From Spirochaetota bacterium (lineage in GTDB: Bacteria; Spirochaetota; Spirochaetia; Treponematales; UBA12059): a DNA stretch of 64,000 nt. Positions 1-64,000 of the stretch are shown here, one piece after another. Below the pieces are notes generated by a model. The model was not told the DNA's origin and ran no database searches. It worked only from the letters and a program-made list of their open reading frames with translations. Both the position numbers and the translations under genes were made by a program. Position 1 is the first letter of the stretch. Every line of letters begins with the position of its first letter. The stretch covers positions 1 to 64,000 of the forward strand of contig JADFDI010000012.1 in NCBI GenBank assembly GCA_018262985.1, written 5' to 3'.

Positions 1-25
1 CTCACCTCAGCTGCCTGCAAAATGA

Positions 26-52
26 AACAGGCTACCGCAAAGGTAGCCTGTT
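26..52 (-). terminator. Terminator of tRNA-Ala
   Basis: A perfect 11-bp stem (26-36 pairs with 42-52) with a 5-nt loop lies just 3' of tRNA-Ala on the minus strand. It is followed on that strand by a T-rich stretch (TTTCATTTT), so it reads as an intrinsic terminator. Confidence 0.8.
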
Positions 53-59
53 CTTTCAG

Positions 60-133
<74 letters not shown>

Positions 134-145
134 GAAAGCGTTGGC

Positions 146-174
146 AGTTTAGCGACGCGCGCGGATCGTGTCAA
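146..174 (-). promoter_or_regulatory. Promoter of tRNA-Ala
   Basis: On the minus strand TTGACA (169-174) and TAAACT (146-151) are separated by exactly 17 nt, and the -10 box lies 12 nt before the tRNA 5' end. The match to the housekeeping sigma consensus is near perfect. Confidence 0.85.
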
Positions 175-224
175 CGGGGGCGGGGGCGGAAAAAGCGCGC
201 CCCGACGCGCTTCCGGGCTTCCGT

Positions 225-1637
225 TCAGACCAGGTCGTAGCGCTCGCCGTACCTGACCACCTGCACAGCCTTGACTCCCTTGTCGAGCAGGTACTTGCGG
301 AAAGTCTCCGTGGGCTCCTCCTCGCCGTGGACCAGGAACACCTTCCTGAGCCGCGAGAGGTCGAGGCGGCTCATCCACTCCCAGGCCTCGACGTAGTCGG
401 CGTGGGCGCTGAAGGCGTCCACCGCCTCGACGCGGGCCTTCACCTGGAAGAGGTCGCCATGGATGCGCACCTCCTTCGCCCCGTCGCGGATGCGGCGGCC
501 GAGGGTGCCGTTGGCCATGTAGCCCACGATCAGGATGGCGTTGTCCGCGCCCGAGATGGTGTGGATCAGGTGGTGCTGGATGCGGCCGGCCTCGCACATG
601 CCGTCGCTCGAGATGACCACCATGGGGCCGCGCGCGGCGTTGATGGCCTTGGATTCGTCCACCGTGTTCGAGAACTTGAGCTGGTTGAAGCCGAAGGGAT
701 TCTTGTGGTGCTTGACGAAGGCCTCGTTGGTCTCCTCGTCGTAGCACTCGGGGTGGATCTGGAAGACCGTGGTGGCGTTGATGGCCATGGGCGAGTCCAC
801 CCAGATCGGGATGGGCGGTATCCGCTTCTGCTCGGCCAGCATGTGGAAGTACCAGATCAGCTCCTGGGTGCGCTCGATGGCGAAGGCGGGAATGACCAGC
901 TTGCCGCCGAGCCTGGCCACCTGGTTCACCTCGTCCGCCAGTCGGTCCAGGGCGTCGGAGGTCGGGTCGTGGCGGCGGTCGCCGTAGGTGGCCTCGATGA
1001 CGAGGTAGTCCACGTCGGGTATCGGTGCGGGGTCGCGGATGATCGGCTTGCCGGGCCGGCCGAGGTCGCCGGAGAAGCAGACGCGGACCGTCGAGCCGGC
1101 GGCGTCCTTGACGTCCATCAGCGCGGTCGCCGAGCCGAGGATGTGCCCGGCGTCGAAGAACTCGCAGCGGAGCCCGTCGCCGACCTGGAAGGGACGGTTA
1201 TAGGATACGGTGATGAACTGGCCCGCGGCCTTGACCGCGTCGGCCTCGGAGTAGAGCGGGGTCCAGTCGAATTTCTGCCCCTTCTTCTGCGCCTGGCGCG
1301 AAAGGTAGTCGGCGTCGCGGGCCTGGATGCGCGCCGAGTCCATCATGACGATGCTCGCGAGGTCGCGCGTGGCGGGCGTGGAGTGGATATTCCCCTCGAA
1401 GCCGCGCTTGACGAGCAGGGGCAGGAGCCCGCAGTGGTCGTAGTGCGCGTGGGTCAGCACCACCGAATCGATGCCCGCCGGGTCCGGCACCAGCTGCCGG
1501 TTCTTGCGGTCGCTCTCCGCGCGCGAACCCTGGAAGGCCCCGCAATCCACGAGGCAGCGCCGTCCGTCCACCTCGAGCACGTGCTTCGACCCGGTCACCT
1601 CGCCGGCCGCCCCTTCTGACCACAATCTGATGCTCAT
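225..1637 (-). CDS. Metallo-beta-lactamase/beta-CASP ribonuclease
   Basis: This 470-residue protein is predicted to be a zinc-dependent RNA-processing nuclease of the CPSF-73-like 'RNA specificity domain' family. The HxHxDH zinc motif is HAHYDH at residues 63-68, near the start of the MBL fold. A beta-CASP insert follows (motifs RTQELIWYF and VDSPMA), and the C-terminal third carries the GMCEAGR and FSAHAD motifs typical of the family. No Shine-Dalgarno precedes the ATG; instead a -10 box ends 6 nt upstream, so the mRNA is probably leaderless. The exact RNA substrate cannot be read from sequence. Confidence 0.9.
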   Translation of the reverse strand: MSIRLWSEGAAGEVTGSKHVLEVDGRRCLVDCGAFQGSRAESDRKNRQLVPDPAGIDSVVLTHAHYDHCGLLPLLVKRGFEGNIHSTPATRDLASIVMMDSARIQARDADYLSRQAQKKGQKFDWTPLYSEADAVKAAGQFITVSYNRPFQVGDGLRCEFFDAGHILGSATALMDVKDAAGSTVRVCFSGDLGRPGKPIIRDPAPIPDVDYLVIEATYGDRRHDPTSDALDRLADEVNQVARLGGKLVIPAFAIERTQELIWYFHMLAEQKRIPPIPIWVDSPMAINATTVFQIHPECYDEETNEAFVKHHKNPFGFNQLKFSNTVDESKAINAARGPMVVISSDGMCEAGRIQHHLIHTISGADNAILIVGYMANGTLGRRIRDGAKEVRIHGDLFQVKARVEAVDAFSAHADYVEAWEWMSRLDLSRLRKVFLVHGEEEPTETFRKYLLDKGVKAVQVVRYGERYDLV

Positions 1638-2178
1638 GGGGACAGTCTAGGGCGCATCCGCCGAGACCGCAAGCCGAGGAGAAGCCGGGGCGGCGGGGGT
1701 GAAGGCGCGGAGCGGAACGGGGACAGAGCTCGACATGACCCTGGGGATAGGGGGGAAAACGCGGCCAGGGCCCTCAGGCTCGCGTTGCGCGCCTCCGGGG
1801 GCCGCCCTCGCGTCGCCCGGTCGCCGTCACGGCGCGGCGGCGGGCGGGAGCGACCGGAGGAAGTCCGCCGGATAAGTGAACGATTGTTCCTTGACTTCCG
1901 GTCGCTGCCGGGTTTCGAGATTTTCGAGGATCGGCTGGCTCGTTTTCACTGAATGCATGAGCGATTTTCTCATGCTAAGCGCTAGAACCCCGCGCGCTTC
2001 CGCCGCGCGGCGCCGCAAACCGGTTTTATCGGAAATCCCGCAACCCCGATCCGACATGCATGGTAGATAATCGGCCCGCGGCGCCCTCGACCGCGGCATT
2101 TCGGTTGACGCCGCCACCCAGCCACCCTACCCTGTCCTCCAAATTCCAGCATCCATGGAAAGTCACAAGGAGGAACAT
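1638..2178. other. Intergenic region, no supported gene
   Basis: This gap of about 540 bp separates two divergent genes. Beyond the promoter at 1644-1672 it holds a comparatively AT-rich part (about 1870-2075) with a 7-bp hairpin (GCATGAG at 1954-1960 with CTCATGC at 1968-1974) and a possible -10 element near 2064-2071 (TAGATAAT) for the lipoprotein gene. The small ORFs here show no recognisable protein and are probably spurious. Confidence 0.5.
1644..1672 (-). promoter_or_regulatory. Leaderless promoter of the MBL ribonuclease
   Basis: On the minus strand TTGCGG (1667-1672) and TAGACT (1644-1649) are spaced by 17 nt, and only 6 nt separate the -10 box from the ATG at 1637. Transcription should start at or next to the start codon. 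Confidence 0.65.
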
Positions 2179-3834
2179 GTGAAAAGGATGCGACTATTCC
2201 TGGCCGCCGCGGTGGCGCTGCTCGCGCTCGCGGCGCTGACCGGCTGCCCCCAGCCGGTGGATCCGGTCGAACCCGACAACTTCACCGTACAGGTGCTCCG
2301 TTCGGCGGGCGGCGTAGCCCTCGAAGGCGCCACCGTCCAGGTGATGAATCCGGACGGAACCTTGGTCGATTCCGGCACCACGAACGCGAACGGCGAGGCG
2401 ACCGTCCGGCTTCCCGGCGACGGCGACTACGTCGTCACCTCAGTGAAAGCCGGCGCCGCGATGGGCCGCTACCAGGGTGCCCTCGCCCTCGACGGTTCGC
2501 TCGACGTCTACTCGTACGACCTCGGGATGACCAGCTACGCGGCCATCGCGCCGACGCTCGACCTGGTGGAAATCTCCTCCGACGGAAGCGCCTGGACCGA
2601 ACTGGCAGCCGGCGCCTCCCTGACCGGGGCCGAGGCGGCGCTCGTGCGCGCCACGTTCACCAGCCACTCCAGCCTGGACGCGACCGCCTGGTCGGGCCTC
2701 GGCATCACGCTCTCGCTCGATGGCGGGCGCACAAACCAGACCTACGGCGACCTTTACGGCACGGCCTGGCGTCCCGTTTCCACGACCGTCACTTCGATCG
2801 CCGACGTCTTCGAAACCGTCGCCGAATGGGACCTGACGGGCGTCGAATTCGCCACCGGCCAGTTCAACGCCAGCTTCATCGTGTTCGACTTCGCCAACAA
2901 CCGCCTCGAGGCCGACATCCCGTTCGTCGGCGCGGACGTCATCGCCACGGACCCCGACCTTTCCGCGGTCGCGCCCACCCTGACCTGGGTCGAGGGACGC
3001 ACCTGGGGCTACCAGAACACGATCTTCTCCACGGATCCCGTGCCCCGCGCGGCCGTCTACCATGAAGGCATCGCGACCTCGAGCTACATCCGCCTGACCA
3101 TCCATGTCGACGTCCCCGGCGCCACCCCGGGCGTGGACCCGGACGTGCCGCAGAATATCCGCGCCCTCGAGATCTGGCGCTCCACCGCCGGAGCCGAACC
3201 GGTCTTCGTCGCGGAACTCGTATGGCCCTACCTGAACAGCGCCGCCAGCTACGACTTCCGCGACGCCGACGCCGCGCTCGAGCCGGGCGTCGAGTACTCG
3301 TACACGGTCCGCGCGCGGAACGCGACCGGCGCCAGCCTGGTCTCGGATCCCGTGGCGGTGACCCTGCTGCCCGCCCACCACTTGAACCTGACCACGCCCG
3401 CGAACGACGCGGTCAGCACGGTCGTTTCCCCGGTCCTCGGCTTCGCGACCTCGGCGCCCGCGCTGTTCGCGACGGCCGACTACTACAACTTCACCTTCAC
3501 CGTGAAGGACGTCACCGGTCCGGAAGCCTACGTGCGGTCCATCTACTACGACAGCTCCGATGGTCTGTTCTATGACCTGAACGACGATTCCCCCGCGCCC
3601 GAGTTCTCGATCGCGAGCGGCGTGGTTTCGCTCGACCTGGCCGAAGCCGGCGTTGCCCTTTCGAGGAATGCCACCTATGAGTGGAACGTCTCGATGCCGA
3701 GCTTCGGACCCTACTTCGAGAGCTACCACGAGACGGACCCTTCCGTCGCGAGGAGCTACTGCGCCAACTACGGCGAAGGCTACGACGCCACCAACGGTTG
3801 GTTCACGCTGACCATCGCGCCGGACGCGCTCTAG
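2179..3834 (+). CDS. Lipoprotein with carboxypeptidase-regulatory-like and FnIII-like domains
   Basis: The best start is GTG 2179, preceded by AAGGAGG (2167-2173) at 5-nt spacing; an in-frame ATG at 2155 lacks a ribosome site. The 551-residue product begins with a lipoprotein signal peptide ending in LAALTGC, so it should be lipid-anchored. Next comes a carboxypeptidase-regulatory-like beta-sandwich (about residues 33-95, motif ALEGATVQV...TNANGEATV). A fibronectin-III-like segment with EPGVEYSYTVRARN lies around residues 320-395. No catalytic motif is visible. Its stop abuts the ribosome site of the protease gene that follows, so the two are co-transcribed and probably work together at the cell surface. 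Confidence 0.75.
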   Translation: MKRMRLFLAAAVALLALAALTGCPQPVDPVEPDNFTVQVLRSAGGVALEGATVQVMNPDGTLVDSGTTNANGEATVRLPGDGDYVVTSVKAGAAMGRYQGALALDGSLDVYSYDLGMTSYAAIAPTLDLVEISSDGSAWTELAAGASLTGAEAALVRATFTSHSSLDATAWSGLGITLSLDGGRTNQTYGDLYGTAWRPVSTTVTSIADVFETVAEWDLTGVEFATGQFNASFIVFDFANNRLEADIPFVGADVIATDPDLSAVAPTLTWVEGRTWGYQNTIFSTDPVPRAAVYHEGIATSSYIRLTIHVDVPGATPGVDPDVPQNIRALEIWRSTAGAEPVFVAELVWPYLNSAASYDFRDADAALEPGVEYSYTVRARNATGASLVSDPVAVTLLPAHHLNLTTPANDAVSTVVSPVLGFATSAPALFATADYYNFTFTVKDVTGPEAYVRSIYYDSSDGLFYDLNDDSPAPEFSIASGVVSLDLAEAGVALSRNATYEWNVSMPSFGPYFESYHETDPSVARSYCANYGEGYDATNGWFTLTIAPDAL

Positions 3835-3844
3835 GAGGATGATG

Positions 3845-6055
3845 ATGAAAAGAATCCTGGCTCCCCTCGCGGGCGTCCTCGCGCTCGCCCTCCTCGCGGG
3901 TTGTTCCCTCGGTTTGATTCCGAAGGCCGGCGCCGCGCTCGAAGCCGTCAACAAGATGCCGGTCATCACCGGCAGCACGGCCGCCACGCGCATGCCCATG
4001 CTGGAACCGGAGAGCGAGTCCGAGCTCGCCGCGAAGTCCAACTACGGCTACCTCATCCTCAAGACCGGCGCCGGCTTCGACGCGTCCCTGATCGAACGCC
4101 TCGGCGCCGAGGTCGTCGACTCCTTCGAACTCGACGGCGCCCGCTACAGTCTCGTCCACAAGGACTCGGACGTCCTCGGTCTGCTCCGCACCTTGAAGCT
4201 CGCCACGGGCGTCGTCTACGCCGAGCCGGACCTGAAGCTCGAGCTCGACGCTCCCGTCGACTACACGGCCCCCCTGAACGATCCCTGGATCCGCATGGGA
4301 CAGTATTCCTACTACATCACCCGTCTCGGCGAGGCGCTCGAGGAATTCGGCGTCGGCACCAACGAAGTGTACGTGGCCGTCGTCGACTCGGGCATCAACG
4401 CCCCGCACGAGGAATTCCAGGGCGTCTGGGACCACGGGTACTCCATGTGGTCGAAGGCCGGCACCGACGGGGCAGTGACCTACACCTACGTCGGCGCCGG
4501 CGTCGAGCCCGTGGCCATGGACGGCACGAACTTCGACTCCAATCCGGCGGAGGGCCATGGCACGCACGTCGCGGGCACCATCGCCGCGCTCGGCAACAAC
4601 GCCCTCGGCGTCACCGGCGTCGCACCGGACAACGTGAAGCTCATCACCTACAAGTGCTTCGCGGACGACGCATCCGGGAATTCGATCACCGGCTCAGGTT
4701 CCTCGTGGTCCGTGTACGGCTCGCTCATGCACCTCGTGGACTGGAAGATCGCCAACTCGGTCACCCAGACCATCCCCGTGAACATGTCCCTCGGCGGCGA
4801 CTACGCCAACTACTTCGCCATGGACATGATCGCCTACGGCCTGTCCGAGAACGTGGTGGTCGTGGCCGCAAGCGGCAACGACGGCCAGGAGCTCATGCAG
4901 TTCCCGGCCGGCTACTCGGGCGTCATAACGGTCGGCGCCACCAACGGCGTAGACGAGCTCGTGCCCTTCTCCAACCGCGGGCGCCACGTCTCCGTCACCG
5001 CCCCCGGCTACAACATCCAGTCGGTCGGTAACTGGGCGACCAGCGCCTACCAGAACATGTCCGGCACCTCGATGGCAACGCCCTTCGTGACCGGCCTCGT
5101 CGGGCTAATGCTCACCTTCGACCCGACCCTTACCCCCGCCGAGATCAAATACCTGCTCGAGGACAACGCCGTCGACCTCGGCGCGGCAGGTTTCGACCGC
5201 TCCTTCGGCCACGGCCGGGTGGATGTGCGGGAGACCATCGCCGCCGTCGTGGCGGGCGGCGCCATCGCCACGCCCTACGCTTCCGAGCCGCTCGTCGTCG
5301 AGCTCACCAACGTCGACGCCACCTTCGACTCGGGGAATCCGGACGCGGTGTCCGCGATCATCGGCCGCCCGGTGTACCTGTACGACGAGGCCGGAGCTTT
5401 CGTAACCGCGGCGCTGACCGACGATTACGGCGACGCGTTCTTCCAGTTCCTCGAAAGCGGCACCTACACGGTCGCGACCGACTATTACGGCCGGACCCTG
5501 AGCGACGCGAGCGCCTCGCGCATCGACGTGACCTTCACTGGCGCCAACCAGTTGGTGTCGATGGAGTTCTCCGTCCCGATGACGTCCTTCCAGACGCTCC
5601 AGAACGACGGGAACGGCTACTACAACGGTGGAGGATTGTCCTACGCTGACACGATCCTCCACCTGTTTGACGGTGACCTGAACTGGTTGATGTCATATGA
5701 CTGGGATACCCTCGACTCTATCGTATGGCCATGCGAATCCGGACAGTCTTACTATCTGGCTATAGAGCCGTACACTGATTCTTCAAGTACTTGCTACGGC
5801 GGCAACTACACCCTGCTCGTCACCCAGACCCCGGTCGCGGACGACCTCGGCAACGCCGGCGCCGCCCTGGCGGGCGATCCGCTCGTCGACGGCCTCGAGT
5901 CCAATGACAGCCCGGCCACCGCAACGACCGTCACCATCGACACGCCGCTCCGGGCTTTCCTGTCGGACGGACTGACCTTCTCGGACGAGGCCACCACCAT
6001 CGAAGCGCCGACCGGTGCCGACATGATCGACTGGTACGTCTACACCGCTCCCTGA
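3845..6055 (+). CDS. Subtilisin-like (S8) serine protease lipoprotein
   Basis: Three consecutive ATGs follow AGGAGG (3833-3838); ATG 3845 has the best spacing. The 736-residue protein has a lipobox (LLAGC), then a fervidolysin-like propeptide (about 65-140). The S8 catalytic domain has Asp181 (VVDSG), His238 (GHGTHVAG), oxyanion Asn345 (ASGND) and Ser409 (GTSMATP), so it should be active. After about residue 480 come beta-sandwich and PPC-like domains, which commonly aid secretion or substrate binding. A stretch around 5620-5815 uses more AT-ending codons than the rest. It is translationally close-coupled to the preceding lipoprotein. Confidence 0.92.
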   Translation: MKRILAPLAGVLALALLAGCSLGLIPKAGAALEAVNKMPVITGSTAATRMPMLEPESESELAAKSNYGYLILKTGAGFDASLIERLGAEVVDSFELDGARYSLVHKDSDVLGLLRTLKLATGVVYAEPDLKLELDAPVDYTAPLNDPWIRMGQYSYYITRLGEALEEFGVGTNEVYVAVVDSGINAPHEEFQGVWDHGYSMWSKAGTDGAVTYTYVGAGVEPVAMDGTNFDSNPAEGHGTHVAGTIAALGNNALGVTGVAPDNVKLITYKCFADDASGNSITGSGSSWSVYGSLMHLVDWKIANSVTQTIPVNMSLGGDYANYFAMDMIAYGLSENVVVVAASGNDGQELMQFPAGYSGVITVGATNGVDELVPFSNRGRHVSVTAPGYNIQSVGNWATSAYQNMSGTSMATPFVTGLVGLMLTFDPTLTPAEIKYLLEDNAVDLGAAGFDRSFGHGRVDVRETIAAVVAGGAIATPYASEPLVVELTNVDATFDSGNPDAVSAIIGRPVYLYDEAGAFVTAALTDDYGDAFFQFLESGTYTVATDYYGRTLSDASASRIDVTFTGANQLVSMEFSVPMTSFQTLQNDGNGYYNGGGLSYADTILHLFDGDLNWLMSYDWDTLDSIVWPCESGQSYYLAIEPYTDSSSTCYGGNYTLLVTQTPVADDLGNAGAALAGDPLVDGLESNDSPATATTVTIDTPLRAFLSDGLTFSDEATTIEAPTGADMIDWYVYTAP

Positions 6056-6077
6056 TCCCGCTTCCACGGGCATCGTC

Positions 6078-6110
6078 GGGCGGCCCCCTCCGGGGGGCCG
6101 CCCCTTTTTT
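6078..6110 (+). terminator. Terminator of the lipoprotein-protease operon
   Basis: A perfect 11-bp GC stem (6078-6088 with 6093-6103) with a TCCG loop is followed by six T residues (6105-6110), a textbook intrinsic terminator. Confidence 0.95.
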
Positions 6111-6191
6111 CATTCCCGCCCCGGTCCGCGGCGCCGGGCTCGCGGATTCCGGGGCCGCCCTTTTTCGAACGCACGTTCGTCCTCGCTTCCG

Positions 6192-6220
6192 TTGCCGGCT
6201 CATTCGGGAAGGTCTATACT
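6192..6220 (+). promoter_or_regulatory. Promoter of the acyltransferase-like/acyl-CoA ligase pair
   Basis: TTGCCG (6192-6197) and TATACT (6215-6220) are spaced by 17 nt. The start codon at 6302 is about 75 nt beyond the predicted transcription start. Confidence 0.55.
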
Positions 6221-6301
6221 CGCCCGCGTTTTACGGCCCAGCGCGGTACCGCCCGGAGCGGACGGTCGCGGGGCCGATCATCAGGCACCCGGAGTCGAAG
6301 C

Positions 6302-7189
6302 ATGGCGTTCAAGCACCGGTCGGACGGCGTCTACGTCCGCGACCTGCCCCCGTTCAAGAAGCTCTTCCCCTACATCATGGCGACGCGCACCGAATCGGCG
6401 GTCTACTCGAGCCAGAAGGTCGAGGCGAGCGCGCTGCTCGCGTACCTCGAAAGGCGCAACGCGGGAAAGCCGGAAGCGGAGCGGATCAAGCTCTTCCACG
6501 TGTTCCTCGCGGCCATCGCGCGCACCCTGAGGCTCCGGCCCGAGCTCAACCGCTTCATCGTCGGGAAGCGCCTCTACGCGCACAAGGACATCTCCATCAC
6601 TTTCGTGGCCAAGAAGGAATACACCGAGGAGGCGCCCGAGGCCGAGGTGCGCATGGTCTTCACGGGTGAGGAGACACTCGACGAGGTGCGCGAGCGCGTC
6701 GCGAAGAAGCTCTCCTTCGCGCGCTCGGAAGCGAAGGGCGACGACGACAAGCTCATCGACCTGGTGGGGAACCTGCCGCGACCGGTCATCAACTTCGTCG
6801 CCTGGCTGATCCGGAAGCTCGACTACCACAACGTCCTGCCCGAGTTCCTGATGAAGGCCATACCGCTCTACACGAGCTGCTACCTCGCCAACCTCGGCTC
6901 GATCGGGCTCGGCGCGCCCTTCCACCACCTCTACGAATGGGGGAGCGCGAGCCTCTTCCTCGTCATCGGGAAGATCCGCAAGGAAGCGATGGTCGACGAG
7001 GCGACGGGCGAGGTGGTCGCGCGCGACTGCGTCGAGCTCGCGTTCACCATCGACGAGCGCGTGTCGGAGGGCTTCAACCACGCGAAGAGCATCATGGCCC
7101 TGCGCGCGCTGCTCCTCCATCCGGAGCTGCTCGAGCGCGGCGACGCCACCCTCGAGGAAATACTGGCCGCGGGGAACCCCGGCGCTTGA
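6302..7189 (+). CDS. E2-like acyltransferase-fold protein with altered catalytic motif
   Basis: The 295-residue protein resembles the catalytic domain of 2-oxo-acid dehydrogenase E2 subunits (chloramphenicol-acetyltransferase fold) but has no lipoyl or peripheral-subunit-binding domain. The canonical DHRVxDG motif is replaced by DERVSEG at residues 251-257, so the catalytic His becomes Glu252 and the Asp becomes Glu256. Acyl transfer by the usual mechanism is therefore unlikely. It lies 95 bp upstream of an acyl-CoA ligase on the same strand, which suggests a role in handling an acyl substrate. The substrate is unknown. Confidence 0.75.
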   Translation: MAFKHRSDGVYVRDLPPFKKLFPYIMATRTESAVYSSQKVEASALLAYLERRNAGKPEAERIKLFHVFLAAIARTLRLRPELNRFIVGKRLYAHKDISITFVAKKEYTEEAPEAEVRMVFTGEETLDEVRERVAKKLSFARSEAKGDDDKLIDLVGNLPRPVINFVAWLIRKLDYHNVLPEFLMKAIPLYTSCYLANLGSIGLGAPFHHLYEWGSASLFLVIGKIRKEAMVDEATGEVVARDCVELAFTIDERVSEGFNHAKSIMALRALLLHPELLERGDATLEEILAAGNPGA

Positions 7190-7284
7190 GCGGGCCGCGC
7201 GGGCCGGCGGGCCGGGCGGCCGACCGTGCGGTCGCCCGAGCCGCCACCCGAGCCGCCTCCAAATAACCATAAGGAAGGGAACCA

Positions 7285-9003
7285 ATGGAAAGCATCGCCG
7301 ACCGCAAGCCCTGGCTGGCCTTTTACGGCAGCACCCCGAAGACGCTCCGCTATCCCGACCGCACCATGTACGGCCTCGTACGGGAACGCGCCGCCGCCGT
7401 GCCCGACGCGACCGCCTACGACTTCATGGGCACGCGAAGCACCTACGCGAAGCTCGTGGCCGACGTCGACGCGGCCGCCGAGGCCCTCGCCGCGCGCGGC
7501 CTCAAGAAGGGCGACACGGTGACGGTGTCGCTGCCGAACTGCCCGCAGGCGCTCATCCTCTTCTACGCGCTCAACCGGCTCGGCGTGCGCGCCAGCATGA
7601 TCCACCCGCTCTCGGCGCCCACCGAGATCGAGTTCTACCTGCGCCAGTCCTCGTCGAAGTGGCTCGTCACCCTCGACGCCTTCTACGGCGACGCGCACGG
7701 CCCGGCCGCGAAGGTCGGGGTGGAGACCCACCTCCTCGTGTCCATCGGCGACGCGCTCGGCATCGTGAAGCGGCTCGGCTTCTGGGCCAAGGCCGGCCGC
7801 AAGATCCGCAAGCCCCCGGAGCACGACCGCAAGGTGCTCCGCTGGAAGGACCTGCTCGCGACGCCGAGCGTGAACGGCGGGAGCGCGCCCGCGGACGCCT
7901 TCGCGCCCGACGAGGCGGCCGTCATCCTCTACTCGGGCGGCACCACGGGACTCCCGAAGGGCATCCTGCTCTCGTCGCGCAACTTCAACGCGCTCGGGCT
8001 CCAGATCGGCACCCAGGGGCCGATCGAGACGGGCGACACGATCCTATCCATCCTGCCCATGTTCCACGGCTTCGGGCTCGGCGTCTGCGTGCACGCCTTC
8101 ATGATCGCGGGCGGCACCTGCGTCCTCGTGCCGCGCTTCACGAGCGAGACCGTGGCCAAGCTCATCAAGACCGTGCGGCCGCAGTACATGGCCGGCGTGC
8201 CGACGCTCTACGAGTCGCTGCTCCGCGACCCGAACGTGACGGGCACCGACCTTTCGTGCTTCAAGGGCATCTACGCGGGCGGCGACAAGCTGCCCCAGGG
8301 CATCAAGGAGCGCTTCGACGCGCTGCTCGCGGCGAACAACGGGAAGACCGCCCTGCTCGAGGGCTACGGCCTGACCGAGAGCGTCACCGCCTGCGTCACC
8401 ACGCCCGTAGGCAACTACCGCCCGGGCTCCATCGGCATCCCGCTGCCCGACATGCTGGCCAAGGTCTGCATGCCCGGCACCGAGGAGGAGCTGCCTCCCG
8501 GCGAGGACGGCGAGCTCTGCGTCTCCGGCCCCACCCTCATGCAGGGCTACCTCAACAGCCCCGAGGACACGGCGAGCACCCTGCGCGTCCACGCGGACGG
8601 CCGGACCTGGCTACACACGGGCGACCTCTGCTCGATCGACTCCGACGGCTTCATCTATTTCCGCCTGCGCATGAAGCGCATCGTCAAGGTTTCCGGCGTG
8701 TCGGTGTCGCCGGTGACCGTGGAGGAGACGCTCGACTCGCACCCGGACGTGGACATGTCCTGCGTCATCGGCGTGCCCGACGAAAAGAAGCTCGCGGCGC
8801 TGAAAGCGTTCGTCGTGCTCAAGGACCGGAGCAAGGCCGGACCGGGGAAGGCCGCCGAGCTCATCGAGTACTGCAAGGGCCACCTGATCACCTGGAGCGT
8901 GCCGCGCTCGATCGAGTTCCGCGAGACCCTGCCCCTGACGCGCATCGGCAAGGTGGCCTGGAACGAACTGGAGAAAGAGGAAGCCTCCAAGGCGGGAAGC
9001 TGA
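7285..9003 (+). CDS. AMP-forming acyl-CoA ligase
   Basis: This is a 572-residue member of the ANL adenylating superfamily, which activates a carboxylic acid with ATP and transfers it to CoA. The phosphate-binding motif YSGGTTGLPK lies at residues 216-225, the A5 motif is GYGLTES, the hinge region is HTGDLCSIDSDGF, and the C-terminal catalytic lysine is Lys556 (TRIGK). An AAGGAAGG ribosome site precedes the ATG. The chain length or identity of the acid cannot be told from sequence. It forms a unit with the E2-like protein upstream. Confidence 0.88.
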   Translation: MESIADRKPWLAFYGSTPKTLRYPDRTMYGLVRERAAAVPDATAYDFMGTRSTYAKLVADVDAAAEALAARGLKKGDTVTVSLPNCPQALILFYALNRLGVRASMIHPLSAPTEIEFYLRQSSSKWLVTLDAFYGDAHGPAAKVGVETHLLVSIGDALGIVKRLGFWAKAGRKIRKPPEHDRKVLRWKDLLATPSVNGGSAPADAFAPDEAAVILYSGGTTGLPKGILLSSRNFNALGLQIGTQGPIETGDTILSILPMFHGFGLGVCVHAFMIAGGTCVLVPRFTSETVAKLIKTVRPQYMAGVPTLYESLLRDPNVTGTDLSCFKGIYAGGDKLPQGIKERFDALLAANNGKTALLEGYGLTESVTACVTTPVGNYRPGSIGIPLPDMLAKVCMPGTEEELPPGEDGELCVSGPTLMQGYLNSPEDTASTLRVHADGRTWLHTGDLCSIDSDGFIYFRLRMKRIVKVSGVSVSPVTVEETLDSHPDVDMSCVIGVPDEKKLAALKAFVVLKDRSKAGPGKAAELIEYCKGHLITWSVPRSIEFRETLPLTRIGKVAWNELEKEEASKAGS

Positions 9004-9012
9004 AGCCGACGC

Positions 9013-9106
9013 GCACGAAGGCACGAAGGTACGAAGGCACGAAGGAGACAACGCTTTTGCCGTTCCCTTTCCTCGCACGGCCTTTGTCTCATTGTGTGAT
9101 TGTGTG
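9013..9106. repeat. Purine-rich dispersed repeat (GCACGAAG type)
   Basis: Four head-to-tail copies of an 8-mer close to GCACGAAG (9013-9045) are followed, after a short spacer, by a pyrimidine-rich arm with CTTTGTCTC and TTGTGTGATTGTGTG. Related sequence occurs at 16402-16610, 22032-22169, 23251-23276 and 52918-53006. Confidence 0.6.
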
Positions 9107-9129
9107 ATACTCGTTCCGGAGGATCCTCT

Positions 9130-9528
9130 TTGTACCACCCGAAGATGGTCGAATTCGACACGAGGATGAAGGCCCTGTTCGACCGCCTCGACCGCGAGCT
9201 CGAGGACCGGTGGCACGGCCGTTTCGCCCTGCGCTGGAACCGACCCGAGCGCGGCGAAACCGCCAATCCCGAGTCCGACGGCCTGTTCAACGTGCAGGCC
9301 TACTTCACGCCGGGCTACGGCTCGAGGCTCGGCCGCGGCTACGGCGTCGACATCGACATCGCCGCCCGCGAGGAAGTGCCCCCGGAGGCGCGCGCGGAGA
9401 TCGAGCTCTTCGTGCGGGACCGCCTCGAGGCCCTTTTGCCCGAGGCCTTCCCGGACCGCGAGCTACGCGTCGAGCGCGACGGCCCCGTCTGGAAGATCGT
9501 CGGCGACCTCTCGCTCGGTCGCGCCTGA
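9130..9528 (+). CDS. Conserved-looking small protein of unknown function
   Basis: TTG 9130 is chosen because GGAGG (9118-9122) precedes it at 7-nt spacing; the first ATG (9145) is too far from it. The 132-residue product is soluble, acidic and rich in Arg/Glu, with no signal peptide, membrane segment or cysteine. The codon pattern is that of a real gene of this genome. I do not recognise the family. The following gene has its own promoter. Confidence 0.6.
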   Translation: MYHPKMVEFDTRMKALFDRLDRELEDRWHGRFALRWNRPERGETANPESDGLFNVQAYFTPGYGSRLGRGYGVDIDIAAREEVPPEARAEIELFVRDRLEALLPEAFPDRELRVERDGPVWKIVGDLSLGRA

Positions 9529-9539
9529 TGAAGGCGGTG

Positions 9540-9567
9540 TTGACGAAGGGGGGCGGGGCGATATAGT
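9540..9567 (+). promoter_or_regulatory. Promoter of the small cysteine protein gene
   Basis: TTGACG (9540-9545) and TATAGT (9562-9567) are separated by 16 nt, just after the preceding gene; the start codon lies about 47 nt past the predicted transcription start. Confidence 0.65.
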
Positions 9568-9620
9568 TATTTCCGTATCCAAATCGTTCGGCCGAACCCG
9601 GCCCGGAGACCGAAAAAACG

Positions 9621-9848
9621 ATGGCGACCTGCGAATGCCTTCCCCGCTGCCCATTTTTCAACAACCGCATGGCCAGCATGCCGGCCATGTCCACCCTGAT
9701 GAAAAAGCGCTACTGCCAATGGGACAACTCCGGTTGCGCCCGCTACTACGTGTTCTCGAAGGCCGGCCCGGCCAAGGTGCCCGCCGACCTCTTCCCGAAC
9801 CAGATCGACCGCGCCAAGGCCATCGTCGAGGCGACGCCGAGGGTCTAG
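9621..9848 (+). CDS. Small CxCxxxC protein of unknown function
   Basis: The 75-residue product has Cys4, Cys6, Cys10, Cys32 and Cys39 in its first 40 residues (CECLPRC and YCQWDNSGC), which could bind a metal or Fe-S cluster. It has a conserved-looking C-terminal helix (PADLFPNQIDRAKAIVE). There is no signal peptide, so it is probably cytoplasmic. It has its own strong promoter and is followed by a 13-bp hairpin, consistent with a stand-alone, well-expressed gene. The function is unknown. Confidence 0.75.
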   Translation: MATCECLPRCPFFNNRMASMPAMSTLMKKRYCQWDNSGCARYYVFSKAGPAKVPADLFPNQIDRAKAIVEATPRV

Positions 9849-9854
9849 CGACTC

Positions 9855-9884
9855 GCCGGAACAGGCCCACCGGCCTGTTCCGGC
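9855..9884 (+). terminator. Hairpin, probable terminator
   Basis: A perfect 13-bp stem (9855-9867 with 9872-9884) with a 4-nt loop lies 7 nt after the stop of the small cysteine protein. It lacks a T-run, so it may be a non-canonical terminator or an mRNA-stabilising hairpin. Confidence 0.6.
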
Positions 9885-10011
9885 GGCGCCGGACCCGAGC
9901 GGGCGCGAAGCGGCGCGGGATTTCCGGGCGACCGCTTTCCGGAGAGGCGGGCCCGCCTGTCGACGCGAAGCGAGCCCGGGATGAAGCCCGATCCTCTTCC
10001 CCCCAAATCCG

Positions 10012-10911
10012 CTACAGGAAGAACAGGGCCGCTCCGCCGACCGCCACCAGGGCGCCGACGATCTCGAGGGCGGCGGGGCGTTCCTTGCGGAGCAGGACGG
10101 CGGGCGGGATGATCAGGATGGGCGTGAGCCCGATGAGGGTGCTGGCCGTGCCGGCGTAGGTGCGCGCGAGGGCGAAGACCGAAAGGGCGACGCCGAGGGC
10201 GGGGCCGAAGAAGGCGCCGACAGCGGTGGCCTTGACGGCCAGGCGGTCGCGGGGCCACTCGACGAAGACGCGGCGGCCGTTCCGGAACACGAGCGATACG
10301 ACGGCGAAGCCGACCAGTCCCACCATGACGCGGATCTGCGTGCCGGAAACGGTGTCGTAGCCCGCGATGCCCTTCTTGGTCAGCACCATGCCGGCGGCCT
10401 GGCCGATGGCGGCGAACGTGGCGAAGAGGTAGCCGCGCGCCGCGTGGGCCTTGTCCTCGGGCTTGAAGGCGGCCGCGCCCCGTCGACCGAGCACCGCCAT
10501 GAGTATGCCCGCCGCCACCACCGCCATGGCGACCAGTCCCCGGGCGGGCATGAGTTCGCCGAGCAGCAGCCAGCCGATCAGGGCGGCGAAGGGCGGCGAG
10601 AAGGCCAGGAAGAGGGTGGTCAGGCGCGAGCCGATCATGACGTAGGCGCTGAAGAGGAAGATGTCGGCGATGACGAAGCCGACGAGGCCCGAGGCGGCGA
10701 GCCAGCTCCAGGCCGACGCGGGCGCGTCGAGCGGCAGGGGCATGCCGCGGAAGAGCGCGCCGGCGACTCCGAGGAAGACGAGCGCGAAGGCGAGCTTCCA
10801 GAAATTCACGGCGAAGATGCCGGTGCGCCGCGAGGCGGTCTCGAAGAAGAGGGCGGACACGGTCCAGCAGATGGCGGTGCCGAAGGCGGCGAGTTCTCCG
10901 AGGCGTTCCAT
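10012..10911 (-). CDS. EamA/DMT-family transporter
   Basis: The 299-residue protein consists of about ten hydrophobic helices arranged as two EamA repeats, as in drug/metabolite exporters. The start is ATG 10911 (MERLGELAAFG); longer in-frame extensions run into the divergent gene. No ribosome site is present, and TATGAT (10921-10926 on the minus strand) lies 9 nt upstream, so the transcript is nearly leaderless. The substrate cannot be predicted. Confidence 0.85.
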   Translation of the reverse strand: MERLGELAAFGTAICWTVSALFFETASRRTGIFAVNFWKLAFALVFLGVAGALFRGMPLPLDAPASAWSWLAASGLVGFVIADIFLFSAYVMIGSRLTTLFLAFSPPFAALIGWLLLGELMPARGLVAMAVVAAGILMAVLGRRGAAAFKPEDKAHAARGYLFATFAAIGQAAGMVLTKKGIAGYDTVSGTQIRVMVGLVGFAVVSLVFRNGRRVFVEWPRDRLAVKATAVGAFFGPALGVALSVFALARTYAGTASTLIGLTPILIIPPAVLLRKERPAALEIVGALVAVGGAALFFL

Positions 10912-10959
10912 GGTGGGCGCATCATAGCCGGGGCGCGGCGCGCGTGAACAGGGCCGAGC

Positions 10960-10988
10960 TTGACGGATGCCGCGGACGGTCCTAGGTT
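10960..10988 (+). promoter_or_regulatory. Promoter of the cytidylate-kinase-like/BON gene
   Basis: TTGACG (10960-10965) and TAGGTT (10983-10988) are spaced by 17 nt upstream of a gene with a good ribosome site (GGGGAGG, 11026-11032). Confidence 0.55.
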
Positions 10989-11038
10989 TAAAGGAGGGAC
11001 GGAGCGCGGGTTTCCGGACCGTCCCGGGGAGGCGGATC

Positions 11039-11860
11039 ATGTCGGTAGTCAGCATCGCTCGCGAGCTCGGCGCCCTCGGCGAGGAGACGGCGAAGGCCTA
11101 CGCGGCCCTGACCGGCTATCGCCTCCTGGACCGCGAGTACCTCGAACGGAAGCTTTCGGAGCACGGCATCGGACCCGACGAGCGGGAGAAGTACGACGAG
11201 CGGAAGCCGGGCTTCTGGTCGGCGCTCTCGCAGGAACGCGACGACTACCTCCACTACCTGAAAACTATACTCTACGAGGAAGGCGCCGCTGGGAACTTCG
11301 TGGTGCTCGGCCGCGGCGGCACCGCGGTGTTCGCGGGGGTTCCCGGCGCGCTGTCGGTGCGCGTCGTGGCGCCGCACCATCTGCGAGTGGAGCGCGTCGC
11401 GAAGCACTACCAGTGCGACGAGCGCCGCGCCGAACAGATCATCAAGCGCTCCGACGGCGACCGCGAGGGCTTCCACCGCTTCTTCTTCAACACCGACTGG
11501 CGCGACGCGGTCAACTACGACCTGGTGCTCAACACCGCGGTCGAAACGCCGGAGGCCGTCGCGAAGGCCATCGAGGCGACGCGGCAGGTATTCTCGACCC
11601 CGGAACGCGAACGCGAATGCGCGGCGCGGCTCAAGGAGCTCGCCCTCGGCCAGCGCATCGTCACCGAAGTGCTCTACGCGAAGCGGGTGCCGATCCACTT
11701 CCTCGAGGCCTCGGTGTCGAAGGGGCTTGTCACGCTGCACGGCGTGGCCAACACGCAGGGCGCCATCGACGCCGCGCTGGCGGCCGCCCGCCTCGTGCCG
11801 GGCGCGGAGAAGGTGGAAAGCGCCATCCAGGTGGTCCAGGACTTCACGGTGATGCCCTAG
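11039..11860 (+). CDS. Cytidylate-kinase-like protein fused to a BON domain
   Basis: ATG 11039 follows GGGGAGG (11026-11032). The 273-residue protein has an N-terminal cytidylate-kinase-like domain (Cytidylate_kin2 type; the nucleotide-binding loop region is SIARELGALGEETAK) and a conserved VLGRGG motif near residue 90. The C-terminal 75 residues resemble a BON domain (VSKGLVTLHGVANTQGAIDAA), normally a lipid- or ligand-binding module. The pairing suggests a regulatory or envelope-linked nucleotide-binding protein rather than housekeeping CMP kinase. The actual reaction is unknown. Confidence 0.75.
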   Translation: MSVVSIARELGALGEETAKAYAALTGYRLLDREYLERKLSEHGIGPDEREKYDERKPGFWSALSQERDDYLHYLKTILYEEGAAGNFVVLGRGGTAVFAGVPGALSVRVVAPHHLRVERVAKHYQCDERRAEQIIKRSDGDREGFHRFFFNTDWRDAVNYDLVLNTAVETPEAVAKAIEATRQVFSTPERERECAARLKELALGQRIVTEVLYAKRVPIHFLEASVSKGLVTLHGVANTQGAIDAALAAARLVPGAEKVESAIQVVQDFTVMP

Positions 11861-11987
11861 CAGGTTGTTGAAATACTCGAAGCATTTCAACAACCTGCAA
11901 CACAATTCCTCGAAAAGCTTGCGCTTTTCTGCGTAATTGTGGAATTCAAGGTAATGTTGAAATAGGTCCGATGACCTATTTCAACAT
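11861..11987. terminator. Triple-hairpin bidirectional terminator region
   Basis: Three consecutive hairpins lie between convergent genes. The first is a perfect 14-bp stem (11861-11874 with 11884-11897). The second pairs 11901-11907 with 11935-11941 and 11912-11918 with 11923-11929. The third is a perfect 15-bp stem (11954-11968 with 11973-11987). The first and third share the GTTGAAAT/ATTTCAAC core. The region is markedly AT-richer than its flanks. Confidence 0.7.
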
Positions 11988-12036
11988 CCGGCTCTGGGTC
12001 CGTCGGCAGGGTAAGGCCGCCGATCGCGGCGCGGCC

Positions 12037-13893
12037 TCAGGCGCGCTTGCGGAGCCAGGCCAGGTAGGACTCGAGCGGTATCGGTTCCGTGTACAGCCAG
12101 CCCTGCGCGAATTCGCAGCCCTTGCCCTCGAGGTAGGCGGCGTCCGCGTCCGTCTCGACGCCCTCGGCCGTGATGGTCATGCCGAGCGAACGGCCCATCG
12201 AGATGATGGCGTCGACGATGGGGCCGGTCAGGCCTTCGGGGCCGAGCTTCTCGATGAAGCTGCGGTCGATCTTGAGGTTGTCGGCTTCCAGCTTGTGCAG
12301 GTACGAGAGGCTGGAATAGCCGGTCCCGAAGTCGTCGATGGCCAGGCGGAAGCCGGCGGCCTTGAGCTCGCGCAGGACGGCCTGGGTGGCGCCGTCGTCG
12401 TTCATCATCATGCCCTCGGTGATCTCGAGCTCGATCTCGCGGGTCGGCACGCCGGCGGCCCGGCAGCGCGAGGCGATGTAGCCTGGGAAGTCGAGGTTCG
12501 CGAGGTCGAGGGGCGAGAGGTTGAGCGCGTGGCGGCAGTCGTCGCAGGCCGGTCCGCGGGCTTCCGCGATGGCCGGCCAGTCGGCCAGGAAGCCCTCCAC
12601 CACGAAGGCGGTGATCTCGCCGATGCAGCCGATCGATTCCGCGACGGGGATGAACTCGGTGGGCGGCACGACGCCGAGCTCGGGGTGGCGCCAGCGCGAG
12701 AGGACCTCGGCCCCGAGGCAGGCGCCGTCCGAGAGCCGGATCTTCGGATGGTACACCAGGTTGAGCTCGCCGCGGCCGACCGCGCCCTTCAAGGCGCTGG
12801 CCAGGCGGAAGCGCCGCTGCTCGGCCGACCAGGAGGCCTCGTTGTAGAAGCGCACCTTGCCGTGCCGCACGTCGCTGGTGTCGAGGGTGGACATGAGGTT
12901 GGCGGACAGCCTGTCCAGGGTGAGTCCGTCCTCGGGAAAGCGCGTGACCGCGATGCCGGCGCGGAGCGAGGTTTCGCGCCCCTCGACGCTGATCGGGCTC
13001 GTGGCGGAGCGCAGCAGGGCGGTCGCCCAGTCGCGGAGCAGGGCGGCGTCGCTTCCTTCGCGGCTGATCAGGAACACCGTGCCCGCCCAACGCCCCGCGA
13101 AGTCGCCGGGGTTCAGCGCCTCTCGGATGCGCGCGCCCAGGGCCGCGATGAGCGCGTCGGCGGCCTTGGCGCCGCGGAAACCCGCGACCTGCGCGAAGTG
13201 GTGGATCTTGAGGGCGACCAGGAAGAGGGGGCGTTCGGCGCGGGTCGCCTGTTCCAGGTATTCGGCGGTCCTCGGGCGGTTCGCGAGCGAGGTGAGCGGA
13301 TCGACGTAGGCCAGCCGGCTCAGGTGCGCGACGAGCACGTGCTGGTAGTGGATGCCGGCGGCTCCCATCCCCGTCGCCACCGCGAAGATCATGAAGACCC
13401 GCATGCGGTTCTCGGAGTCGACCAGGAAGGACTCGGGCGGGAAGGAACCGAAGGCGAAGCGGGCGCCGACGCCGGCCAGGAAGAGCGCGGAAAACGCGAG
13501 GCCGCCCCTGCGTCCGAGCACGAAGTAGAAGACGGGGAAGGCGGGGATGAAGTAGAGCAGTCCGAAGCCCCGCTCGCCGCCGCCTTCCCAGATCAGCCGG
13601 AGCGCGAGCGCGCAGACCCCGATGGCGAAGAGGAGCCGCGCCTTGCGGACCGAGCGCGTCGAGAAGAAGACGGCCAGGCCCGAGAGGACGAAGCCGCCGT
13701 AGGCGCCGAGGACGAAGACCGAGGAGATGTCGCCGCGGCGGTAGTCGATGACGAGGTTGTAGGGTACGGCGAGCAGCGACGCCAGGGCGATGGCGTAGAG
13801 CGCGATCAGGCTGACGCGCTGCTGGACCGGGGACTCTTCCGGCTCTGGACGGATGGAGAAGAGGAAATCCCGCATAAGGAAAGCTTCGCCCAT
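12037..13893 (-). CDS. Membrane GGDEF-EAL protein, likely c-di-GMP phosphodiesterase
   Basis: The 618-residue protein starts with about six membrane helices (residues 25-205). A degenerate GGDEF domain follows, whose signature is replaced by GRWAGTVF, so cyclase activity is probably lost. The EAL domain reads AEVLSRWRHP (EVL variant) and keeps LNLSP, EITEG, DDFGTGYSSL, LKIDRSFI and TAEGVET, so c-di-GMP hydrolysis is expected. The start is set at ATG 13893, which has a weak GGAAAG upstream; a second ATG at 13875 is possible. Confidence 0.87.
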   Translation of the reverse strand: MGEAFLMRDFLFSIRPEPEESPVQQRVSLIALYAIALASLLAVPYNLVIDYRRGDISSVFVLGAYGGFVLSGLAVFFSTRSVRKARLLFAIGVCALALRLIWEGGGERGFGLLYFIPAFPVFYFVLGRRGGLAFSALFLAGVGARFAFGSFPPESFLVDSENRMRVFMIFAVATGMGAAGIHYQHVLVAHLSRLAYVDPLTSLANRPRTAEYLEQATRAERPLFLVALKIHHFAQVAGFRGAKAADALIAALGARIREALNPGDFAGRWAGTVFLISREGSDAALLRDWATALLRSATSPISVEGRETSLRAGIAVTRFPEDGLTLDRLSANLMSTLDTSDVRHGKVRFYNEASWSAEQRRFRLASALKGAVGRGELNLVYHPKIRLSDGACLGAEVLSRWRHPELGVVPPTEFIPVAESIGCIGEITAFVVEGFLADWPAIAEARGPACDDCRHALNLSPLDLANLDFPGYIASRCRAAGVPTREIELEITEGMMMNDDGATQAVLRELKAAGFRLAIDDFGTGYSSLSYLHKLEADNLKIDRSFIEKLGPEGLTGPIVDAIISMGRSLGMTITAEGVETDADAAYLEGKGCEFAQGWLYTEPIPLESYLAWLRKRA

Positions 13894-13944
13894 CGCGTCC
13901 GGGCTTTCCACGGTATTCGGCGCGACGGCGACGGGATCCGGCGC

Positions 13945-13974
13945 TTGCGGCCCCGGCTCGCTTCGGGCTAGGCT
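13945..13974 (+). promoter_or_regulatory. Leaderless promoter of rlmB
   Basis: TTGCGG (13945-13950) and TAGGCT (13969-13974) are spaced by 18 nt; 6 nt separate the -10 box from the ATG at 13981 and there is no Shine-Dalgarno. Confidence 0.65.
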
Positions 13975-13980
13975 CGAGCC

Positions 13981-14718
13981 ATGGCCTACCTTACCGGTTT
14001 CCACGCGATCGAGGAGGCGCTGAGGCGCCCCGACGCGAAAGGCGTCGTCCTGGTCGCGGGCTCGGGTCCGCGGATCAAGCGCATTCTCGAGGAGGCGGCC
14101 AAGCGGAGCGGCGTGCGCGTCGAGCGCGTGGAGTCATCCCGGCTCGCCGCGCTGGCTCCCGACGCGCGCGGGGTGGCCTTCGAACCCTCGGGCGGCCTCG
14201 TCGAGCCGCCCGCGCCCGACCTCGACGACTTCCTCGCGGACTTCGACAAGGACTCCGGCACGGTGCTGGTGCTCGACCACCTCTCGGATCCGCACAACTT
14301 CGGCTCGATACTCCGCTCCGCCGACGCCCTCGGCGTCGACCTCGTGGTGGTGCCCTCGCGCAGGGCGGCCAAGGAGACCGACGCGGTGGCCCGCGTATCC
14401 TCCGGAGCCCTGGCCTGGGTGCCCGTCGCCGTCGTGACGAACCTGGCGCGCGCCGTCGACACCCTCAAGGACGCGGGCTTCTGGGCCTACGCCGCGGACA
14501 TGGACGGCGAGGAGCTCTGGTCGGCCGACCTGCCCTCCAAGCTGGCGATCGTCATGGGCGCCGAGGGCTCGGGCGTCTCGCGGCTCGTGAAGGACAAATG
14601 CGACGCGGCGCTGCGCATCCCCATGCCGGAGAGCGCCCACGTCGACAGCCTCAACGTCGGCGTCGCCGCCGGCATCCTGTTATACGAGGTAGCCCGCCGG
14701 AGGCGGGCGGGAAGCTAG
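13981..14718 (+). CDS. rlmB: 23S rRNA 2'-O-methyltransferase (RlmB/TrmH type)
   Basis: This 245-residue SPOUT methyltransferase has the N-terminal substrate-binding domain of SpoU proteins (GFHAIEEAL) and the three family motifs: DHLSDPHNFGSILRSADA, VMGAEGSGVS and IPMPESAHVDSLNV. By homology it methylates the 2'-hydroxyl of a guanosine in 23S rRNA using S-adenosylmethionine. RlmB is favoured over TrmH by length and N-terminal domain. It is convergent with pyrBI. Confidence 0.88.
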   Translation: MAYLTGFHAIEEALRRPDAKGVVLVAGSGPRIKRILEEAAKRSGVRVERVESSRLAALAPDARGVAFEPSGGLVEPPAPDLDDFLADFDKDSGTVLVLDHLSDPHNFGSILRSADALGVDLVVVPSRRAAKETDAVARVSSGALAWVPVAVVTNLARAVDTLKDAGFWAYAADMDGEELWSADLPSKLAIVMGAEGSGVSRLVKDKCDAALRIPMPESAHVDSLNVGVAAGILLYEVARRRRAGS

Positions 14719-14794
14719 CCTTCCCGCGGCGGCCCCCTCCGTCTTCGCTACGCCCGCGCCAGGCGCGGGCGGCCTCATCAGCGGTTGAGATGCC

Positions 14795-16384
14795 TCAGTT
14801 CCCCAGGTTCCAGATCTCCGAGAAGGCGTGCTCGGCCTCGCACCAGCGGCAGGCGAAGCGCTCGCCCGCGACGCGGCGGAACTCGGGCGGCACGCCCTCC
14901 TTGTGCTCGGGGTGCGAGACGCAGTTCGGGTTGCGGCAGGAGATCTCGTCGAAGTTGTAGACGCGGGGCGGCATGGAAAGGCGGTACTTCCGCACGACCT
15001 CCCCGTCCTTGACCATGTTGAGCGTGCAGCCGGGGCTGATGGCGGCCAGCTTCTTGAGGTCCTTGCGGTCGAAGGCCAGGATGTCGGGAAGGCTGACGAT
15101 GCCCTTGAAGGTCTCGGGGCCCGCGTTCGAGTGGTAGACCCCGTGCGAGGAGCGGACGTTGAGCGCGAGGATGCGGCGGACGGCGTCCACGCGGTTCCAG
15201 ATCTCCTCGACGGGGCGGCCCGAGGCGATGTGGTCGATGACGATGCCGTTCTCGACGGGCTTGATGCCCACCTTGTACTCCGGCTTCGGGCGGCGGACGA
15301 TGGCCGATTCGCGCACGAAGTCCTCGGGCTCCGCGGCGGGAAGCGCTCGCTCGCCCTCGAAGTCGGCGCCGAGCAGGCCCGACACCATGCCGAGCTCCAC
15401 GATGCGCGTGTAGTAGCCGTTGGCGGACTGAAGGTCCCAGCCGTTCAAGGGCAGGGCGTCGAGGAAGGTCGGGATGGTCGGCGCGAGGCGGTCGCGCGGC
15501 AATGGGTGGTAGAAGCGCGTCCCCTCCGGCAGGCGGCCGAGCAGGTCCTGTCGGAAGGTGACGGCGCGCCGGAGGCGCGGGGCCTGCTCGAGCACCGTGT
15601 CGCCCATGCGCTCGAGCTGGAGCCGCGTGAAGTACCAGGCCGGCGCGACTCGTCCCCGCGCCAGGTACTCGTCGAGGCTTTCGAAGACGCGGACCTCGAA
15701 GCCGTTTTCCTTCATGCGCTCGACGTAGCGCTCAGGCATGCGGAGGAGCTCCGGCGCCACGAGGTCGAGCTCGACGTTCCGGAAGACCTTGAGCCCGTCG
15801 GTCTTGGAGTGGACCGTGCGCCCGTGCCAGAGGTCGCCGACCAGGGCCAGGTGGATATGCGACTCGTCCCAGCCGAGCTGCTCGAGGAAGCTGAGCTCGT
15901 CGAGGAACTCCTGGGTGGGATGCTCGTGGCGGCCGTCGCCCGCGTTGATGAAGGCCGCGCGGGGGAAGCCGGCGCGTTCGCAGTAGTCGCCGATGGAGTC
16001 CTCGAGGGCGCGGCAGGTTCCCTCCAGCTTCGAGCGCACGACGAAGCACGACTCGGGCGCGTAGCCGACGAGCATCTTGGCCGTGTCGGAGATCGACTCG
16101 TTCTTCTGGAAGCTCGAGGTGCCGACGTCGAAGCGGTTGACGCGGACGCGGTGGAAACGCGCGGCGTTGAGGAAGGACTCGCGGGTGCGCGTGGAGTTCT
16201 CGAGGAAGACGAGGTGGACCGCGTAGTCGCCGTCGTCGATGCGGAAGCGCGAAAGGTCGTCATGGTTCCGGATCGCCTCTTTCAGTTCCCGCGTCTTCCG
16301 GTAGAGCCAGCGCTGCTCGTCGAGCGAAAGGTCGCCCACCACCTGAATCGTCTTCCCCCGCCACGGCCCGTTCCGTCCAGTCAT
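14795..16384 (-). CDS. pyrBI: Fused aspartate carbamoyltransferase (catalytic PyrB + regulatory PyrI)
   Basis: The 529-residue protein makes carbamoyl-aspartate, the first committed step of pyrimidine synthesis. Residues 1 to about 350 are the catalytic chain with carbamoyl-phosphate motif ENSTRTRES and HPTQ. Residues from about 365 to 529 are the regulatory chain, with zinc-binding Cys483, Cys488, Cys512 and Cys515 (CRNPNC and CRWC). In most bacteria the two chains are separate; fused forms are known from spirochaetes and Thermotogales. GAGGAGGG precedes the ATG. The gene is monocistronic. Confidence 0.94.
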   Translation of the reverse strand: MTGRNGPWRGKTIQVVGDLSLDEQRWLYRKTRELKEAIRNHDDLSRFRIDDGDYAVHLVFLENSTRTRESFLNAARFHRVRVNRFDVGTSSFQKNESISDTAKMLVGYAPESCFVVRSKLEGTCRALEDSIGDYCERAGFPRAAFINAGDGRHEHPTQEFLDELSFLEQLGWDESHIHLALVGDLWHGRTVHSKTDGLKVFRNVELDLVAPELLRMPERYVERMKENGFEVRVFESLDEYLARGRVAPAWYFTRLQLERMGDTVLEQAPRLRRAVTFRQDLLGRLPEGTRFYHPLPRDRLAPTIPTFLDALPLNGWDLQSANGYYTRIVELGMVSGLLGADFEGERALPAAEPEDFVRESAIVRRPKPEYKVGIKPVENGIVIDHIASGRPVEEIWNRVDAVRRILALNVRSSHGVYHSNAGPETFKGIVSLPDILAFDRKDLKKLAAISPGCTLNMVKDGEVVRKYRLSMPPRVYNFDEISCRNPNCVSHPEHKEGVPPEFRRVAGERFACRWCEAEHAFSEIWNLGN

Positions 16385-16401
16385 GATCCCTCCTCAAGGA
16401 A

Positions 16402-16610
16402 ATCGCGGAGACACGGATGAGGTCGCCTGCGCGAAGCGCGGGCACTACCCTTCTTCCTCTCCGAAAGCGGCGCGAAGCGACGCAGGCACAGTGGAATGGA
16501 AACGGAGGAAAATGGAAAGAGGGAGAAAGAGCTCCGGAGGCTTTCGCTTCCTTTCCCTTTCTCCCTCCACCTCGGTGTCCCTTTGCTTCTGTGGCCGAGC
16601 TTCTATTTCA
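16402..16610. repeat. Purine/pyrimidine-rich inverted-repeat region
   Basis: Between pyrBI and the P83/100 gene lies a purine-rich run (GGAAAGAGGGAGAAAG) followed by a complementary pyrimidine-rich run (CTTTCCCTTTCTCCCTCC). GGAGACACGGATGAGG and CCTCGGTGTCCCTTTG flank them as outer arms. It resembles the dispersed element at 22032-22169. No gene is supported here. Confidence 0.5.
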
Positions 16611-18186
16611 GCAGTTCCTTGCTTACCGTCAGGGCCTTCGGGTCGAGAACGACGAGGGCGCCGGAGGCGGCCTGCGCGAGGAGGCCGCCCTGGGCTTCCT
16701 CGAGGTGGGTGTACGGCGCGACCTGTTCGGCGGAGCGCGCCTGCTCCTCGAGCGTGGCCGGGTCGAAGCGCACGAGGCGCCAGTCGCCGAGGGTGCCCGC
16801 CACGACGTAGTAAGCGCCCGAGAGGTTCCACACGAGGCTGTCGGGGTGGACGGGGAAGGACCCTTCCTTGGCGACGTCGAGGGTCTCCCGATCGATGAGG
16901 ACGAGGCGCACGGCGCCCGTGCCGGCGGTGCTCCCCGCCACGGCGACGATGCCGCCTCCGGCCTCGACGGCGGAGCGCGCGTTGATGGCGTTTGTGCCGG
17001 ATCGGTCCACGACCTGCCCGGTCGCGGGGTCGATGCGCACGAGCTCGGAGAGCGGCCCGAGCGGCGAGACGAGGCGCCAGGCGTCCACGGTGGCCGGCGC
17101 GGGCTTGGAAGCGGCTGCCACCTCGGCGGCGATGGCCTCCTTCTGGTCGGTCGCGACGGCCTCGCGGTCGCTGGCGACGTCCGCTTCCTTGGCGGCCACG
17201 TCCGCCTCGCGCTCGGCCACGTCGGCCTTGGCCTCCTCGACGGCCTCCTTGCGCTCCTCGATGGCGGCCTCGGCGGCCGCTTCCGCGGCCTTGTCCGCCT
17301 CGGTGCGGGTCAGCGAGGCCTCGGCGTCCTCGCCGGCGGCCGCGCGCTCCTCCGCGAGCGCCTTCTCCGCCTCGGCGATGGCCTTCTCCTCTTCCGCGAT
17401 GGCGGCCTTCTCGGCCTCGATATCCTTCTTCTCGGCCTCGATCTCGCGCTCCTTCAGGTCCACGAGGTCGCGGCGCTCTTCCACGGCGCGGTCGGGCTCC
17501 TCGCGGAGGGACTCGACGACGGCGTCGTCCGAGACGGCCGAGGAATCGACCGCGCCGAGCCCGTCGGGACCGACGCGGCCCGCGGCGAGGGCCTTGGAGA
17601 GCGGTATGACCATGCGCGAGCGGCCCGCCCACTCGTCCCAGCGGATGGAAAGCCCGGCGTCGGCGGCGCTTAGCTCCTTCACCACGATCGGCTTGTAGCG
17701 GGCGGTGAAGGTGGCCAGGTCGCCGCGGTAGACGGCGTTGTAGACGGTGACGAAGGTGGCCAGCAGGTAGGCGTCGTCGCGCGAGTAGCCGTAGGCCGCT
17801 TCCAGGTAGGCGCCGATGATGTGGCGCAGGTTGCGGACGTGGTCGACGCGGGCGCCCTCGCCCAGCACGATGATGTCGGCGTCGAAGCCGGTCGGGACGG
17901 CGGGGTCGACCAGGTGGAGGACGGCGTAGCGCGGCAGGTAGCCCGCGCGCGCGGCTCCGGCCTTCACGGCGCGGCCGAGCTCCGTGCCGATGGCGCGGAT
18001 CTCGTCGAGGGTGTCCACCGTCTCGTGCGGTCCGAGATAGTTGACGAACTCGATGCGCCGGTCGCGCACGGACTCGACCTCGGGGCGGTCGAGGGTCTGT
18101 CCCCCGAGGGGAAGCGCGAGCGTCGCGGCGAGCGCGAGCGCGACGAGGGCGGCGGGGGACGCGGCGGACGGGCGGAACGATTTCAT
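16603..18186 (-). CDS. P83/100-family secreted coiled-coil protein
   Basis: The start is ATG 18186, 4 nt after AAGGAGG. The 527-residue protein has a signal peptide and then the conserved N-terminal domain (VESVRDRRIEFVNYLGPHE) of the spirochaetal P83/100 antigen family. A long Glu/Ala/Lys-rich coiled coil runs from about residue 225 to 345, and a propeller-like C-terminal part carries WRLVSPLG and FPVHPDSLVWN. It should lie in the periplasm or on the surface. It is the last gene of an operon, 32 bp after the PQQ/HEAT gene. The molecular function is unknown. Confidence 0.88.
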   Translation of the reverse strand: MKSFRPSAASPAALVALALAATLALPLGGQTLDRPEVESVRDRRIEFVNYLGPHETVDTLDEIRAIGTELGRAVKAGAARAGYLPRYAVLHLVDPAVPTGFDADIIVLGEGARVDHVRNLRHIIGAYLEAAYGYSRDDAYLLATFVTVYNAVYRGDLATFTARYKPIVVKELSAADAGLSIRWDEWAGRSRMVIPLSKALAAGRVGPDGLGAVDSSAVSDDAVVESLREEPDRAVEERRDLVDLKEREIEAEKKDIEAEKAAIAEEEKAIAEAEKALAEERAAAGEDAEASLTRTEADKAAEAAAEAAIEERKEAVEEAKADVAEREADVAAKEADVASDREAVATDQKEAIAAEVAAASKPAPATVDAWRLVSPLGPLSELVRIDPATGQVVDRSGTNAINARSAVEAGGGIVAVAGSTAGTGAVRLVLIDRETLDVAKEGSFPVHPDSLVWNLSGAYYVVAGTLGDWRLVRFDPATLEEQARSAEQVAPYTHLEEAQGGLLAQAASGALVVLDPKALTVSKELLK

Positions 18187-18218
18187 CATGCCTCCTTGCG
18201 TATCGGAAGCGGGCGCCC

Positions 18219-20033
18219 TCATGGCCCCCGCGCCAGCAGCGACAGAACCTTGGCCGCCCGGGAGCGCACCGCCGAGCCGTAGGGCTTGGCGGCGAGCCTG
18301 ACCAGGGCCAGGGCGGCGGACGCGTCCCCGAGGGAACCGTTCGCCCGGTAGAGGGCTTCGACCGCGTCGATCGAGGCCAGGGCCAGGCCCTCGTCGAGGA
18401 CGCTCCGGTCGAGCGCGGCGGCGAAGGCCGAAAGGAAGGCGCCGTCCGGGTCGAGCCCGATGGCGCCGAGCGCCCGGGCGGCGGCCGCGCGCACCGCCTG
18501 GTCCGGGTCATTCGACCAAATCTCCGCGAGCGCGGAGGTCGCGCGCGGGGAACCGAGGGACCCGAGCAGTTCGCAGGCCCGCGCGCGCGCCAGCGGATCG
18601 ATGGGCTGCGGCCCGTACGGGGCGGGCCCGCCAAAGGGCGATGCGGGCGCCGGTCCGAGTCCGAGGCCCACGGCCGCGGCCCATGCCCCCGCGTATCCTT
18701 CTTCCGTACCAATAGTACCCGAACGGAGCGTTTTTGCAAGTTCGGCCAGGCCGGCGCGGAGGGCGTCGGAGTCGCCGAAGTCCCAGGCCCAGAGGGGGTC
18801 GCCGGCGAGGAGGGAGCGGGCGCCCGCCGAGAAGCCCCCGGCCGCGGCCGCCGCGGCGGGTCGGGGCGCAGGGAAGGGCAGCTCGAACTCGAAGGCGTAG
18901 AGTATCCAGTCGGTCGCGCCGGCGTAGACCCTTCCGGCGGGACTCGCGACGACGGGGCCGACCGCGCCTCGCACCGCGAGGGCGCGCATGAGGGTGCCGG
19001 CCGGGTCGAAGCTGGCGGCGCCGCGGCTGCCCGAGACCACGACGCGCCCCTCGGCGCCCGAGCCGTAGCGGCCGACGGAGTGGGGGGCGCCGATGTCGGT
19101 CCGAGCGCTCCAGAGCAGGGTCCCGGACGCGTCGAGCCGCGCGATTTCTCCGGCCGGGCCAGCCGCGACCCAGCCTTCGGCGTCGCCCTCGAGGAGGACC
19201 GGGACGAAGGGGAGACGCCCGCCCTTTTCCGCGGCGCCGTCGGCGCGGACGAGGAGGACGCCGCCGTCGCCGAGCGCGGCGAGCAGGGCGACCTTAGCCG
19301 GGGCATCCGGGGCCGCCGGGGCGACGAGAGGGGCGGCGGGGGTGAAGGCGGGCGGCGCGGCGGCGAGGGCCGCCACCTGCGCTCCGGTCTCCACGAGCCA
19401 GCGCGGCTCGCCGTCCTCGTCGAAGGCCGCGATGCGCCCGCCCGCGACGGCGAGGGCGACGCCCTCGCGCGAGCGGGCGCCGCCCGAGGCGAGGGCGGCG
19501 GGCGCGAGGAGGGCCGCGCCGGGGAGCTCGGCGCGCCAGAGCGGGGCGCCTGACGCGGCGCGGCATTCGAGGCGGCCGCCCGCGACCAGGAAGGAGCGGC
19601 CGTCGGAGCCGAAGGCGGGCGGCGCGGAGAGGAGCCCTCCCGCCTTGACAGTCCAGACCTCGCCTCCAGCGCGGTTGAGCATCCGGACCCGCCCGTCCGC
19701 CGTGCCGACCAGGGCGCGGCCGAAGGGATCGGGCGCGATGAAGCTCGGAGCGCCTGAGTCCCAGGAGCGGCGCGCGAGGGCGCGGCCGCCCTCGTCCAGC
19801 ACGAAGAGCTCGCGGCTCTCGGACACTACCCAGACCTGTCCCCGCGCGACGACGGGGCCCGCGACGGGCCGGCCGCGCAGGGCGAAGCGGAAGGCGAGCG
19901 GGGCCTCGGCGGGCGCCGCGGAAGCTGGCTGGGCGGCGAGCGGCGCTGGAGTCGGCGACAGGAGGAGCGGGAGCGCGGCGAGGGCGATCTTCGCCAGGCC
20001 GCCCTTCACTTTCACCTTCCCGTGCCGGGTCAC
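18219..20033 (-). CDS. Exported PQQ-propeller and HEAT-repeat protein
   Basis: GTG 20033 overlaps the stop of the upstream methyltransferase in a GTGA arrangement; a second GTG at 20012 has a closer ribosome site and would also fit. The 604-residue product has a signal peptide (LAKIALAALPLLL). Next come PQQ-like beta-propeller repeats (about 55-390, with units such as ELFVLDEGGRALARR). Ala-rich HEAT-like repeats form the C-terminal 170 residues. Both parts are protein-interaction scaffolds. It is co-transcribed with the P83/100 gene, so the two may form one envelope complex. Confidence 0.75.
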   Translation of the reverse strand: MTRHGKVKVKGGLAKIALAALPLLLSPTPAPLAAQPASAAPAEAPLAFRFALRGRPVAGPVVARGQVWVVSESRELFVLDEGGRALARRSWDSGAPSFIAPDPFGRALVGTADGRVRMLNRAGGEVWTVKAGGLLSAPPAFGSDGRSFLVAGGRLECRAASGAPLWRAELPGAALLAPAALASGGARSREGVALAVAGGRIAAFDEDGEPRWLVETGAQVAALAAAPPAFTPAAPLVAPAAPDAPAKVALLAALGDGGVLLVRADGAAEKGGRLPFVPVLLEGDAEGWVAAGPAGEIARLDASGTLLWSARTDIGAPHSVGRYGSGAEGRVVVSGSRGAASFDPAGTLMRALAVRGAVGPVVASPAGRVYAGATDWILYAFEFELPFPAPRPAAAAAAGGFSAGARSLLAGDPLWAWDFGDSDALRAGLAELAKTLRSGTIGTEEGYAGAWAAAVGLGLGPAPASPFGGPAPYGPQPIDPLARARACELLGSLGSPRATSALAEIWSNDPDQAVRAAAARALGAIGLDPDGAFLSAFAAALDRSVLDEGLALASIDAVEALYRANGSLGDASAALALVRLAAKPYGSAVRSRAAKVLSLLARGP

Positions 20034-21325
20034 GAGCTTCGATCCTTGACGAGCAGCGCCCACGACTCGAGGTGGCGCGTGCCCGGATAGAAGTCGAAGA
20101 GCTCGAGGCGCTCGAGCCGCCACCCCGCGCGGGCGAGCTCGCCCGAGTCGCGCGCGAGGGTGGCCGGGTCGCACGAGACGTAGGAGAGGGCAGTCGCGCC
20201 GGAAGCCGCGAGCCAGGCGCGCACCGCGGGGGAAAGGCCCGCGCGCGGCGGGTCGACGAGGACCGCGTCGAAAGGCGAGCGGGCTTCCGCCGAGCGGACC
20301 CAGTCCTCCGCGGAGGAGCGGCGGGCCTCGCCGCGGGGCCCGAGGTTGGCGGCGGCGAAGGGCGCCGCGCGCGGGTCGCCCTCCACCGAGACGACGGAAT
20401 CGAAGGAGTCCGCGAGGAAGGCGCCGAGGACGCCTACGCCGCCGTAGAGCTCGACGGCGCGTCCGCGCGCGGGGGCGGCCTCCGCGAGGGCGCGCGTCGC
20501 GAGCGGCGCGAGGCGCGAGAAGAGCTCGAGGTTGGACTGGAAGAAGCCCGCGGGGTCGAAGCGGAAGGTTCTGCCCGCGACGGAAGCCTCGGCCTCCGCG
20601 TCGACGCCTCCCACCCAGACGCGGCCGTCGGCGCCGAACACGGTGGTTCCCGCGGCGGCGCCCGCCGCGGCGCCCGAGCCGCCACGGCCGCGCCCGCGGC
20701 CCGTCCCCGGTGGGGCGCCGGGGACCGAGTCGGGAGCGCCGCCCGTTTCGTCGGCGCCGAATTCAAGGTCGGCGCGCATGTCGCGGAGCCGCGCGCGCTC
20801 CTCGATCCAGGCGCGCAGCTCGGGCGACGCGACGGGGCAACTGTCGAGCGGCACCGTGTCGTTGCCGCGGCGGCGGGTCAGGGCCGCCCGGCCGTCGGCG
20901 GAGCGTCGGAGCCGCATGCGGTTGCGGTAGCCGAGCGCCGCGCCCGCGTGGATCTCGATGCCGGGAGCCTCGAGCTTGCCGATCCGCGCGAAGCTCTCCG
21001 CGAGGATGCCGCGCTTGGCCTCGAGCTCGACTTCGCGGGAAAGGTGCATGAGGTCGCAGCCGCCGCAGGTCCCGAAGAGCGGGCAGGCGGGCGCCGCCCG
21101 GCCCGGACCCGGCTCGAGCAATTCGACCAGCTCCGCCTTGAGGAAGGAGGCGCCGGCCTTGGCCCCGGGGACGGGCCGCGCGCGCGCCAGGTCGCCCGGC
21201 GCCGCGAGGGGGACGAAGACCGCCCGGCCTTCATGGAAGCCGAGCCCTTCGCCGCCCGCGACGAGGCGCTCGATCCTGAGTTCGAAGGCCTCGCCCGCGC
21301 CCGTCACCGCTCCGCCCGCCGCCAT
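20030..21325 (-). CDS. TrmA/RumA-family RNA (uracil-5-)-methyltransferase
   Basis: ATG 21325 has GGAGG upstream; longer in-frame readings are out-of-frame shadows of the next gene. The 431-residue protein has an N-terminal TRAM domain (about 10-70), Fe-S cysteines Cys81, Cys87 and Cys90 (CPLFGTCGGC) plus a further Cys in DSCPVAS. The C-terminal SAM domain has DPPRAGL and the catalytic Cys in SYVSCDPATLARD. By homology it makes m5U in 23S rRNA or tRNA; which one is not decided. A low-complexity Gly/Arg/Ala insertion lies in the middle. Confidence 0.88.
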   Translation of the reverse strand: MAAGGAVTGAGEAFELRIERLVAGGEGLGFHEGRAVFVPLAAPGDLARARPVPGAKAGASFLKAELVELLEPGPGRAAPACPLFGTCGGCDLMHLSREVELEAKRGILAESFARIGKLEAPGIEIHAGAALGYRNRMRLRRSADGRAALTRRRGNDTVPLDSCPVASPELRAWIEERARLRDMRADLEFGADETGGAPDSVPGAPPGTGRGRGRGGSGAAAGAAAGTTVFGADGRVWVGGVDAEAEASVAGRTFRFDPAGFFQSNLELFSRLAPLATRALAEAAPARGRAVELYGGVGVLGAFLADSFDSVVSVEGDPRAAPFAAANLGPRGEARRSSAEDWVRSAEARSPFDAVLVDPPRAGLSPAVRAWLAASGATALSYVSCDPATLARDSGELARAGWRLERLELFDFYPGTRHLESWALLVKDRSS

Positions 21326-21423
21326 CGCGCCTCCGTCGGGGCGATGGTAGCGCGGACTCGCCGCTTCCGGCAACAAGCGCCGGCGCCCCCCGCCCGCGCC
21401 CTCACCCGGAAGCTTCGTGACGC

Positions 21424-22005
21424 TTACCGGAGGATCACCGCTTCCCGCAGCGCCGGAGCCCAGACCGCGAGCCGATCCTCCAGGCTCCTGAAGCGCGCGC
21501 TCGGGACGGGGCTCGTGGAAGGCATCCGGACCGCGGCCACGATGCACCCCTCTGCAAGCGCGAGACGAACCGGCGCGCCGATATCCCGCGGCGCCTCCCC
21601 GGGCCGCGGCTTCCGCCCGAGCAGCTCCGGCAGGACGCGCGCGGCGAACGCCGCCGCCGCCCCGCCGCCGTTCAGGAGGATGGTCCGCAGTCCGGGCATG
21701 CGCTCTACCAGGCCCGCCACGTCGTTCGGCACGCCGTTCCGGATGTCGGAGTCGAGCGAGCCTTCCCGCTCGCACGCGGCCCACAGGTCCCAGAGCGCGA
21801 CGCCCCGTTCGCGCAGCAGGCCGGCCCGTTCCCCGAGCGGCGCCTCCGCCAGCTCCGGCGCGGCGAGCGCGATCGCCACGATCGGCCAGAAGAAGTTGCG
21901 CTCGTTGCCGTAGTACGCGCCCGCCGCCAGCGAGGCCTCCGACGGGAAGGACCCCAGCACCAGAACCCGGCACCCCGCGTCCCACGCCGCCTCCAATCCC
22001 AGCAA
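21424..22005 (-). CDS. DNA-deoxyinosine glycosylase (UDG superfamily)
   Basis: The product of about 193 residues has the UDG-fold signatures [24 protein letters not shown] and a C-terminal MPSTSP, matching the hypoxanthine-DNA-glycosylase group that removes deaminated adenine. The start is uncertain: the only candidates are TTG codons at 22005 and 22008, directly after a run of nine G on the coding strand (22019-22011). No ATG or GTG lies in the correct region. The coding-strand leader comes from a dispersed repeat. Confidence 0.78.
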
Positions 22006-22031
22006 CAAATCCCCCCCCCACAAAAACAAGA

Positions 22032-22169
22032 AACCACAGAGGCACAGAGACACAGAGGAAGAGGGGAAGAGGGGAAGAGGGAGAGATTTTGGAAAAAGAG
22101 GAGAATCGATTCCCATTCCCTTCTCCCCATTCCTCACTCCCCTCTCCGTGCCTCTGTGCCTCTGTGGTT
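22032..22169. repeat. Dispersed inverted repeat with perfect 18-bp arms
   Basis: The left arm (22032-22049, AACCACAGAGGCACAGAG) is exactly complementary to 22152-22169. Between them lie purine-rich and pyrimidine-rich tracts. It sits between the divergent glycosylase and threonine dehydrogenase genes and supplies their leaders. Confidence 0.8.
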
Positions 22170-22218
22170 CATTTTTCCCCAAAACAGCCTTATACTCGGT
22201 TTCACCAAGGAGCACCCC

Positions 22219-23241
22219 ATGAAAGCCCTCGTCAAGTCCCGCGCCGAGCCGGGACTCTGGATGGAAGAGGTCCCGATGCCCGCCGTCGGGGACAACGATC
22301 TGCTCATAAAGGTGAAGAAGACCGCCATCTGCGGCACCGACGTGCACATCTGGAACTGGGACGCCTGGTCGCAGCGCACCATCACGGTCGGCCAGACCGT
22401 CGGCCACGAGTTCGTCGGCGAGATCGTCGAAATGGGCCGCGCCGTCTCCGGCTACAAGCTCGGCGAACGCGTCTCGGCGGAAGGCCACATCGTCTGCGGC
22501 GTCTGCCGGGCCTGCCGCGCGGGCAAGCGCCACCTCTGCCCGAACACCCGCGGCGTCGGCGTCAACCGCGACGGCTGCTTCGCCGAGTACGTCTCCGTCC
22601 CCGCGGCCAACGCCTGGCACGTCCACCCGAAGGTCCCCGACGAGGTAGCGGCCATCTTCGACCCCTACGGCAACGCCACGCACACCGCCCTCTCCTTCGA
22701 CATGGTCGGCGAGGACGTCCTCATCACCGGCGCCGGCCCCATCGGCTGCATGGCCGCGGCCATCGCCCGCCACGTCGGCGCGCGCTCCGTCGTCGTCACC
22801 GACGTCAACGACTACCGCCTCGACCTCGCGAAGAAGCTCGGCGCCACGCGCACGGTGAACGTCACGAAGGAGAACCTCAAGGACGTCGAAAAGGAGCTCG
22901 AGATGGTCGGCGGCTTCGACGTCGGCCTCGAGATGTCCGGCTCGCCCCAGGCCTTCGCGCAGATGCTCGACGCCATGTACAACGGCGGCCGCGTCGCCAT
23001 GCTCGGCATCATGCCGAACGGCGCCGGCATCGACTGGGACAAGGTCATCTTCAAGGGCCTCCTCATCAAGGGCATCTACGGCCGCGAGATCTTCGAGACT
23101 TGGTACAAGATGCAGACCATGTTCCTCTCCGGCCTCGACATCAGCCCCGTCATCACGCACCGCTTCGCCTTCGACGACTTCGAGAAAGGCTTCGCCGCCA
23201 TGCTCTCCGGGCAGTCCGGAAAAGTGGTGCTGTCGTTCTGA
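22219..23241 (+). CDS. tdh: L-threonine 3-dehydrogenase
   Basis: ATG 22219 follows AAGGAG. The 340-residue zinc-dependent medium-chain dehydrogenase oxidises L-threonine to 2-amino-3-ketobutyrate with NAD+. The catalytic zinc ligands are Cys38 (CGTDVHIW) and His63-Glu64 (GHEF). Structural zinc cysteines are Cys93, Cys96, Cys99 and Cys107. The Rossmann motif is TGAGPIGCM. Next to it there is no 2-amino-3-ketobutyrate ligase. A TATACT -10 element lies at 22191-22196. Confidence 0.92.
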
Positions 23242-23250
23242 TGGGAATTC

Positions 23251-23276
23251 ACGCAAAGGCACGAAGGCACCAAGGG
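23251..23276. repeat. Purine-rich dispersed repeat, single arm
   Basis: ACGCAAAGGCACGAAGGCAC and a further CAAGGG follow the tdh stop within 10 nt; the units match those at 9013 and 52918. Unlike those copies I see no clear complementary arm. Confidence 0.5.
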
Positions 23277-23422
23277 AACAGGTAAAGAGGAAAAAGGAAT
23301 TTGGGGGGGAAGGGCAACTCGGTCGACTTCCCCTTCGCGGAGGGGGCCGTCGCGGAAAGCGGCGGCCTTTTCCGTCGGCACCCTCAAGCTCGCTCCGCAC
23401 GCCCGCCGCACCGGAGCGCGGC

Positions 23423-23451
23423 TTGCCCATCCCCCGTTTTAAGGCCATAAT
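23423..23451 (+). promoter_or_regulatory. Leaderless promoter of the Rsm22-like gene
   Basis: TTGCCC (23423-23428) and CATAAT (23446-23451) are spaced by 17 nt, and 6 nt separate the -10 box from GTG 23458. Confidence 0.55.
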
Positions 23452-23457
23452 GGGCAG

Positions 23458-25179
23458 GTGAAAGACCCCCGATCCCCCCGCGGCCCCGGCCGCCCCGCTT
23501 CAGGCAAAACCCCGCGTCCGTCCGACGACGGTCCCCTCTCCGCCAAGCTCGACGGCTTCCTCACGGGCGCCCCGCGCGATGCCGAGGCCCGGAGCGACGC
23601 TCCGGAAGCCCGCCCCGAACGGCCCTCGGTCGATCCGCGCACCCGGCTGCCCGCCCGTTCGCGCAAGGCCCCCAGTCGCGGTAGCGACAAATCCAGTCGC
23701 GGTGGCGACAAATCCGGTCGCGGCGGCGACAAATCCGGTCGCGGCGGCGACACTTCCCGCGGCGATCGCGACGAGCGGCCCCGCGGCACGGCCGGGCGCG
23801 ACAAGCCGCGCGACGATCGGCCCCGCGATCCGGTCGAGGACTTCATCGCGAAGCGCGCGGCTGTCGCGTCGCGCGCGTCCCGCGAAACTCGGCAGGACGC
23901 ATCGCCCCGGACCGAGGCGCCGAAGCCCGCGACGCGCGTCGTGGCCCCCTTCGCCGCTCCGCCGAACGCCGCCGGCGACCTCGAGCGTTTCCTTGAGGCC
24001 GTCGAGGAGGCGCTGCCGCTCGATCCCGCGCGCCGGCGCATGCTCAAGGGCGCCGTGCTCGACCTGTGGCGCGACCTGACCGCCGACCGAGCCGAGCGCC
24101 ACCTCGACTACATGGGCGACGCGGCCGTCCTCTCCGCCTACGCCCGCTATTTCATGGCCTGGAACGTCGTGCGCCTCGTGCCGGTGCTCGCCTCGCTGCC
24201 GCTGGAGCTTCCCGACGACTCCGTCATCCTCGACGTCGGTTCGGGACCGCTGGCCCTGCCCATCGCCCTCTGGATAGCCCGCCCCGAGCTCCGCGCGCGG
24301 CGCCTCCGCATCGTCTGCGTCGACCGCGCCCGCCGCGCCCTCGACGCGGGACACGCCATCCTCTCCATCCTCCGCGAGCTCACCGAAGGCCCCGAGGACA
24401 CCTGGACCGTCGAGCGGCGCAAGGCCGTCTTCCCGGACGTCGGCGAGCCGGTCAAGGCGAACCTCGTGACGGCGGCCAACGTCTTCACCGAGTTCTTCTG
24501 GTCCGACCGCCGCCCGATCGGCACGCGCGCGGTCGAGCTGATGCGCCGCCTCTCCTCGCTAGCGGCCCCGGGCGGGCGCGTCCTCGTGGTCGAACCCGGC
24601 GAGCCGCGCTCGGGCGCCATGCTCGCGGCCCTGCGCGAGGTCGCCATACTCGGCGGCGCGAGCCCCGAATCGCCCTGCCCCCACGACCGCGCCTGCCCGA
24701 TGCCCGGCGCCTTCGGCGGCCTCGGCGAGCGCGACGACGACGAGGCCCGCTTCACCCGCGCCCGCTCGGCCCTGCCGGTCGTGGTCCATCCGCGCCGCCG
24801 CGCCAAGATGCCCTGGTGCCACGTCCCCGTCCCCCTCGAGCACGCCCCCGCCCGCCTCGCCCGCTTCTCGGAGGAAGTCGGCCTGCCCAAGGAGCGCCTG
24901 ACGGTCTCGTGGCTCGCCTTGAAGCTTCCCGAGCCGGGCGCCGCCGAACACCGGTCCCAGGGGAAGGGCAAGGCCGGCGGTCCGCTCCGAGTGCGCCTCG
25001 TCTCCGACCTCATCCGGCTTCCCGGCGGCCGTTCCGGTCGTTACGCCTGCTCCGACCAGGGCTACACCCTCGCCCTCGGGACCGCCTCGGACCTTCCCGC
25101 CGGCACGCTCGTCGAGACGACGCGCCCTCAGAAGAAGGAGCGCGACGACAAGTCGGGCGCGGTAATCGCCCCCACTTGA
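23458..25179 (+). CDS. Rsm22-like ribosome-associated methyltransferase
   Basis: The 573-residue protein has an Arg/Ser/Gly/Asp-rich disordered N-terminus with four 7-residue repeats (residues 73-100, 21-bp DNA units at 23674-23757). The SAM domain of the Rsm22/METTL17 family follows, with VILDVGSGPLALP and a VEPGE segment. Cysteines in CPHDRACPMPG and PWCHVPV match those that bind a 4Fe-4S cluster in METTL17. It probably acts in small-subunit ribosome assembly or rRNA modification. It starts with GTG and has no Shine-Dalgarno. Confidence 0.82.
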   Translation: MKDPRSPRGPGRPASGKTPRPSDDGPLSAKLDGFLTGAPRDAEARSDAPEARPERPSVDPRTRLPARSRKAPSRGSDKSSRGGDKSGRGGDKSGRGGDTSRGDRDERPRGTAGRDKPRDDRPRDPVEDFIAKRAAVASRASRETRQDASPRTEAPKPATRVVAPFAAPPNAAGDLERFLEAVEEALPLDPARRRMLKGAVLDLWRDLTADRAERHLDYMGDAAVLSAYARYFMAWNVVRLVPVLASLPLELPDDSVILDVGSGPLALPIALWIARPELRARRLRIVCVDRARRALDAGHAILSILRELTEGPEDTWTVERRKAVFPDVGEPVKANLVTAANVFTEFFWSDRRPIGTRAVELMRRLSSLAAPGGRVLVVEPGEPRSGAMLAALREVAILGGASPESPCPHDRACPMPGAFGGLGERDDDEARFTRARSALPVVVHPRRRAKMPWCHVPVPLEHAPARLARFSEEVGLPKERLTVSWLALKLPEPGAAEHRSQGKGKAGGPLRVRLVSDLIRLPGGRSGRYACSDQGYTLALGTASDLPAGTLVETTRPQKKERDDKSGAVIAPT

Positions 25180-25204
25180 CACTCCCGAGGTCCGTCGCTA
25201 TAGT
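25176..25204 (+). promoter_or_regulatory. Promoter of the tRNA-Asp/tRNA-Pro locus
   Basis: TTGACA (25176-25181) and TATAGT (25199-25204) are separated by 17 nt; tRNA-Asp begins 22 nt after the -10 box. The -35 box overlaps the stop of the preceding gene. Confidence 0.88.
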
Positions 25205-25226
25205 GCCGTCCTGTCAGCGATGACAC

Positions 25227-25300
25227 GGGGGCGTAGCGAAGCTGGTTATCGCGCCGGCCTGTCAAGCCGGAGATCGCGGGTTCAAGCCCCGTCGCTCCCG
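25227..25300 (+). tRNA. tRNA-Asp (anticodon GTC)
   Basis: This 74-nt cloverleaf has acceptor stem GGGGGCG/CGCTCCC, discriminator G, and anticodon stem CCGGC/GCCGG around loop CTGTCAA, giving anticodon GTC. CCA is not encoded (ATC follows). Confidence 0.96.
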
Positions 25301-25303
25301 ATC

Positions 25304-25336
25304 GCCGCCGACCGACCACGGTCGGCGGCTTTTTTT
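25304..25336 (+). terminator. Terminator after tRNA-Asp
   Basis: A perfect 10-bp stem (25304-25313 with 25320-25329), 6-nt loop and seven T residues (25330-25336) lie directly between tRNA-Asp and tRNA-Pro. tRNA-Pro begins two bases after the T-run, so part of the transcription must read through or start anew. Confidence 0.92.
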
Positions 25337-25337
25337 C

Positions 25338-25410
25338 CGGGCAGTAGCGCAGAGGCTAGCGCGCTTGGTTCGGGACCAAGATGTCGGAGGTTCAAATCCT
25401 CTCTGCCCGA
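25338..25410 (+). tRNA. tRNA-Pro (anticodon CGG)
   Basis: The 73-nt cloverleaf has acceptor stem CGGGCAG/CTGCCCG, discriminator A, and anticodon stem CTTGG/CCAAG with loop TTCGGGA, giving anticodon CGG. CCA is not encoded (TTT follows). Its 3' end is repeated downstream in inverted (25482-25500) and direct (25618-25634) orientation. Confidence 0.95.
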
Positions 25411-25414
25411 TTTG

Positions 25415-25442
25415 CGGCTGTCGGCTACCGGCAGCCGTTTTT
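25415..25442 (+). terminator. Terminator after tRNA-Pro
   Basis: A 10-bp stem with one G-T pair (25415-25424 with 25428-25437) is followed by TTTTTCTTTT. Confidence 0.88.
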
Positions 25443-25481
25443 CTTTTACCCTGCCGACCACGGTGACCGCGAACCCGGCGG

Positions 25482-25634
25482 CGGGCAGAGAGGATTTGAA
25501 GCGTAGCGCCGTCACGCAGCGCGCGGATGCGCGCGGAGTGGCGCCGGCGCCAGGAAGGCGCCGGCAGGCGCGGAGACGGGCTTCATGGAGCGCGCACGAC
25601 GCGCGCTCCATGAAGCCAAATCCTCTCTGCCCGA
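25482..25634 (+). repeat. tRNA-Pro-derived hairpin element
   Basis: The element opens with a 19-bp exact inverted copy of the tRNA-Pro 3' end (25482-25500 against 25391-25409). It closes with a 17-bp exact direct copy of the last 17 nt (AAATCCTCTCTGCCCGA, 25618-25634). Inside are a perfect 9-bp hairpin (25543-25551 with 25557-25565) and a perfect 17-bp hairpin (25579-25595 with 25601-25617, loop ACGAC) that abuts the direct copy. The two tRNA copies can themselves pair as a 16-bp outer stem. No protein is supported in 25411-25785. Confidence 0.85.
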
Positions 25635-25785
25635 CAATCAAAAGCACCCGTTCGGCTCCCCGGAACGCGGGAACGGATCCGGAAATGAGGCCGGCTTGCG
25701 TTCGGGGGGACCCCGGCTGATACTTTGACCAACCGGACGACCGGCCCGCGCGGCCGGTCGCACGCCGCCCGCCCGGAGGTCCCCG

Positions 25786-27249
25786 ATGGCCGCGAAAAAC
25801 CGAAGCGTACGCGTCGTCTTCCTCGGATTCTCCGTGATCGGAGTCACGATCATCCTCGCCGCGCTCGGGGCCGTCCAGTACGCGCGGAGCGCCTCGACCC
25901 TGCGCGCCGAGCTGGAGACCCGGATGGATAACGCCGCCGGGCGCCTCTCCATCGGCCTCGGCGTCCCGCTCTGGCAGTTCGACAACGTTTCCGCCGCCGC
26001 CTTGATAAAGGCCGAGGCCCAGGATCACGCCGTCGTCGGCATCGAGGTCCGGAACGACGCCGGCCAGCGCGTCGTGGCGGCGGTCCGGGGCGACGCCGGC
26101 CCGGTTCCCCTCGAGGGCGACGCGGCGCTCCCCCCCTCGCCCGCCTCGCGGACGGGCGCCGTGGTCAAGGACGAAGCCGAGCTGGGAAGCTTCGAGCTCC
26201 GCTACGACCTGGCGGCGGTAGACGCGTCGCTTTCTGCCGAACTCGTCTTCACCCTGATCCAGATCGGCGTCGTGGACCTCATGGTGATCCTGCTGGTCAT
26301 CCTGCTCGTCAACACCCTCATCCTCAAACCGATCGTCTCGCTCTCCACGCTGATCGCCCGCGTAGAGGCGGGGGACCTCGGCTCGGTGGCTTCCGTCGAC
26401 GAGACGCGGCTCGGTTCCGGCGAGATCCTCGCGCTCGCCCGCGACTTCGTCGCCATGTCCTCGCGGCTCTCCCGCATCGTTTCCAGCGTCAAGCGAATCG
26501 CGAACACCCTCGCCTCCGAGAGCGAGAAGCTGTCCGACTCCGCCACCCGGCTCGCGGAAGGGGCGAGCACCCAGTCCGCCGCCACCGAGCAGATTTCCGC
26601 GTCCGTCGAGGAGATGAGCGCCAACGCCGGCCAGAGCGCCGACAACGCCCGCGCGACGGAGGGCATCGCCGCGAAGGCGGCCGAGGACGCCGTGGAAGGC
26701 GGCAAGGCCGTTTCCGAGACCATCACGGCCATGAAGGAAATTTCCGGAAAGATCCTCGTCATCGAGGAGATCGCCCGGAACACCAACCTGCTCGCGCTCA
26801 ACGCCGCCATCGAGGCGGCGCGCGCCGGCGAGAGCGGCAAGGGTTTCGCGGTCGTGGCGAGCGAGGTCCGCAAGCTCGCCGAGCGGAGCCAGAGCTCCGC
26901 GACGGGCATCTCCACCCTGGCGGCCTCGAGCGTATCGGTCGCCGACCGCGCGGGCACCCTGCTCGGCGTCATGGTTCCGGACATCCGCAAGACGGCGGAA
27001 CTCGTCCGCGAGATCAGCGTTTCGAGCGCGGAGCAGCGCTCGGGCACCGACCAGATAGCCAAGGCCGTCGGGGACCTTGACGCCATCGTCCAACAGAACG
27101 CCGCGCTCGCCGAGCAGGTCGGCACCCTGGTTTCCGCCCTGGCCGCCGAGGCCGCGGCGCTCGAGCGGGAGGTCGGCTACTTCAGCGTGGACGGGGAAGA
27201 GGACGGGGACGAGGAGGACGCGGTCCGCTACCTGCGCTCGCCGGACTGA
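25786..27249 (+). CDS. Methyl-accepting chemotaxis protein
   Basis: The 487-residue chemoreceptor has a first membrane helix (about 9-31), a periplasmic sensor of roughly 120 residues, a second helix (about 152-175) and a HAMP-like linker. The cytoplasmic signalling domain contains the hairpin tip [20 protein letters not shown] that contacts CheA/CheW. GGAGG precedes the ATG. No che gene is nearby; an orphan amino-acid-type binding protein is encoded convergently next door. The ligand is unknown. Confidence 0.93.
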
Positions 27250-27295
27250 CGCCGCTCGGCGCGCCGGCCCGGGTCCGGTCGCCGGATCGGAGAAC

Positions 27296-27332
27296 GCGAA
27301 GGCCCGGGAGAGCGCCTCTCCCGGGCCTTCGC
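27296..27332. terminator. Bidirectional terminator
   Basis: A perfect 17-bp stem (27296-27312 with 27316-27332) with a 3-nt loop lies between the convergent chemoreceptor and binding-protein genes. Confidence 0.88.
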
Positions 27333-27411
27333 CTTCATCGATCCCGTCGCGAAGGTTCCGGACCCTGCCCGTTCCCGGTTCGCGTCCGGAACCCCGAAGG
27401 ACGCTGACGGT

Positions 27412-28149
27412 CTACTTCGCGTATTTCTTCATGATCGCGTCGTAGGTGCCGTTCTTCTTGATTTCCGCGAGCCCGGCGTTGAAATCCTCGGCGTGCTTCG
27501 GGTTCGCGAACGCGACCGAGTAGTTGGTGGGGTTGAAGATCCGGAATTCCACCACCGGCGTTCCCGAATCGACGCCGGTTTCCGGCGCCTTCAGGTAGTA
27601 GTTGAGGATGCGGGACTCCCCGATGACGACGTCCACCCGCTTGCCGACGAGCATGCGGATCTGGGTGATCTGCGCGGCCTCCTCGACGTACTTCGGGTTG
27701 CCCTCGACGGCGGCGGCGAAATCGGGGCCGAGCGCCTTGGTGGCGGTCTGGAAGGCGACGATGCCGAGACCCTTCAGGTCGGCGATCTTCTCTATCTTGA
27801 GGCCGGCGGCTTTGAGGCCCATGGCGACGTTGTTGTAGGTGATGTAGGAGACGCTCAGGGTTCCGGTGGTGGCGGTCGTCGCGAGCACCGGCGCCGCGCC
27901 CTTGATGCCTCCTTCGTTGAAGGTGGCGACGAGCCGGGCCAGGGGCATTTGCTGCGGCTTCACCGTGTGGCCTTTCACGGCCAGCGCGGCGACGATGATC
28001 TCGTACTCGAGACCCGAGAACTTCCCCGCCGCGTCGATCATGACGTAGGGCGGTACGGGCCTGAATCCGAACACGATCTCGTCGGCCCAGGCGGATACGG
28101 CGCACGCCGCGATGAGCAGCGCCACGACGACGATGGTTTTCCTTCGCAT
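27412..28149 (-). CDS. Periplasmic solute-binding protein (SBP_bac_3 type)
   Basis: ATG 28149 follows GGGGAGG at 6 nt. The 245-residue protein has a signal peptide (cleavage likely after AWA) and the two-lobe fold of amino-acid-type binding proteins (FGFRPVPPYVMIDAAGKFSGLEYEIIVAAL). There is no lipobox and no ABC permease or ATPase nearby. It may therefore serve sensing rather than transport, perhaps with the divergent histidine kinase or the neighbouring chemoreceptor. Confidence 0.85.
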   Translation of the reverse strand: MRRKTIVVVALLIAACAVSAWADEIVFGFRPVPPYVMIDAAGKFSGLEYEIIVAALAVKGHTVKPQQMPLARLVATFNEGGIKGAAPVLATTATTGTLSVSYITYNNVAMGLKAAGLKIEKIADLKGLGIVAFQTATKALGPDFAAAVEGNPKYVEEAAQITQIRMLVGKRVDVVIGESRILNYYLKAPETGVDSGTPVVEFRIFNPTNYSVAFANPKHAEDFNAGLAEIKKNGTYDAIMKKYAK

Positions 28150-28257
28150 GGAAGCCTCCCCGAGGCCGCACGGGCCTTGTACCATAAAGTGTATGCGCCG
28201 GGAGCCGCCTCCGCCAGCGCGGGAGCGAATCCACTACCGCGGCGCCGAGGCTCCACG

Positions 28258-28285
28258 TTGCGCGACGTCGGGCGAAGCCTATACT
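28258..28285 (+). promoter_or_regulatory. Promoter of the histidine kinase region
   Basis: TTGCGC (28258-28263) and TATACT (28280-28285) are spaced by 16 nt. ATG 28292 lies 6 nt past the -10 box, so the short upstream ORF would be read from a leaderless mRNA. Confidence 0.6.
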
Positions 28286-28291
28286 GGTGGC

Positions 28292-28387
28292 ATGAACAAG
28301 CGCGCGCGGTTCTACGCGCCCCGGAAGTCCTCCCGCGACGCGAGGCTCGCGGCACCGGACATCCTCGCCGCCGGGGCGTTCCCCTGA
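28292..28387 (+). CDS. Possible leaderless 31-residue leader peptide
   Basis: A 31-codon ORF (MNKRARFYAPRKS...) begins at the predicted transcription start. Its stop overlaps a CTG of the kinase frame (CTGA at 28384-28387). It may couple translation to the kinase gene, or be the true kinase N-terminus separated by a -1 frameshift at CCCC or a sequencing error. Confidence 0.35.
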   Translation: MNKRARFYAPRKSSRDARLAAPDILAAGAFP

Positions 28388-29724
28388 ACGGCCGGAGGGC
28401 CCGCGGCCGGCTCGGGCGACGGCTGTTCGCGGCCACGCTGGCCTTCTCGACGGCGGTCACCCTATTGGCCATGGCCGTGCGCGCCGGCTCGAACTACGTG
28501 CGCGCGGAACGCGAGCTCGAGGAAGCCCTCGACGAGGCGGTGGCGTCCTACGCGGATCCGCTGTCCCGCTCGCTGTGGACCCTCGACGAAGCCCTGGTCG
28601 AAGCCCAGGTGGAAGCCCTGACCAACCTCGACCTCATCGCCTGGGCCTCCGTCGATACGGGGCAGGGCCCCGTCGCCGAGGCCGGAACCCGGCTCGCGGA
28701 ACGCGTCCGCGAACGGGAGGCGACCCTTGCCTACGACTTCCAGGGACGGAGGATCGAGCTCGGCCGCCTCACGGTGGCGGGGGACGCCCACCGGATCCGC
28801 CAGGTCTTCATCGAATCGCTGGCCCGCGACCTGCCCCTCCTCGCGAGCCTGGTCGTCCTCGTATCCTCCTTCCTCTTCATCCTCGTCGACCGCGGCGTCG
28901 CGAGGCGGATAGTCGCGGCGGCGAACCACTTCGCGCGCTTCGACGTCAGGGTCGAGCGCGAACTCCCGCCCCCGGGAAGCGGGCTCCGGGCCGACGAGAT
29001 AGACGCGCTGCTCGAGGAGTACGGCAGGCTCGAACGGCGTTTCCGCGAGTCCTACGCCGAAGTCGAGTCCGCCCGCTCGCGGGCCGAGGCCAGCGAGGCG
29101 GCCCTCCAGGCTTCGCTCCGGGAGAAGGACGTGCTGATCGGCGAGCTCTTCCACCGCACGCGGAACAGCCTGCAGGTCACGCTCGGACTGCTCCGGATCG
29201 AGATGCGCGAAACGTCCGATCCCGCCGCGCTCGCGGTCCTCTCGGGACTCGAGACCCGGATCCAGTCCATGGCCCTGGTGCACCGGGGCCTGCAGGAGCG
29301 CAAGGACCTGGCCCGCATCCGCCTCGACGAGTACGTCCGGGAGTTCGCGCCCTTCGCGATGCGCGGCGGAACGGGAGCCCGGCCCGACCGGGCGACCGAC
29401 CCCGGGTCCGGGCTCGAGCTAGAGCTCGAGGAAGCGGAGTGCTCGCTCGACGTGGCCACACCCTTCGGACTCGCGCTCGGCGAGCTGCTCTCGGGCCTCG
29501 ACCCGGGCTCCCCCTGCCGGATCCGGCTCGGAAACGACGGGGCCGGCCGCATCGCGCTCGAGATCGAAGGCCGGCCGGGCGGCGTTGGAACGAAGCGCTT
29601 CGAACTGGCGCTCACCTTGATCCAGGACCAGCTCCACGGAACCCTCGAGGCGGGGTCCGTCGCGGAAGGCCGGCTGCTCGTGCGGGCCACGGTGCCGAAC
29701 CGGAAACCCGCGAGCCCGCACTGA
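28384..29724 (+). CDS. Membrane histidine kinase (HisKA_2 type) with degenerate ATPase domain
   Basis: The product of about 446 residues has a membrane helix near the N-terminus, an extracytoplasmic sensor of about 120 residues, a second helix (SLVVLVSSFLFILV) and a coiled coil. A HisKA_2 dimerisation domain follows with phospho-acceptor His in ELFHRTRNSLQ. The ATPase region is short: where family members have NELxxNAxKHA it reads GELLSGLDPG, and the DxGxG box is not visible. Kinase activity is therefore doubtful. The start is uncertain; no ATG or GTG lies before the first membrane helix, so CTG 28384 is tentative. Confidence 0.7.
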   Translation: MNGRRARGRLGRRLFAATLAFSTAVTLLAMAVRAGSNYVRAERELEEALDEAVASYADPLSRSLWTLDEALVEAQVEALTNLDLIAWASVDTGQGPVAEAGTRLAERVREREATLAYDFQGRRIELGRLTVAGDAHRIRQVFIESLARDLPLLASLVVLVSSFLFILVDRGVARRIVAAANHFARFDVRVERELPPPGSGLRADEIDALLEEYGRLERRFRESYAEVESARSRAEASEAALQASLREKDVLIGELFHRTRNSLQVTLGLLRIEMRETSDPAALAVLSGLETRIQSMALVHRGLQERKDLARIRLDEYVREFAPFAMRGGTGARPDRATDPGSGLELELEEAECSLDVATPFGLALGELLSGLDPGSPCRIRLGNDGAGRIALEIEGRPGGVGTKRFELALTLIQDQLHGTLEAGSVAEGRLLVRATVPNRKPASPH

Positions 29725-29826
29725 GAGGCGGCGGTCCGGCGGGACGGCTTGCCCTCCGGCACCGTCCGTGACGATTTTCGTACTCCGACGGCCGGCTTCC
29801 GGCCGACCCGTCCAAGGGAGGTTCGC

Positions 29827-30054
29827 ATGGCAACGAAGAACGCGCTCAAGGTGGTCAACGTCCTGCTCGCCATCGTTTTCCTTTCCCTCGCCGTATCGGG
29901 CATCGTCCAGGGGCTCTTCGGCTACCCGATCCCCTACGAGGTCTTCCGCGTCGCGCACCCGGTTTCGGGCTACCTGCTGGCCCTGCTGGTCGCGGCGCAC
30001 CTGTGGCTGAACCGCGCCTGGGTGAAGAACACGTACTTCGGGAAGAAGCGGTAG
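29827..30054 (+). CDS. Small DUF4405-like membrane protein
   Basis: The 75-residue protein has two membrane helices. The second contains His44 and His58 (FRVAHPVSGYLLALLVAAHLWLN as two turns apart), a spacing suited to haem ligation as in cytochrome b561-like DUF4405 proteins. GGGAGG precedes the ATG. It is probably a small membrane haem or redox protein; the partner is unknown. Confidence 0.75.
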   Translation: MATKNALKVVNVLLAIVFLSLAVSGIVQGLFGYPIPYEVFRVAHPVSGYLLALLVAAHLWLNRAWVKNTYFGKKR

Positions 30055-30108
30055 CCGGCCGCCGGGCGGGCGCGGATCGGCGCGGGCGGGGTACCGGGGA
30101 GGAAGGCG

Positions 30109-30759
30109 ATGGGCGGGGCGGGGGAGCTGGCTGACGAAGTGGCGCGCGCGGCCCCGGCCTACCTCGGCGCTTCGTCGCGGGATCCGAGGGTCATCGAAGC
30201 CCTGGCCCGCGTGGACCGCGCGGACTTCCTGCCGCCCGCCGAGCGCTCCGGAGCGTACGTCGACGCGCCGCTCCCCATCGGCGGGGGACAGACCTGCTCG
30301 CAGCCGAGCATGGTGGCCTTCATGCTCGACCTGCTCCTCCTGGAACCCGGGCTCCGGGTACTCGAGGTGGGCTCAGGCTCGGGCTGGGCGGCGGCCCTCG
30401 CGGCGGAACTGGTGAAGCCAGGCGGCTCCGTGTGCGCCTGCGAGATCCTTCCCTCGCTCGCGGCCGCGCTCGCTGAGCGCTTCGCGGGCCGCGCCGACAT
30501 CGAGGTCGCGGAGGGCGACGGCTCGCTCGGCCTTCCGGACCGGCCGCCCTGGGACCGCGTCTTCCTCTCGGCGGGCGTCAAGCGCGGCTTCGACCCGGAG
30601 CCCCTCGTCGGGAGGCTCGCGCCGGGCGGCATCCTGCTCTATCCCGAAGCCTTCGGCGCCCTCGTGCGCGTGCGGCTCGACCCGCGCGCCCCCGGCGGCC
30701 GCCGCGTCGAGTACTGGGAGGGAGTGCGCTTCGTCCCGCTCAAGGGCGCCAACTCGTGA
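30109..30759 (+). CDS. pcm: Protein-L-isoaspartate O-methyltransferase
   Basis: The 216-residue SAM-dependent enzyme repairs isoaspartyl residues in damaged proteins. Family motifs are YVDAPLPIGGGQTCSQPS, the SAM-binding VLEVGSGSGW and VFLSAG. GGGGAGG precedes the ATG. Its stop overlaps the start of the PIN gene by 4 nt (GTGA). Confidence 0.9.
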   Translation: MGGAGELADEVARAAPAYLGASSRDPRVIEALARVDRADFLPPAERSGAYVDAPLPIGGGQTCSQPSMVAFMLDLLLLEPGLRVLEVGSGSGWAAALAAELVKPGGSVCACEILPSLAAALAERFAGRADIEVAEGDGSLGLPDRPPWDRVFLSAGVKRGFDPEPLVGRLAPGGILLYPEAFGALVRVRLDPRAPGGRRVEYWEGVRFVPLKGANS

Positions 30760-31226
30760 CGAAGCCGTGGGGGAAGGGAGGCGGCGCGGCGCGCGGGAAG
30801 GACGACGGGCGGGGAAGGAAAAGGCCGGCGACGCGCTTCCTCTTCGACGCCTGCGCCCTCGACCGCCTGCTCGACGACGGCGAGGCCGCGGGAGAGCTCG
30901 CCGGGCGGCGCGACCTGCGCCTCCTCGTCGCGCCCGTCGTGGACGCCCAGCTCGCGGCGACGCCCGACGAAGCGCGGCGGGCCGGCTTGCTCGCGCTGGC
31001 GGGGGAGCTCTTCTCGCGGGTGGCCGCGCCCGAGCCGGAACCCGGGCGGAGCGCGGGCGACGCGGCCGACCGGGCCATCCTGGAGGCGGCGCGCGCGGCG
31101 AAGGCGGTGCTGGTGACGGACGACCGGAAGCTGCTGGAGATCGCCGCGCGCGAGGGGGCCGACGCCCTGGCGTGGCGCGATTTCAGGCGCCGCGTGGTCC
31201 TGGCGGGTCCGAAGCGCGCGAAATGA
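30756..31226 (+). CDS. PIN-domain-like protein
   Basis: The 156-residue protein starts with GTG overlapping the pcm stop. After a basic, flexible N-terminus it shows PIN-type acidic residues: Asp in LFDACALD, a central GDAADRAILEAA and a late VTDDRKLLEIA. This suggests a metal-dependent ribonuclease fold. No antitoxin gene is present, and coupling to pcm argues against a classical VapBC toxin. The target is unknown. Confidence 0.65.
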   Translation: MTKPWGKGGGAARGKDDGRGRKRPATRFLFDACALDRLLDDGEAAGELAGRRDLRLLVAPVVDAQLAATPDEARRAGLLALAGELFSRVAAPEPEPGRSAGDAADRAILEAARAAKAVLVTDDRKLLEIAAREGADALAWRDFRRRVVLAGPKRAK

Positions 31227-31306
31227 AGGCGCCGCCCCTGAAGGGCGGCGCGGCGGAAGCGGGCTGCGGGAACTTTTGGCGGCGCGCGCTCGGGGCGCGA
31301 AGGCGG

Positions 31307-31339
31307 GCCCGCCTGAAGGGTCGAAGCGACCGGGCGGGC
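31307..31339. terminator. Hairpin between convergent PIN and argS genes
   Basis: GCCCGCC (31307-31313) pairs with GGCGGGC (31333-31339) and GGTCG (31319-31323) with CGACC (31327-31331). A separate perfect 9-bp hairpin lies just after the PIN gene stop (31229-31237 with 31243-31251). Neither has a clear T-run. Confidence 0.5.
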
Positions 31340-31400
31340 GTGCCCGCTTCTTCGTCCCCTCCCTTCCGGACCTTCCCTCCCCTTGCCCCGGCGAAGGTCC

Positions 31401-33146
31401 CTACATGCGCTTGACGGTGGCGATGCCGAGCAGCGAGAGGCCGCGCTCGAGCCCGTCCGCCACGGCGGCGCAGAGGGCGAGGCGGCCGCGCTTCGCGGCC
31501 TCGTCGGGGGCCGTCATGACGGGGCACTTCTCGTAGAAGTGGTGGAAGCTCGCGGCGAGCTCGTAGAGCCAGGTGCAGAGGCGGTGGGGCTCGAGCGAGC
31601 GGGCCACCTGCTCGACCACGTCGCCGAACGCGAGGAGGTGGCGGGCGAGCGCGTGCTCCTCGCTCGCGTCGACGGAGGGCGCCTGGCCGAGGACCGAGGC
31701 GTGGTCGACGCCGGCCTTGCGGAAGATGCTCATGATGCGCACGTAGGCGTTCTGGAGGTAGGGGGCGGTGTTGCCCTCGAACGCGAGCATGCGGTCCCAG
31801 TCGAAGACGTAGTCCTTGATGCGGTCGTTGGAGAGGTCGGCGTACTTGACCGCGCCGATGCCCACGGCGCGGGCGACCGCGCGCTTCTCTTCCTCGGGGA
31901 AGTCCGGGCTCTTGGCGGCGACGATGGCGTAGGCGCGCTCGAGGGCCTCGGCGAGGAGGTCCTGGAGGCGGACGCTCTCGCCCGCGCGCGTCTTGAAGGG
32001 CTTGCCGTCGTCGCCGAGGATGGAGCCGAAGGGCACGTGCTCGGCGCGCACCCCCTCGGAGAGCCAGCGCGCGGCGCGGGCGCCCTCGAAGATCATGGCG
32101 AAGTGCTGCTTCTGCGGGGCGCCGGTGACGTAGACGAGGCGGTCGGCGTGCAGGTCGCGGACGCGGTGGCGGATGGCCGCGAGGTCGGTGGTGTCGTAGC
32201 CGTAGCCGCCGTCGCCCTTCCGCACGATGAGCGGGACGGGCTTGCCGTCCTTGCCCTTAAAGGCCGGGAGGAAGAGGCAGAGCGCGCCGTCGCTCACGGT
32301 GGCGACGCCGGAGCGCTCGAGCTCGGCTGCCACGTCGCTCAGCATGGGATTGTAGAAGCTCTCGCCGAAGTAGTCCCCGTCGTCGAGGAGGACGCCGAGC
32401 GTCGCGTAGACCTCGGCGAAATGGTGCTTGGACTCCTCGACGAGCTCGCGCCAGAGGGCGACGGTCTCCTCGTCGCCGCCCTGGAGGGCCACGACCCTGA
32501 GGCGGCTCCGCTCGGCGAAATCGGGTTCGGCGTCGAAGCGGGCCTTGGCTTCGCGGTAGAGGGCGTTGAGGTCGCCGATCTCGCGCTTCTGGCCCGGCTT
32601 CCAGCCGAGCTCGCGCACGTGCTCGACGAGCATGCCGAACTGGGTGCCCCAGTCGCCGAGGTGGTTGCGGCGGAGCACCTCGTGGCCCTGGAACATGAGC
32701 ACGCGGGCCAGGGCGTCGCCGATGATGGTCGAGCGGATGTGGCCGACGTGCATCTCCTTGGCGACGTTGGGGGCGGAGTAGTCGATGACGACGCGCTCGC
32801 CCTTCGCGGCGCGGGCGGCGCCCGAGCGGCCGTCGGCGGACAGCTCGGCGACGAGGCGCGCGAGGGCGGCCGGGGCGAGGGTGACGTTGACGAAGCCGGG
32901 GCCGGCCACCTCGACCTTCGAGGCGAGGTCGCCGAGCGCGAGCTTGCCCACGACGGCGTCGGCCACCTCGCGGGGGGCCTTGCCGAGGCGCTTGCCGAGG
33001 CCCATGGCGAAGTTGGCCTGGAGGTCGCCGTGGCGCGCGTCGGCGGCCCACTTGACCTGGGGGTCCGCGTCGGCGGCCTCGGGCCCGAAGGCGGCGGCGA
33101 TGGCCCTGGAGAAGGCGGCGGCGAGCTCGGCCTGGATGTTCGTCAC
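31401..33146 (-). CDS. argS: Arginyl-tRNA synthetase
   Basis: The 581-residue class I synthetase starts at GTG 33146 with GGAGG upstream. It has the N-terminal Add-1 domain (about 1-110), the HIGH-type motif HVGH (133-136) in SAPNVAKEMHVGHIRST, the GDDGKPFKTRAGE segment typical of ArgRS in place of KMSKS, and a C-terminal DALR anticodon-binding domain. Very long in-frame extensions upstream are antisense to the MFS gene and are not real. Confidence 0.95.
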   Translation of the reverse strand: MTNIQAELAAAFSRAIAAAFGPEAADADPQVKWAADARHGDLQANFAMGLGKRLGKAPREVADAVVGKLALGDLASKVEVAGPGFVNVTLAPAALARLVAELSADGRSGAARAAKGERVVIDYSAPNVAKEMHVGHIRSTIIGDALARVLMFQGHEVLRRNHLGDWGTQFGMLVEHVRELGWKPGQKREIGDLNALYREAKARFDAEPDFAERSRLRVVALQGGDEETVALWRELVEESKHHFAEVYATLGVLLDDGDYFGESFYNPMLSDVAAELERSGVATVSDGALCLFLPAFKGKDGKPVPLIVRKGDGGYGYDTTDLAAIRHRVRDLHADRLVYVTGAPQKQHFAMIFEGARAARWLSEGVRAEHVPFGSILGDDGKPFKTRAGESVRLQDLLAEALERAYAIVAAKSPDFPEEEKRAVARAVGIGAVKYADLSNDRIKDYVFDWDRMLAFEGNTAPYLQNAYVRIMSIFRKAGVDHASVLGQAPSVDASEEHALARHLLAFGDVVEQVARSLEPHRLCTWLYELAASFHHFYEKCPVMTAPDEAAKRGRLALCAAVADGLERGLSLLGIATVKRM

Positions 33147-33338
33147 TGTGGATTCCTCCGCGATGGTCGTTTGCCCTCGGATGATACGCGAAAAGCGGGC
33201 CGCTCGTCGACCGCCCGCGCGGAACGGGGATGGATGAGGGGGCCCGGGAGGGGAAGGAAGGGACGCCCGCGGCGGCGGAGCCATCGCGGAGGGGAAAGAC
33301 GGCGCCCCTGCCTTTCCCCCCGGACGGATCCGACCCGT

Positions 33339-33367
33339 TTGCGCCCGCCGCCCTCCGTCGCTAGACT
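33339..33367 (+). promoter_or_regulatory. Leaderless promoter of the MFS-HEAT gene
   Basis: TTGCGC (33339-33344) and TAGACT (33362-33367) are spaced by 17 nt; 7 nt separate the -10 box from ATG 33375 and there is no Shine-Dalgarno. Confidence 0.65.
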
Positions 33368-33374
33368 CGGACCC

Positions 33375-35588
33375 ATGGCACAGCTTTCCCCGGCCGCGAG
33401 GCGGCGCGCTCGCGGTTCGTACTACGCGTTCAACGTGCTCAACTCGGTCTCGTTCGCGCTGCTGTCCGGAAGCTTCGTGACGCTGCTCGCGCTCCGGCTC
33501 GGCGCGACGGGGACGGAGCTCGGCCTGCTCAACGCGTTCGGCTACGCGACCTTCTTCTTCATGCCGCTCGGGAAGCGCCTGGTCAGGCGGCACCGCATCG
33601 TCGGGGTGTACGCGTTCGGCTGGGCGGCCCGCTACCTGGGCATGGCGCCGATTTTGGCGGCGCCTTTCCTCTCGGGCGCGGGCCATGACGCTCTGGCGAT
33701 AGGGGCGGTGCTGCTCGGGTCCGCGCTGTTCAACGTGTTCCGCGGCGTCGGGATGATCGGCAACAACCCGGTGCTCGCGCACCTGGGGGAGGGGCGCGAC
33801 CGCGGGGCCTTCATCATGACGGTGCAGGTGATAGCCAACGTGGCGGGCATGGGGACGAGCCTCGCGGCGGCCCTGCTGCTCGGCCGCGACGCGGGGACCG
33901 GGCTCTACGCGACCCTGGTCGGCGCGGGCATGGCGGCGGGGCTCGCGGGCACCATGCTGCTCACGCGCGTGCCGGAGCCGGAGGAGTACCGGCCGGCGGC
34001 GGACTCCTCCGCCTTCCGCACGGCGCGCGACTCGTTCCGCGACAAGGGGTACCGCGCCTTCCTCGCGGTGTTCCTGCCGGTGTCGGTGGCCTCGGGCGCG
34101 GCGCGCTCGTTCCTGCCCGTGTGGGCCAAGACCGTGTACGCGCAGGGCGACGACCTGGTCATGTTGTGGTCGCTCCTCGCCTCGCTCGGCTCGGTGAGCG
34201 TGGGGCTCGTGATGAAGCGGGTCATCGACCGGCTCGGCGCCAAGCCGCTCTACGCGATACTGGGCGCGGCGGCGGCGCTGGCCCTGGCGCCGGTGGCGGT
34301 CTCGCCCGGCTTCGGGACGGCGCTCGGCGCGGCCCTCTTCGCGGGCGGCGTCACCTTCCTGGCCAGCTTCGGCCTCGCGGGCGCGGAGAACGCGGGGCAG
34401 ACCTACCACTTCGCGCTGGTGCCGCGCGAGCGCACGCTCGACCTGTCCATCGTCTACTTCGTGGCGTTCGGCCTCGGGGGAACGGTCGGCGCCTCGGCGG
34501 GCGGCTTCCTGCTCGACGCGCTCGAGGGCGCGGGCGTCGGCGTCGCGGACGCCTACCGGGCGCTCTTCGCCTCGAGCGCCCTCGTGCTCGGCGCGGGCGC
34601 CCTGCTGACCCGGCGCCTGACCTCGCTCGACGCGCTGCCGATCCGCGAGTCGCTGGGCGTGCTCTTCTCGCCCCGAGATCTCAAGGCCTTCGACCTGCTC
34701 GGTCGCCTCGAGCGCTCGGAGGACCCGGGAGAGGAGGTCCGCATCATCCACGAGCTCGGCGAGCTCGCGAACGCGCGATCCTCGCGCGAGCTGGGCCGCT
34801 ACCTCGCGTCGCCCCGCTTCGAGGTGCGCATCGAGGCCCTGCTGGCCCTCGAGAACCTGGAGCGGGTGGACGAGCGGACCCTCGCGGCCTTGGCCGCCGA
34901 GATCGAGCGCAACCCCTACACCACCGCCTACGTGGCGGCGCGCATCCTCGGAAAACGCGGCGGGGCGCAGCATGTTCCGTTGATCCGCGAGGCTGCGGCC
35001 TCCGACGACTACATGCTGTCCGGGGCGGCCATCATCGCGCTCGCGCGGCTGGGGGACTCGGAGAGCGCGGAACTCGTCGAGCGCCTGCTGACCGCGACGG
35101 ACAACCCTCGCGTGCGGATCGCGTGCGCGAGCGCCCTCGAGATCTTCGGCGACCGTCGCGCGGTGCCGGCTTTGGTGGCCTCGCTGCGAAGGCAGGGCGG
35201 TCCCGGCTTCGCGAGCGACGAGCTCGTGCTGGCCATAGCCTCGCTGCTCGGATTGCTGGGGGGCTTCTACCCTATCTTCCGCCTGTACCGGGAGGATCGC
35301 GACGAGGCGCTCGACGCCCTGCGCTCGGCGTTCCGCGACCGGACGCCCCCGCCCGACCGCGACGACGCCGCCCGCTACGACGAGGCGCTCGACGCGTTGT
35401 TCGCCGCGCCGGACGACGGGGCGCCGATGGCCCGCCTCTGCTTCGCGCTCGGGGTGGAACCCGGCGCCGAGATCGTGCTGGCCGAGGCCGCGCTCGACGC
35501 CAACCTTTCGCGGCCCGAGCTCAAGCTATTCACCGCGGCCTACGTGGCGCTCGGCGGCGCCCGGACGGCGGACGTCCCTAGGCGTTGA
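33375..35588 (+). CDS. MFS transporter fused to HEAT-like repeats
   Basis: The 737-residue protein has twelve predicted membrane helices in residues 15 to about 415 (MFS fold). A cytoplasmic C-terminal domain of about 300 residues follows, built of short helical HEAT-like repeats (for example SPRFEVRIEALLALENL and NPRVRIACASALEIFGDRRAVPAL). The substrate is unknown. The repeat domain probably binds a partner or senses the transport state. It begins at ATG 33375 without a ribosome site. Confidence 0.85.
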   Translation: MAQLSPAARRRARGSYYAFNVLNSVSFALLSGSFVTLLALRLGATGTELGLLNAFGYATFFFMPLGKRLVRRHRIVGVYAFGWAARYLGMAPILAAPFLSGAGHDALAIGAVLLGSALFNVFRGVGMIGNNPVLAHLGEGRDRGAFIMTVQVIANVAGMGTSLAAALLLGRDAGTGLYATLVGAGMAAGLAGTMLLTRVPEPEEYRPAADSSAFRTARDSFRDKGYRAFLAVFLPVSVASGAARSFLPVWAKTVYAQGDDLVMLWSLLASLGSVSVGLVMKRVIDRLGAKPLYAILGAAAALALAPVAVSPGFGTALGAALFAGGVTFLASFGLAGAENAGQTYHFALVPRERTLDLSIVYFVAFGLGGTVGASAGGFLLDALEGAGVGVADAYRALFASSALVLGAGALLTRRLTSLDALPIRESLGVLFSPRDLKAFDLLGRLERSEDPGEEVRIIHELGELANARSSRELGRYLASPRFEVRIEALLALENLERVDERTLAALAAEIERNPYTTAYVAARILGKRGGAQHVPLIREAAASDDYMLSGAAIIALARLGDSESAELVERLLTATDNPRVRIACASALEIFGDRRAVPALVASLRRQGGPGFASDELVLAIASLLGLLGGFYPIFRLYREDRDEALDALRSAFRDRTPPPDRDDAARYDEALDALFAAPDDGAPMARLCFALGVEPGAEIVLAEAALDANLSRPELKLFTAAYVALGGARTADVPRR

Positions 35589-35613
35589 CCCGCCGCCCGC
35601 GACGGGCTATAAA
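35585..35613 (+). promoter_or_regulatory. Promoter of tRNA-Leu
   Basis: TTGACC (35585-35590) overlaps the preceding stop codon and is spaced by 17 nt from TATAAA (35608-35613). Confidence 0.8.
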
Positions 35614-35638
35614 AGTCCCGCGCCTCGAAGCGGCGCGC

Positions 35639-35719
35639 GCCGGGGTGGTGGAACGGTAGACACCGGGGACTTAAAATCCCCTGCCGCAAGGCGTACGGGT
35701 TCAAGTCCCGTTCCCGGCA
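35639..35719 (+). tRNA. tRNA-Leu (anticodon TAA)
   Basis: The 81-nt tRNA has the long variable arm of leucine tRNAs (TGCCGCAAGGCGT). Its acceptor stem is GCCGGGG/TCCCGGC with a G-T pair, the discriminator is A, and anticodon stem GGGGA/TCCCC surrounds loop CTTAAAA. CCA is not encoded (ACG follows). Its 3' end is repeated downstream three times. Confidence 0.95.
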
Positions 35720-35726
35720 ACGAATG

Positions 35727-35756
35727 AACGAAGAGGGCCAACGAGCCCTCTTCGTT
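35727..35756 (+). terminator. Terminator after tRNA-Leu
   Basis: A perfect 12-bp stem (35727-35738 with 35745-35756) with a 6-nt loop follows tRNA-Leu by 7 nt. The T-run is poor (ATTTAT). Its right arm is part of a 29-bp repeat found again at 36015-36043. Confidence 0.75.
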
Positions 35757-35766
35757 ATTTATGGAA

Positions 35767-36049
35767 GCCGGGAAAGGGGCTTGAACCGAGCGGACCCCCG
35801 ACCGGCGCGAACCGGTGAGCGACGGGTGGGGAAAGCGCGCCAAGGATGGCGCGCGTCGGTCCGCGAGGCGGCCCGGAGGCTCCCGCGCACGAAGCGCGGA
35901 GCCGGAGGGAAGTCCCGTTCCCGGCATCAGCGTGAAGCGCTTCGCGCTTCACGGCGCCGAAGGCAAAGGCTTCGGCGATCGCTCGACGCGGCCTCACGGC
36001 CGCCGGCCCACGGACCCTCTTCGACATTTATGGAAGCCGGGAACGGGAC
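35767..36049 (+). repeat. tRNA-Leu-derived hairpin element
   Basis: It contains an inverted copy of the tRNA-Leu 3' end (35767-35787, 19 of 21 matching), an exact 17-bp direct copy of the last 17 nt (AAGTCCCGTTCCCGGCA, 35910-35926) and an exact 14-bp inverted copy (36036-36049). Hairpins fill the space: one with an ACGAA loop in GCGCACGAAGCGCGG just before the direct copy, and a 9-bp one (CGTGAAGCG/CGCTTCACG). Segment 35746-35774 recurs at 36015-36043 with two changes. No protein is supported in 35720-36081. Confidence 0.85.
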
Positions 36050-36081
36050 CGGCGTCTCGCCGCCTTGTCCGATCCGGGAAC

Positions 36082-36291
36082 TCAGCCCGTGACGCCCTTC
36101 AGGGTGTACCCGGCTTCGGAGACGGCGGCGGAGAGCGCGGTGTCGAGGAAGCCTTCGCCCTCGACCACAGCCTGGCCGTCGACCACGGTGACCTCGGCGG
36201 ACTTGATGCCCTTGACGCCGAGCAGGGCGGACTTGACGCGCATGGCGCAGTGGCCGCAGCTCATGCCTTCGATCTTCAGGATCTTCTTCAT
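36082..36291 (-). CDS. copZ: Copper chaperone, CopZ-like HMA domain
   Basis: The 69-residue protein is a single heavy-metal-associated domain with the Cu(I)-binding motif MSCGHC near its N-terminus. ATG 36291 follows GGAGG at 8 nt. It is the last gene of the csoR-copA-copZ cluster, 64 bp after copA, and should hand Cu(I) to CopA in the cytoplasm. Confidence 0.92.
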   Translation of the reverse strand: MKKILKIEGMSCGHCAMRVKSALLGVKGIKSAEVTVVDGQAVVEGEGFLDTALSAAVSEAGYTLKGVTG

Positions 36292-36355
36292 GTCGGTTCC
36301 TCCGACGGATTCGGTATCGGACGGCATGCGCCGTCCGGGGCTCCGGCCGCCTTCT

Positions 36356-38815
36356 TCAGGCGCTCGCCTTGAAGCGCCTGAGCCTGAGCGCGTTGGTGAC
36401 CACGGATACGGACGAGAGGGCCATGGCCGCGGCGGCGATGACCGGGTTGAGGAGGGGGCCGCCGAAGGCGTAGAGGAGCCCCGCGGCCACGGGAATGCCG
36501 AGGACGTTGTAGCCGAAGGCCCAGAAGAGGTTCTGGCGGATGTTGCGGATGACCGCGCGCGAGAGGCGCATGGCCGTGGGCACGTCGGTCAGCTCGGAGC
36601 GCATCAGGACGACGTCCGCGCTCTCCATGGCGACGTCGGTGCCCGAGCCGATGGCGACGCCCAGGTCGGCGCGCGCCAGCGCCGGGGCGTCGTTGATGCC
36701 GTCGCCCACCATGGCCACCTTGCGGCCCTCGGCCTGCAGCTTGGCCACCTCGGCTGCCTTGTCGGCGGGCAGCACCTCGGCGAGCACGCGATCGATGCCC
36801 ACCTGGCGGGCGATGGCCTCCGCGGCGCGGCGCGAGTCGCCCGTGATCATGGCCACCTCGATGCCCATGCGCCTCAGGGCGGCCACGGCCGCGGCGCTCG
36901 ATTCCTTGACGGTGTCCGCGACGGCGACGAGCCCGAGCCAGCGGCCGTCGGCGGCCACGATGAGCGGGGTCTTGCCCTCGCCCGAAAGCCGCTCGACCGC
37001 GGCCGCCGCCCCGGAGACGTCGACGCCGGCGGCCGCCATGTGGCGCGCGTTGCCGATGAGGACGGCTCGGCCGCCCACCGCGGCGCGTATGCCATGGCCG
37101 GGCACGGCCTCGAAGTCCGACACCTCGCCGAGGGACAGGCCCCGCGCGGCGGCCGCCTTCACGACGGCTTCCCCCAGGGGATGCTCGCTGGCTTTTTCCG
37201 CCGCGGCGGCGAGCGCGAGGAGCTCGTCCCCGCCCACGCCGGGCGCGGCGACGAGGTCGGTCAGCGCGGGCTCGCCCTTGGTGATGGTGCCGGTCTTGTC
37301 CAGCACCACGGTGTCGATGGCGTGCGCCGTCTCGAGGGCCCCGCCGGACTTGAAGAGCACGCCGGACTCGGCGCCGCGCCCGGTGCCCACCATGATGGCG
37401 GTGGGCGTCGCGAGCCCGAGGGCGCAGGGACAGGCGATGGTCAGCACCGCCACGAACACGGTCAGGGCGAAGACGACGCCGTGCCCGAGGGCCAGCCAGG
37501 TGCCCGCGGCGACGAGCGCGATGACGAAGACCGCCGGCACGAAATAGCCGGAGACCACGTCGGCCATTCGCGCGATGGGCGCCTTCGAGCCCTGCGCGTC
37601 CTCCACCAGCTTGACGATGCGCGCGAGCGCCGTGTCGGCGCCGACCTCGGTGGCGCGGACGGTCAGGGCGCCGTGCTTGTTGAGGCTGGCGCCCACCACG
37701 CGGTCGCCCGGCGCCTTGTCGACGGGCAGGCTCTCGCCGGTGAGCATCGACTCGTCCACGGCGCCCGAACCCGAAACGACGACCCCGTCGACCGGGATCT
37801 TCTCGCCGGGGCGTACCAGCACGAGGTCCCCTGCCTCGACCTCCTCGATCGGCAGCTCCTGCTCGGCGCCGTCGTGGAGCACGGTCGCGGTCTTCGGCCG
37901 GAGCCCCATGAGCTTCTTGATCGATTCGCTCGTGCGGCCCTTCGAGCCGGCCTCTAGCCACTTGCCGAGCAGGATGAGCGTGATGATGACGCCCACCGTC
38001 TCGTAGTAGAGGCTTTCGACCATGCCGTGCTCGCCGCGGGCGATGCCGGCGGTCGACCAGAGGCTGTAGGCGAGCGCCGCCGAGGTGCCGATGGCGATGA
38101 GGGAGTCCATGTTGGGGGCGCGGTGCCAAAGGGCCTTGAAGCCCACGCGGTAGAAGCGCGAGCCCGCTACCATGACGGGGATGACGAGGGCGAGCTGGGC
38201 GAGCGCGAAGCGGAGGCCTTGGTGCATGGGGTCGAGCGCCTGAGGCACGGGCCAGCCGAGCATCATGCCCATGGCCAGGTAGAAAAGGGGGATCGAGAGG
38301 GCGGCGGAGACGAGGAAGCGGTTCTTCAGCGAGCGGATCTCGCGCTCCTTCTCCTCGCGATGGGCGTCGACGCGGTCCGCCGTCTCTAGCGCGCGGGGTT
38401 CGTAGCCCGCCTTGCGGATGGCGTCCTTGAGCGCGGAGACGCGCGTCAGCGCAGGATCGTAGCGCACGGTCGCGCGCTCGGTGGCCAGGTTGACGGACGC
38501 GAGCTTCACGCCGGCCGTGCGCGAGAGCGCGCGCTCCACCGCCGCGGAGCAGGAGGCGCAGGTCATGCCGCCGACGGGGATGACCGCCTCCTTCTCGGAG
38601 CGGTCGTCCACGGCTTCGTATCCGGCCTTCGCCACCGCCGCCTTGATGTCGTCGACTCCCAGCGCGGCGTCGTCGAACGAGACCGTGAGCCGCTCCGTGG
38701 CGAAATTCACCGAGGCCTCGGCCACCCCGCCGAGCTTGCGGACGGCCCGCTCCGAAGCCTGCGCGCAGGATGCGCAGGTCATGCCCTGTATCTTCAGGTC
38801 CAGCGCCTTGATCAT
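36356..38815 (-). CDS. copA: Cu(I)-exporting P1B-type ATPase
   Basis: The 819-residue ATPase has two N-terminal HMA domains (GMTCASC twice, about residues 1-140) and eight predicted membrane helices. It carries the Cu(I) signature CPCALG, the phosphorylation motif DKTGT, SEHPLG and [10 protein letters not shown]. It pumps Cu(I) out of the cytoplasm. It lies 32 bp after csoR and before copZ, so expression should rise when CsoR releases DNA on binding copper. Confidence 0.96.
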
Positions 38816-38847
38816 CGCGATTCCTTCCCTCCCGCGTTCCGCGGGTC

Positions 38848-39123
38848 TCAGTTGCCGAGGTAGCGCTCGAGGATGAGCGCGATCTCGTCCATTTTCTCCC
38901 GCCCGTTCCCCGACTCGATCGCGTCCTTGACGCAGGTGTCGATGTGCTGCCGGAGCACGAGCAGGTTCGCCTTCTTCAGCAGGGCCATCGTGGCGAGCAC
39001 CTGCTTCGACACGTCGATGCAGTAGCGGTCGTCCTCGATCATGCGGACGACGGCGTCCACTTGGCCGCGCGCGGTCTTGAGCAGGTTGAGCGCCTCGGCG
39101 CTCCGACAGGTCGTATGGTCCAC
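38848..39123 (-). CDS. csoR: Copper-sensing repressor CsoR
   Basis: The 91-residue all-helical protein belongs to the CsoR/RcnR family. The Cu(I) ligands Cys35, His60 and Cys64 (YCIDVS and QHIDTC) match the CsoR pattern rather than RcnR or FrmR. It starts with GTG preceded by GAGGAG. It heads the copA-copZ operon, and a matching operator lies at the promoter (39302-39326). Confidence 0.93.
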
Positions 39124-39173
39124 GAGCTACTCCTCGATATGGCCGCGGTCGGTCCCTCTCGCCAGGTTCCCCC

Positions 39174-39283
39174 GGGGACAGACCCTCTTGGGGACAGCCC
39201 CCCCCGGGGACAGACCCCCACCGGGGACAGACCCTCTTGGGGACAGACCCCGAGGGGACAGCCCCCCTGGGGACAGACCCCGA
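39174..39283. repeat. Seven-copy GGGGACAG tandem array
   Basis: Seven copies of GGGGACAG start at 39174, 39190, 39206, 39223, 39239, 39254 and 39269. They are separated by short C-rich linkers, so each unit is 15-17 bp and partly palindromic (GGGG...CCCC). The array lies in the 5' leader of the csoR operon between the operator and csoR. Confidence 0.9.
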
Positions 39284-39301
39284 TGGAAAACGGAAATCGT
39301 C

Positions 39302-39326
39302 ACCCCACCCCCATAGGGGGTGGGGT
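39302..39326 (-). promoter_or_regulatory. CsoR operator
   Basis: A perfect inverted repeat, ACCCCACCCCC and GGGGGTGGGGT around ATA, matches the GC-rich TACCCC...GGGGTA type bound by CsoR. It covers the predicted transcription start of csoR-copA-copZ, so bound repressor would block transcription. Confidence 0.82.
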
Positions 39327-39332
39327 ACGTTT

Positions 39333-39361
39333 ACATTACCACTTCACTCGGGATCAGTCAA
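39333..39361 (-). promoter_or_regulatory. Promoter of csoR-copA-copZ
   Basis: On the minus strand TTGACT (39356-39361) and TAATGT (39333-39338) are spaced by 17 nt, immediately upstream of the operator. Confidence 0.8.
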
Positions 39362-39379
39362 GGCGAGAACGACGGGAAG

Positions 39380-41293
39380 TCAGCCGCCCCGTTCGAGGCG
39401 CGCCTTCCACTCGGCGAGCAGCGCCTCGGCCTCGACCGTCGCCGGCTCGTCGACCACGCGGACGAGCGCGACGTAGCGGCCGGTGGAGCAGGCGAAGACG
39501 ATGTCGCGCCCGGCGTCGAGGACCGGCGTCGCGTACTGGCCGTCCTCGAGCGAGAGCAGGCCGTCGAACTGGGGGAACAGGATCGGATCGACGCAGCCGA
39601 GCTCCCCCTCGGGTTCGAAGCGGATGACGAGGGGGACGCCGCGGCGCGCCAGGGACACGAGTGGCGAGAAGCCGGAGGCGCCCGCGGCCACCGTCAAGGT
39701 CTGCACGCCGTCCTCCTCGAACGCGTAGCCGACCGGGCCCGGGTAGGACGGACGCGCCGACGGCGTCGACGCGACGGGGGACGACGCGGGGTCGCTTCCG
39801 CTTCCGGACGCGATTCCGTCCGACCCACCGACAGCCTCGCTGCCCGCGGGAGCCTCGAGCACGGTGATGCGGCTCGAAATCATGCCCATCCAGCAGGCGT
39901 AGGCGATGACGCCCGCCTTCCGGGGCGTGAACTCGATCAGGTTGTCGCCGGGAACGAGGCGCTTCCGGATTCCGAGGCTCGGGATGGTCACCGGGTTGTT
40001 GCAGCCGTTGAGGTCCGCCGCGTCCACGCGGACGGTCCAGCGGAGCGGGACGCCGGCGCGGACGACGATGGGGACGTAGGCGCTCGCGGTGAACTCGGTC
40101 AGCACGGTCTGGACGCCGCCTTCCATGACGGCCGCGACGCCGGAAGACGCGCCGGCCGCGGCGGCCGTCCCCGCGGAACCGGTCGACGGAGCGACGCGTC
40201 GGGGCGAAGCGGGCGGCTGGAGCCTCAAGGCGGGGGGCTCGATGGCGTTCCGGGCCGGCCGGGACGCGGCCGCGTCGCCTCCGGGCCACGGCACCGCGAT
40301 GCCGGCCAAGGCCGCTCCCCGGAGCGCGGCCTGAAGTCCCATGAACACCACTAGCAGGGCGGCCGCCTTCGCGAACGCGTGAGCGTGCCGGCGCGGGGCG
40401 AGCGCGGCGAAGAGCCCGACCCCCGACATGAGCGGCACTGTGCCCAAGGCGAAGACCGCCATGGCCGCGGCGCCGGAAAAGGCGCTGCCCGTGCCGACCG
40501 CGAAAAGCTGCATGCTCTGGAGCGGACCGCAGGGCATGAGCCCGTTGATGAGTCCCACGACGAAGGGCCCCCGGCGTCGGAGGCGGGCGAGCAGGCCGTC
40601 CGGGGCGCCGCGTTTGGCGGGGGCGCGCCTCGCTCCCTGGAAGAAGCGGGGCAGGCGGAAGCCGAGCATGCGGAAGCCGTAGGCGATCATGAGGAGGGCG
40701 GCGAGGCCGGTGACGGCACCGCGGACGGCCGGCGTCGGGTCGAGGACCGAGCCCAGCGCGCCGGCGGCGGCGCCCACCGCTGCGTAGGAGGCGACGCGGC
40801 CCGCGTTGTAGAGCAGGGTCGGGGCGAAGGGGCTTCGCGGGCCGGCTGCGCGCGCGCCCCGGGGTTCCCCGGGAGCGCTGACGCCCTGCGAGAGGGAAAG
40901 GCCACCGCACATGGCCACGCAGTGGACCGAGGTCAGAAGCCCCGTCACGAAAAGCGCCGCGTAGCCCGCCGCCGCCCCGGGTTCGGGCAGGAGTCGGAAG
41001 AGGCCCGCGCGCGAGGCCAGGGCGTACAGGGCGACGAGGCCGAGCCCCGCGAGGTACGGCGCGAACCGCGCGAGGGTCGATTCGGCGAGCCGGTAGCCGG
41101 CCGCCTCGAGCGCCGCCTTGAACCGGGGCGCGTCCGCGGTCCCGGGATCGAATTCCACCCGGACCGTGGCCGAGGCGAAGTCCGCTTCCGCGGACCGCAC
41201 GCCGTCGACTCCGCGGAGCGCCAGCTCGACGCGCGGCTCGCACGAGCGGCAGCTCATGCCGGAAACCCGGAGGGTCCGGCGCTCGAGGCTCAC
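39380..41293 (-). CDS. HMA - SafE-like membrane - double cupredoxin fusion protein
   Basis: GTG 41293 overlaps the FTR1 stop (GTGA). The 637-residue protein begins with an HMA domain (GMSCRSC), followed by a six- to seven-helix TauE/SafE-like membrane domain with the pairs SVHCVAMCGG and LMPCGP. Two cupredoxin-like domains follow, carrying GCNNPVTI...YACWMGM and ELGCVDP...VFACSTG. The likely role is copper delivery or redox across the membrane. Coupling to the FTR1 permease suggests that copper-dependent oxidation supports iron uptake. This is inference. Confidence 0.82.
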   Translation of the reverse strand: MSLERRTLRVSGMSCRSCEPRVELALRGVDGVRSAEADFASATVRVEFDPGTADAPRFKAALEAAGYRLAESTLARFAPYLAGLGLVALYALASRAGLFRLLPEPGAAAGYAALFVTGLLTSVHCVAMCGGLSLSQGVSAPGEPRGARAAGPRSPFAPTLLYNAGRVASYAAVGAAAGALGSVLDPTPAVRGAVTGLAALLMIAYGFRMLGFRLPRFFQGARRAPAKRGAPDGLLARLRRRGPFVVGLINGLMPCGPLQSMQLFAVGTGSAFSGAAAMAVFALGTVPLMSGVGLFAALAPRRHAHAFAKAAALLVVFMGLQAALRGAALAGIAVPWPGGDAAASRPARNAIEPPALRLQPPASPRRVAPSTGSAGTAAAAGASSGVAAVMEGGVQTVLTEFTASAYVPIVVRAGVPLRWTVRVDAADLNGCNNPVTIPSLGIRKRLVPGDNLIEFTPRKAGVIAYACWMGMISSRITVLEAPAGSEAVGGSDGIASGSGSDPASSPVASTPSARPSYPGPVGYAFEEDGVQTLTVAAGASGFSPLVSLARRGVPLVIRFEPEGELGCVDPILFPQFDGLLSLEDGQYATPVLDAGRDIVFACSTGRYVALVRVVDEPATVEAEALLAEWKARLERGG

Positions 41294-42153
41294 CGCTCGC
41301 CGTCCGTCATGCTCGCGGCAGCCTTCGCGCGCGCGCGGCGTCGCGCCGCGTCCAGGGCCCAGTAGCCGAACAGGGAGAGCGTGAAGAGGTATTGCGCCGC
41401 GAACTGCACCCACTCGGGGCGCGAGTACCAGCCGACCAGCGCGTAGAGCGGCAGGCCGAGCGGGCCCTGCTTGTGGTCGAGGATGGTCTTCGACAGGTCG
41501 AAGGCCTTAGCGAGAAGCGGCGACGCAGGGTCGAGGGCGCCGGATTCCTTCAAGGCGGAAAGGCCCTCGTGGATGCCGTAGCCGAGCAGGAAGCCCGCCT
41601 GGAGGATCAGGTAGACGAGCGTCGCGTTGAAGATGGCGCTCAGGTTCACCCTGACGAGCGAGGCGAAGACGAGGTACACGAGCACGAGGGCTCCGACGAG
41701 CCCGAGCGCGATGCCCGCGAGCGGGTAGGTGCCCGCGAACGCGAAGAGCGCTATCTCCACGCCCTCGCGCAGCACCATGGCCAGGATGACCAGACCGATG
41801 CCGAGCGCGCCCGCCTTCGCGGCCACGCCGCGCTCCACCGCGCCGGTCATTTCGGCGCCGTGGCGTATCATCCAGACTATGAAGGTGCCGACGAGCAGGG
41901 TCGCGGCGATGCTGGCGCCGCTTTCCCAGAGCTTGGCCGCGAAACCCGCGCCGCCGAGGGCGTCGGCTGCGGCGAACAGGGCGGCGCCGAACCCGAAGGA
42001 GAGGACCACGCCGGCCGCGGCGCCGGTCCAGACCGCCTTCCGCGCCTCGCCGCGACCGCTCCGCTCGAGGAAGCGCAGCGCCACCGCGACGACCAGGAAG
42101 GCCTCGAGGCCTTCGCGGAATCCTATGACGATGCCGGGTATCAGGGTTTCCAT
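41290..42153 (-). CDS. FTR1-family iron permease
   Basis: The 287-residue membrane protein has seven helices and two REGxE iron-binding motifs, REGLE at residues 13-17 and a second REGVE. ATG 42153 follows GGAGG. FTR1 proteins import iron together with an oxidising or cupredoxin partner; here the partner is probably the fused protein encoded downstream with a 4-nt overlap. A palindromic operator overlaps its promoter. Confidence 0.9.
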   Translation of the reverse strand: METLIPGIVIGFREGLEAFLVVAVALRFLERSGRGEARKAVWTGAAAGVVLSFGFGAALFAAADALGGAGFAAKLWESGASIAATLLVGTFIVWMIRHGAEMTGAVERGVAAKAGALGIGLVILAMVLREGVEIALFAFAGTYPLAGIALGLVGALVLVYLVFASLVRVNLSAIFNATLVYLILQAGFLLGYGIHEGLSALKESGALDPASPLLAKAFDLSKTILDHKQGPLGLPLYALVGWYSRPEWVQFAAQYLFTLSLFGYWALDAARRRARAKAAASMTDGER

Positions 42154-42174
42154 CGCGAACCTCCGCATGCTCCA

Positions 42175-42217
42175 GTAAAATTAGAGATATCTAACTTTAC
42201 ATGACTCATTTTGTCAA
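42175..42217 (-). promoter_or_regulatory. Promoter and palindromic operator of the FTR1 operon
   Basis: On the minus strand TTGACA (42212-42217) and TTAGAT (42189-42194) are spaced by 17 nt. A 26-bp imperfect palindrome (42175-42200; 22 of 26 positions symmetric, core TTAGA...TCTAA) covers the -10 box. Its TTAG/CTAA half-sites recall DtxR/IdeR-type metal boxes, so repression by an iron regulator is plausible. Confidence 0.7.
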
Positions 42218-42310
42218 GTATCAAACCGGAGAACCCGCATCGGACCGGATCGGTTCGGTTCGGTTCGAGACTATTCCGCTCCGTCGGGCGTCAGTTTGGT
42301 CGCGGCCGGT

Positions 42311-43234
42311 TCAGGCCTGGTCGAAGAGCCAGGTGGAGAGGTAGCGCTCGCCGGTGTCGCAGATGATGGTGACCACCGTCTTGCCCGCCATCTCGGGGCG
42401 GGAGGCCACCCTGAGGGCGGCCCATACGTTGGCGCCCGCCGAGATGCCGCCGAGCACGGCCTCCTCGCGGGCCAGGCGGCGCGCGGTTTCGCCCGCGTCC
42501 TCGTGGCGGACCGTGAGAATCTCGTCGACGAGGCTCGAGTCGTAGTTGTCCGGCTTGAAGCCGGCGCCGATGCCCTGGATCTTGTGGGGCCCCGGGGCGC
42601 CGCCCGAGAGCACCGGCGAGTCGACCGGCTCCACCGCGATGGAGCGGAAGCCGGGCTTCCGGGCCTTGAGGGCGCGGGAGACGCCCGTGATCGAGCCGCC
42701 GGTCCCGACGCCCGCCACGAGGACGTCGACCTCGCCGCCGGAATCGCGCCAGATCTCCTCCGCGGTCGTGCGCGCGTGCATGGCCGGGTTGGAGGGATTC
42801 GCGAACTGCATCGGCATGAGGGCCCCGGGCGTCGCGGCGACGAGCTCCTGGGCCTTCGCGATGGCGCCCTTCATGCCCTTCGCGCCCTCGGTGAGCACGA
42901 GCTCGGCGCCGTAGGCCGCGAGCAAGCGCCGCCGCTCGACGCTCATGGTCTCGGGCATGGTCAGGATCACCCGGTAGCCCCGCGCGGCGCCAACCGCCGC
43001 GAGCGCGATGCCGGTGTTGCCGCTGGTCGGCTCGATGATGACCGAGCCCGGCTTAAGCAGCCCGCGCTCCTCCGCGTCCTCGATCATCGCGAGGCCCACC
43101 CGGTCCTTCACGCTCGAGAAGGGATTGAGGCTCTCCATCTTGAGGAGGACGCGCGCCTTCGTGCCGTTCATGCGGCCGAGCTCCACGAGCGGCGTGTTCC
43201 CGACGGCTTCCAGTATCGACTTCATCAAGGCCAT
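42311..43234 (-). CDS. cysK: Cysteine synthase A (O-acetylserine sulfhydrylase)
   Basis: The 307-residue PLP enzyme makes cysteine from O-acetylserine and sulfide. The PLP lysine is Lys43 (SSVKDRVG), the substrate loop is [10 protein letters not shown] and the phosphate-binding loop is [15 protein letters not shown] precedes the ATG. It lies about 115 bp downstream of a cysteine-free Rrf2 regulator on the same strand. Confidence 0.95.
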
Positions 43235-43311
43235 GTTCCTTCCTCCCGCCGGACCCCGCCGGCCGTTCCATCGGTTCCGACCGGGCGGCGGCCCAGCCGC
43301 TCGCCCGCGTC

Positions 43312-43359
43312 AATCGTCAAATCGTCAAATCGTCAAATCGTCAAATCGTCAAATCGTCC
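43312..43359 (-). repeat. 8-bp tandem repeat TTGACGAT
   Basis: Five exact copies of AATCGTCA on the plus strand (43312-43351) are followed by one near copy (43352-43359). On the minus strand the unit reads TTGACGAT. The array overlaps the end of the Rrf2 gene and supplies its stop codon. Confidence 0.92.
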
Positions 43360-43753
43360 AGTCGTCGAGGCCGGGACGCGCGGCCAGGTCCTCGAGGGTG
43401 ACGCCCTCGAGCCAGGCGCGCATCGCCCCTTCCAGCCCGGCGCGCAGCGCTTCGACGGCCGGATCGCCCGAGCCGGCCGCTGGTTCCCGCTCGAGGAGGG
43501 GCCCCTCGAGCGCGTCGAGCACCCGGCCCGCCGCTATCCGGGAGGGAGGCGCCGCCAGCGATACGCCGCCCCGGAAGCCGCGCGTCGAGCCGACGAGTCC
43601 CGCGGCCTTGAGGGGCGCCACGAGCTTCGCGAGGTAGGCCGCCGGCGCCCCGCTCCGTTCCGCGAGCGCGGACAGGGTGAGGCCCCCGTTCCCCGATCGG
43701 GCCAGCGCGACGAGGGCCCTGAGCCCGGTCACCGTCCGGGCGCTCAGCCGCAC
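43349..43753 (-). CDS. Rrf2-family regulator without cysteines (CymR-like)
   Basis: The 134-residue winged-helix regulator has the Rrf2 N-terminus (RLSARTVTGLRALVALA) and recognition region (LAERSGAPAAYLAKLVAPLKAAGLV). It contains no cysteine at all, so it cannot hold the Fe-S cluster of IscR or NsrR. In this respect it resembles CymR, which represses cysteine genes together with CysK; cysK is the next gene. The start is GTG 43753, with only a weak ribosome site. It probably controls its own promoter. Confidence 0.82.
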   Translation of the reverse strand: MRLSARTVTGLRALVALARSGNGGLTLSALAERSGAPAAYLAKLVAPLKAAGLVGSTRGFRGGVSLAAPPSRIAAGRVLDALEGPLLEREPAAGSGDPAVEALRAGLEGAMRAWLEGVTLEDLAARPGLDDWTI

Positions 43754-43809
43754 GCGTCGCCCCGGTCGCCCTTAATCATTCTCACCAAGAGCATGTTGTT
43801 CATGTTTCA

Positions 43810-43838
43810 ACCTTACCTCTTTACTAATCTTTAGTCAA
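43810..43838 (-). promoter_or_regulatory. Promoter and palindrome of the Rrf2-cysK operon
   Basis: On the minus strand TTGACT (43833-43838) and TAAGGT (43810-43815) are spaced by 17 nt. The spacer holds a perfect palindrome, ACTAA-TCT-TTAGT (43823-43835), a good candidate operator for autoregulation. The segment is strikingly AT-rich. Confidence 0.7.
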
Positions 43839-43868
43839 GGACTCGGTCCCGCCTCGGCCGGTCACCGC

Positions 43869-43898
43869 TTGCGCCGCGAGGCGGCCTACGGCTAGGCT
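43869..43898 (+). promoter_or_regulatory. Leaderless promoter of the TtcA-like gene
   Basis: TTGCGC (43869-43874) and TAGGCT (43893-43898) are spaced by 18 nt; 8 nt lie between the -10 box and ATG 43907. Confidence 0.6.
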
Positions 43899-43906
43899 CC
43901 GACCCG

Positions 43907-44656
43907 ATGAAGAACGCAAGCACCACCGTCGCCAAGCTCGTCGAGGTCGCGATCCGCCGCTGGTCCATGATCGAAGCGGGCGACCGGATACTCCTCGGGG
44001 CCTCGGGCGGCAAGGACTCCACCGCGCTCGCCCTGGACCTGGCGACCAAGCGGCGCTGGTGGCCCGTTCCCTTCGAGCTCGCGGCCCTCCACGTCGCCAC
44101 GGACGTCGGGACGAGGCCCGAGCTCGGCCCGATCCGGAAGCTCTACGAGGAAGCCGGCATCGAATGGATCGAGCTCGAGGTGCCGGTCATCGGGCGCCTC
44201 AAGGCGGGCGAGAAGATGAACTGCTACTGGTGCTCGACCCAGCGCCGCACCGAGCTCATCCGCCACGCGCTCGCCAACGGGTTCAACAAGATCGCGCTCG
44301 GGCACCACCTCGACGACATCGTCGAGACCCTCGTCATGAACATGCTCCACAAGGCTGAGATCTCCACCATGCCGCCCGTGGTGCGCTACGCGAAATACCC
44401 GCTCTCGGTCATCCGGCCCCTGGCCCTGGTCGAGGAGCGGCAGATCGTCGAGTGCGCGAGGGAGCGGGGCTTCGGCGCCTTCACCTGCACCTGCGGCTAC
44501 GACGGCGCGTCGCGGCGCAAGGAAGTCCGCGCCAAGCTCGCGGCGCTCACCGACGGTTCCTCGAAGCTGAAGCGGAACCTTTTCGACTCGATGTCGAGGG
44601 TGAACCTCGAGTACCTGCCCGGCGGGGGCTCGACGGAGGACGAAGCGGGGGTATAG
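43907..44656 (+). CDS. TtcA-like tRNA thiolation ATPase
   Basis: The 249-residue PP-loop protein has the ATP-pyrophosphatase motif SGGKDST, a central CYWC pair and a C-terminal CTC, the pattern of TtcA/TtuA proteins that carry an Fe-S cluster and insert sulfur into tRNA. TtcA thiolates C32 in several tRNAs. I cannot separate TtcA from close relatives with other targets. There is no Shine-Dalgarno. Confidence 0.82.
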   Translation: MKNASTTVAKLVEVAIRRWSMIEAGDRILLGASGGKDSTALALDLATKRRWWPVPFELAALHVATDVGTRPELGPIRKLYEEAGIEWIELEVPVIGRLKAGEKMNCYWCSTQRRTELIRHALANGFNKIALGHHLDDIVETLVMNMLHKAEISTMPPVVRYAKYPLSVIRPLALVEERQIVECARERGFGAFTCTCGYDGASRRKEVRAKLAALTDGSSKLKRNLFDSMSRVNLEYLPGGGSTEDEAGV

Positions 44657-44678
44657 TGGAGGAACGGAGCCCCGCCCC

Positions 44679-47600
44679 ATGCCGAGAAAGCTCGCGCTCG
44701 CGGTCCTGATCCTCGCGGCCCTCGTCCCGTCCGCCGGGCCGGAACCCTTGCCCGACCTCGCGGGGCTTTGGCGGACGACGCACCCGCGGGAGGACTGGGG
44801 CGAGGCGCTCGTCCAGTTCTACCCGCTCGAGACGGTCGAAGGCCCGCCGCGCTGGGACGTCTCGATCTGGCGCGAGACGGACTCCGGCTTGCGCAAATTG
44901 CGCGACGGGCTCTTCGGCGAAGCCGTCGTCGCGGAATTGGCCGAACGGGACGGCGCGACCTTCATGCGCTGGCTCGCCGCGGACGGGCGGGAACTCGGAA
45001 GCAACCGGGTCGCCTCGCACGAAGCGGGCGCGCGCCTCGCGCTCGTCCCGGACGGCGAGGACACCGAGCGCGGCGATCCCGTCGAGCTCGCGTACTCGGG
45101 CGGGGTCCGCATCGCGCCCGCGCGGCTCCTGACGGTTCCGGAGCTTTCGGGCGTGTGGTCGCTCGACCATCCCCGGACCGGCCGGGTCAGCGTCCGCTTT
45201 TCGCCGACGGGCGGAGGCGATTGGCTCGTGGAGACGGTGCGCGAACTGCCCGCTTCGGGTTGGGCCTTCGTGCGCGAAGGCCTCTTCGGCGACCAGGATC
45301 ACTCGGGTTCGGTATCGCGCGTCGCCCTCGAACGCGCCGACGGCGAGTGGTGGCTCGCCTGGAGCGAGCCGGACGAGCCGCGAGCCGCGCGCCGGGACCG
45401 CGTTTCGACGATCTATCCCGACGGATCCATCGGCCTGGGTCCGTCCGGGGGGAACGAAACCCTTCTCGAGTACGCGCGCCTCTCGCCGCTCGCGGGACCG
45501 GAGGCGCGCTTCGGTACGGCGCCCGCGCTGCTCGCGCTCGGCGGACTCTACGCGTACCGGGCCGCAGGCGGCGCGGACGCGCGCGCGCTGCTCGTAGGGC
45601 GCGCCGGGGCGGCGGCGGACGGATCTCCCCTCCACCGCCTCGATCCAGCGGAAATCGGGGACGGGGCCGCTCCCCTCGCCGCCTCGCCGTCCGCCTTCCC
45701 GTACAGGTTCGTGGCGGTGCGCTCGGAGGATGGCCGACCGGTCCTCCGCCTCGTCGATCCGGCGGGCTTCGTCGAGGAGCTCGAAGCCTTCGAGATAGCG
45801 CCCGACGGAAGCTTCTCCGTGCGCGCGTCCTTCCTCGGCGGAGGAATCGCGGCCGGCCGCTTCGAGCGGCTCGCGGAGAGCGCCGCGCCGCCCGCCCCGG
45901 GGGCAACGGCCGGCGGTCCCGCGCCGGAAGCCGGGCGCGACGCCACGTCCTCGCCGCGCGCGGCGGCGTACGCGCTCGCCAAGGCTCGGTGGGAAACCCT
46001 GCCCCGCCCCCTCCGCGCCGACTGGGAGACGTTCTCGAACTGGAAGCGGACTCTTTCAGGCGGGTGGAAGGCCGGGAACCTCGACCCGCGCGGCTACGCG
46101 GGACCGGACGCGCCGGCCTCCCCCGCGGACGACTTCGCCGCCTTCGTCGCGGAGCTCGCGCTCGAACCGGCCTGCCTGGACGCGCGGAGCCGCGCCGCGT
46201 ACCGCTTTCCGGACCGCGCGCGCTTCGTCGTCGAACGCTGCCCCGGCGTCGTGGAGGCCGCGCGGGCGGCCGTCGGGCTCACGCCGTCGGCGTCACCGGC
46301 CGACGCGCCGTTCGCCTCGCCCGAACCGGCCCCGCCCTCCGCGTCGCCCGCGCCCGCGCGCCTCGACCCTTCGAGCATCACCGGCGTCGAGCTCGTGGTC
46401 ACGAGCCCCTCGGCCGCGTCCATCGCCTCGATCGCGGGACACACGCTGCTGCTCGTGCGACGCGCGGGCGACCGCCCCGACGGCTCCGACTCGCTCGTCT
46501 ACGGCTTCGTGGGCGAAACCGCCCGCGACCGCGCGGCGGGCGTCCGCGGCTTCCGCTACGCCTGGCGCGGCATCACGGGCCGCTACCGCTCGACCCTGAG
46601 CGTCGAAACCTTCGCCGACCTCGCCTTCCGCGGCGTCGTATTGGAGAACCGCGCCGTCCTCCGCTATCCCCTTTCCATGTCGCGCGCGGAAATCGAACGA
46701 CTCGCGGAACGCCTCGACGCGCAGCGGCTCGCCTGGTCCGGTTCCTACCGCTTCTTCGGCGACAACTGCGCGAGCCTGCTCATGGACGCCCTCAACGCCG
46801 CCTTCGAGCCGGACGCGCGCGTCGAGCTCGACGAGGCCGTCGTCGCGCCGATGCTGGTCCTCTCGCGCCTCGCGCTCGCGGGCCGGATCGACGGCGTCGC
46901 GCGGCCCGAGGAGCGCACCCTCGGGGCGGACGCGCGCGAGGCCGCGGCTTCCATGGCGGCGCTCGCGGAGCGGATGGGCGCCCTCCTCCCCGACGAGGGG
47001 CGCGTGGAGCTCGAAGGCATCCTCGCGCGCTCGCTGGCCGACGGCAGCGCCGACATACGGCGCGACGGACTCTTCAGGGAGCCCTTCCTGGCGCGCGCCG
47101 CGCCCGGGCGGGACCAGGCCTACGCCGACCTGGCGGACTTCTGCGTCGGAGGCGCGGTCCTCGGCGACGCGGGGCGGCGCGAACTCTGCGAGCTCGCCCT
47201 CCGCTGGCTCGAGGCGGCCTTCGAGCGCGAACTCTTCCTGGCCGTGCCGGAAACCGTCCGCTCGTCCTGGACCAACCCGGAAGCCATCCCGCGCGAGCTC
47301 GAGCGCGCCCTCCTCGACAGCGCCGAATACCGGATCCGCTCGCGCCGCGAAAACTCCCCCGAGATCGCGGCCTTGCGCCTCGCGTCCTCGCGGCTCAGGC
47401 TGCACGCGGACTCGTCCTGGCCCGACGCCGACTTCTACGGCCTGGCGCGGCGAGTCCGCTCGGAGCGCGACGAGGCGAGGGCCCGCGAAGCCGAAGGCGC
47501 GTACTTCGGCAACGCCTATTATTTCCGGCAGGCCGCGTCCGGCGCGCGCCTCGGCGCCGACGGCCCGGTCGGCTTCGCCTCCTGGTCCACCGCCCTCTAT

Positions 47601-48302
47601 CGCGGCGAGGCGGGCGACGATTCGGCGTGCGCCCTCAAGCGCGAGCTCCGCCTCGTCCTGCTCGCCTCGGAGCTCCGCGTCGAGACGGCGCCGGGCCTTT
47701 CCCCCCTCGCCCCGGAAGCCGCGGGCCTGGTAGTGAAAAGCCGGGGCACGGTCCTGGACCTCGAGACGATCGCGCGGCCGGGCGAGGCGAGCCGCTCCGC
47801 ATTCCTGAACCCGGGCTTCGGCCTGACCTTGTTCGATGGCTCGTCGGTGCTCTGGGACGGCGCTCGCCTCTTCCCCGGCTCCGGGGGAAAGGCGAGGCTG
47901 CTGGAGGCGCGTGCGGTCCTCAATATCCTCGAGCTCGACGACTTCCGCCACTACCTCAACATCGCCGCCGGCGTCTCGCTCCTCTCCGGAGGGGGGGAAG
48001 CGGGCGCCTCCTTCCTCGAGGGCCTCGCGCTCGGCGTGCCGCTCAAGGCAGAGGCGAAATTCCGCGTCGCGTCCACGAACGGCGCCTCGCTCCGGATCTC
48101 GGCCGAATGGCTGGAAATCCCGCGCGAAGGCGCGCGCCGCTCGTCGCTCGCCGCCTCCGCCCGGCTCGAGTGGCCGCCGGGCCGAAGGACCAACGCGCGG
48201 CTCCGGCTCGAGGCGTCGGCCGCGGCGAGCGTCGGCGATCCGGCGCGACCCGACGGCCTCGCGGGGGCGGAGCTGGAACTCGTCGCGGGACTGAGCTTCT
48301 AG
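44679..48302 (+). CDS. Large exported protein with DUF4105 (Lnb/NlpC-like) domain
   Basis: The 1207-residue protein has a signal peptide and two N-terminal beta-rich repeats (LAGLWRTTHP and LSGVWSLDHP). A central DUF4105 domain shows His588 in IAGHTLLLV and Cys697 in FFGDNCAS, the likely papain-like pair. The long C-terminal part ends in alternating strands. DUF4105 domains occur in Lnb-type lipoprotein transacylases, so an acyl-handling or peptidase role in the envelope is possible. It lies 22 bp after the TtcA-like gene. An even longer ORF in another frame is a shadow. Confidence 0.78.
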   Translation: MPRKLALAVLILAALVPSAGPEPLPDLAGLWRTTHPREDWGEALVQFYPLETVEGPPRWDVSIWRETDSGLRKLRDGLFGEAVVAELAERDGATFMRWLAADGRELGSNRVASHEAGARLALVPDGEDTERGDPVELAYSGGVRIAPARLLTVPELSGVWSLDHPRTGRVSVRFSPTGGGDWLVETVRELPASGWAFVREGLFGDQDHSGSVSRVALERADGEWWLAWSEPDEPRAARRDRVSTIYPDGSIGLGPSGGNETLLEYARLSPLAGPEARFGTAPALLALGGLYAYRAAGGADARALLVGRAGAAADGSPLHRLDPAEIGDGAAPLAASPSAFPYRFVAVRSEDGRPVLRLVDPAGFVEELEAFEIAPDGSFSVRASFLGGGIAAGRFERLAESAAPPAPGATAGGPAPEAGRDATSSPRAAAYALAKARWETLPRPLRADWETFSNWKRTLSGGWKAGNLDPRGYAGPDAPASPADDFAAFVAELALEPACLDARSRAAYRFPDRARFVVERCPGVVEAARAAVGLTPSASPADAPFASPEPAPPSASPAPARLDPSSITGVELVVTSPSAASIASIAGHTLLLVRRAGDRPDGSDSLVYGFVGETARDRAAGVRGFRYAWRGITGRYRSTLSVETFADLAFRGVVLENRAVLRYPLSMSRAEIERLAERLDAQRLAWSGSYRFFGDNCASLLMDALNAAFEPDARVELDEAVVAPMLVLSRLALAGRIDGVARPEERTLGADAREAAASMAALAERMGALLPDEGRVELEGILARSLADGSADIRRDGLFREPFLARAAPGRDQAYADLADFCVGGAVLGDAGRRELCELALRWLEAAFERELFLAVPETVRSSWTNPEAIPRELERALLDSAEYRIRSRRENSPEIAALRLASSRLRLHADSSWPDADFYGLARRVRSERDEARAREAEGAYFGNAYYFRQAASGARLGADGPVGFASWSTALYRGEAGDDSACALKRELRLVLLASELRVETAPGLSPLAPEAAGLVVKSRGTVLDLETIARPGEASRSAFLNPGFGLTLFDGSSVLWDGARLFPGSGGKARLLEARAVLNILELDDFRHYLNIAAGVSLLSGGGEAGASFLEGLALGVPLKAEAKFRVASTNGASLRISAEWLEIPREGARRSSLAASARLEWPPGRRTNARLRLEASAAASVGDPARPDGLAGAELELVAGLSF

Positions 48303-48345
48303 CGGCGCCGCCGTCCCCGGGCGCCACCGGACGGGCGACCGCGCC

Positions 48346-48380
48346 GGGCGCATCGGGCGCATCGGGCGCATCGGGCGCGG
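48346..48380. repeat. 9-bp tandem repeat GGGCGCATC
   Basis: Three exact copies of GGGCGCATC (48346-48372) and one partial copy (48373-48380) lie between two genes. Confidence 0.85.
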
Positions 48381-48391
48381 AACAATCCCGG

Positions 48392-48420
48392 ATGCGGATA
48401 TCGTGCAAAAGGGATATACT
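48392..48420 (+). promoter_or_regulatory. Promoter of the Ser/Gln-rich membrane protein gene
   Basis: ATGCGG (48392-48397) and TATACT (48415-48420) are spaced by 17 nt upstream of a gene with a GGAGG ribosome site. The -35 box is weak. Confidence 0.45.
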
Positions 48421-48493
48421 TCCGCACGGGCTTCAGGCGAACGGCACGCCGAGGGCTTGCCGTCCTCCCGCCCGCCCCGACGGAGGCAGTTCC

Positions 48494-49072
48494 ATGAACA
48501 AGGCGCTCGTCCTTGCGGTCGCGGCGATTTACCTGGCCTCGCAGGCTCCGGTCGCCTTCGCCCAGGAAAGCACCGGCATCAGCGAGGAATCCTCGCAGCA
48601 ATCGATGCAGGATTCCACCCAACAGAGCTCGGCGGCCACTTCGGAGCAATCGTCGGCCAATTCGGAGACCTCGTCCCAGGACTCGTCCGAGCAGAGCTTC
48701 GCCCAGTCGACCGAGGGCACCACCGCGGGCAGCGCCGACGGAGGGACAGGCACGGTCGTGCTGGTGGTGGCGGGAGCGGTCGTAGTGGTGGCCATCGTCG
48801 GCGTCGTGCTGACCGTGCGCGCCTCGAACGTGCGCGAGGAAGCGGTCCTCGCCCTCCAGGACCAGGTCTACCTCGCGGACGGCCCCGACTTCGAGACGCT
48901 GGCCGGGTTCTTCGAGCTCGACGCGCGCGCCATCGGCCGCGTCCACGACGAGCTGGCGCTCGCCCGGGGACCGGTCGAGTCGAACCAGGACGCCGCCGAT
49001 TTCCTGGCCGCCTTCCTGCTCGCCCTCTCGGAGCGCTCCGAAGCCCTCAAGGCGCGGCTCGGTTCGTCCTGA
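48494..49072 (+). CDS. Ser/Gln/Glu-rich single-pass membrane protein, unknown
   Basis: The 192-residue protein has a cleavable signal peptide ending at AFAQ, and a low-complexity Ser/Gln/Glu/Thr segment (about 25-80). A membrane helix (about 85-107) follows, with a helical C-terminal domain with no recognised motif (LYLADGPDF-like region, FFELDARAIGRVHDEL). The layout suggests a periplasmic linker anchored in the inner membrane. It ends 3 bp before the convergent ddl stop. Confidence 0.65.
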   Translation: MNKALVLAVAAIYLASQAPVAFAQESTGISEESSQQSMQDSTQQSSAATSEQSSANSETSSQDSSEQSFAQSTEGTTAGSADGGTGTVVLVVAGAVVVVAIVGVVLTVRASNVREEAVLALQDQVYLADGPDFETLAGFFELDARAIGRVHDELALARGPVESNQDAADFLAAFLLALSERSEALKARLGSS

Positions 49073-49075
49073 GCT

Positions 49076-50188
49076 TCAGCGGCTCGTGCGGAGCGCGCGC
49101 TCCCTTTCGGCGCGCCCGAGCGCGAGGGCGATCAAGCGGTCGACGAGCTCCGGGTACGGCAGGCCCGAGGCTTCCCACAGCTTCGGGTACATGCTGATCC
49201 GCGTGAAGCCCGGCATCGTGTTGATCTCGTTCACCACGAGTCCCCCGTCGCTCCGGAGGAACATGTCGACGCGCGCGAGGGCCTCGCACTCGAGGACGCG
49301 GAAGGTCCGAACGGCGAGCTCGCGCGCCCGGAGCGCGAGGTCCTCGGGGAGCTTCGCGGGGATGTCGAGGGCCGCGCCGTTCTCGTCGAGGTACTTCGCC
49401 TCGTAGGAATAGAAGTCGGCGTTGGCGCGGATCTCGCCGACCACCGAGGCCTCGGGCGCCTCGTCGCCGAGCACGGCGCACTCGAGCTCGCGGCCCTCGA
49501 CGAATTCCTCGACCAGGATTTTCCGGTCCCAGCGGAACGCCTCGTCGAGCGCGGCCGTCCATTCCGCCGCGGAGCGGACCTTCGAGACGCCGACCGACGA
49601 ACCCATGTTGGCGGGCTTCACGAAGACGACCGGTCCGAGCCGGTCGACGACCCCGTCCCAGCCGGGCCTCGGTTCGCCCGCCCTGAGGACCAGGAAATCC
49701 GCCACGGGAAGCCCCGCGTCGCGGAGCAGGCGCTTCATCACGTCCTTGTCCATGCCGACGGCGGAGCCGAGCACGCCGGCGCCGACGAAGGGTATGCCCG
49801 CCAGCCTGAGGAAACCCTGGACGGTGCCGTCCTCGCCGAGGGGACCGTGGAGTATGGGGAAGGCGACGTCCACAGCGCCACCGGCGAACGCGGCGCCGGC
49901 GGGAGCCTCGCCCCGGCCCGCGACCTGGGAAAGCCTGCCGCCCGATTCCGGCGCGAAGGTCACCTCGTCGGACGAAGCCGCCAGCGCGATGCGGGCGGGA
50001 TCGTCGGCGTCGAGCAGGAAGCGGGACCCGTCGCCGAGGAGCCAGCGCCCCGCCTTGTCGATGCCGATGGGGACGGGCTCGTATTTCGAACGGTCGAGCG
50101 CGTCGAACACGTTGCGCGCCGATTGCAGCGACACCTCGTGCTCCGCGGACTTGCCCCCGAAAATGATCGCGACCTTGAGCTTCCGCAT
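49076..50188 (-). CDS. ddl: D-alanine--D-alanine ligase
   Basis: The 370-residue ATP-grasp enzyme makes D-Ala-D-Ala for peptidoglycan. Motifs are FGGKSAEHEVSLQSA at the N-terminus, HGPLGEDGTVQG, VKPANMGSSVGVSK and VNEINTMPGFT. GGAGGGG precedes the ATG. No other cell-wall precursor gene is adjacent. Confidence 0.96.
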   Translation of the reverse strand: MRKLKVAIIFGGKSAEHEVSLQSARNVFDALDRSKYEPVPIGIDKAGRWLLGDGSRFLLDADDPARIALAASSDEVTFAPESGGRLSQVAGRGEAPAGAAFAGGAVDVAFPILHGPLGEDGTVQGFLRLAGIPFVGAGVLGSAVGMDKDVMKRLLRDAGLPVADFLVLRAGEPRPGWDGVVDRLGPVVFVKPANMGSSVGVSKVRSAAEWTAALDEAFRWDRKILVEEFVEGRELECAVLGDEAPEASVVGEIRANADFYSYEAKYLDENGAALDIPAKLPEDLALRARELAVRTFRVLECEALARVDMFLRSDGGLVVNEINTMPGFTRISMYPKLWEASGLPYPELVDRLIALALGRAERERALRTSR

Positions 50189-50267
50189 CGTCCCCTCCGC
50201 TCCGATGGATCGGGAAAGCGCCGGGCGCGGTCGGGCCGGTCCTCCGGCGTCCGCCCGCCCGGGCCGC

Positions 50268-51359
50268 TCAGGGTTCCCGGCCGGCCGCGCCCGCCGGGTC
50301 GGCGCGGCGGATGGTGCGCACGAGAGGCTCCGAGCGCTCCATGACGAGCGGGAAGTCGGCGGGACCGAGTTCCCAGCACTCGCCGTCCGCCTGGGCCAGG
50401 ATCCTCTGGTCGTAGTCGATCTCGAGGCGCTCGGCCGTGAAGAGGTCGGCCATGGGCAGGCCGCGGTGGAGGCCGCGCGCGATGGGTCCCTTGCGGATCA
50501 GCTTCTGGAAGAGCGACATCTGGAAGATGACGCAGGCGTTGTCGTCGTCGGGCAGTATGGGCTTGTTCGAGCCGTAGGTGCGGCGCCCGGAGATGCCCAG
50601 GGCCACGAGCAGGGTTTCGCGGCGCAGTTCCCTCACCGCCTTTCCGCCGGGTCCGGAAGCCCGGACGCCCATGGGCGCCACCTTGAAGATGCGGTCGTAG
50701 AGCACCGACATGAGGTCGAGCAGCAGTTTGTAGGAATCGCCGGGCATGCCCGCCTTGAGCCGGTTGGTCAGGTGGGCGACGTAGGCGTCGAAGCCGATGC
50801 TCGCGATGTTGAAGGCCATGTGGACGGGGCGCGAAGGATCGGCGGAGACCACGCGCACGCACGGGGTCATGATGAAGCCGCCGGGCTCCACCAGGCGGCC
50901 TAGCGCGTCCTGGAGGTCGCGGCCGTCGGAGCCGTCGTTGCCGGTGCCCATGGGCAGGCGCAGCACCGTCACGCGCGCCCGGAGCTCCGCCGGCAGGACG
51001 GCGAGCGCCGAGAGAACCTCGTGGCTCGTGCCGTCGCCTCCCGCGGTCACGACGAGGCGCTCCCCGTCGGGGGATGCGGACGGCGCTTCCGCGAACGCGC
51101 GCGCGAGCTCGGCCGCGTGCCCCTGCCGCTCGGTCAGGGCGAGCGAGAAGGCGACGGGCGCGGCGCGGCCGGACGGGCCCGCCTCCGCGCGCGCGAGCAG
51201 GGCCTCGAGCTCCGCGAGCCGCCTGCGGTACACCCGCCGCCGCGTGAAGCCGCCCGCGCTCGGGTTCGCTATCATCAGGACGGAGAGCGGTTTTTCCCCG
51301 AAAACGCCGGTACGTCGCGCGAGCCGTTCAACGCCGTCAGCTATCGCTTCGATGCTCAT
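50268..51359 (-). CDS. Diacylglycerol-kinase-family lipid kinase
   Basis: The 363-residue protein has the DAGK catalytic signature: ANPSAGG near residue 32, VTAGGDGTSHEV and the LPMGTGND loop. A C-terminal beta-domain ends with ADGE. It probably phosphorylates diacylglycerol or a related lipid at the membrane. ATG 51359 has no ribosome site and a TAGGCT box 8 nt upstream. Longer in-frame readings overlap the divergent rubrerythrin gene. Confidence 0.85.
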   Translation of the reverse strand: MSIEAIADGVERLARRTGVFGEKPLSVLMIANPSAGGFTRRRVYRRRLAELEALLARAEAGPSGRAAPVAFSLALTERQGHAAELARAFAEAPSASPDGERLVVTAGGDGTSHEVLSALAVLPAELRARVTVLRLPMGTGNDGSDGRDLQDALGRLVEPGGFIMTPCVRVVSADPSRPVHMAFNIASIGFDAYVAHLTNRLKAGMPGDSYKLLLDLMSVLYDRIFKVAPMGVRASGPGGKAVRELRRETLLVALGISGRRTYGSNKPILPDDDNACVIFQMSLFQKLIRKGPIARGLHRGLPMADLFTAERLEIDYDQRILAQADGECWELGPADFPLVMERSEPLVRTIRRADPAGAAGREP

Positions 51360-51367
51360 GGAGAGCG

Positions 51368-51396
51368 AGCCTACCACCGAAATCCGGGCGCAACAA
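51368..51396 (-). promoter_or_regulatory. Leaderless promoter of the lipid kinase
   Basis: On the minus strand TTGTTG (51391-51396) and TAGGCT (51368-51373) are spaced by 17 nt, with 8 nt to the ATG. Confidence 0.5.
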
Positions 51397-51410
51397 GCGA
51401 GAAGCGCGCC

Positions 51411-51439
51411 TTGCGCCCGCGCCGCTTCGCGCCTACCAT
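51411..51439 (+). promoter_or_regulatory. Promoter of the rubrerythrin-like/PAS-GGDEF operon
   Basis: TTGCGC (51411-51416) and TACCAT (51434-51439) are spaced by 17 nt. ATG 51495 follows a GGGAGG ribosome site, so this transcript has a normal leader. Confidence 0.5.
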
Positions 51440-51494
51440 AGTCCTGAGGACGTTGCACGCGGCCGGAAAGCCGCGACAAGCCGGGAGGAACCCT

Positions 51495-51995
51495 ATGGCA
51501 GACACCACGCTCATCGAGGCGATCAAGTCCGGACTCAAGGGCGAGCTCGACTCCATAACGATCTATTCCGAGGCGGCGATGAAGTCGGACGGCGAGGTCC
51601 GGCGCTTTTTCCTTGATCGCGCGGCCGAGGAAAAGCGCCACCACGACTGGCTGCTCTCCTGGTGGAAAGAGCTCGAGGGCGGCGCGCCGCCCGCGCGCGA
51701 CCTGGCGGCCGAGGCGGCGGCGCAGGGCGCGCGTTCGCCCATCTTCACCGAGGACTTCCTGAAGCGCGTCGGCGAAAGCCAGGCGCTCTCCACCGCGGTG
51801 GCCGCGGCGACCCTGCTCGAGGCGAACGCCATCAAGCACTACGCCGACGCCGCGGAGAAAGCACCGGTCGGGGCGCTCCGCTCCTTCCTCGAGTCGCTCT
51901 CGAAGTGGGAATCGCGCCATTACGAGGAGCTCATCCGCATCCAGGACGAGTCGCGCCGCTACTGGTTCGACGCCCACCATTTCGAGCCGTTCTGA
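51495..51995 (+). CDS. Rubrerythrin-like diiron (ferritin-fold) protein
   Basis: The 166-residue four-helix protein has diiron-type ligand motifs in EEKRHHDWL, EANAIKHY and WESRHYEEL. The rubredoxin-like iron domain of full rubrerythrins is absent. It is probably a peroxide- or oxygen-reducing diiron protein in the cytoplasm. It is separated by 7 bp from a PAS-GGDEF gene, so the two are co-expressed. Confidence 0.82.
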   Translation: MADTTLIEAIKSGLKGELDSITIYSEAAMKSDGEVRRFFLDRAAEEKRHHDWLLSWWKELEGGAPPARDLAAEAAAQGARSPIFTEDFLKRVGESQALSTAVAAATLLEANAIKHYADAAEKAPVGALRSFLESLSKWESRHYEELIRIQDESRRYWFDAHHFEPF

Positions 51996-52002
51996 AACGC
52001 CC

Positions 52003-52902
52003 ATGCCCGACAAGCTGCTCGCGTCGATCGTCGATACGATATCCGAAGGTGTCTACTTCACCGACCGTGACCGGCGAATCACGTTCTGGAACAAGGCGGC
52101 GGAGCGCATCACGGGCTTCAGGGCCAAGGAAGTGACCGGCAGCCGTTGCCGCGACAACATCCTCCGCCACGTCGACGAGCGGGGCACGGAGCTCTGCGTC
52201 CACGGCTGCCCGCTGGCGGCCACCATGTCGGACGGCAAGAGCCGTGAGGCGCAGGTGTGGCTCCACCACCGGGACGGCCACCGCGTACCGGTGGACGTGC
52301 GCGCCGCACCCGTCACCGACTCCTCGGGCGCCATCGTGGGAGCCATCGAGATCTTCGCCGACCGCTCGGACCGCGGCGCGGTCATGGAGGAGCTCGAGCG
52401 GCTCAAGAAGGAAGCCCTGGTCGACCAGCTGACGCGCGTGGGCAATCGCCGCTACGCGGTCATGACCCTCGAGACCCGACTCCACGAGCTGGAGACCCAC
52501 AAGGTGCCCTTCGGCGTCGCCCTGTTCGACGTGGACCACTTCAAGAAGGTGAACGACGTACACGGCCACAACATGGGCGACCGCGTGCTCGCCATGGTAT
52601 CGGCCACCATCGCCGGGGCGCTCCGCAGGCTCGACGCGGTGGCGCGCTGGGGCGGCGAGGAATTCCTCGTGATCGCCCCGAGCGTGGACCTCCCGACCCT
52701 CGAGCGCCTGGCCGAGCGTTGCCGCATCCTCGTGCAGGCGGCTTGGCTCGACCTCGAGGGCGGCGGCAAGCTCGAGGTGACCATGTCGGGCGGGGCGGCC
52801 ATGGCCGAACCCGGCGACGACGCGGCGAAGCTGGTAGGCCGCGCCGACGAGCTCCTCTACAAGGCCAAGGAAGGCGGCCGCAACCGCGTCCTGGCAGGTT
52901 GA
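52003..52902 (+). CDS. PAS-domain diguanylate cyclase
   Basis: The 299-residue soluble protein has a PAS sensor (about 5-120) containing Cys49, Cys65 and Cys69, and a GGDEF domain with an intact GGEEF signature (about 223-227). It should make c-di-GMP in response to a cytosolic, possibly redox, signal. No membrane segment is present. It follows the rubrerythrin-like gene directly. Confidence 0.9.
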   Translation: MPDKLLASIVDTISEGVYFTDRDRRITFWNKAAERITGFRAKEVTGSRCRDNILRHVDERGTELCVHGCPLAATMSDGKSREAQVWLHHRDGHRVPVDVRAAPVTDSSGAIVGAIEIFADRSDRGAVMEELERLKKEALVDQLTRVGNRRYAVMTLETRLHELETHKVPFGVALFDVDHFKKVNDVHGHNMGDRVLAMVSATIAGALRRLDAVARWGGEEFLVIAPSVDLPTLERLAERCRILVQAAWLDLEGGGKLEVTMSGGAAMAEPGDDAAKLVGRADELLYKAKEGGRNRVLAG

Positions 52903-52917
52903 TCTTCCGATCCCTTT

Positions 52918-53006
52918 CACACAAAGACACAAGGCACGAAGCCACGAAGGTAGCGGAACAGATTTTCGCAGCATCCCTCCTTTGTGTCCTTGTGCCTTCG
53001 TGTGTG
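52918..53006. repeat. Dispersed imperfect inverted repeat (CACGAAGG type)
   Basis: A purine-rich arm (52918-52950, containing CACAAGGCACGAAG) is followed by a pyrimidine-rich arm (52979-53006, CCTTTGTGTCCTTGTGCC...) that is largely complementary. It lies between the PAS-GGDEF and superoxide dismutase genes. An AT-rich segment at 53058-53085 that follows probably holds the SOD promoter. Confidence 0.7.
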
Positions 53007-53140
53007 CATTCGTTCCGGTGACGCGAGCGAAGCCGCCGCGTCCTTGCCTGCACGGATTTATATGACTATTTTAATAATGTAAAACATGCACGCGAGCGAA
53101 TTTCCGTACGCCGGTCGCCGCGCGCCAAAAGGAGAACGAG

Positions 53141-53752
53141 ATGCCCTTCACCCTTCCGGATCTTCCGTACCCATACGATGCCCTGGCTCCCGCCATCGAC
53201 GAGGAGACCATGCGGCTCCACCACGGCAAGCACCACCAGGCCTACGTCGACAACCTCAACAAGGCCGTCGCGGGCACCGAGTACGCGGAATGGAAAATCG
53301 AATCCCTGCTCCGCGAGCTCGGGAGCCTGCCGGAATCCATCCGCGCGGCCGTGCGCAACAACGGCGGCGGACACGCCAACCATTCGCTCTTCTGGACCCT
53401 GCTCTCGCCCAGGGGCGGCGGAAAGCCCTCGGGAGTCCTCGGCGCCGCGATCGACCGGGAACTCGGCGGCTTCGACGCGCTCAAGGCCGAGCTCTCGAAG
53501 GCGGCCCTGTCGCGCTTCGGCTCCGGCTGGGCCTGGCTCGTCCTGACGCCCGGCGGCAAGCTGGCGGTGACTTCGACGCCCAACCAGGACAGCCCGATTT
53601 CCGACGGCCACGTTCCCGTCGTCGGCATCGACGTATGGGAGCACGCCTACTACCTTTCGTACCGCAACCGCCGCGCCGAATGGGTGGAGGCCTTCTTCCG
53701 CCTGGTCGACTGGGAGACCGCCGGCCGGATCTACGAAGCCGCCGTCAAGTAA
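53141..53752 (+). CDS. sodA: Superoxide dismutase (Mn/Fe type)
   Basis: The 203-residue enzyme has the four metal ligands His27, His81, Asp164 and His168 (DVWEHAYY). GGHANHSLFW and Gln149 (NQD) favour the manganese or cambialistic type over the iron-specific type. AAAGGAG precedes the ATG. It lacks a signal peptide and acts in the cytoplasm. Confidence 0.95.
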   Translation: MPFTLPDLPYPYDALAPAIDEETMRLHHGKHHQAYVDNLNKAVAGTEYAEWKIESLLRELGSLPESIRAAVRNNGGGHANHSLFWTLLSPRGGGKPSGVLGAAIDRELGGFDALKAELSKAALSRFGSGWAWLVLTPGGKLAVTSTPNQDSPISDGHVPVVGIDVWEHAYYLSYRNRRAEWVEAFFRLVDWETAGRIYEAAVK

Positions 53753-53760
53753 GCGCGGAC

Positions 53761-54573
53761 CTAGAAGCTCTTCCTGATGCCCTCGGCCGAGCCGAAGGCC
53801 TTGAAGAGGTCGCCGGCCAGGAAGCGCGGCGGGTTCCCCTTCTTGCCGGGATAGCTGGCCATATAGAGCGGAGAATTGATGACCTTGCCCGCCTCGTCCT
53901 TCCAGTCCGCGGGGCGGCGCAGGTTCATGCGCTCGACCGTGACGCCGTAGAAGTAGTTGTCGTGCAGGTAGTGGATGGTCCCGTCCTCGTCCACCTGCAC
54001 CACGATGCCCGCGTGCGTCAGCGGATCGTTGCCGAACTTGCCGTCGCCGTTCCGGTCCCAGGTGTCGTCCCAGAAGATGGCGTCGCCCACCCGCGGCTCG
54101 CGGCCCGGCAGCAGCACCTTCCGGTCGCGGAGGCTCTGGTGCAGCCGCGACACGCCGTTGCCCTCGTACTTCGCGAAATCCACCGTGACGTCGACGCCGG
54201 CGCCCCAATAGGCGGCGCTGACCGTGCCGATGCAGTCGAGGGTGAAGGCGCGGCCGCGCACCGTCACCTTCTCTTCGTGCTTGCGTCCCTTCAGCGAGAG
54301 CGCCGACTCGCGGACGGCCTCGCGGAAATCGGCCTCGGCCTTCGGGATCGCGGACGAGGCCGCGGGGGCGCCGTCGGAGAAGTCGGCGGCGCCGGGGACA
54401 TCGGAGAGGGCGGGCGGCTCGTCGCGGACTATGGCGATATGCCAGCCGGCGCACGAGGAGGCGAGGAAGGCCGTCGCGGCCGCGGCCAGGATCGACGCCC
54501 GAGCGCCGCGACGAGGCACGGCGGTCTTCCGGCCGATCGCTTCGGAGGACGGCGTCGCGCTCAAGTATCCCAT
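53761..54573 (-). CDS. CHAP/NlpC-like lipoprotein with EF-hand-like loop
   Basis: The 270-residue protein has a long signal with lipobox LASSC (Cys41). Its papain-like core has Cys114 (DCIGTVSAAYW) and His187 (THAGIV). Between them lies DRNGDGKFGND, which looks like a calcium-binding EF-hand loop. It is probably a cell-wall-associated hydrolase or amidase. GGGGAGG precedes the ATG. It lies 20 bp downstream of a diguanylate cyclase gene. Confidence 0.75.
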   Translation of the reverse strand: MGYLSATPSSEAIGRKTAVPRRGARASILAAAATAFLASSCAGWHIAIVRDEPPALSDVPGAADFSDGAPAASSAIPKAEADFREAVRESALSLKGRKHEEKVTVRGRAFTLDCIGTVSAAYWGAGVDVTVDFAKYEGNGVSRLHQSLRDRKVLLPGREPRVGDAIFWDDTWDRNGDGKFGNDPLTHAGIVVQVDEDGTIHYLHDNYFYGVTVERMNLRRPADWKDEAGKVINSPLYMASYPGKKGNPPRFLAGDLFKAFGSAEGIRKSF

Positions 54574-54593
54574 GGACGGCTCGCCTCCCCGCG

Positions 54594-55724
54594 TCAACCG
54601 CTCGATACGCGGTTGCGGCCGGTCTGCTTCGAAAGGTAGAGGAACGAGTCGGCCCGCTCGAGGAGCGCGCCGAATTCCTCGTCGGGCTTTAGGCCCGTCA
54701 CGCCGATGCTGATGGTCACCTGCCAGGGCACGCGCGAGAACGAGGTGCGCGCGACGGTGTCGCGCAGGCGGTTCGCCACGTGGTTGGCGTCCTCGAGGTT
54801 GGCCCGGGGCAGCAACGCGACGAATTCCTCGCCGCCGTAGCGGGCAAGGGAGTCCGAGTCGCGCAGGCAGGAAAGGCCTATCTCCGCGAGCTGCTTGAGC
54901 ACCTCGTCGCCCACCGCGTGTCCGAGCGAATCGTTCACCTTCTTGAAGTGGTCGATGTCGAACATGAGCACCTGGAGCTGGTCGCCGTAGCGGCGCGCGG
55001 CCGCCACGGTGGAACCGCCCAGCTCGGCCAGGGCGCGACGGTTCAGGAGCCCGGTCAGTCCGTCCCGGATGGAAAGCTCGAGCAGCTCGCTGTTCCTCCG
55101 CTCGAGGGACTCGATCTCGAGCAGGCTCTCGGCGGCGCGGCGGCGGATGGCGTCGGCGGCGGACCAGGCCAGGCCGAGCGCGCCGAAGGCCGCGATTCCC
55201 TGTTCGGGATCGAAGTGCCCGAGGACGAGGGCGCCGGCTCCGGTCGCCGCCAGCAGGATCATGGCGACGGCGAGCAGCTTCGTGTGGTTGCGGAGGGAGA
55301 GCGCCGACAGGAAGGCGCCGATCACCCAGCCCGAGAGCGAATCCAGGTCCGACGCCCCCAGGAGGGCGACGGCCGCCGCCCACGCCGCCGCCAGGAATCC
55401 GAAGGGAACGTCCACCGAGGCGAGGAAGCCGCGACCCCGTCCCGCGCCCTCTTCCGGCGAGGTCCTGGAGAGACGGGTCCTGACCGCGGCGCGGATGATA
55501 CTGAAGACGCCCGCGAGCACGGGCAGCGCGGCGAGCGCGAGGGCCACCGTCCGCGTCCCGTCCTCGAGCGCCTCGGCCGCGTACGCGCGGAGCGCCCCGT
55601 AGAGGATGAGCGAGATCGGCACGCCGTAGACGCCCGTGGGTCGCGGCGCAGTACCCGGCGGGGACAGCGCGGGAGGAGAAGTCTTCGACGAAATGTTTTC
55701 GGCTGTGTTACGCATTGCCGACAT
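54594..55724 (-). CDS. Membrane diguanylate cyclase
   Basis: The 376-residue protein has about six membrane helices (about 35-200) and a C-terminal GGDEF domain with intact GGEEF in ARYGGEEFVALLP. It should synthesise c-di-GMP. The sensor part has no recognised ligand motif. The start is ATG 55724, with GGAGGG at 11 nt; ATG 55715 is an alternative. It is co-transcribed with the CHAP lipoprotein. Confidence 0.88.
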   Translation of the reverse strand: MSAMRNTAENISSKTSPPALSPPGTAPRPTGVYGVPISLILYGALRAYAAEALEDGTRTVALALAALPVLAGVFSIIRAAVRTRLSRTSPEEGAGRGRGFLASVDVPFGFLAAAWAAAVALLGASDLDSLSGWVIGAFLSALSLRNHTKLLAVAMILLAATGAGALVLGHFDPEQGIAAFGALGLAWSAADAIRRRAAESLLEIESLERRNSELLELSIRDGLTGLLNRRALAELGGSTVAAARRYGDQLQVLMFDIDHFKKVNDSLGHAVGDEVLKQLAEIGLSCLRDSDSLARYGGEEFVALLPRANLEDANHVANRLRDTVARTSFSRVPWQVTISIGVTGLKPDEEFGALLERADSFLYLSKQTGRNRVSSG

Positions 55725-55811
55725 GGTAACGCGCCCCTCCGGCCCGTTCAAGCCTGCCGGAGCCCGAAGCGGGCCTTCCGGCCGTTTTCGACGCCTTCGC
55801 GGCGCGCCGTT

Positions 55812-56816
55812 TCACCGCGCCCCCTCGAAACGGTAGACGAAGCGGCCCGTTACCGAGCGGTCGGCCGCGTTGGAGAAGGAAGCCTGCCTGAATCCGTAGA
55901 GGACGGCCTCGTCGATGTCCGGATAGCCGGACGAGCTGACGAGGCGGACCTCCTCGAGCCGCGGGGACCCCGTGGCGGCGCTGGTCAGCCGGAAGCTGAG
56001 CTCGACGGGACGCAGGCCCGGCCGGAGCCGGTAATCGGCTTCCTTGGCGAAGTCGAGACCGGCCGCCTGGAGCATCAACCAGAGCCTGGGACGTTCCGGC
56101 AGGGGCACCTCGCCCCTCGAATACCAGGGATACGGATACTTGAGCGAGTGCGCGTACCACTTCTCGAATTCGCGCTTGAGCTCCTCGGTGGCCTTGGCCC
56201 GCTCGGCCTCGTCGGGGTAGCGGTCCTTGCGCGCCTCGATGCCCCGGTAGATGAACTCGTCGATCGACTCGGGCAGGGGCATGTAGAGCCATACGGGCTC
56301 GTAGAGGCTGCGGCTGATGGTGCCGGAACTGGTCTCGAAGGTGGTTTCGTAGGAATTCCCCATCTCGCTGCCCTTGATGACGGGAGGGGCCGGCGGCGTT
56401 TGGGGAACCGCGGGCGCCGGCGTCGAGGGCGCGGTCGGGGCGGGCGCGGGCGCGGGCTTCGGGACGGCGGCGCCCGGCGCGGGAGACGGCGCCGGTGAAG
56501 GAGAGGGATCGGGCGATACGGAGGCCGCGTCGACGGGCGCCGGAGCGGGCTCGGAAGGCTCCGGCGGCAGCGACTCCACGTCGGGCGCGCGCTCGGTCGA
56601 TTCGGGCGACTCGACGGGGCGCGGTTCCGACTCCACCCCTTCCCGCTGGCCGAGGCGTATCATGACCGGCCCCGAGTACTCGGATACCTCGTCGATCCGG
56701 AGTATGCCGAGCAGGACGAGCAGGATCGCCGCGAGTACGTAGAAGAGCGCCGAGGAGAGCCAGGACAGCGCCAGGCGCTTGCGGTCCTGTTCGCGAAGCC
56801 ATTCCGTCCTCGTCAC
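55812..56816 (-). CDS. tonB: TonB-like energy transducer
   Basis: The 334-residue protein has one N-terminal membrane helix (about 17-42), a long Pro/Ala/Ser/Glu linker (about 60-145) and a C-terminal globular domain. The final part (VELSFRLTSAATGSPRLEEVRLVSSSGYPDIDEAVLYGFRQ, in short strands) resembles TonB C-termini. GTG 56816 overlaps the exbD stop. With ExbD and ExbB it forms a proton-driven module that energises outer-membrane transport. Confidence 0.82.
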   Translation of the reverse strand: MTRTEWLREQDRKRLALSWLSSALFYVLAAILLVLLGILRIDEVSEYSGPVMIRLGQREGVESEPRPVESPESTERAPDVESLPPEPSEPAPAPVDAASVSPDPSPSPAPSPAPGAAVPKPAPAPAPTAPSTPAPAVPQTPPAPPVIKGSEMGNSYETTFETSSGTISRSLYEPVWLYMPLPESIDEFIYRGIEARKDRYPDEAERAKATEELKREFEKWYAHSLKYPYPWYSRGEVPLPERPRLWLMLQAAGLDFAKEADYRLRPGLRPVELSFRLTSAATGSPRLEEVRLVSSSGYPDIDEAVLYGFRQASFSNAADRSVTGRFVYRFEGAR

Positions 56817-57247
56817 GGCGACGAGCCCCCGGAGGTCCCGGCAGCCTCGCGCCGGGCGACGAGGCCCACGGAATCGATGCCGTTCGCGCGCAGGGCGTCC
56901 AGCGCGGCCACCATGAGCGCGTAGCTCGCGCCGGAATCGCCTTCGACCGTGGCGACCGTGTCGTCGCCGTGCGCGCCTTCGAGCGCCTTCGCGACGAGCG
57001 CCTCGAGCCCGCGGACGTCGGTCTGGTCCTGGCCGACCCAGATCTCGCTCTCGGAACGGATGATGACGCGGATCTCCGAGACCGCGGTGGATTCCGCCGT
57101 GGCCGAGCCCGGCAGGTCGACGGGGATGCCGGGCGTCGTCTTGAAGACGCTGGTGATCATGAAGAAGATGACCAGCTGGAAGACCACGTCGATGAGGGGC
57201 GTCAGGTCGACGTTGACGTTGGGCTTGAGCCTGCGCTCGAGGATCAC
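56813..57247 (-). CDS. exbD: ExbD/TolR-family protein
   Basis: The 144-residue protein has one membrane helix with the essential aspartate in VDLTPLIDVVFQLVIFFM, and a periplasmic domain. It starts with GTG overlapping the exbB stop (GTGA) and overlaps tonB at its end in the same way, so all three are translationally coupled. Confidence 0.92.
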   Translation of the reverse strand: MILERRLKPNVNVDLTPLIDVVFQLVIFFMITSVFKTTPGIPVDLPGSATAESTAVSEIRVIIRSESEIWVGQDQTDVRGLEALVAKALEGAHGDDTVATVEGDSGASYALMVAALDALRANGIDSVGLVARREAAGTSGGSSP

Positions 57248-57957
57248 GGCCGTTCCCCTTCCCGCGACGGAGCCTTGCGGAAGCCCGAGGCCCGGTCGAC
57301 GAAGCTGCCGCCGAGCGTTTCGTCGCGGTCCTCGGCGCGGCGCTTCGGGTTGTTGCCGGCGTTCACCATGAGGATGAGGGTGTTCACCTGGTTCTCCATC
57401 TTGACGAGGATCAGGTTCACCTTGGTCACCAGGAAGTTGTAGAAAATGACCGCCGGCACCGCGACGACGATGCCGCCGACGGTGGTCACCAGGGCCTCGG
57501 AGACGCCGAGCGCGAGCACGGCGGGGTCGGTGACGGCGCCGAAGCGCCCGAGGACGCCGAAGGCCTTCATGGTGCCCGTCACGGTGCCGAGGAGTCCGAG
57601 CAGCGGCGCGATATGGGCGATGGTGCCGAGCGCGGACACGCCCTTCTCGAGGCGGGGCACCTCCTGGTTGGCGGCGTCCTTGAGCACCTCCTTCTGGGCC
57701 TGCTCGCTGCGGGAGCGATGCTCGATGCCGACCTTCATGAGGGCCGAGAGCGGCGAGACGTTGGTGTCGCAGATGGCCATGGCCTCGTCGAAGCGGCCCT
57801 TCTCGAGCGCGCTCTTGACGCGGGAGAAGAGCTTCTCCTCGTCGACGTCGATGCGCCGGAAATAGAGCAGGCGCTCGATGATGATGGAGAGTCCGACGAA
57901 GGCGAGCGCCATGATGATCCACAGGACCGGGCCGCCCTTGGCGAAGAATTCGAGCAT
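57244..57957 (-). CDS. exbB: ExbB/TolQ-family proton channel subunit
   Basis: The 237-residue protein has three membrane helices with the family motifs APLLGLLGTVTG and EALVTTVGGIVVAVPAV. GGAGG precedes the ATG. First gene of exbB-exbD-tonB. Confidence 0.93.
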   Translation of the reverse strand: MLEFFAKGGPVLWIIMALAFVGLSIIIERLLYFRRIDVDEEKLFSRVKSALEKGRFDEAMAICDTNVSPLSALMKVGIEHRSRSEQAQKEVLKDAANQEVPRLEKGVSALGTIAHIAPLLGLLGTVTGTMKAFGVLGRFGAVTDPAVLALGVSEALVTTVGGIVVAVPAVIFYNFLVTKVNLILVKMENQVNTLILMVNAGNNPKRRAEDRDETLGGSFVDRASGFRKAPSREGERP

Positions 57958-58136
57958 CGTTCAATCCTCCCGCGCGGTCGCGCCCGTCCGTACCGATCCC
58001 GGAGGCGGAAGCGCGCCGCATCCAACTATAACCCCTCAGCCGCCTCGAGGCTACTTCGCGGGCGCGATAAGGTCCGCGATACGAATCGCGGAAGCCCCCT
58101 CCGCCCGCGGCGCGGCCGGATCCGGCGGCGCGGAAC

Positions 58137-59228
58137 CTAGGGCGAGGGGGAACCGAGCTGGCCGCAGGCCGCCATGATCGAGCGCCCCTTCGTCGCGCGG
58201 CGGCGCACCGGAACGCCTTCCGCCTCGAGCGCGGCGACGAAGGCCTCGACCTCCGCCTCGCTCGGCGCCCGGCCGATCGGCGCGCGCCCCGGGTTGTAGG
58301 GGATGACGTTGACGAGCGCGCGCCCGAGGCGCGCGGCGATGCCGGCCACGCGCGCGGCGTCGCCGGGGCGGTCGTTCAGGCCGGGGATCAGGCAGTAGTT
58401 GACGCCGAGCACGAAGGAGGCTCGCTGCGGGTAGGCCGCCAGGGCCGGGACGAGTGCGTCCAGGGGCTGCTCGCGGTTGATGCGCATGAGGCGGGTCCGC
58501 GTCGGGTCGTCGGGAGCGTTGAGGCTGACGGAAAGGCCGAGCCGCTTCAGGCCGAGAGCGCGGAGCCGCGCGATACCGTCGCCGAGGCCCGAGGTGCAGA
58601 CCGTGATCCGCTCCTGCGAGAAGGCGGGGCCGCGGGAATCGAGCAGCACCCGGAGCGCGGCCTCCAGCGCGTCGAAGTTGTCGAGCGGCTCGCCCATGCC
58701 CATGAAGACCAGCTTGCGCACGTTCCAGCCGAACACCAGGCGGGCGGCCAGGACCTGGCCCACGATCTCGCCCGCGCCCAGGTTCCGGACGAGTCCGCCG
58801 CGGCCGGTCTCGCAGAAGGCGCAGCCCATGCGGCAGCCCACCTGGCTCGAGACGCAGAGCGTGGTCCGCTCCCGGCCGTCCGGGCCCGGGGGCATGGGGA
58901 TGCGGACCATCTCGATCTCGGCGCCGTCGGCCAGGCTGAGCAGGGCCTTCTCGGTGGGACCGAGCTCGCCGTCCTCCGTGACGAGCGCGCGCGGAACGGG
59001 CAGCCGGAGGAAGAAGGCCTCCCGCCAGGCCGCCGCCGCCCTCGGAACGAGGCCCGCCCGCTCGGGCTCGAAGGCGCCGCGCTTCAACGCGTCGACCCAG
59101 ACCTCCGCGGCCAGGCCCTGGGCCCGGAGGCCGCGCGCGCGGAGCTCGGCGCGGAAGGCGGCCAGGTCGAGGCCGAGTACGTCGGAGGGTGCTTGCGCGA
59201 CGGGGGGCGCTGACCGGTCTTCGTTCAC
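58137..59228 (-). CDS. rlmN: RlmN-family 23S rRNA/tRNA adenine-C2 methyltransferase
   Basis: The 363-residue radical SAM enzyme has the cluster motif CRMGCAFC, FMGMGEPLDN and the C-terminal MAACGQL with the methyl-carrying cysteine. It methylates A2503 of 23S rRNA and A37 of some tRNAs. Cfr resistance proteins are related, but length and context favour RlmN. It starts with GTG 59228 and has no ribosome site. Confidence 0.93.
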   Translation of the reverse strand: MNEDRSAPPVAQAPSDVLGLDLAAFRAELRARGLRAQGLAAEVWVDALKRGAFEPERAGLVPRAAAAWREAFFLRLPVPRALVTEDGELGPTEKALLSLADGAEIEMVRIPMPPGPDGRERTTLCVSSQVGCRMGCAFCETGRGGLVRNLGAGEIVGQVLAARLVFGWNVRKLVFMGMGEPLDNFDALEAALRVLLDSRGPAFSQERITVCTSGLGDGIARLRALGLKRLGLSVSLNAPDDPTRTRLMRINREQPLDALVPALAAYPQRASFVLGVNYCLIPGLNDRPGDAARVAGIAARLGRALVNVIPYNPGRAPIGRAPSEAEVEAFVAALEAEGVPVRRRATKGRSIMAACGQLGSPSP

Positions 59229-59234
59229 GGGCGC

Positions 59235-59264
59235 AGTCTAGCAGGCGCGGCCGGCCCGGGGCAA
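59235..59264 (-). promoter_or_regulatory. Leaderless promoter of rlmN
   Basis: On the minus strand TTGCCC (59259-59264) and TAGACT (59235-59240) are spaced by 18 nt; 6 nt lie between the -10 box and the GTG. Confidence 0.6.
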
Positions 59265-59303
59265 CGGAGGGCCGCGCGGCGCGTGGCGCGGAGCTCGGAA
59301 TCC

Positions 59304-60830
59304 TCAGCCCCGGTCGGATCCGGGTCCGGCGGGTAAAGGCGGAGCGGACGGGGGAAGCGTCGCGGCGCCCGTTCCCGGGGACTCCGGCCGGGGGCCGTTG
59401 ACCACGGCCGCCACCCTCGTGGCGTCCTCCGGCGGGGCGAGCACGTAGATGAGGTCGCCCGCGGCGAGGCGGGTATGTCCCCGCGGCGCCAGCACCGCGT
59501 TTTGCCGCATGACCGCCGACACCAGGGCGCCCTCGGGCAAGGCCAGCTCGCGCAGGCTCGCCCCGTCGCCCCGGACCCCGGGCTCGACCCGTAGCTCGAC
59601 GAGTTCGAGCTCCGTCTTGCCGCGGGAGAGAAGCTCGAGCGAGTGCGGGGGTTTCGGCAGCCGTCCTCCGGCGAGGCGGAGAACCTTGGCCGCCAGGTCG
59701 AGCGTGCCGCCCTGGACCAGGCTCGAGGCCAGCACCACGAAGAACACGACGTTGAAGATGCCGCCGTCCGGATCGAGGCCCGCCGCCGCCGGATAGGTGG
59801 CCAGCACGATGGGCACCGCGCCTTTGATGCCGCCCCAGGCCAGGAAGACGAGCTCGCGGAAGCGGAAGCGGAACGGCGCGGCGAAAAGCAGCACCGCGAC
59901 GGGTCGCGCGACGAAGGTCAGCAGCGCGGCCGCCGCGAGGCCCTCCTTCCAGACTCCCGCGAACTGGCGCGGGAACGCGAGCAGCCCCAGGAGGAGGAAT
60001 ACCCCCAGGTTGGCCACCGAGGAGACGCCCTCGACGAAGTTGCTCACCCCGCGCTTGAGCGCGAACTCCGAGTTGCCGAGCCGGAACCCGGCGAAAAACA
60101 CCGCGATGATGCCGTTGGCGCCGATCGCGTCGGCGGCGCCGAAGGCGAGCAGCGCGACGCCGATCGAAAGCGCGTAGTAGTAGCCCCGGTTCTCGCTGTC
60201 CAGCCGGTCGAAGAGGAAGCGCGCGACGGCGCCGCCCGCGAAGCCGATCGCGAGCCCGCCGCCGAACTGCCAGGCGAGCCGCAGCAGGAAGGGGCCGAGC
60301 CGCGCTCCGCTCGGGGAGCCGGATACGAGGGTCTCCACGAGGACCACCGTGAGCATGATGGCCATAGGGTCGTTGGTGGCCGACTCGACCTCGAGCGTGG
60401 TCGAGACCCGCGCGCGGATCGAACGCTGGCGCAGCATGGCGATGAGGGCCGCGGCGTCGGTCGACGAGACGATGGCGCCGACGAGCAGGGCGCGCTCGAG
60501 GGGCCAGCGGAGGAGGAAGTGCAGGGCCGCGGCGAGCGCGAGCGCCGTGGCGGCCACGCCGGCCGTCGCGAGCGTCACGGCTGGCCCGAAGGCCGCTCGG
60601 AGCTTGGCGCCGCTCGTATGGAATCCGCTCTCGAAGAGCACGAAGACCAGGGCCAGGTCGGCGATGCGCTTGGCGAGCGACGCGTCGGAGAAGGCGATGA
60701 GGCCGAGGCCGTCGGAGCCGGCGACGAGGCCGAGCCCGAGGAAGAGCAGGAGGCCGGGGACGCCGAAGCGCGCGCTCAGCTTGGTCGAGAACACCGCGGC
60801 GACGAGGAGCAGGGCGAGGAGGAATATCAC
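59304..60830 (-). CDS. Potassium/proton antiporter (NhaP2/CvrA-like)
   Basis: The 508-residue protein has about twelve membrane helices of the CPA1 cation/proton antiporter family, with the ESATNDP ion-binding motif. A C-terminal RCK_C-like domain (about 405-480, ELVELRVEPGV and GDLIYVLAPPED) probably senses a nucleotide or ion. It starts with GTG and GGAG upstream. It should export K+ (or Na+) in exchange for protons. Confidence 0.87.
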   Translation of the reverse strand: MIFLLALLLVAAVFSTKLSARFGVPGLLLFLGLGLVAGSDGLGLIAFSDASLAKRIADLALVFVLFESGFHTSGAKLRAAFGPAVTLATAGVAATALALAAALHFLLRWPLERALLVGAIVSSTDAAALIAMLRQRSIRARVSTTLEVESATNDPMAIMLTVVLVETLVSGSPSGARLGPFLLRLAWQFGGGLAIGFAGGAVARFLFDRLDSENRGYYYALSIGVALLAFGAADAIGANGIIAVFFAGFRLGNSEFALKRGVSNFVEGVSSVANLGVFLLLGLLAFPRQFAGVWKEGLAAAALLTFVARPVAVLLFAAPFRFRFRELVFLAWGGIKGAVPIVLATYPAAAGLDPDGGIFNVVFFVVLASSLVQGGTLDLAAKVLRLAGGRLPKPPHSLELLSRGKTELELVELRVEPGVRGDGASLRELALPEGALVSAVMRQNAVLAPRGHTRLAAGDLIYVLAPPEDATRVAAVVNGPRPESPGTGAATLPPSAPPLPAGPGSDRG

Positions 60831-60937
60831 GGGCGGCTCCGGAGCTGTGGTTTCATCAAGATAGCGATTTTCCGGTTCCGCGTGTAGCCCGCCCGCGGAC
60901 CGGCGATCCGTGGGCGGGCCTCGCCCCTTCCGACCGG

Positions 60938-62218
60938 CTAGTCGCGATCCGGCCCGTCCCGCCGCGGCGGCCCGGGCTCCGCCGCCGACTCGACGCGGTT
61001 CCGGCCCGCCGACTTGGCGCGGTAGAGGGCGGCGTCCGCCCGCGCGAGCAGGGCGTCGGGAATCTCGTCCGATTCGAGTCGGGCGGCCACGCCGAAGCTG
61101 ATGGTGATCCGGCGCCCGGTGAATCCGGCGCGGGTCGCCAGGGTTCCCTCGACCGCGACGCGCAGGCGCTCGCAGAGCGCCATGGCCCCGGCCGGGTCCG
61201 TGGCGGGCAGCACGACGATGAACTCCTCGCCGCCGAAGCGGGCCACGAGATCGTAGGGGCGGACTCCCTCCCGCAGGATGCAGGCCAGCGCCTTGAGCGC
61301 GGCGTCGCCGGCCGGATGCCCGAGCTGGTCGTTGACCAGCTTGAACCAGTCGAGGTCTCCGATGGCGAGCGAGAGGCTTTGGTTCGTCCGTCGGCTCTTG
61401 GCGAATTCCTCGGCGAGCCGCTCCATGAGCCAGCGCCGGTTGTGGAGCCCGGTCAGCGGGTCGATGACCGCCTGTTCGCGGAGCTCGCGGCGAAGCTCGT
61501 CGAGCTTGCGCCGGAGCGCGCGGACCAGGGCGAGGAAGAGGACGACGAGGCCGAGGCCGAGCGCGCCGCTCGTTCCCAGCGCGAGCCGGAGGTCGCGGAT
61601 GCGCGCCGCCTCCATGGCGCCGATGGGGAAGCTGACCGAGATGCCCCCGCGCACGTCGCCGACCTTGTAGCCCTGGACCTCGTGGCAGGCCAGGCAGGAT
61701 TGTTCCGTGAGCAGAGCGCCCATGAAGCGGAAGGTCGGCTCGCCGTCGAGCTCCTCGACGCGCCAGTCCTCGTCCGTCAGGCGCAGCTCGAATTCACCGA
61801 GGGCCTCGCGCTCGAACGCGTCCGGCGCGTTGCCCGGATTGAGCGGCTCGAGGCTGGTGATGTGGAAGCGGAAGCCCGTCCTGGTGGTCGCGATCTCGGA
61901 AATCTCGCGGGTCATCAGGGCCGGGTTGCGCTTGGTGAAGACCCCGGCCGCCGTCTCGACGTCGGGATCCACGAGCCAGGGATTCGACTCGACCCCGGCG
62001 GTCTTCGGCACCCAGACCCCGCCGTAGCCCGCGTTCCAGCGCCGGGCCAGCACCAGGGTGCCGAAGATGGACCGCGCCCGCTCCAGTTCGACCTGGCGTA
62101 TCATCGCCTCCGCGCGGAGCGACATGACGACGCTCATGACGGTGAACGAGAGGAGGATGGCCACGCTGATGGCCGCGACGAAGATGCGGAACGCGCTCCG
62201 CTCGGTACCGGAGGACAT
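60938..62218 (-). CDS. Periplasmic haem-sensor diguanylate cyclase
   Basis: The 426-residue protein has an N-terminal membrane helix and a periplasmic DUF3365/Tll0287-like domain with haem-binding CLACH (Cys175, Cys178, His179). A second helix (about 210-232) leads to a GGDEF domain with intact GGEEF in ARFGGEEFIVVLP. It should couple a redox or gas signal at a c-type haem to c-di-GMP synthesis. The gene has no ribosome site; a -10 box lies 6 nt before the ATG. Confidence 0.9.
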   Translation of the reverse strand: MSSGTERSAFRIFVAAISVAILLSFTVMSVVMSLRAEAMIRQVELERARSIFGTLVLARRWNAGYGGVWVPKTAGVESNPWLVDPDVETAAGVFTKRNPALMTREISEIATTRTGFRFHITSLEPLNPGNAPDAFEREALGEFELRLTDEDWRVEELDGEPTFRFMGALLTEQSCLACHEVQGYKVGDVRGGISVSFPIGAMEAARIRDLRLALGTSGALGLGLVVLFLALVRALRRKLDELRRELREQAVIDPLTGLHNRRWLMERLAEEFAKSRRTNQSLSLAIGDLDWFKLVNDQLGHPAGDAALKALACILREGVRPYDLVARFGGEEFIVVLPATDPAGAMALCERLRVAVEGTLATRAGFTGRRITISFGVAARLESDEIPDALLARADAALYRAKSAGRNRVESAAEPGPPRRDGPDRD

Positions 62219-62224
62219 GAATGA

Positions 62225-62253
62225 AGCATAGCGTCGCCCGGGGACGGACGCAA
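62225..62253 (-). promoter_or_regulatory. Leaderless promoter of the haem-GGDEF gene
   Basis: On the minus strand TTGCGT (62248-62253) and TATGCT (62225-62230) are spaced by 17 nt, with 6 nt to the ATG. Confidence 0.65.
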
Positions 62254-62353
62254 ACGCTCGGTCCCGCCGCGGGGGACAGGTCAGCGGGGACCGTTGGGCG
62301 GGGCGGCGCCAGGATCGCCGGCGCCCGAAGGGGCCGGCGCCCTTCCCGGCTTC

Positions 62354-62962
62354 CTAAAGCTCCGTGGACGCTTCGCCGAGCACCAGGCGGATGTTGTCCA
62401 CGTGGTACTCGCCCGCTTTCCACTCGTTCCAGTACGTATCGCGGTATTCGAGGGTGACCGTCCCCTTGCCGAGGTCCGGGAGGGATTTCACGCGGAAAAG
62501 CGCCCAGCGGGTGGTGGCTGCCAGCTCCTCGCGCGTTCGCGGACTGGCGTCGCCCATGGCGAACACGAGGACGCCGACGGCGAGGTCTTCAGCGACGGCG
62601 GGCCTGGACTCGAAGATGTAGGGCGTCCGGAACCGGGCGTCGGCGCTGTCGGCCACCTTTCCGGTCGGTTCGACCAGGGCGGCGCCCAGGGTGGCTTCGG
62701 AGGCGGGCGTGACGATCTTCGCGGTGTAGAAGGGCACCGTGTAGAGATCGCCCTGCCAGTCGAAGAGGCGGATGCCGGCGAGCACCGTGCCCGCGGGGAA
62801 GTAGTCGGCATCCGGCGCGGCGGCTTCTTCGGACCACTCTTCGGTCGCGGCGGCGACGGCTTCCGGTTCAGGCTCGGGCTCCGGCGCGGGAGCGGTGGCG
62901 CAGGAGGCGAGCAGGACGGCCGTCAGGGCCGTGAAGCCGAAGAGGGACTTCGCGAATTTCAT
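62354..62962 (-). CDS. Lipoprotein of unknown function
   Basis: The 202-residue protein has a lipobox (LLASC) and then an Ala/Pro/Glu linker. A single beta-rich domain follows, with aromatic motifs (LFDWQGDLYTVPFYTAKIV and YWNEWKAGEYHVDNI in parts). GGGGAGG precedes ATG 62962. I do not recognise the family. The C-terminal DNIRLVLGEA recalls carbohydrate-binding-like domains, but this is weak. Confidence 0.75.
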   Translation of the reverse strand: MKFAKSLFGFTALTAVLLASCATAPAPEPEPEPEAVAAATEEWSEEAAAPDADYFPAGTVLAGIRLFDWQGDLYTVPFYTAKIVTPASEATLGAALVEPTGKVADSADARFRTPYIFESRPAVAEDLAVGVLVFAMGDASPRTREELAATTRWALFRVKSLPDLGKGTVTLEYRDTYWNEWKAGEYHVDNIRLVLGEASTEL

Positions 62963-63207
62963 GGGAACCTCCCCTGCGAGGACAGGAGGATATTCCGTCG
63001 CGGAACGGCGGGAACGCGGCGACGCCGCGTCGGGTACAAGTCTAGACCCCTTCGAGGAGCGAGTCGAGGGATCCCGGCTCCTCCTCGCCTTCCCCGAAGC
63101 CCGCGCCGAACGGCCCCGCCTGCTCGGGCCCCCGTTCCCACCCGCACGCGCCGAGCGCTCCTCCCGCGCGCGCGGGCCGCTCCTTCGATTCCGCGCGCCC
63201 GCCGCCG

Positions 63208-64000
63208 TTACTTCGCTCCCGCTCGCTCCGCGTCGAAGTTCCGCTCGAAGCGGCGTTCCCCGTCCGGCAGGTCGAGGGCCAGGGTGCCGCCCGGGTTCAT
63301 GACGCCGTTCGGGTCGAAGCGCTTTTTCAGCGCGCGGAAAGTCTCGACGGCCGCCTTGCCGACCTGCCCCTCGAGCCAGGGCGCGAAGGACTTGCCGATG
63401 CCGTGGTGGTGGCTCAGGGCCGCGCCCGAACGCTGGATGGCGTCGAGGATGGAAGCCTGGTAGGCCTTGTACTCGGCGAGCGAGTCGATGCGCGCGATGA
63501 AGATGGCGTAGAGGTTGCACCCCTGCGGGTAGAAGTGCGAGGCGTGGATCATGCAGATGGCGTCGGGCCGCGCGTGCACCGCCTTCCTGAGTTCCGCGCG
63601 CACGCGCTCGAGGCGGCTCCAGGTGACTGCGCACTCGAGCGTGTCGGTCATGACGCCATAGTCCTGGAGGCTCTCGCGCAGGTAGGGGTCGCGGAAGCGG
63701 CCGTGCTCCCAGGCCTTCTCGACGAAGCCCGTGGCGTAGAAGGCGCCGCGCCGGAGCGCGATGCCGACGATCTTCCTTTTTATGAGCCGCGTCGCGGCGC
63801 GGTCGCCGTCGGCGCTCGCGACGAGCAGGCAGCGCTCGCCCTTGCGATACCCGAGCAACTTGAGGCCCCAGTCGACGGGCGTGCCCTCGACGCCGTAGAG
63901 CTTGAGCGCGATGTCGGTCTCCTCCGGGTCGGAGAGCCGGAAGACGCTCGGCATGCCGAACTCGCCGCGCAGGACCTCGCGGGCGGCGGCGGTGGCCGAG
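63208..64000 (-). CDS. FAD-linked oxidase, alkyl-DHAP-synthase-like (partial, start outside window)
   Basis: Only the C-terminal 264 or so residues are in the window; the frame stays open to base 64000. The part seen is the cap domain and C-terminus of the VAO/PCMH flavoprotein family, with SVFRLSDPEET, ICMIHASHFYPQGC, HHHGIGKSFAPWL and FDPNGVMNPGG. HHHGIGK is typical of alkyldihydroxyacetonephosphate synthases (ether lipid formation), which are widespread in spirochaetes. The FAD-binding domain lies beyond the edge. Confidence 0.85.
   Translation of the reverse strand, partial: SATAAAREVLRGEFGMPSVFRLSDPEETDIALKLYGVEGTPVDWGLKLLGYRKGERCLLVASADGDRAATRLIKRKIVGIALRRGAFYATGFVEKAWEHGRFRDPYLRESLQDYGVMTDTLECAVTWSRLERVRAELRKAVHARPDAICMIHASHFYPQGCNLYAIFIARIDSLAEYKAYQASILDAIQRSGAALSHHHGIGKSFAPWLEGQVGKAAVETFRALKKRFDPNGVMNPGGTLALDLPDGERRFERNFDAERAGAK

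Follow-up and report, generated by a model that had tools for sequence, protein, structure and literature searches.

A tRNA-linked structured repeat behind tRNA-Leu(TAA) in Spirochaetota, RtT-like in layout

The tRNA-Leu(TAA) gene of this spirochaete (anticodon UAA; 35639-35719, plus strand) is followed by several copies of its own 3' end, raising the question of what kind of element these copies belong to. Positions refer to the window, the whole 64,000-nucleotide stretch analysed (contig JADFDI010000012.1, positions 1 to 64,000), and features lie on the plus strand unless stated otherwise. The 17-mer tail of the gene (35703-35719), the source of the copies, occurs four times in the window at up to 3 mismatches against 0.31 expected, while the chance expectation for a 21-mer inverted match is 0.00. 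A terminator-like hairpin, S (35727-35756, arms 35727-35738 and 35745-35756), stands between the tRNA and an inverted copy of tRNA positions 52-72, I (35767-35787, 19/21 identical), which spans the acceptor 3' strand, the T stem and part of the T loop. A direct copy of tRNA positions 57-73, T (35910-35926, 17/17), closes an outer stem with I. Beyond it, at 36015-36049, lie a decayed second S and a second inverted copy (I', 36036-36049, 14/14) without a body, so that the locus reads T (the tRNA tail), S, I, B, T (direct), then decayed S and I. A first-pass annotation of this DNA had reported the exact direct copy, the 19-of-21 inverted copy preceding it and the exact 14-bp second inverted copy, and all three are borne out. 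It overlooked that the interval between I and the direct copy is filled by a conserved structured body, B (35788-35909), in which P2/P3 close two hairpins, followed by P6, with GA/GA internal loops. The basis given for this body is the Leu-TAA fold (-103.7 kcal/mol, z -5.4), and the unit scores 41.5 bits (E 1.4e-6, filters off) against R2, a covariance model built from 82 units. Genes for a small protein with a heavy-metal-associated domain (36082-36327) and a copper-type P-type ATPase (36356-38815), both assigned solely from sequence motifs, lie downstream on the minus strand and run towards the element.

Other proposals of the first-pass annotation fared unevenly. That the element is of a type seen elsewhere, carrying its own tRNA's sequence, holds: Leu-TAA falls into one family with the unit at 25482-25634 behind tRNA-Pro(CGG) (25338-25410), which comprises I (25482-25500), a body and a T copy (25617-25634) and scores 51.2 bits (E 2.3e-7) against R1, a covariance model built from two Glu units. 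The 29-bp block at 35746-35774 does recur at 36015-36043, but as a 27/29 match rather than an exact duplicate (a longer alignment of 43 nt is 86% identical); the duplicated part is the tail-terminator-inverted-tail that flanks many arrays. Growth by unit duplication is plausible and is seen at other loci, but Leu-TAA has a single body. The T copies at Glu-CTC number two in the window's genome but one in sister species G001, and Met-CAT copy number in three congeners is 1, 1 and 2; tandem duplication changes unit copy number. The two altered positions of the inverted copy had been thought to suit another leucine tRNA. Over positions 57-72, compared with the Leu-TAA tail, the inverted copy shows 2, 1 and 0 changes in the window, the sister-species genome G002 and the more distant G001, respectively; the changes therefore represent drift in the window lineage, and descent of I from another leucine tRNA is rejected.

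The same arrangement recurs throughout the assembly. All 44 tRNA genes were located and the 1-kb flanks of each were scanned for the gene's own 3' 18 nt. Units lie behind nine of the 44, eight with the Leu-TAA-type body and one with another body. Alternating inverted and direct own-tail copies follow Pro-GGG, Gly-TCC, Glu-CTC (two units), Met-CAT, Leu-CAG, Pro-CGG and Leu-TAA, and a Ser-GCT unit, kept out of the tail-copy scan by a one-base shift, was recovered by R2. Pro-GGG (L057, G000:C11:41593) has three tandem units downstream (period 135) with own-tail copies and a different, shorter body that R2 does not recognise, and thus the layout exists with more than one body type. Several tRNAs, Val-TAC and Thr-CGT among them, have just the tail, terminator and inverted tail. 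No own-tail copies were found in the 1-kb upstream flanks of the 44 genes except genuine neighbouring Ser tRNAs. A second type of palindromic repeat (e.g. GGTCGCGAAAGCGACCACGACAATCCATTCC, spaced roughly 75-85 nt) follows several elements, including those at Gly-TCC (L058), Val-TAC (L009) and Thr-CGT (L029).

Units across the family are generally laid out as T, S (about 45 nt, as a rule a terminator hairpin), I, B and T, followed by either another S and I or a partial copy. I is the inverted T-arm, frequently reaching into the acceptor strand, and almost always mismatches the discriminator base. B folds as P2/P3 around hairpins P4 and P5, then P6, with mostly tandem GA/GA internal loops; spirochaete bodies have a conserved CASGANG loop in P6 and a CANGGANG loop in P5. 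At the Ser loci S is not a terminator, S-I-B-T is repeated with a truncated final copy, and I is restricted to the T-arm, while T copies match the tRNA through position 73 in most units.

Folding of the I-B-T strand gives a branched structure; its outer stem consists of the inverted and the direct copy of the host T-stem and tail, and selection maintains this fold. In an 82-unit alignment 93.2% of cells are paired, against 63.1% in shuffled and 33-45% in slid controls; each of the 39 base pairs in the consensus fold has changed on both sides, and double-change cells number 820 against 226 when shuffled. The alignment was fitted to the model, which favours pairing, but the margin is large nonetheless. 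At Leu-TAA itself, I-B-T is identical to that of G002 at 160 of 161 positions, whereas the non-coding flanks retain only 46-57% identity (57% in S, 46% over the following 110 nt) and the mostly coding upstream DNA 89%. The position of S is kept in the sister species at just 57-64% identity. The unit of G001 is 78% identical and has the top R2 score among the window, G002 and G001, and the direct T copy is kept in both relatives.

The element is widespread in the phylum. R1 matches 24 of 39 relatives, and R2, with a cutoff of E 1e-4, matches 43 of 296 Spirochaetota genomes. With the covariance models, 133 units were detected across the Spirochaetota loci examined. Nearly all of them sit just 3' of a tRNA or tmRNA on the same strand, mostly with the tail of that host tRNA; the few exceptions are found at the ends of contigs or follow a displaced tRNA 3' half. 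In the fetched loci, a same-strand tRNA precedes 80 of 92 units, its distance from the model start being typically 50-57 nt. Among the 12 others, some are linked to tmRNA (L108 and L149 by ARAGORN; L087, behind a tmRNA-like 3' end), some are at contig ends, and L110 follows a tRNA 3' half that lacks the 5' half. Among distant members (20 loci examined), 39 of 41 units have a tRNA upstream, the exceptions being L295, behind a displaced tRNA-Gly 3' half, and L299, 78 nt from the fetched edge. A collection-wide pattern scan also matched contigs HGW-Spirochaetae-7, RIFOXYC1_FULL_54_7 and SZUA-438, among others. Literature searches found no published description of such elements in spirochaetes.

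The displaced tRNA-Ala and tRNA-Gly 3' halves (L110, L295) start at the anticodon region and carry the unit along, which is what the distal end of an integrated island should look like. Islands integrated at tRNA genes (attL/attR) likewise duplicate the tRNA 3' end directly from the T-loop, and direct tail repeats of this kind are typical of integrase att sites. That the units are passive remnants of such integration (attR-type tail duplications) is nevertheless highly improbable, even with two units behind displaced halves. The halves carry the unit with them, and the unit therefore predates the displacement. No integrase or cargo lies between the Leu-TAA tail copies, just a 190-nt stretch without a plausible gene, and the extra inverted copy and covarying, conserved folded body are left unexplained; covariation and conservation refute the idea.

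Inheritance bears on a further possibility, that of a small mobile element (a MITE- or REP-like passenger) targeting the T-loop of tRNA genes and duplicating the target tail at insertion. Its host may be any tRNA or tmRNA, the sites occupied inside a conserved Ser cluster vary between genomes, which implies that gain or loss occurs, and the last copy is truncated at varying points. Yet when bodies are compared with those at other loci, in 53 of 76 comparisons (14% at random) the nearest neighbour serves the same amino acid, and it never comes from the same genome. Units of different tRNAs are as similar within one genome (identity 0.49) as between two (0.48), and so the units descend with their tRNA. 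By these comparisons bodies are inherited with the tRNA and do not spread inside a genome. Bodies clustering by tRNA across genera, a structure under strong selection and the finding of no unit away from a tRNA or tmRNA end all make a mobile passenger unlikely. REP and BIME sequences are also short, GC-rich, palindromic and repeated, but the spirochaete units are not dispersed: they are tied to tRNA and tmRNA 3' ends, and the host tRNA sets the outer stem.

In E. coli genetics the RtT or tyrT repeats are a decades-old orphan. At the tyrT locus of E. coli K-12 the order is tyrT, a unit, tyrV and then three units, each of which begins with an inverted T-arm and ends in AATCCTTCCCCCACCACCA, the tRNA-Tyr tail; Rfam calls them RtT (RF00391, gene rttR). 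They follow the order T-S-I-B-T in tandem at 178-nt spacing and are annotated there as the ncRNA rttR. Genomes of Enterobacter, Leclercia and their relatives carry RtT at Pro-TGG and Ser-GGA too, in each case with the tail of the tRNA concerned, and the Pro-TGG unit sits behind a terminator, like the window unit. RtT RNAs are freed from tRNA operons in the course of tRNA processing (PMC4986893). RtT and the spirochaete units share their same-strand position 3' of a tRNA, the inverted T-arm at the start and direct tail copy at the end, a branched body with a CGAGC..GCGAG hairpin, and tandem units with a partial last copy (at other spirochaete loci, the window element being single-bodied). The spirochaete units differ in serving many more tRNAs and tmRNA, against Tyr, Pro and Ser tRNAs in Enterobacterales, in a longer P6, in usually being preceded by a terminator and in having fewer G-U pairs.

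Common descent is another matter. The Rfam RtT model (gathering score 45 bits) gave no match in the spirochaete loci at E up to 5 and 1, although the same search recovered four RtT matches in the E. coli tyrT region; homology is unproven because the model misses the spirochaete units. No other Rfam family relevant to the spirochaete units was found. Conversely, R2 scores 11-16 bits, locally, on the tyrT repeats and has no significant match in six whole enterobacterial genomes. On sequence comparison, the spirochaete element is RtT-like in layout, with RtT its closest known relative, and common descent of the bodies is unproven. A dispersed structured repeat of ~160 nt in Enterobacteriaceae (5375 of 5426 E. 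coli genomes; L152-L160, L175, L281 and further loci) has the P5 hairpin CGAGGCGCANGGANGCGCCGAGAG, and only that hairpin, in common with the spirochaete body. The repeat, whose Enterobacter copies were hit in the collection-wide pattern scan, is generally not beside tRNAs. rtT-like sequences have been reported inside BIMEs (PMC2965389), and the dispersed repeat is possibly the rtT-like BIME cluster of that report.

Whether the fold acts as RNA or as DNA turns largely on G-U pairs, which make up 1.6% of paired cells in the units against 11.7% in tRNA acceptor stems at the same loci. Minimum-energy folding gives G-U shares of 2.7% in units, 7.5% in adjacent terminators, 9.5% in tRNAs and 4.3% in 13 enterobacterial RtT units. 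Between close pairs of units, 150 double Watson-Crick changes stand against 18 single changes to or from G-U, whereas tRNAs show 33 and 35, respectively. Such unusual scarcity would not be expected of an ordinary RNA; it is the chief argument for a DNA-level role and makes that role a serious rival. Single-stranded I-B-T might be the substrate of a recombinase, nuclease or replication-linked process at tRNA T-arms, with T copies regularly exchanged with the tRNA tail and so staying identical. T copies indeed retain identity across positions 66-73 at Ser loci too, although I leaves that part unpaired there, and units lie behind strong terminators, often flanked by them on both sides. However, no associated or partner gene was identified, the E. 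coli analogue has a known RNA, and body inheritance shows no transfer between tRNA families, so this folded-DNA unit is held only tentatively. A stronger version, in which the units form an undescribed phylum-wide class at tRNA and tmRNA ends, independent of enterobacterial RtT, acting as folded DNA (Watson-Crick only) and held identical at their end to the tRNA tail because they keep recombining with the tRNA gene, is more doubtful.

The element at tRNA and tmRNA 3' ends is real, widespread and selected, and a released RNA is preferred over folded DNA as its active form. By analogy, the chances are about even that the Leu-TAA element is one unit of an RtT-type, tRNA-linked structured repeat whose RNA is released by tRNA processing. 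Counted in favour are tRNA linkage with the unit's own tail on the same strand in nearly every match, tmRNA included, together with covariation, bodies that track their tRNA, conservation of I-B-T and the E. coli tyrT layout with its ncRNA rttR; the terminator usually placed between tRNA and unit, the rarity of G-U and the absence of a match between Rfam RtT and the spirochaete units count against it. After the model of E. coli RtT, a transcript would read past the tRNA terminator, cleavage would occur at the tRNA-like 3' end that each T copy presents, and I-B-T would be freed as a small RNA with a tRNA-like 3' end, its body perhaps recognised by a putative partner. Units might be gained or lost through recombination or slippage between the roughly 17-bp T repeats.

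More specific roles were also considered. A tRNA mimic for RNase P is weakened, since the inverted copy at Ser loci covers the T-arm alone and therefore no acceptor helix forms. A CsrA-type GGA hairpin at the P5 loop was discarded, as the P6 loop frequently reads CGA and GGA is missing at that place from the E. coli unit, and a primer-binding site was dropped as well, the CCA complement being absent beside I.

The spirochaete units represent a second, far larger RtT-like population, in another phylum and at many tRNAs and tmRNA, with a well-supported fold and congeners that differ in unit number. With this population, the purpose of RtT becomes a question for comparison and experiment. The fact that tRNA tails have been copied and are retained within a selected structure also bears on how tRNA-linked islands and small RNAs are annotated.
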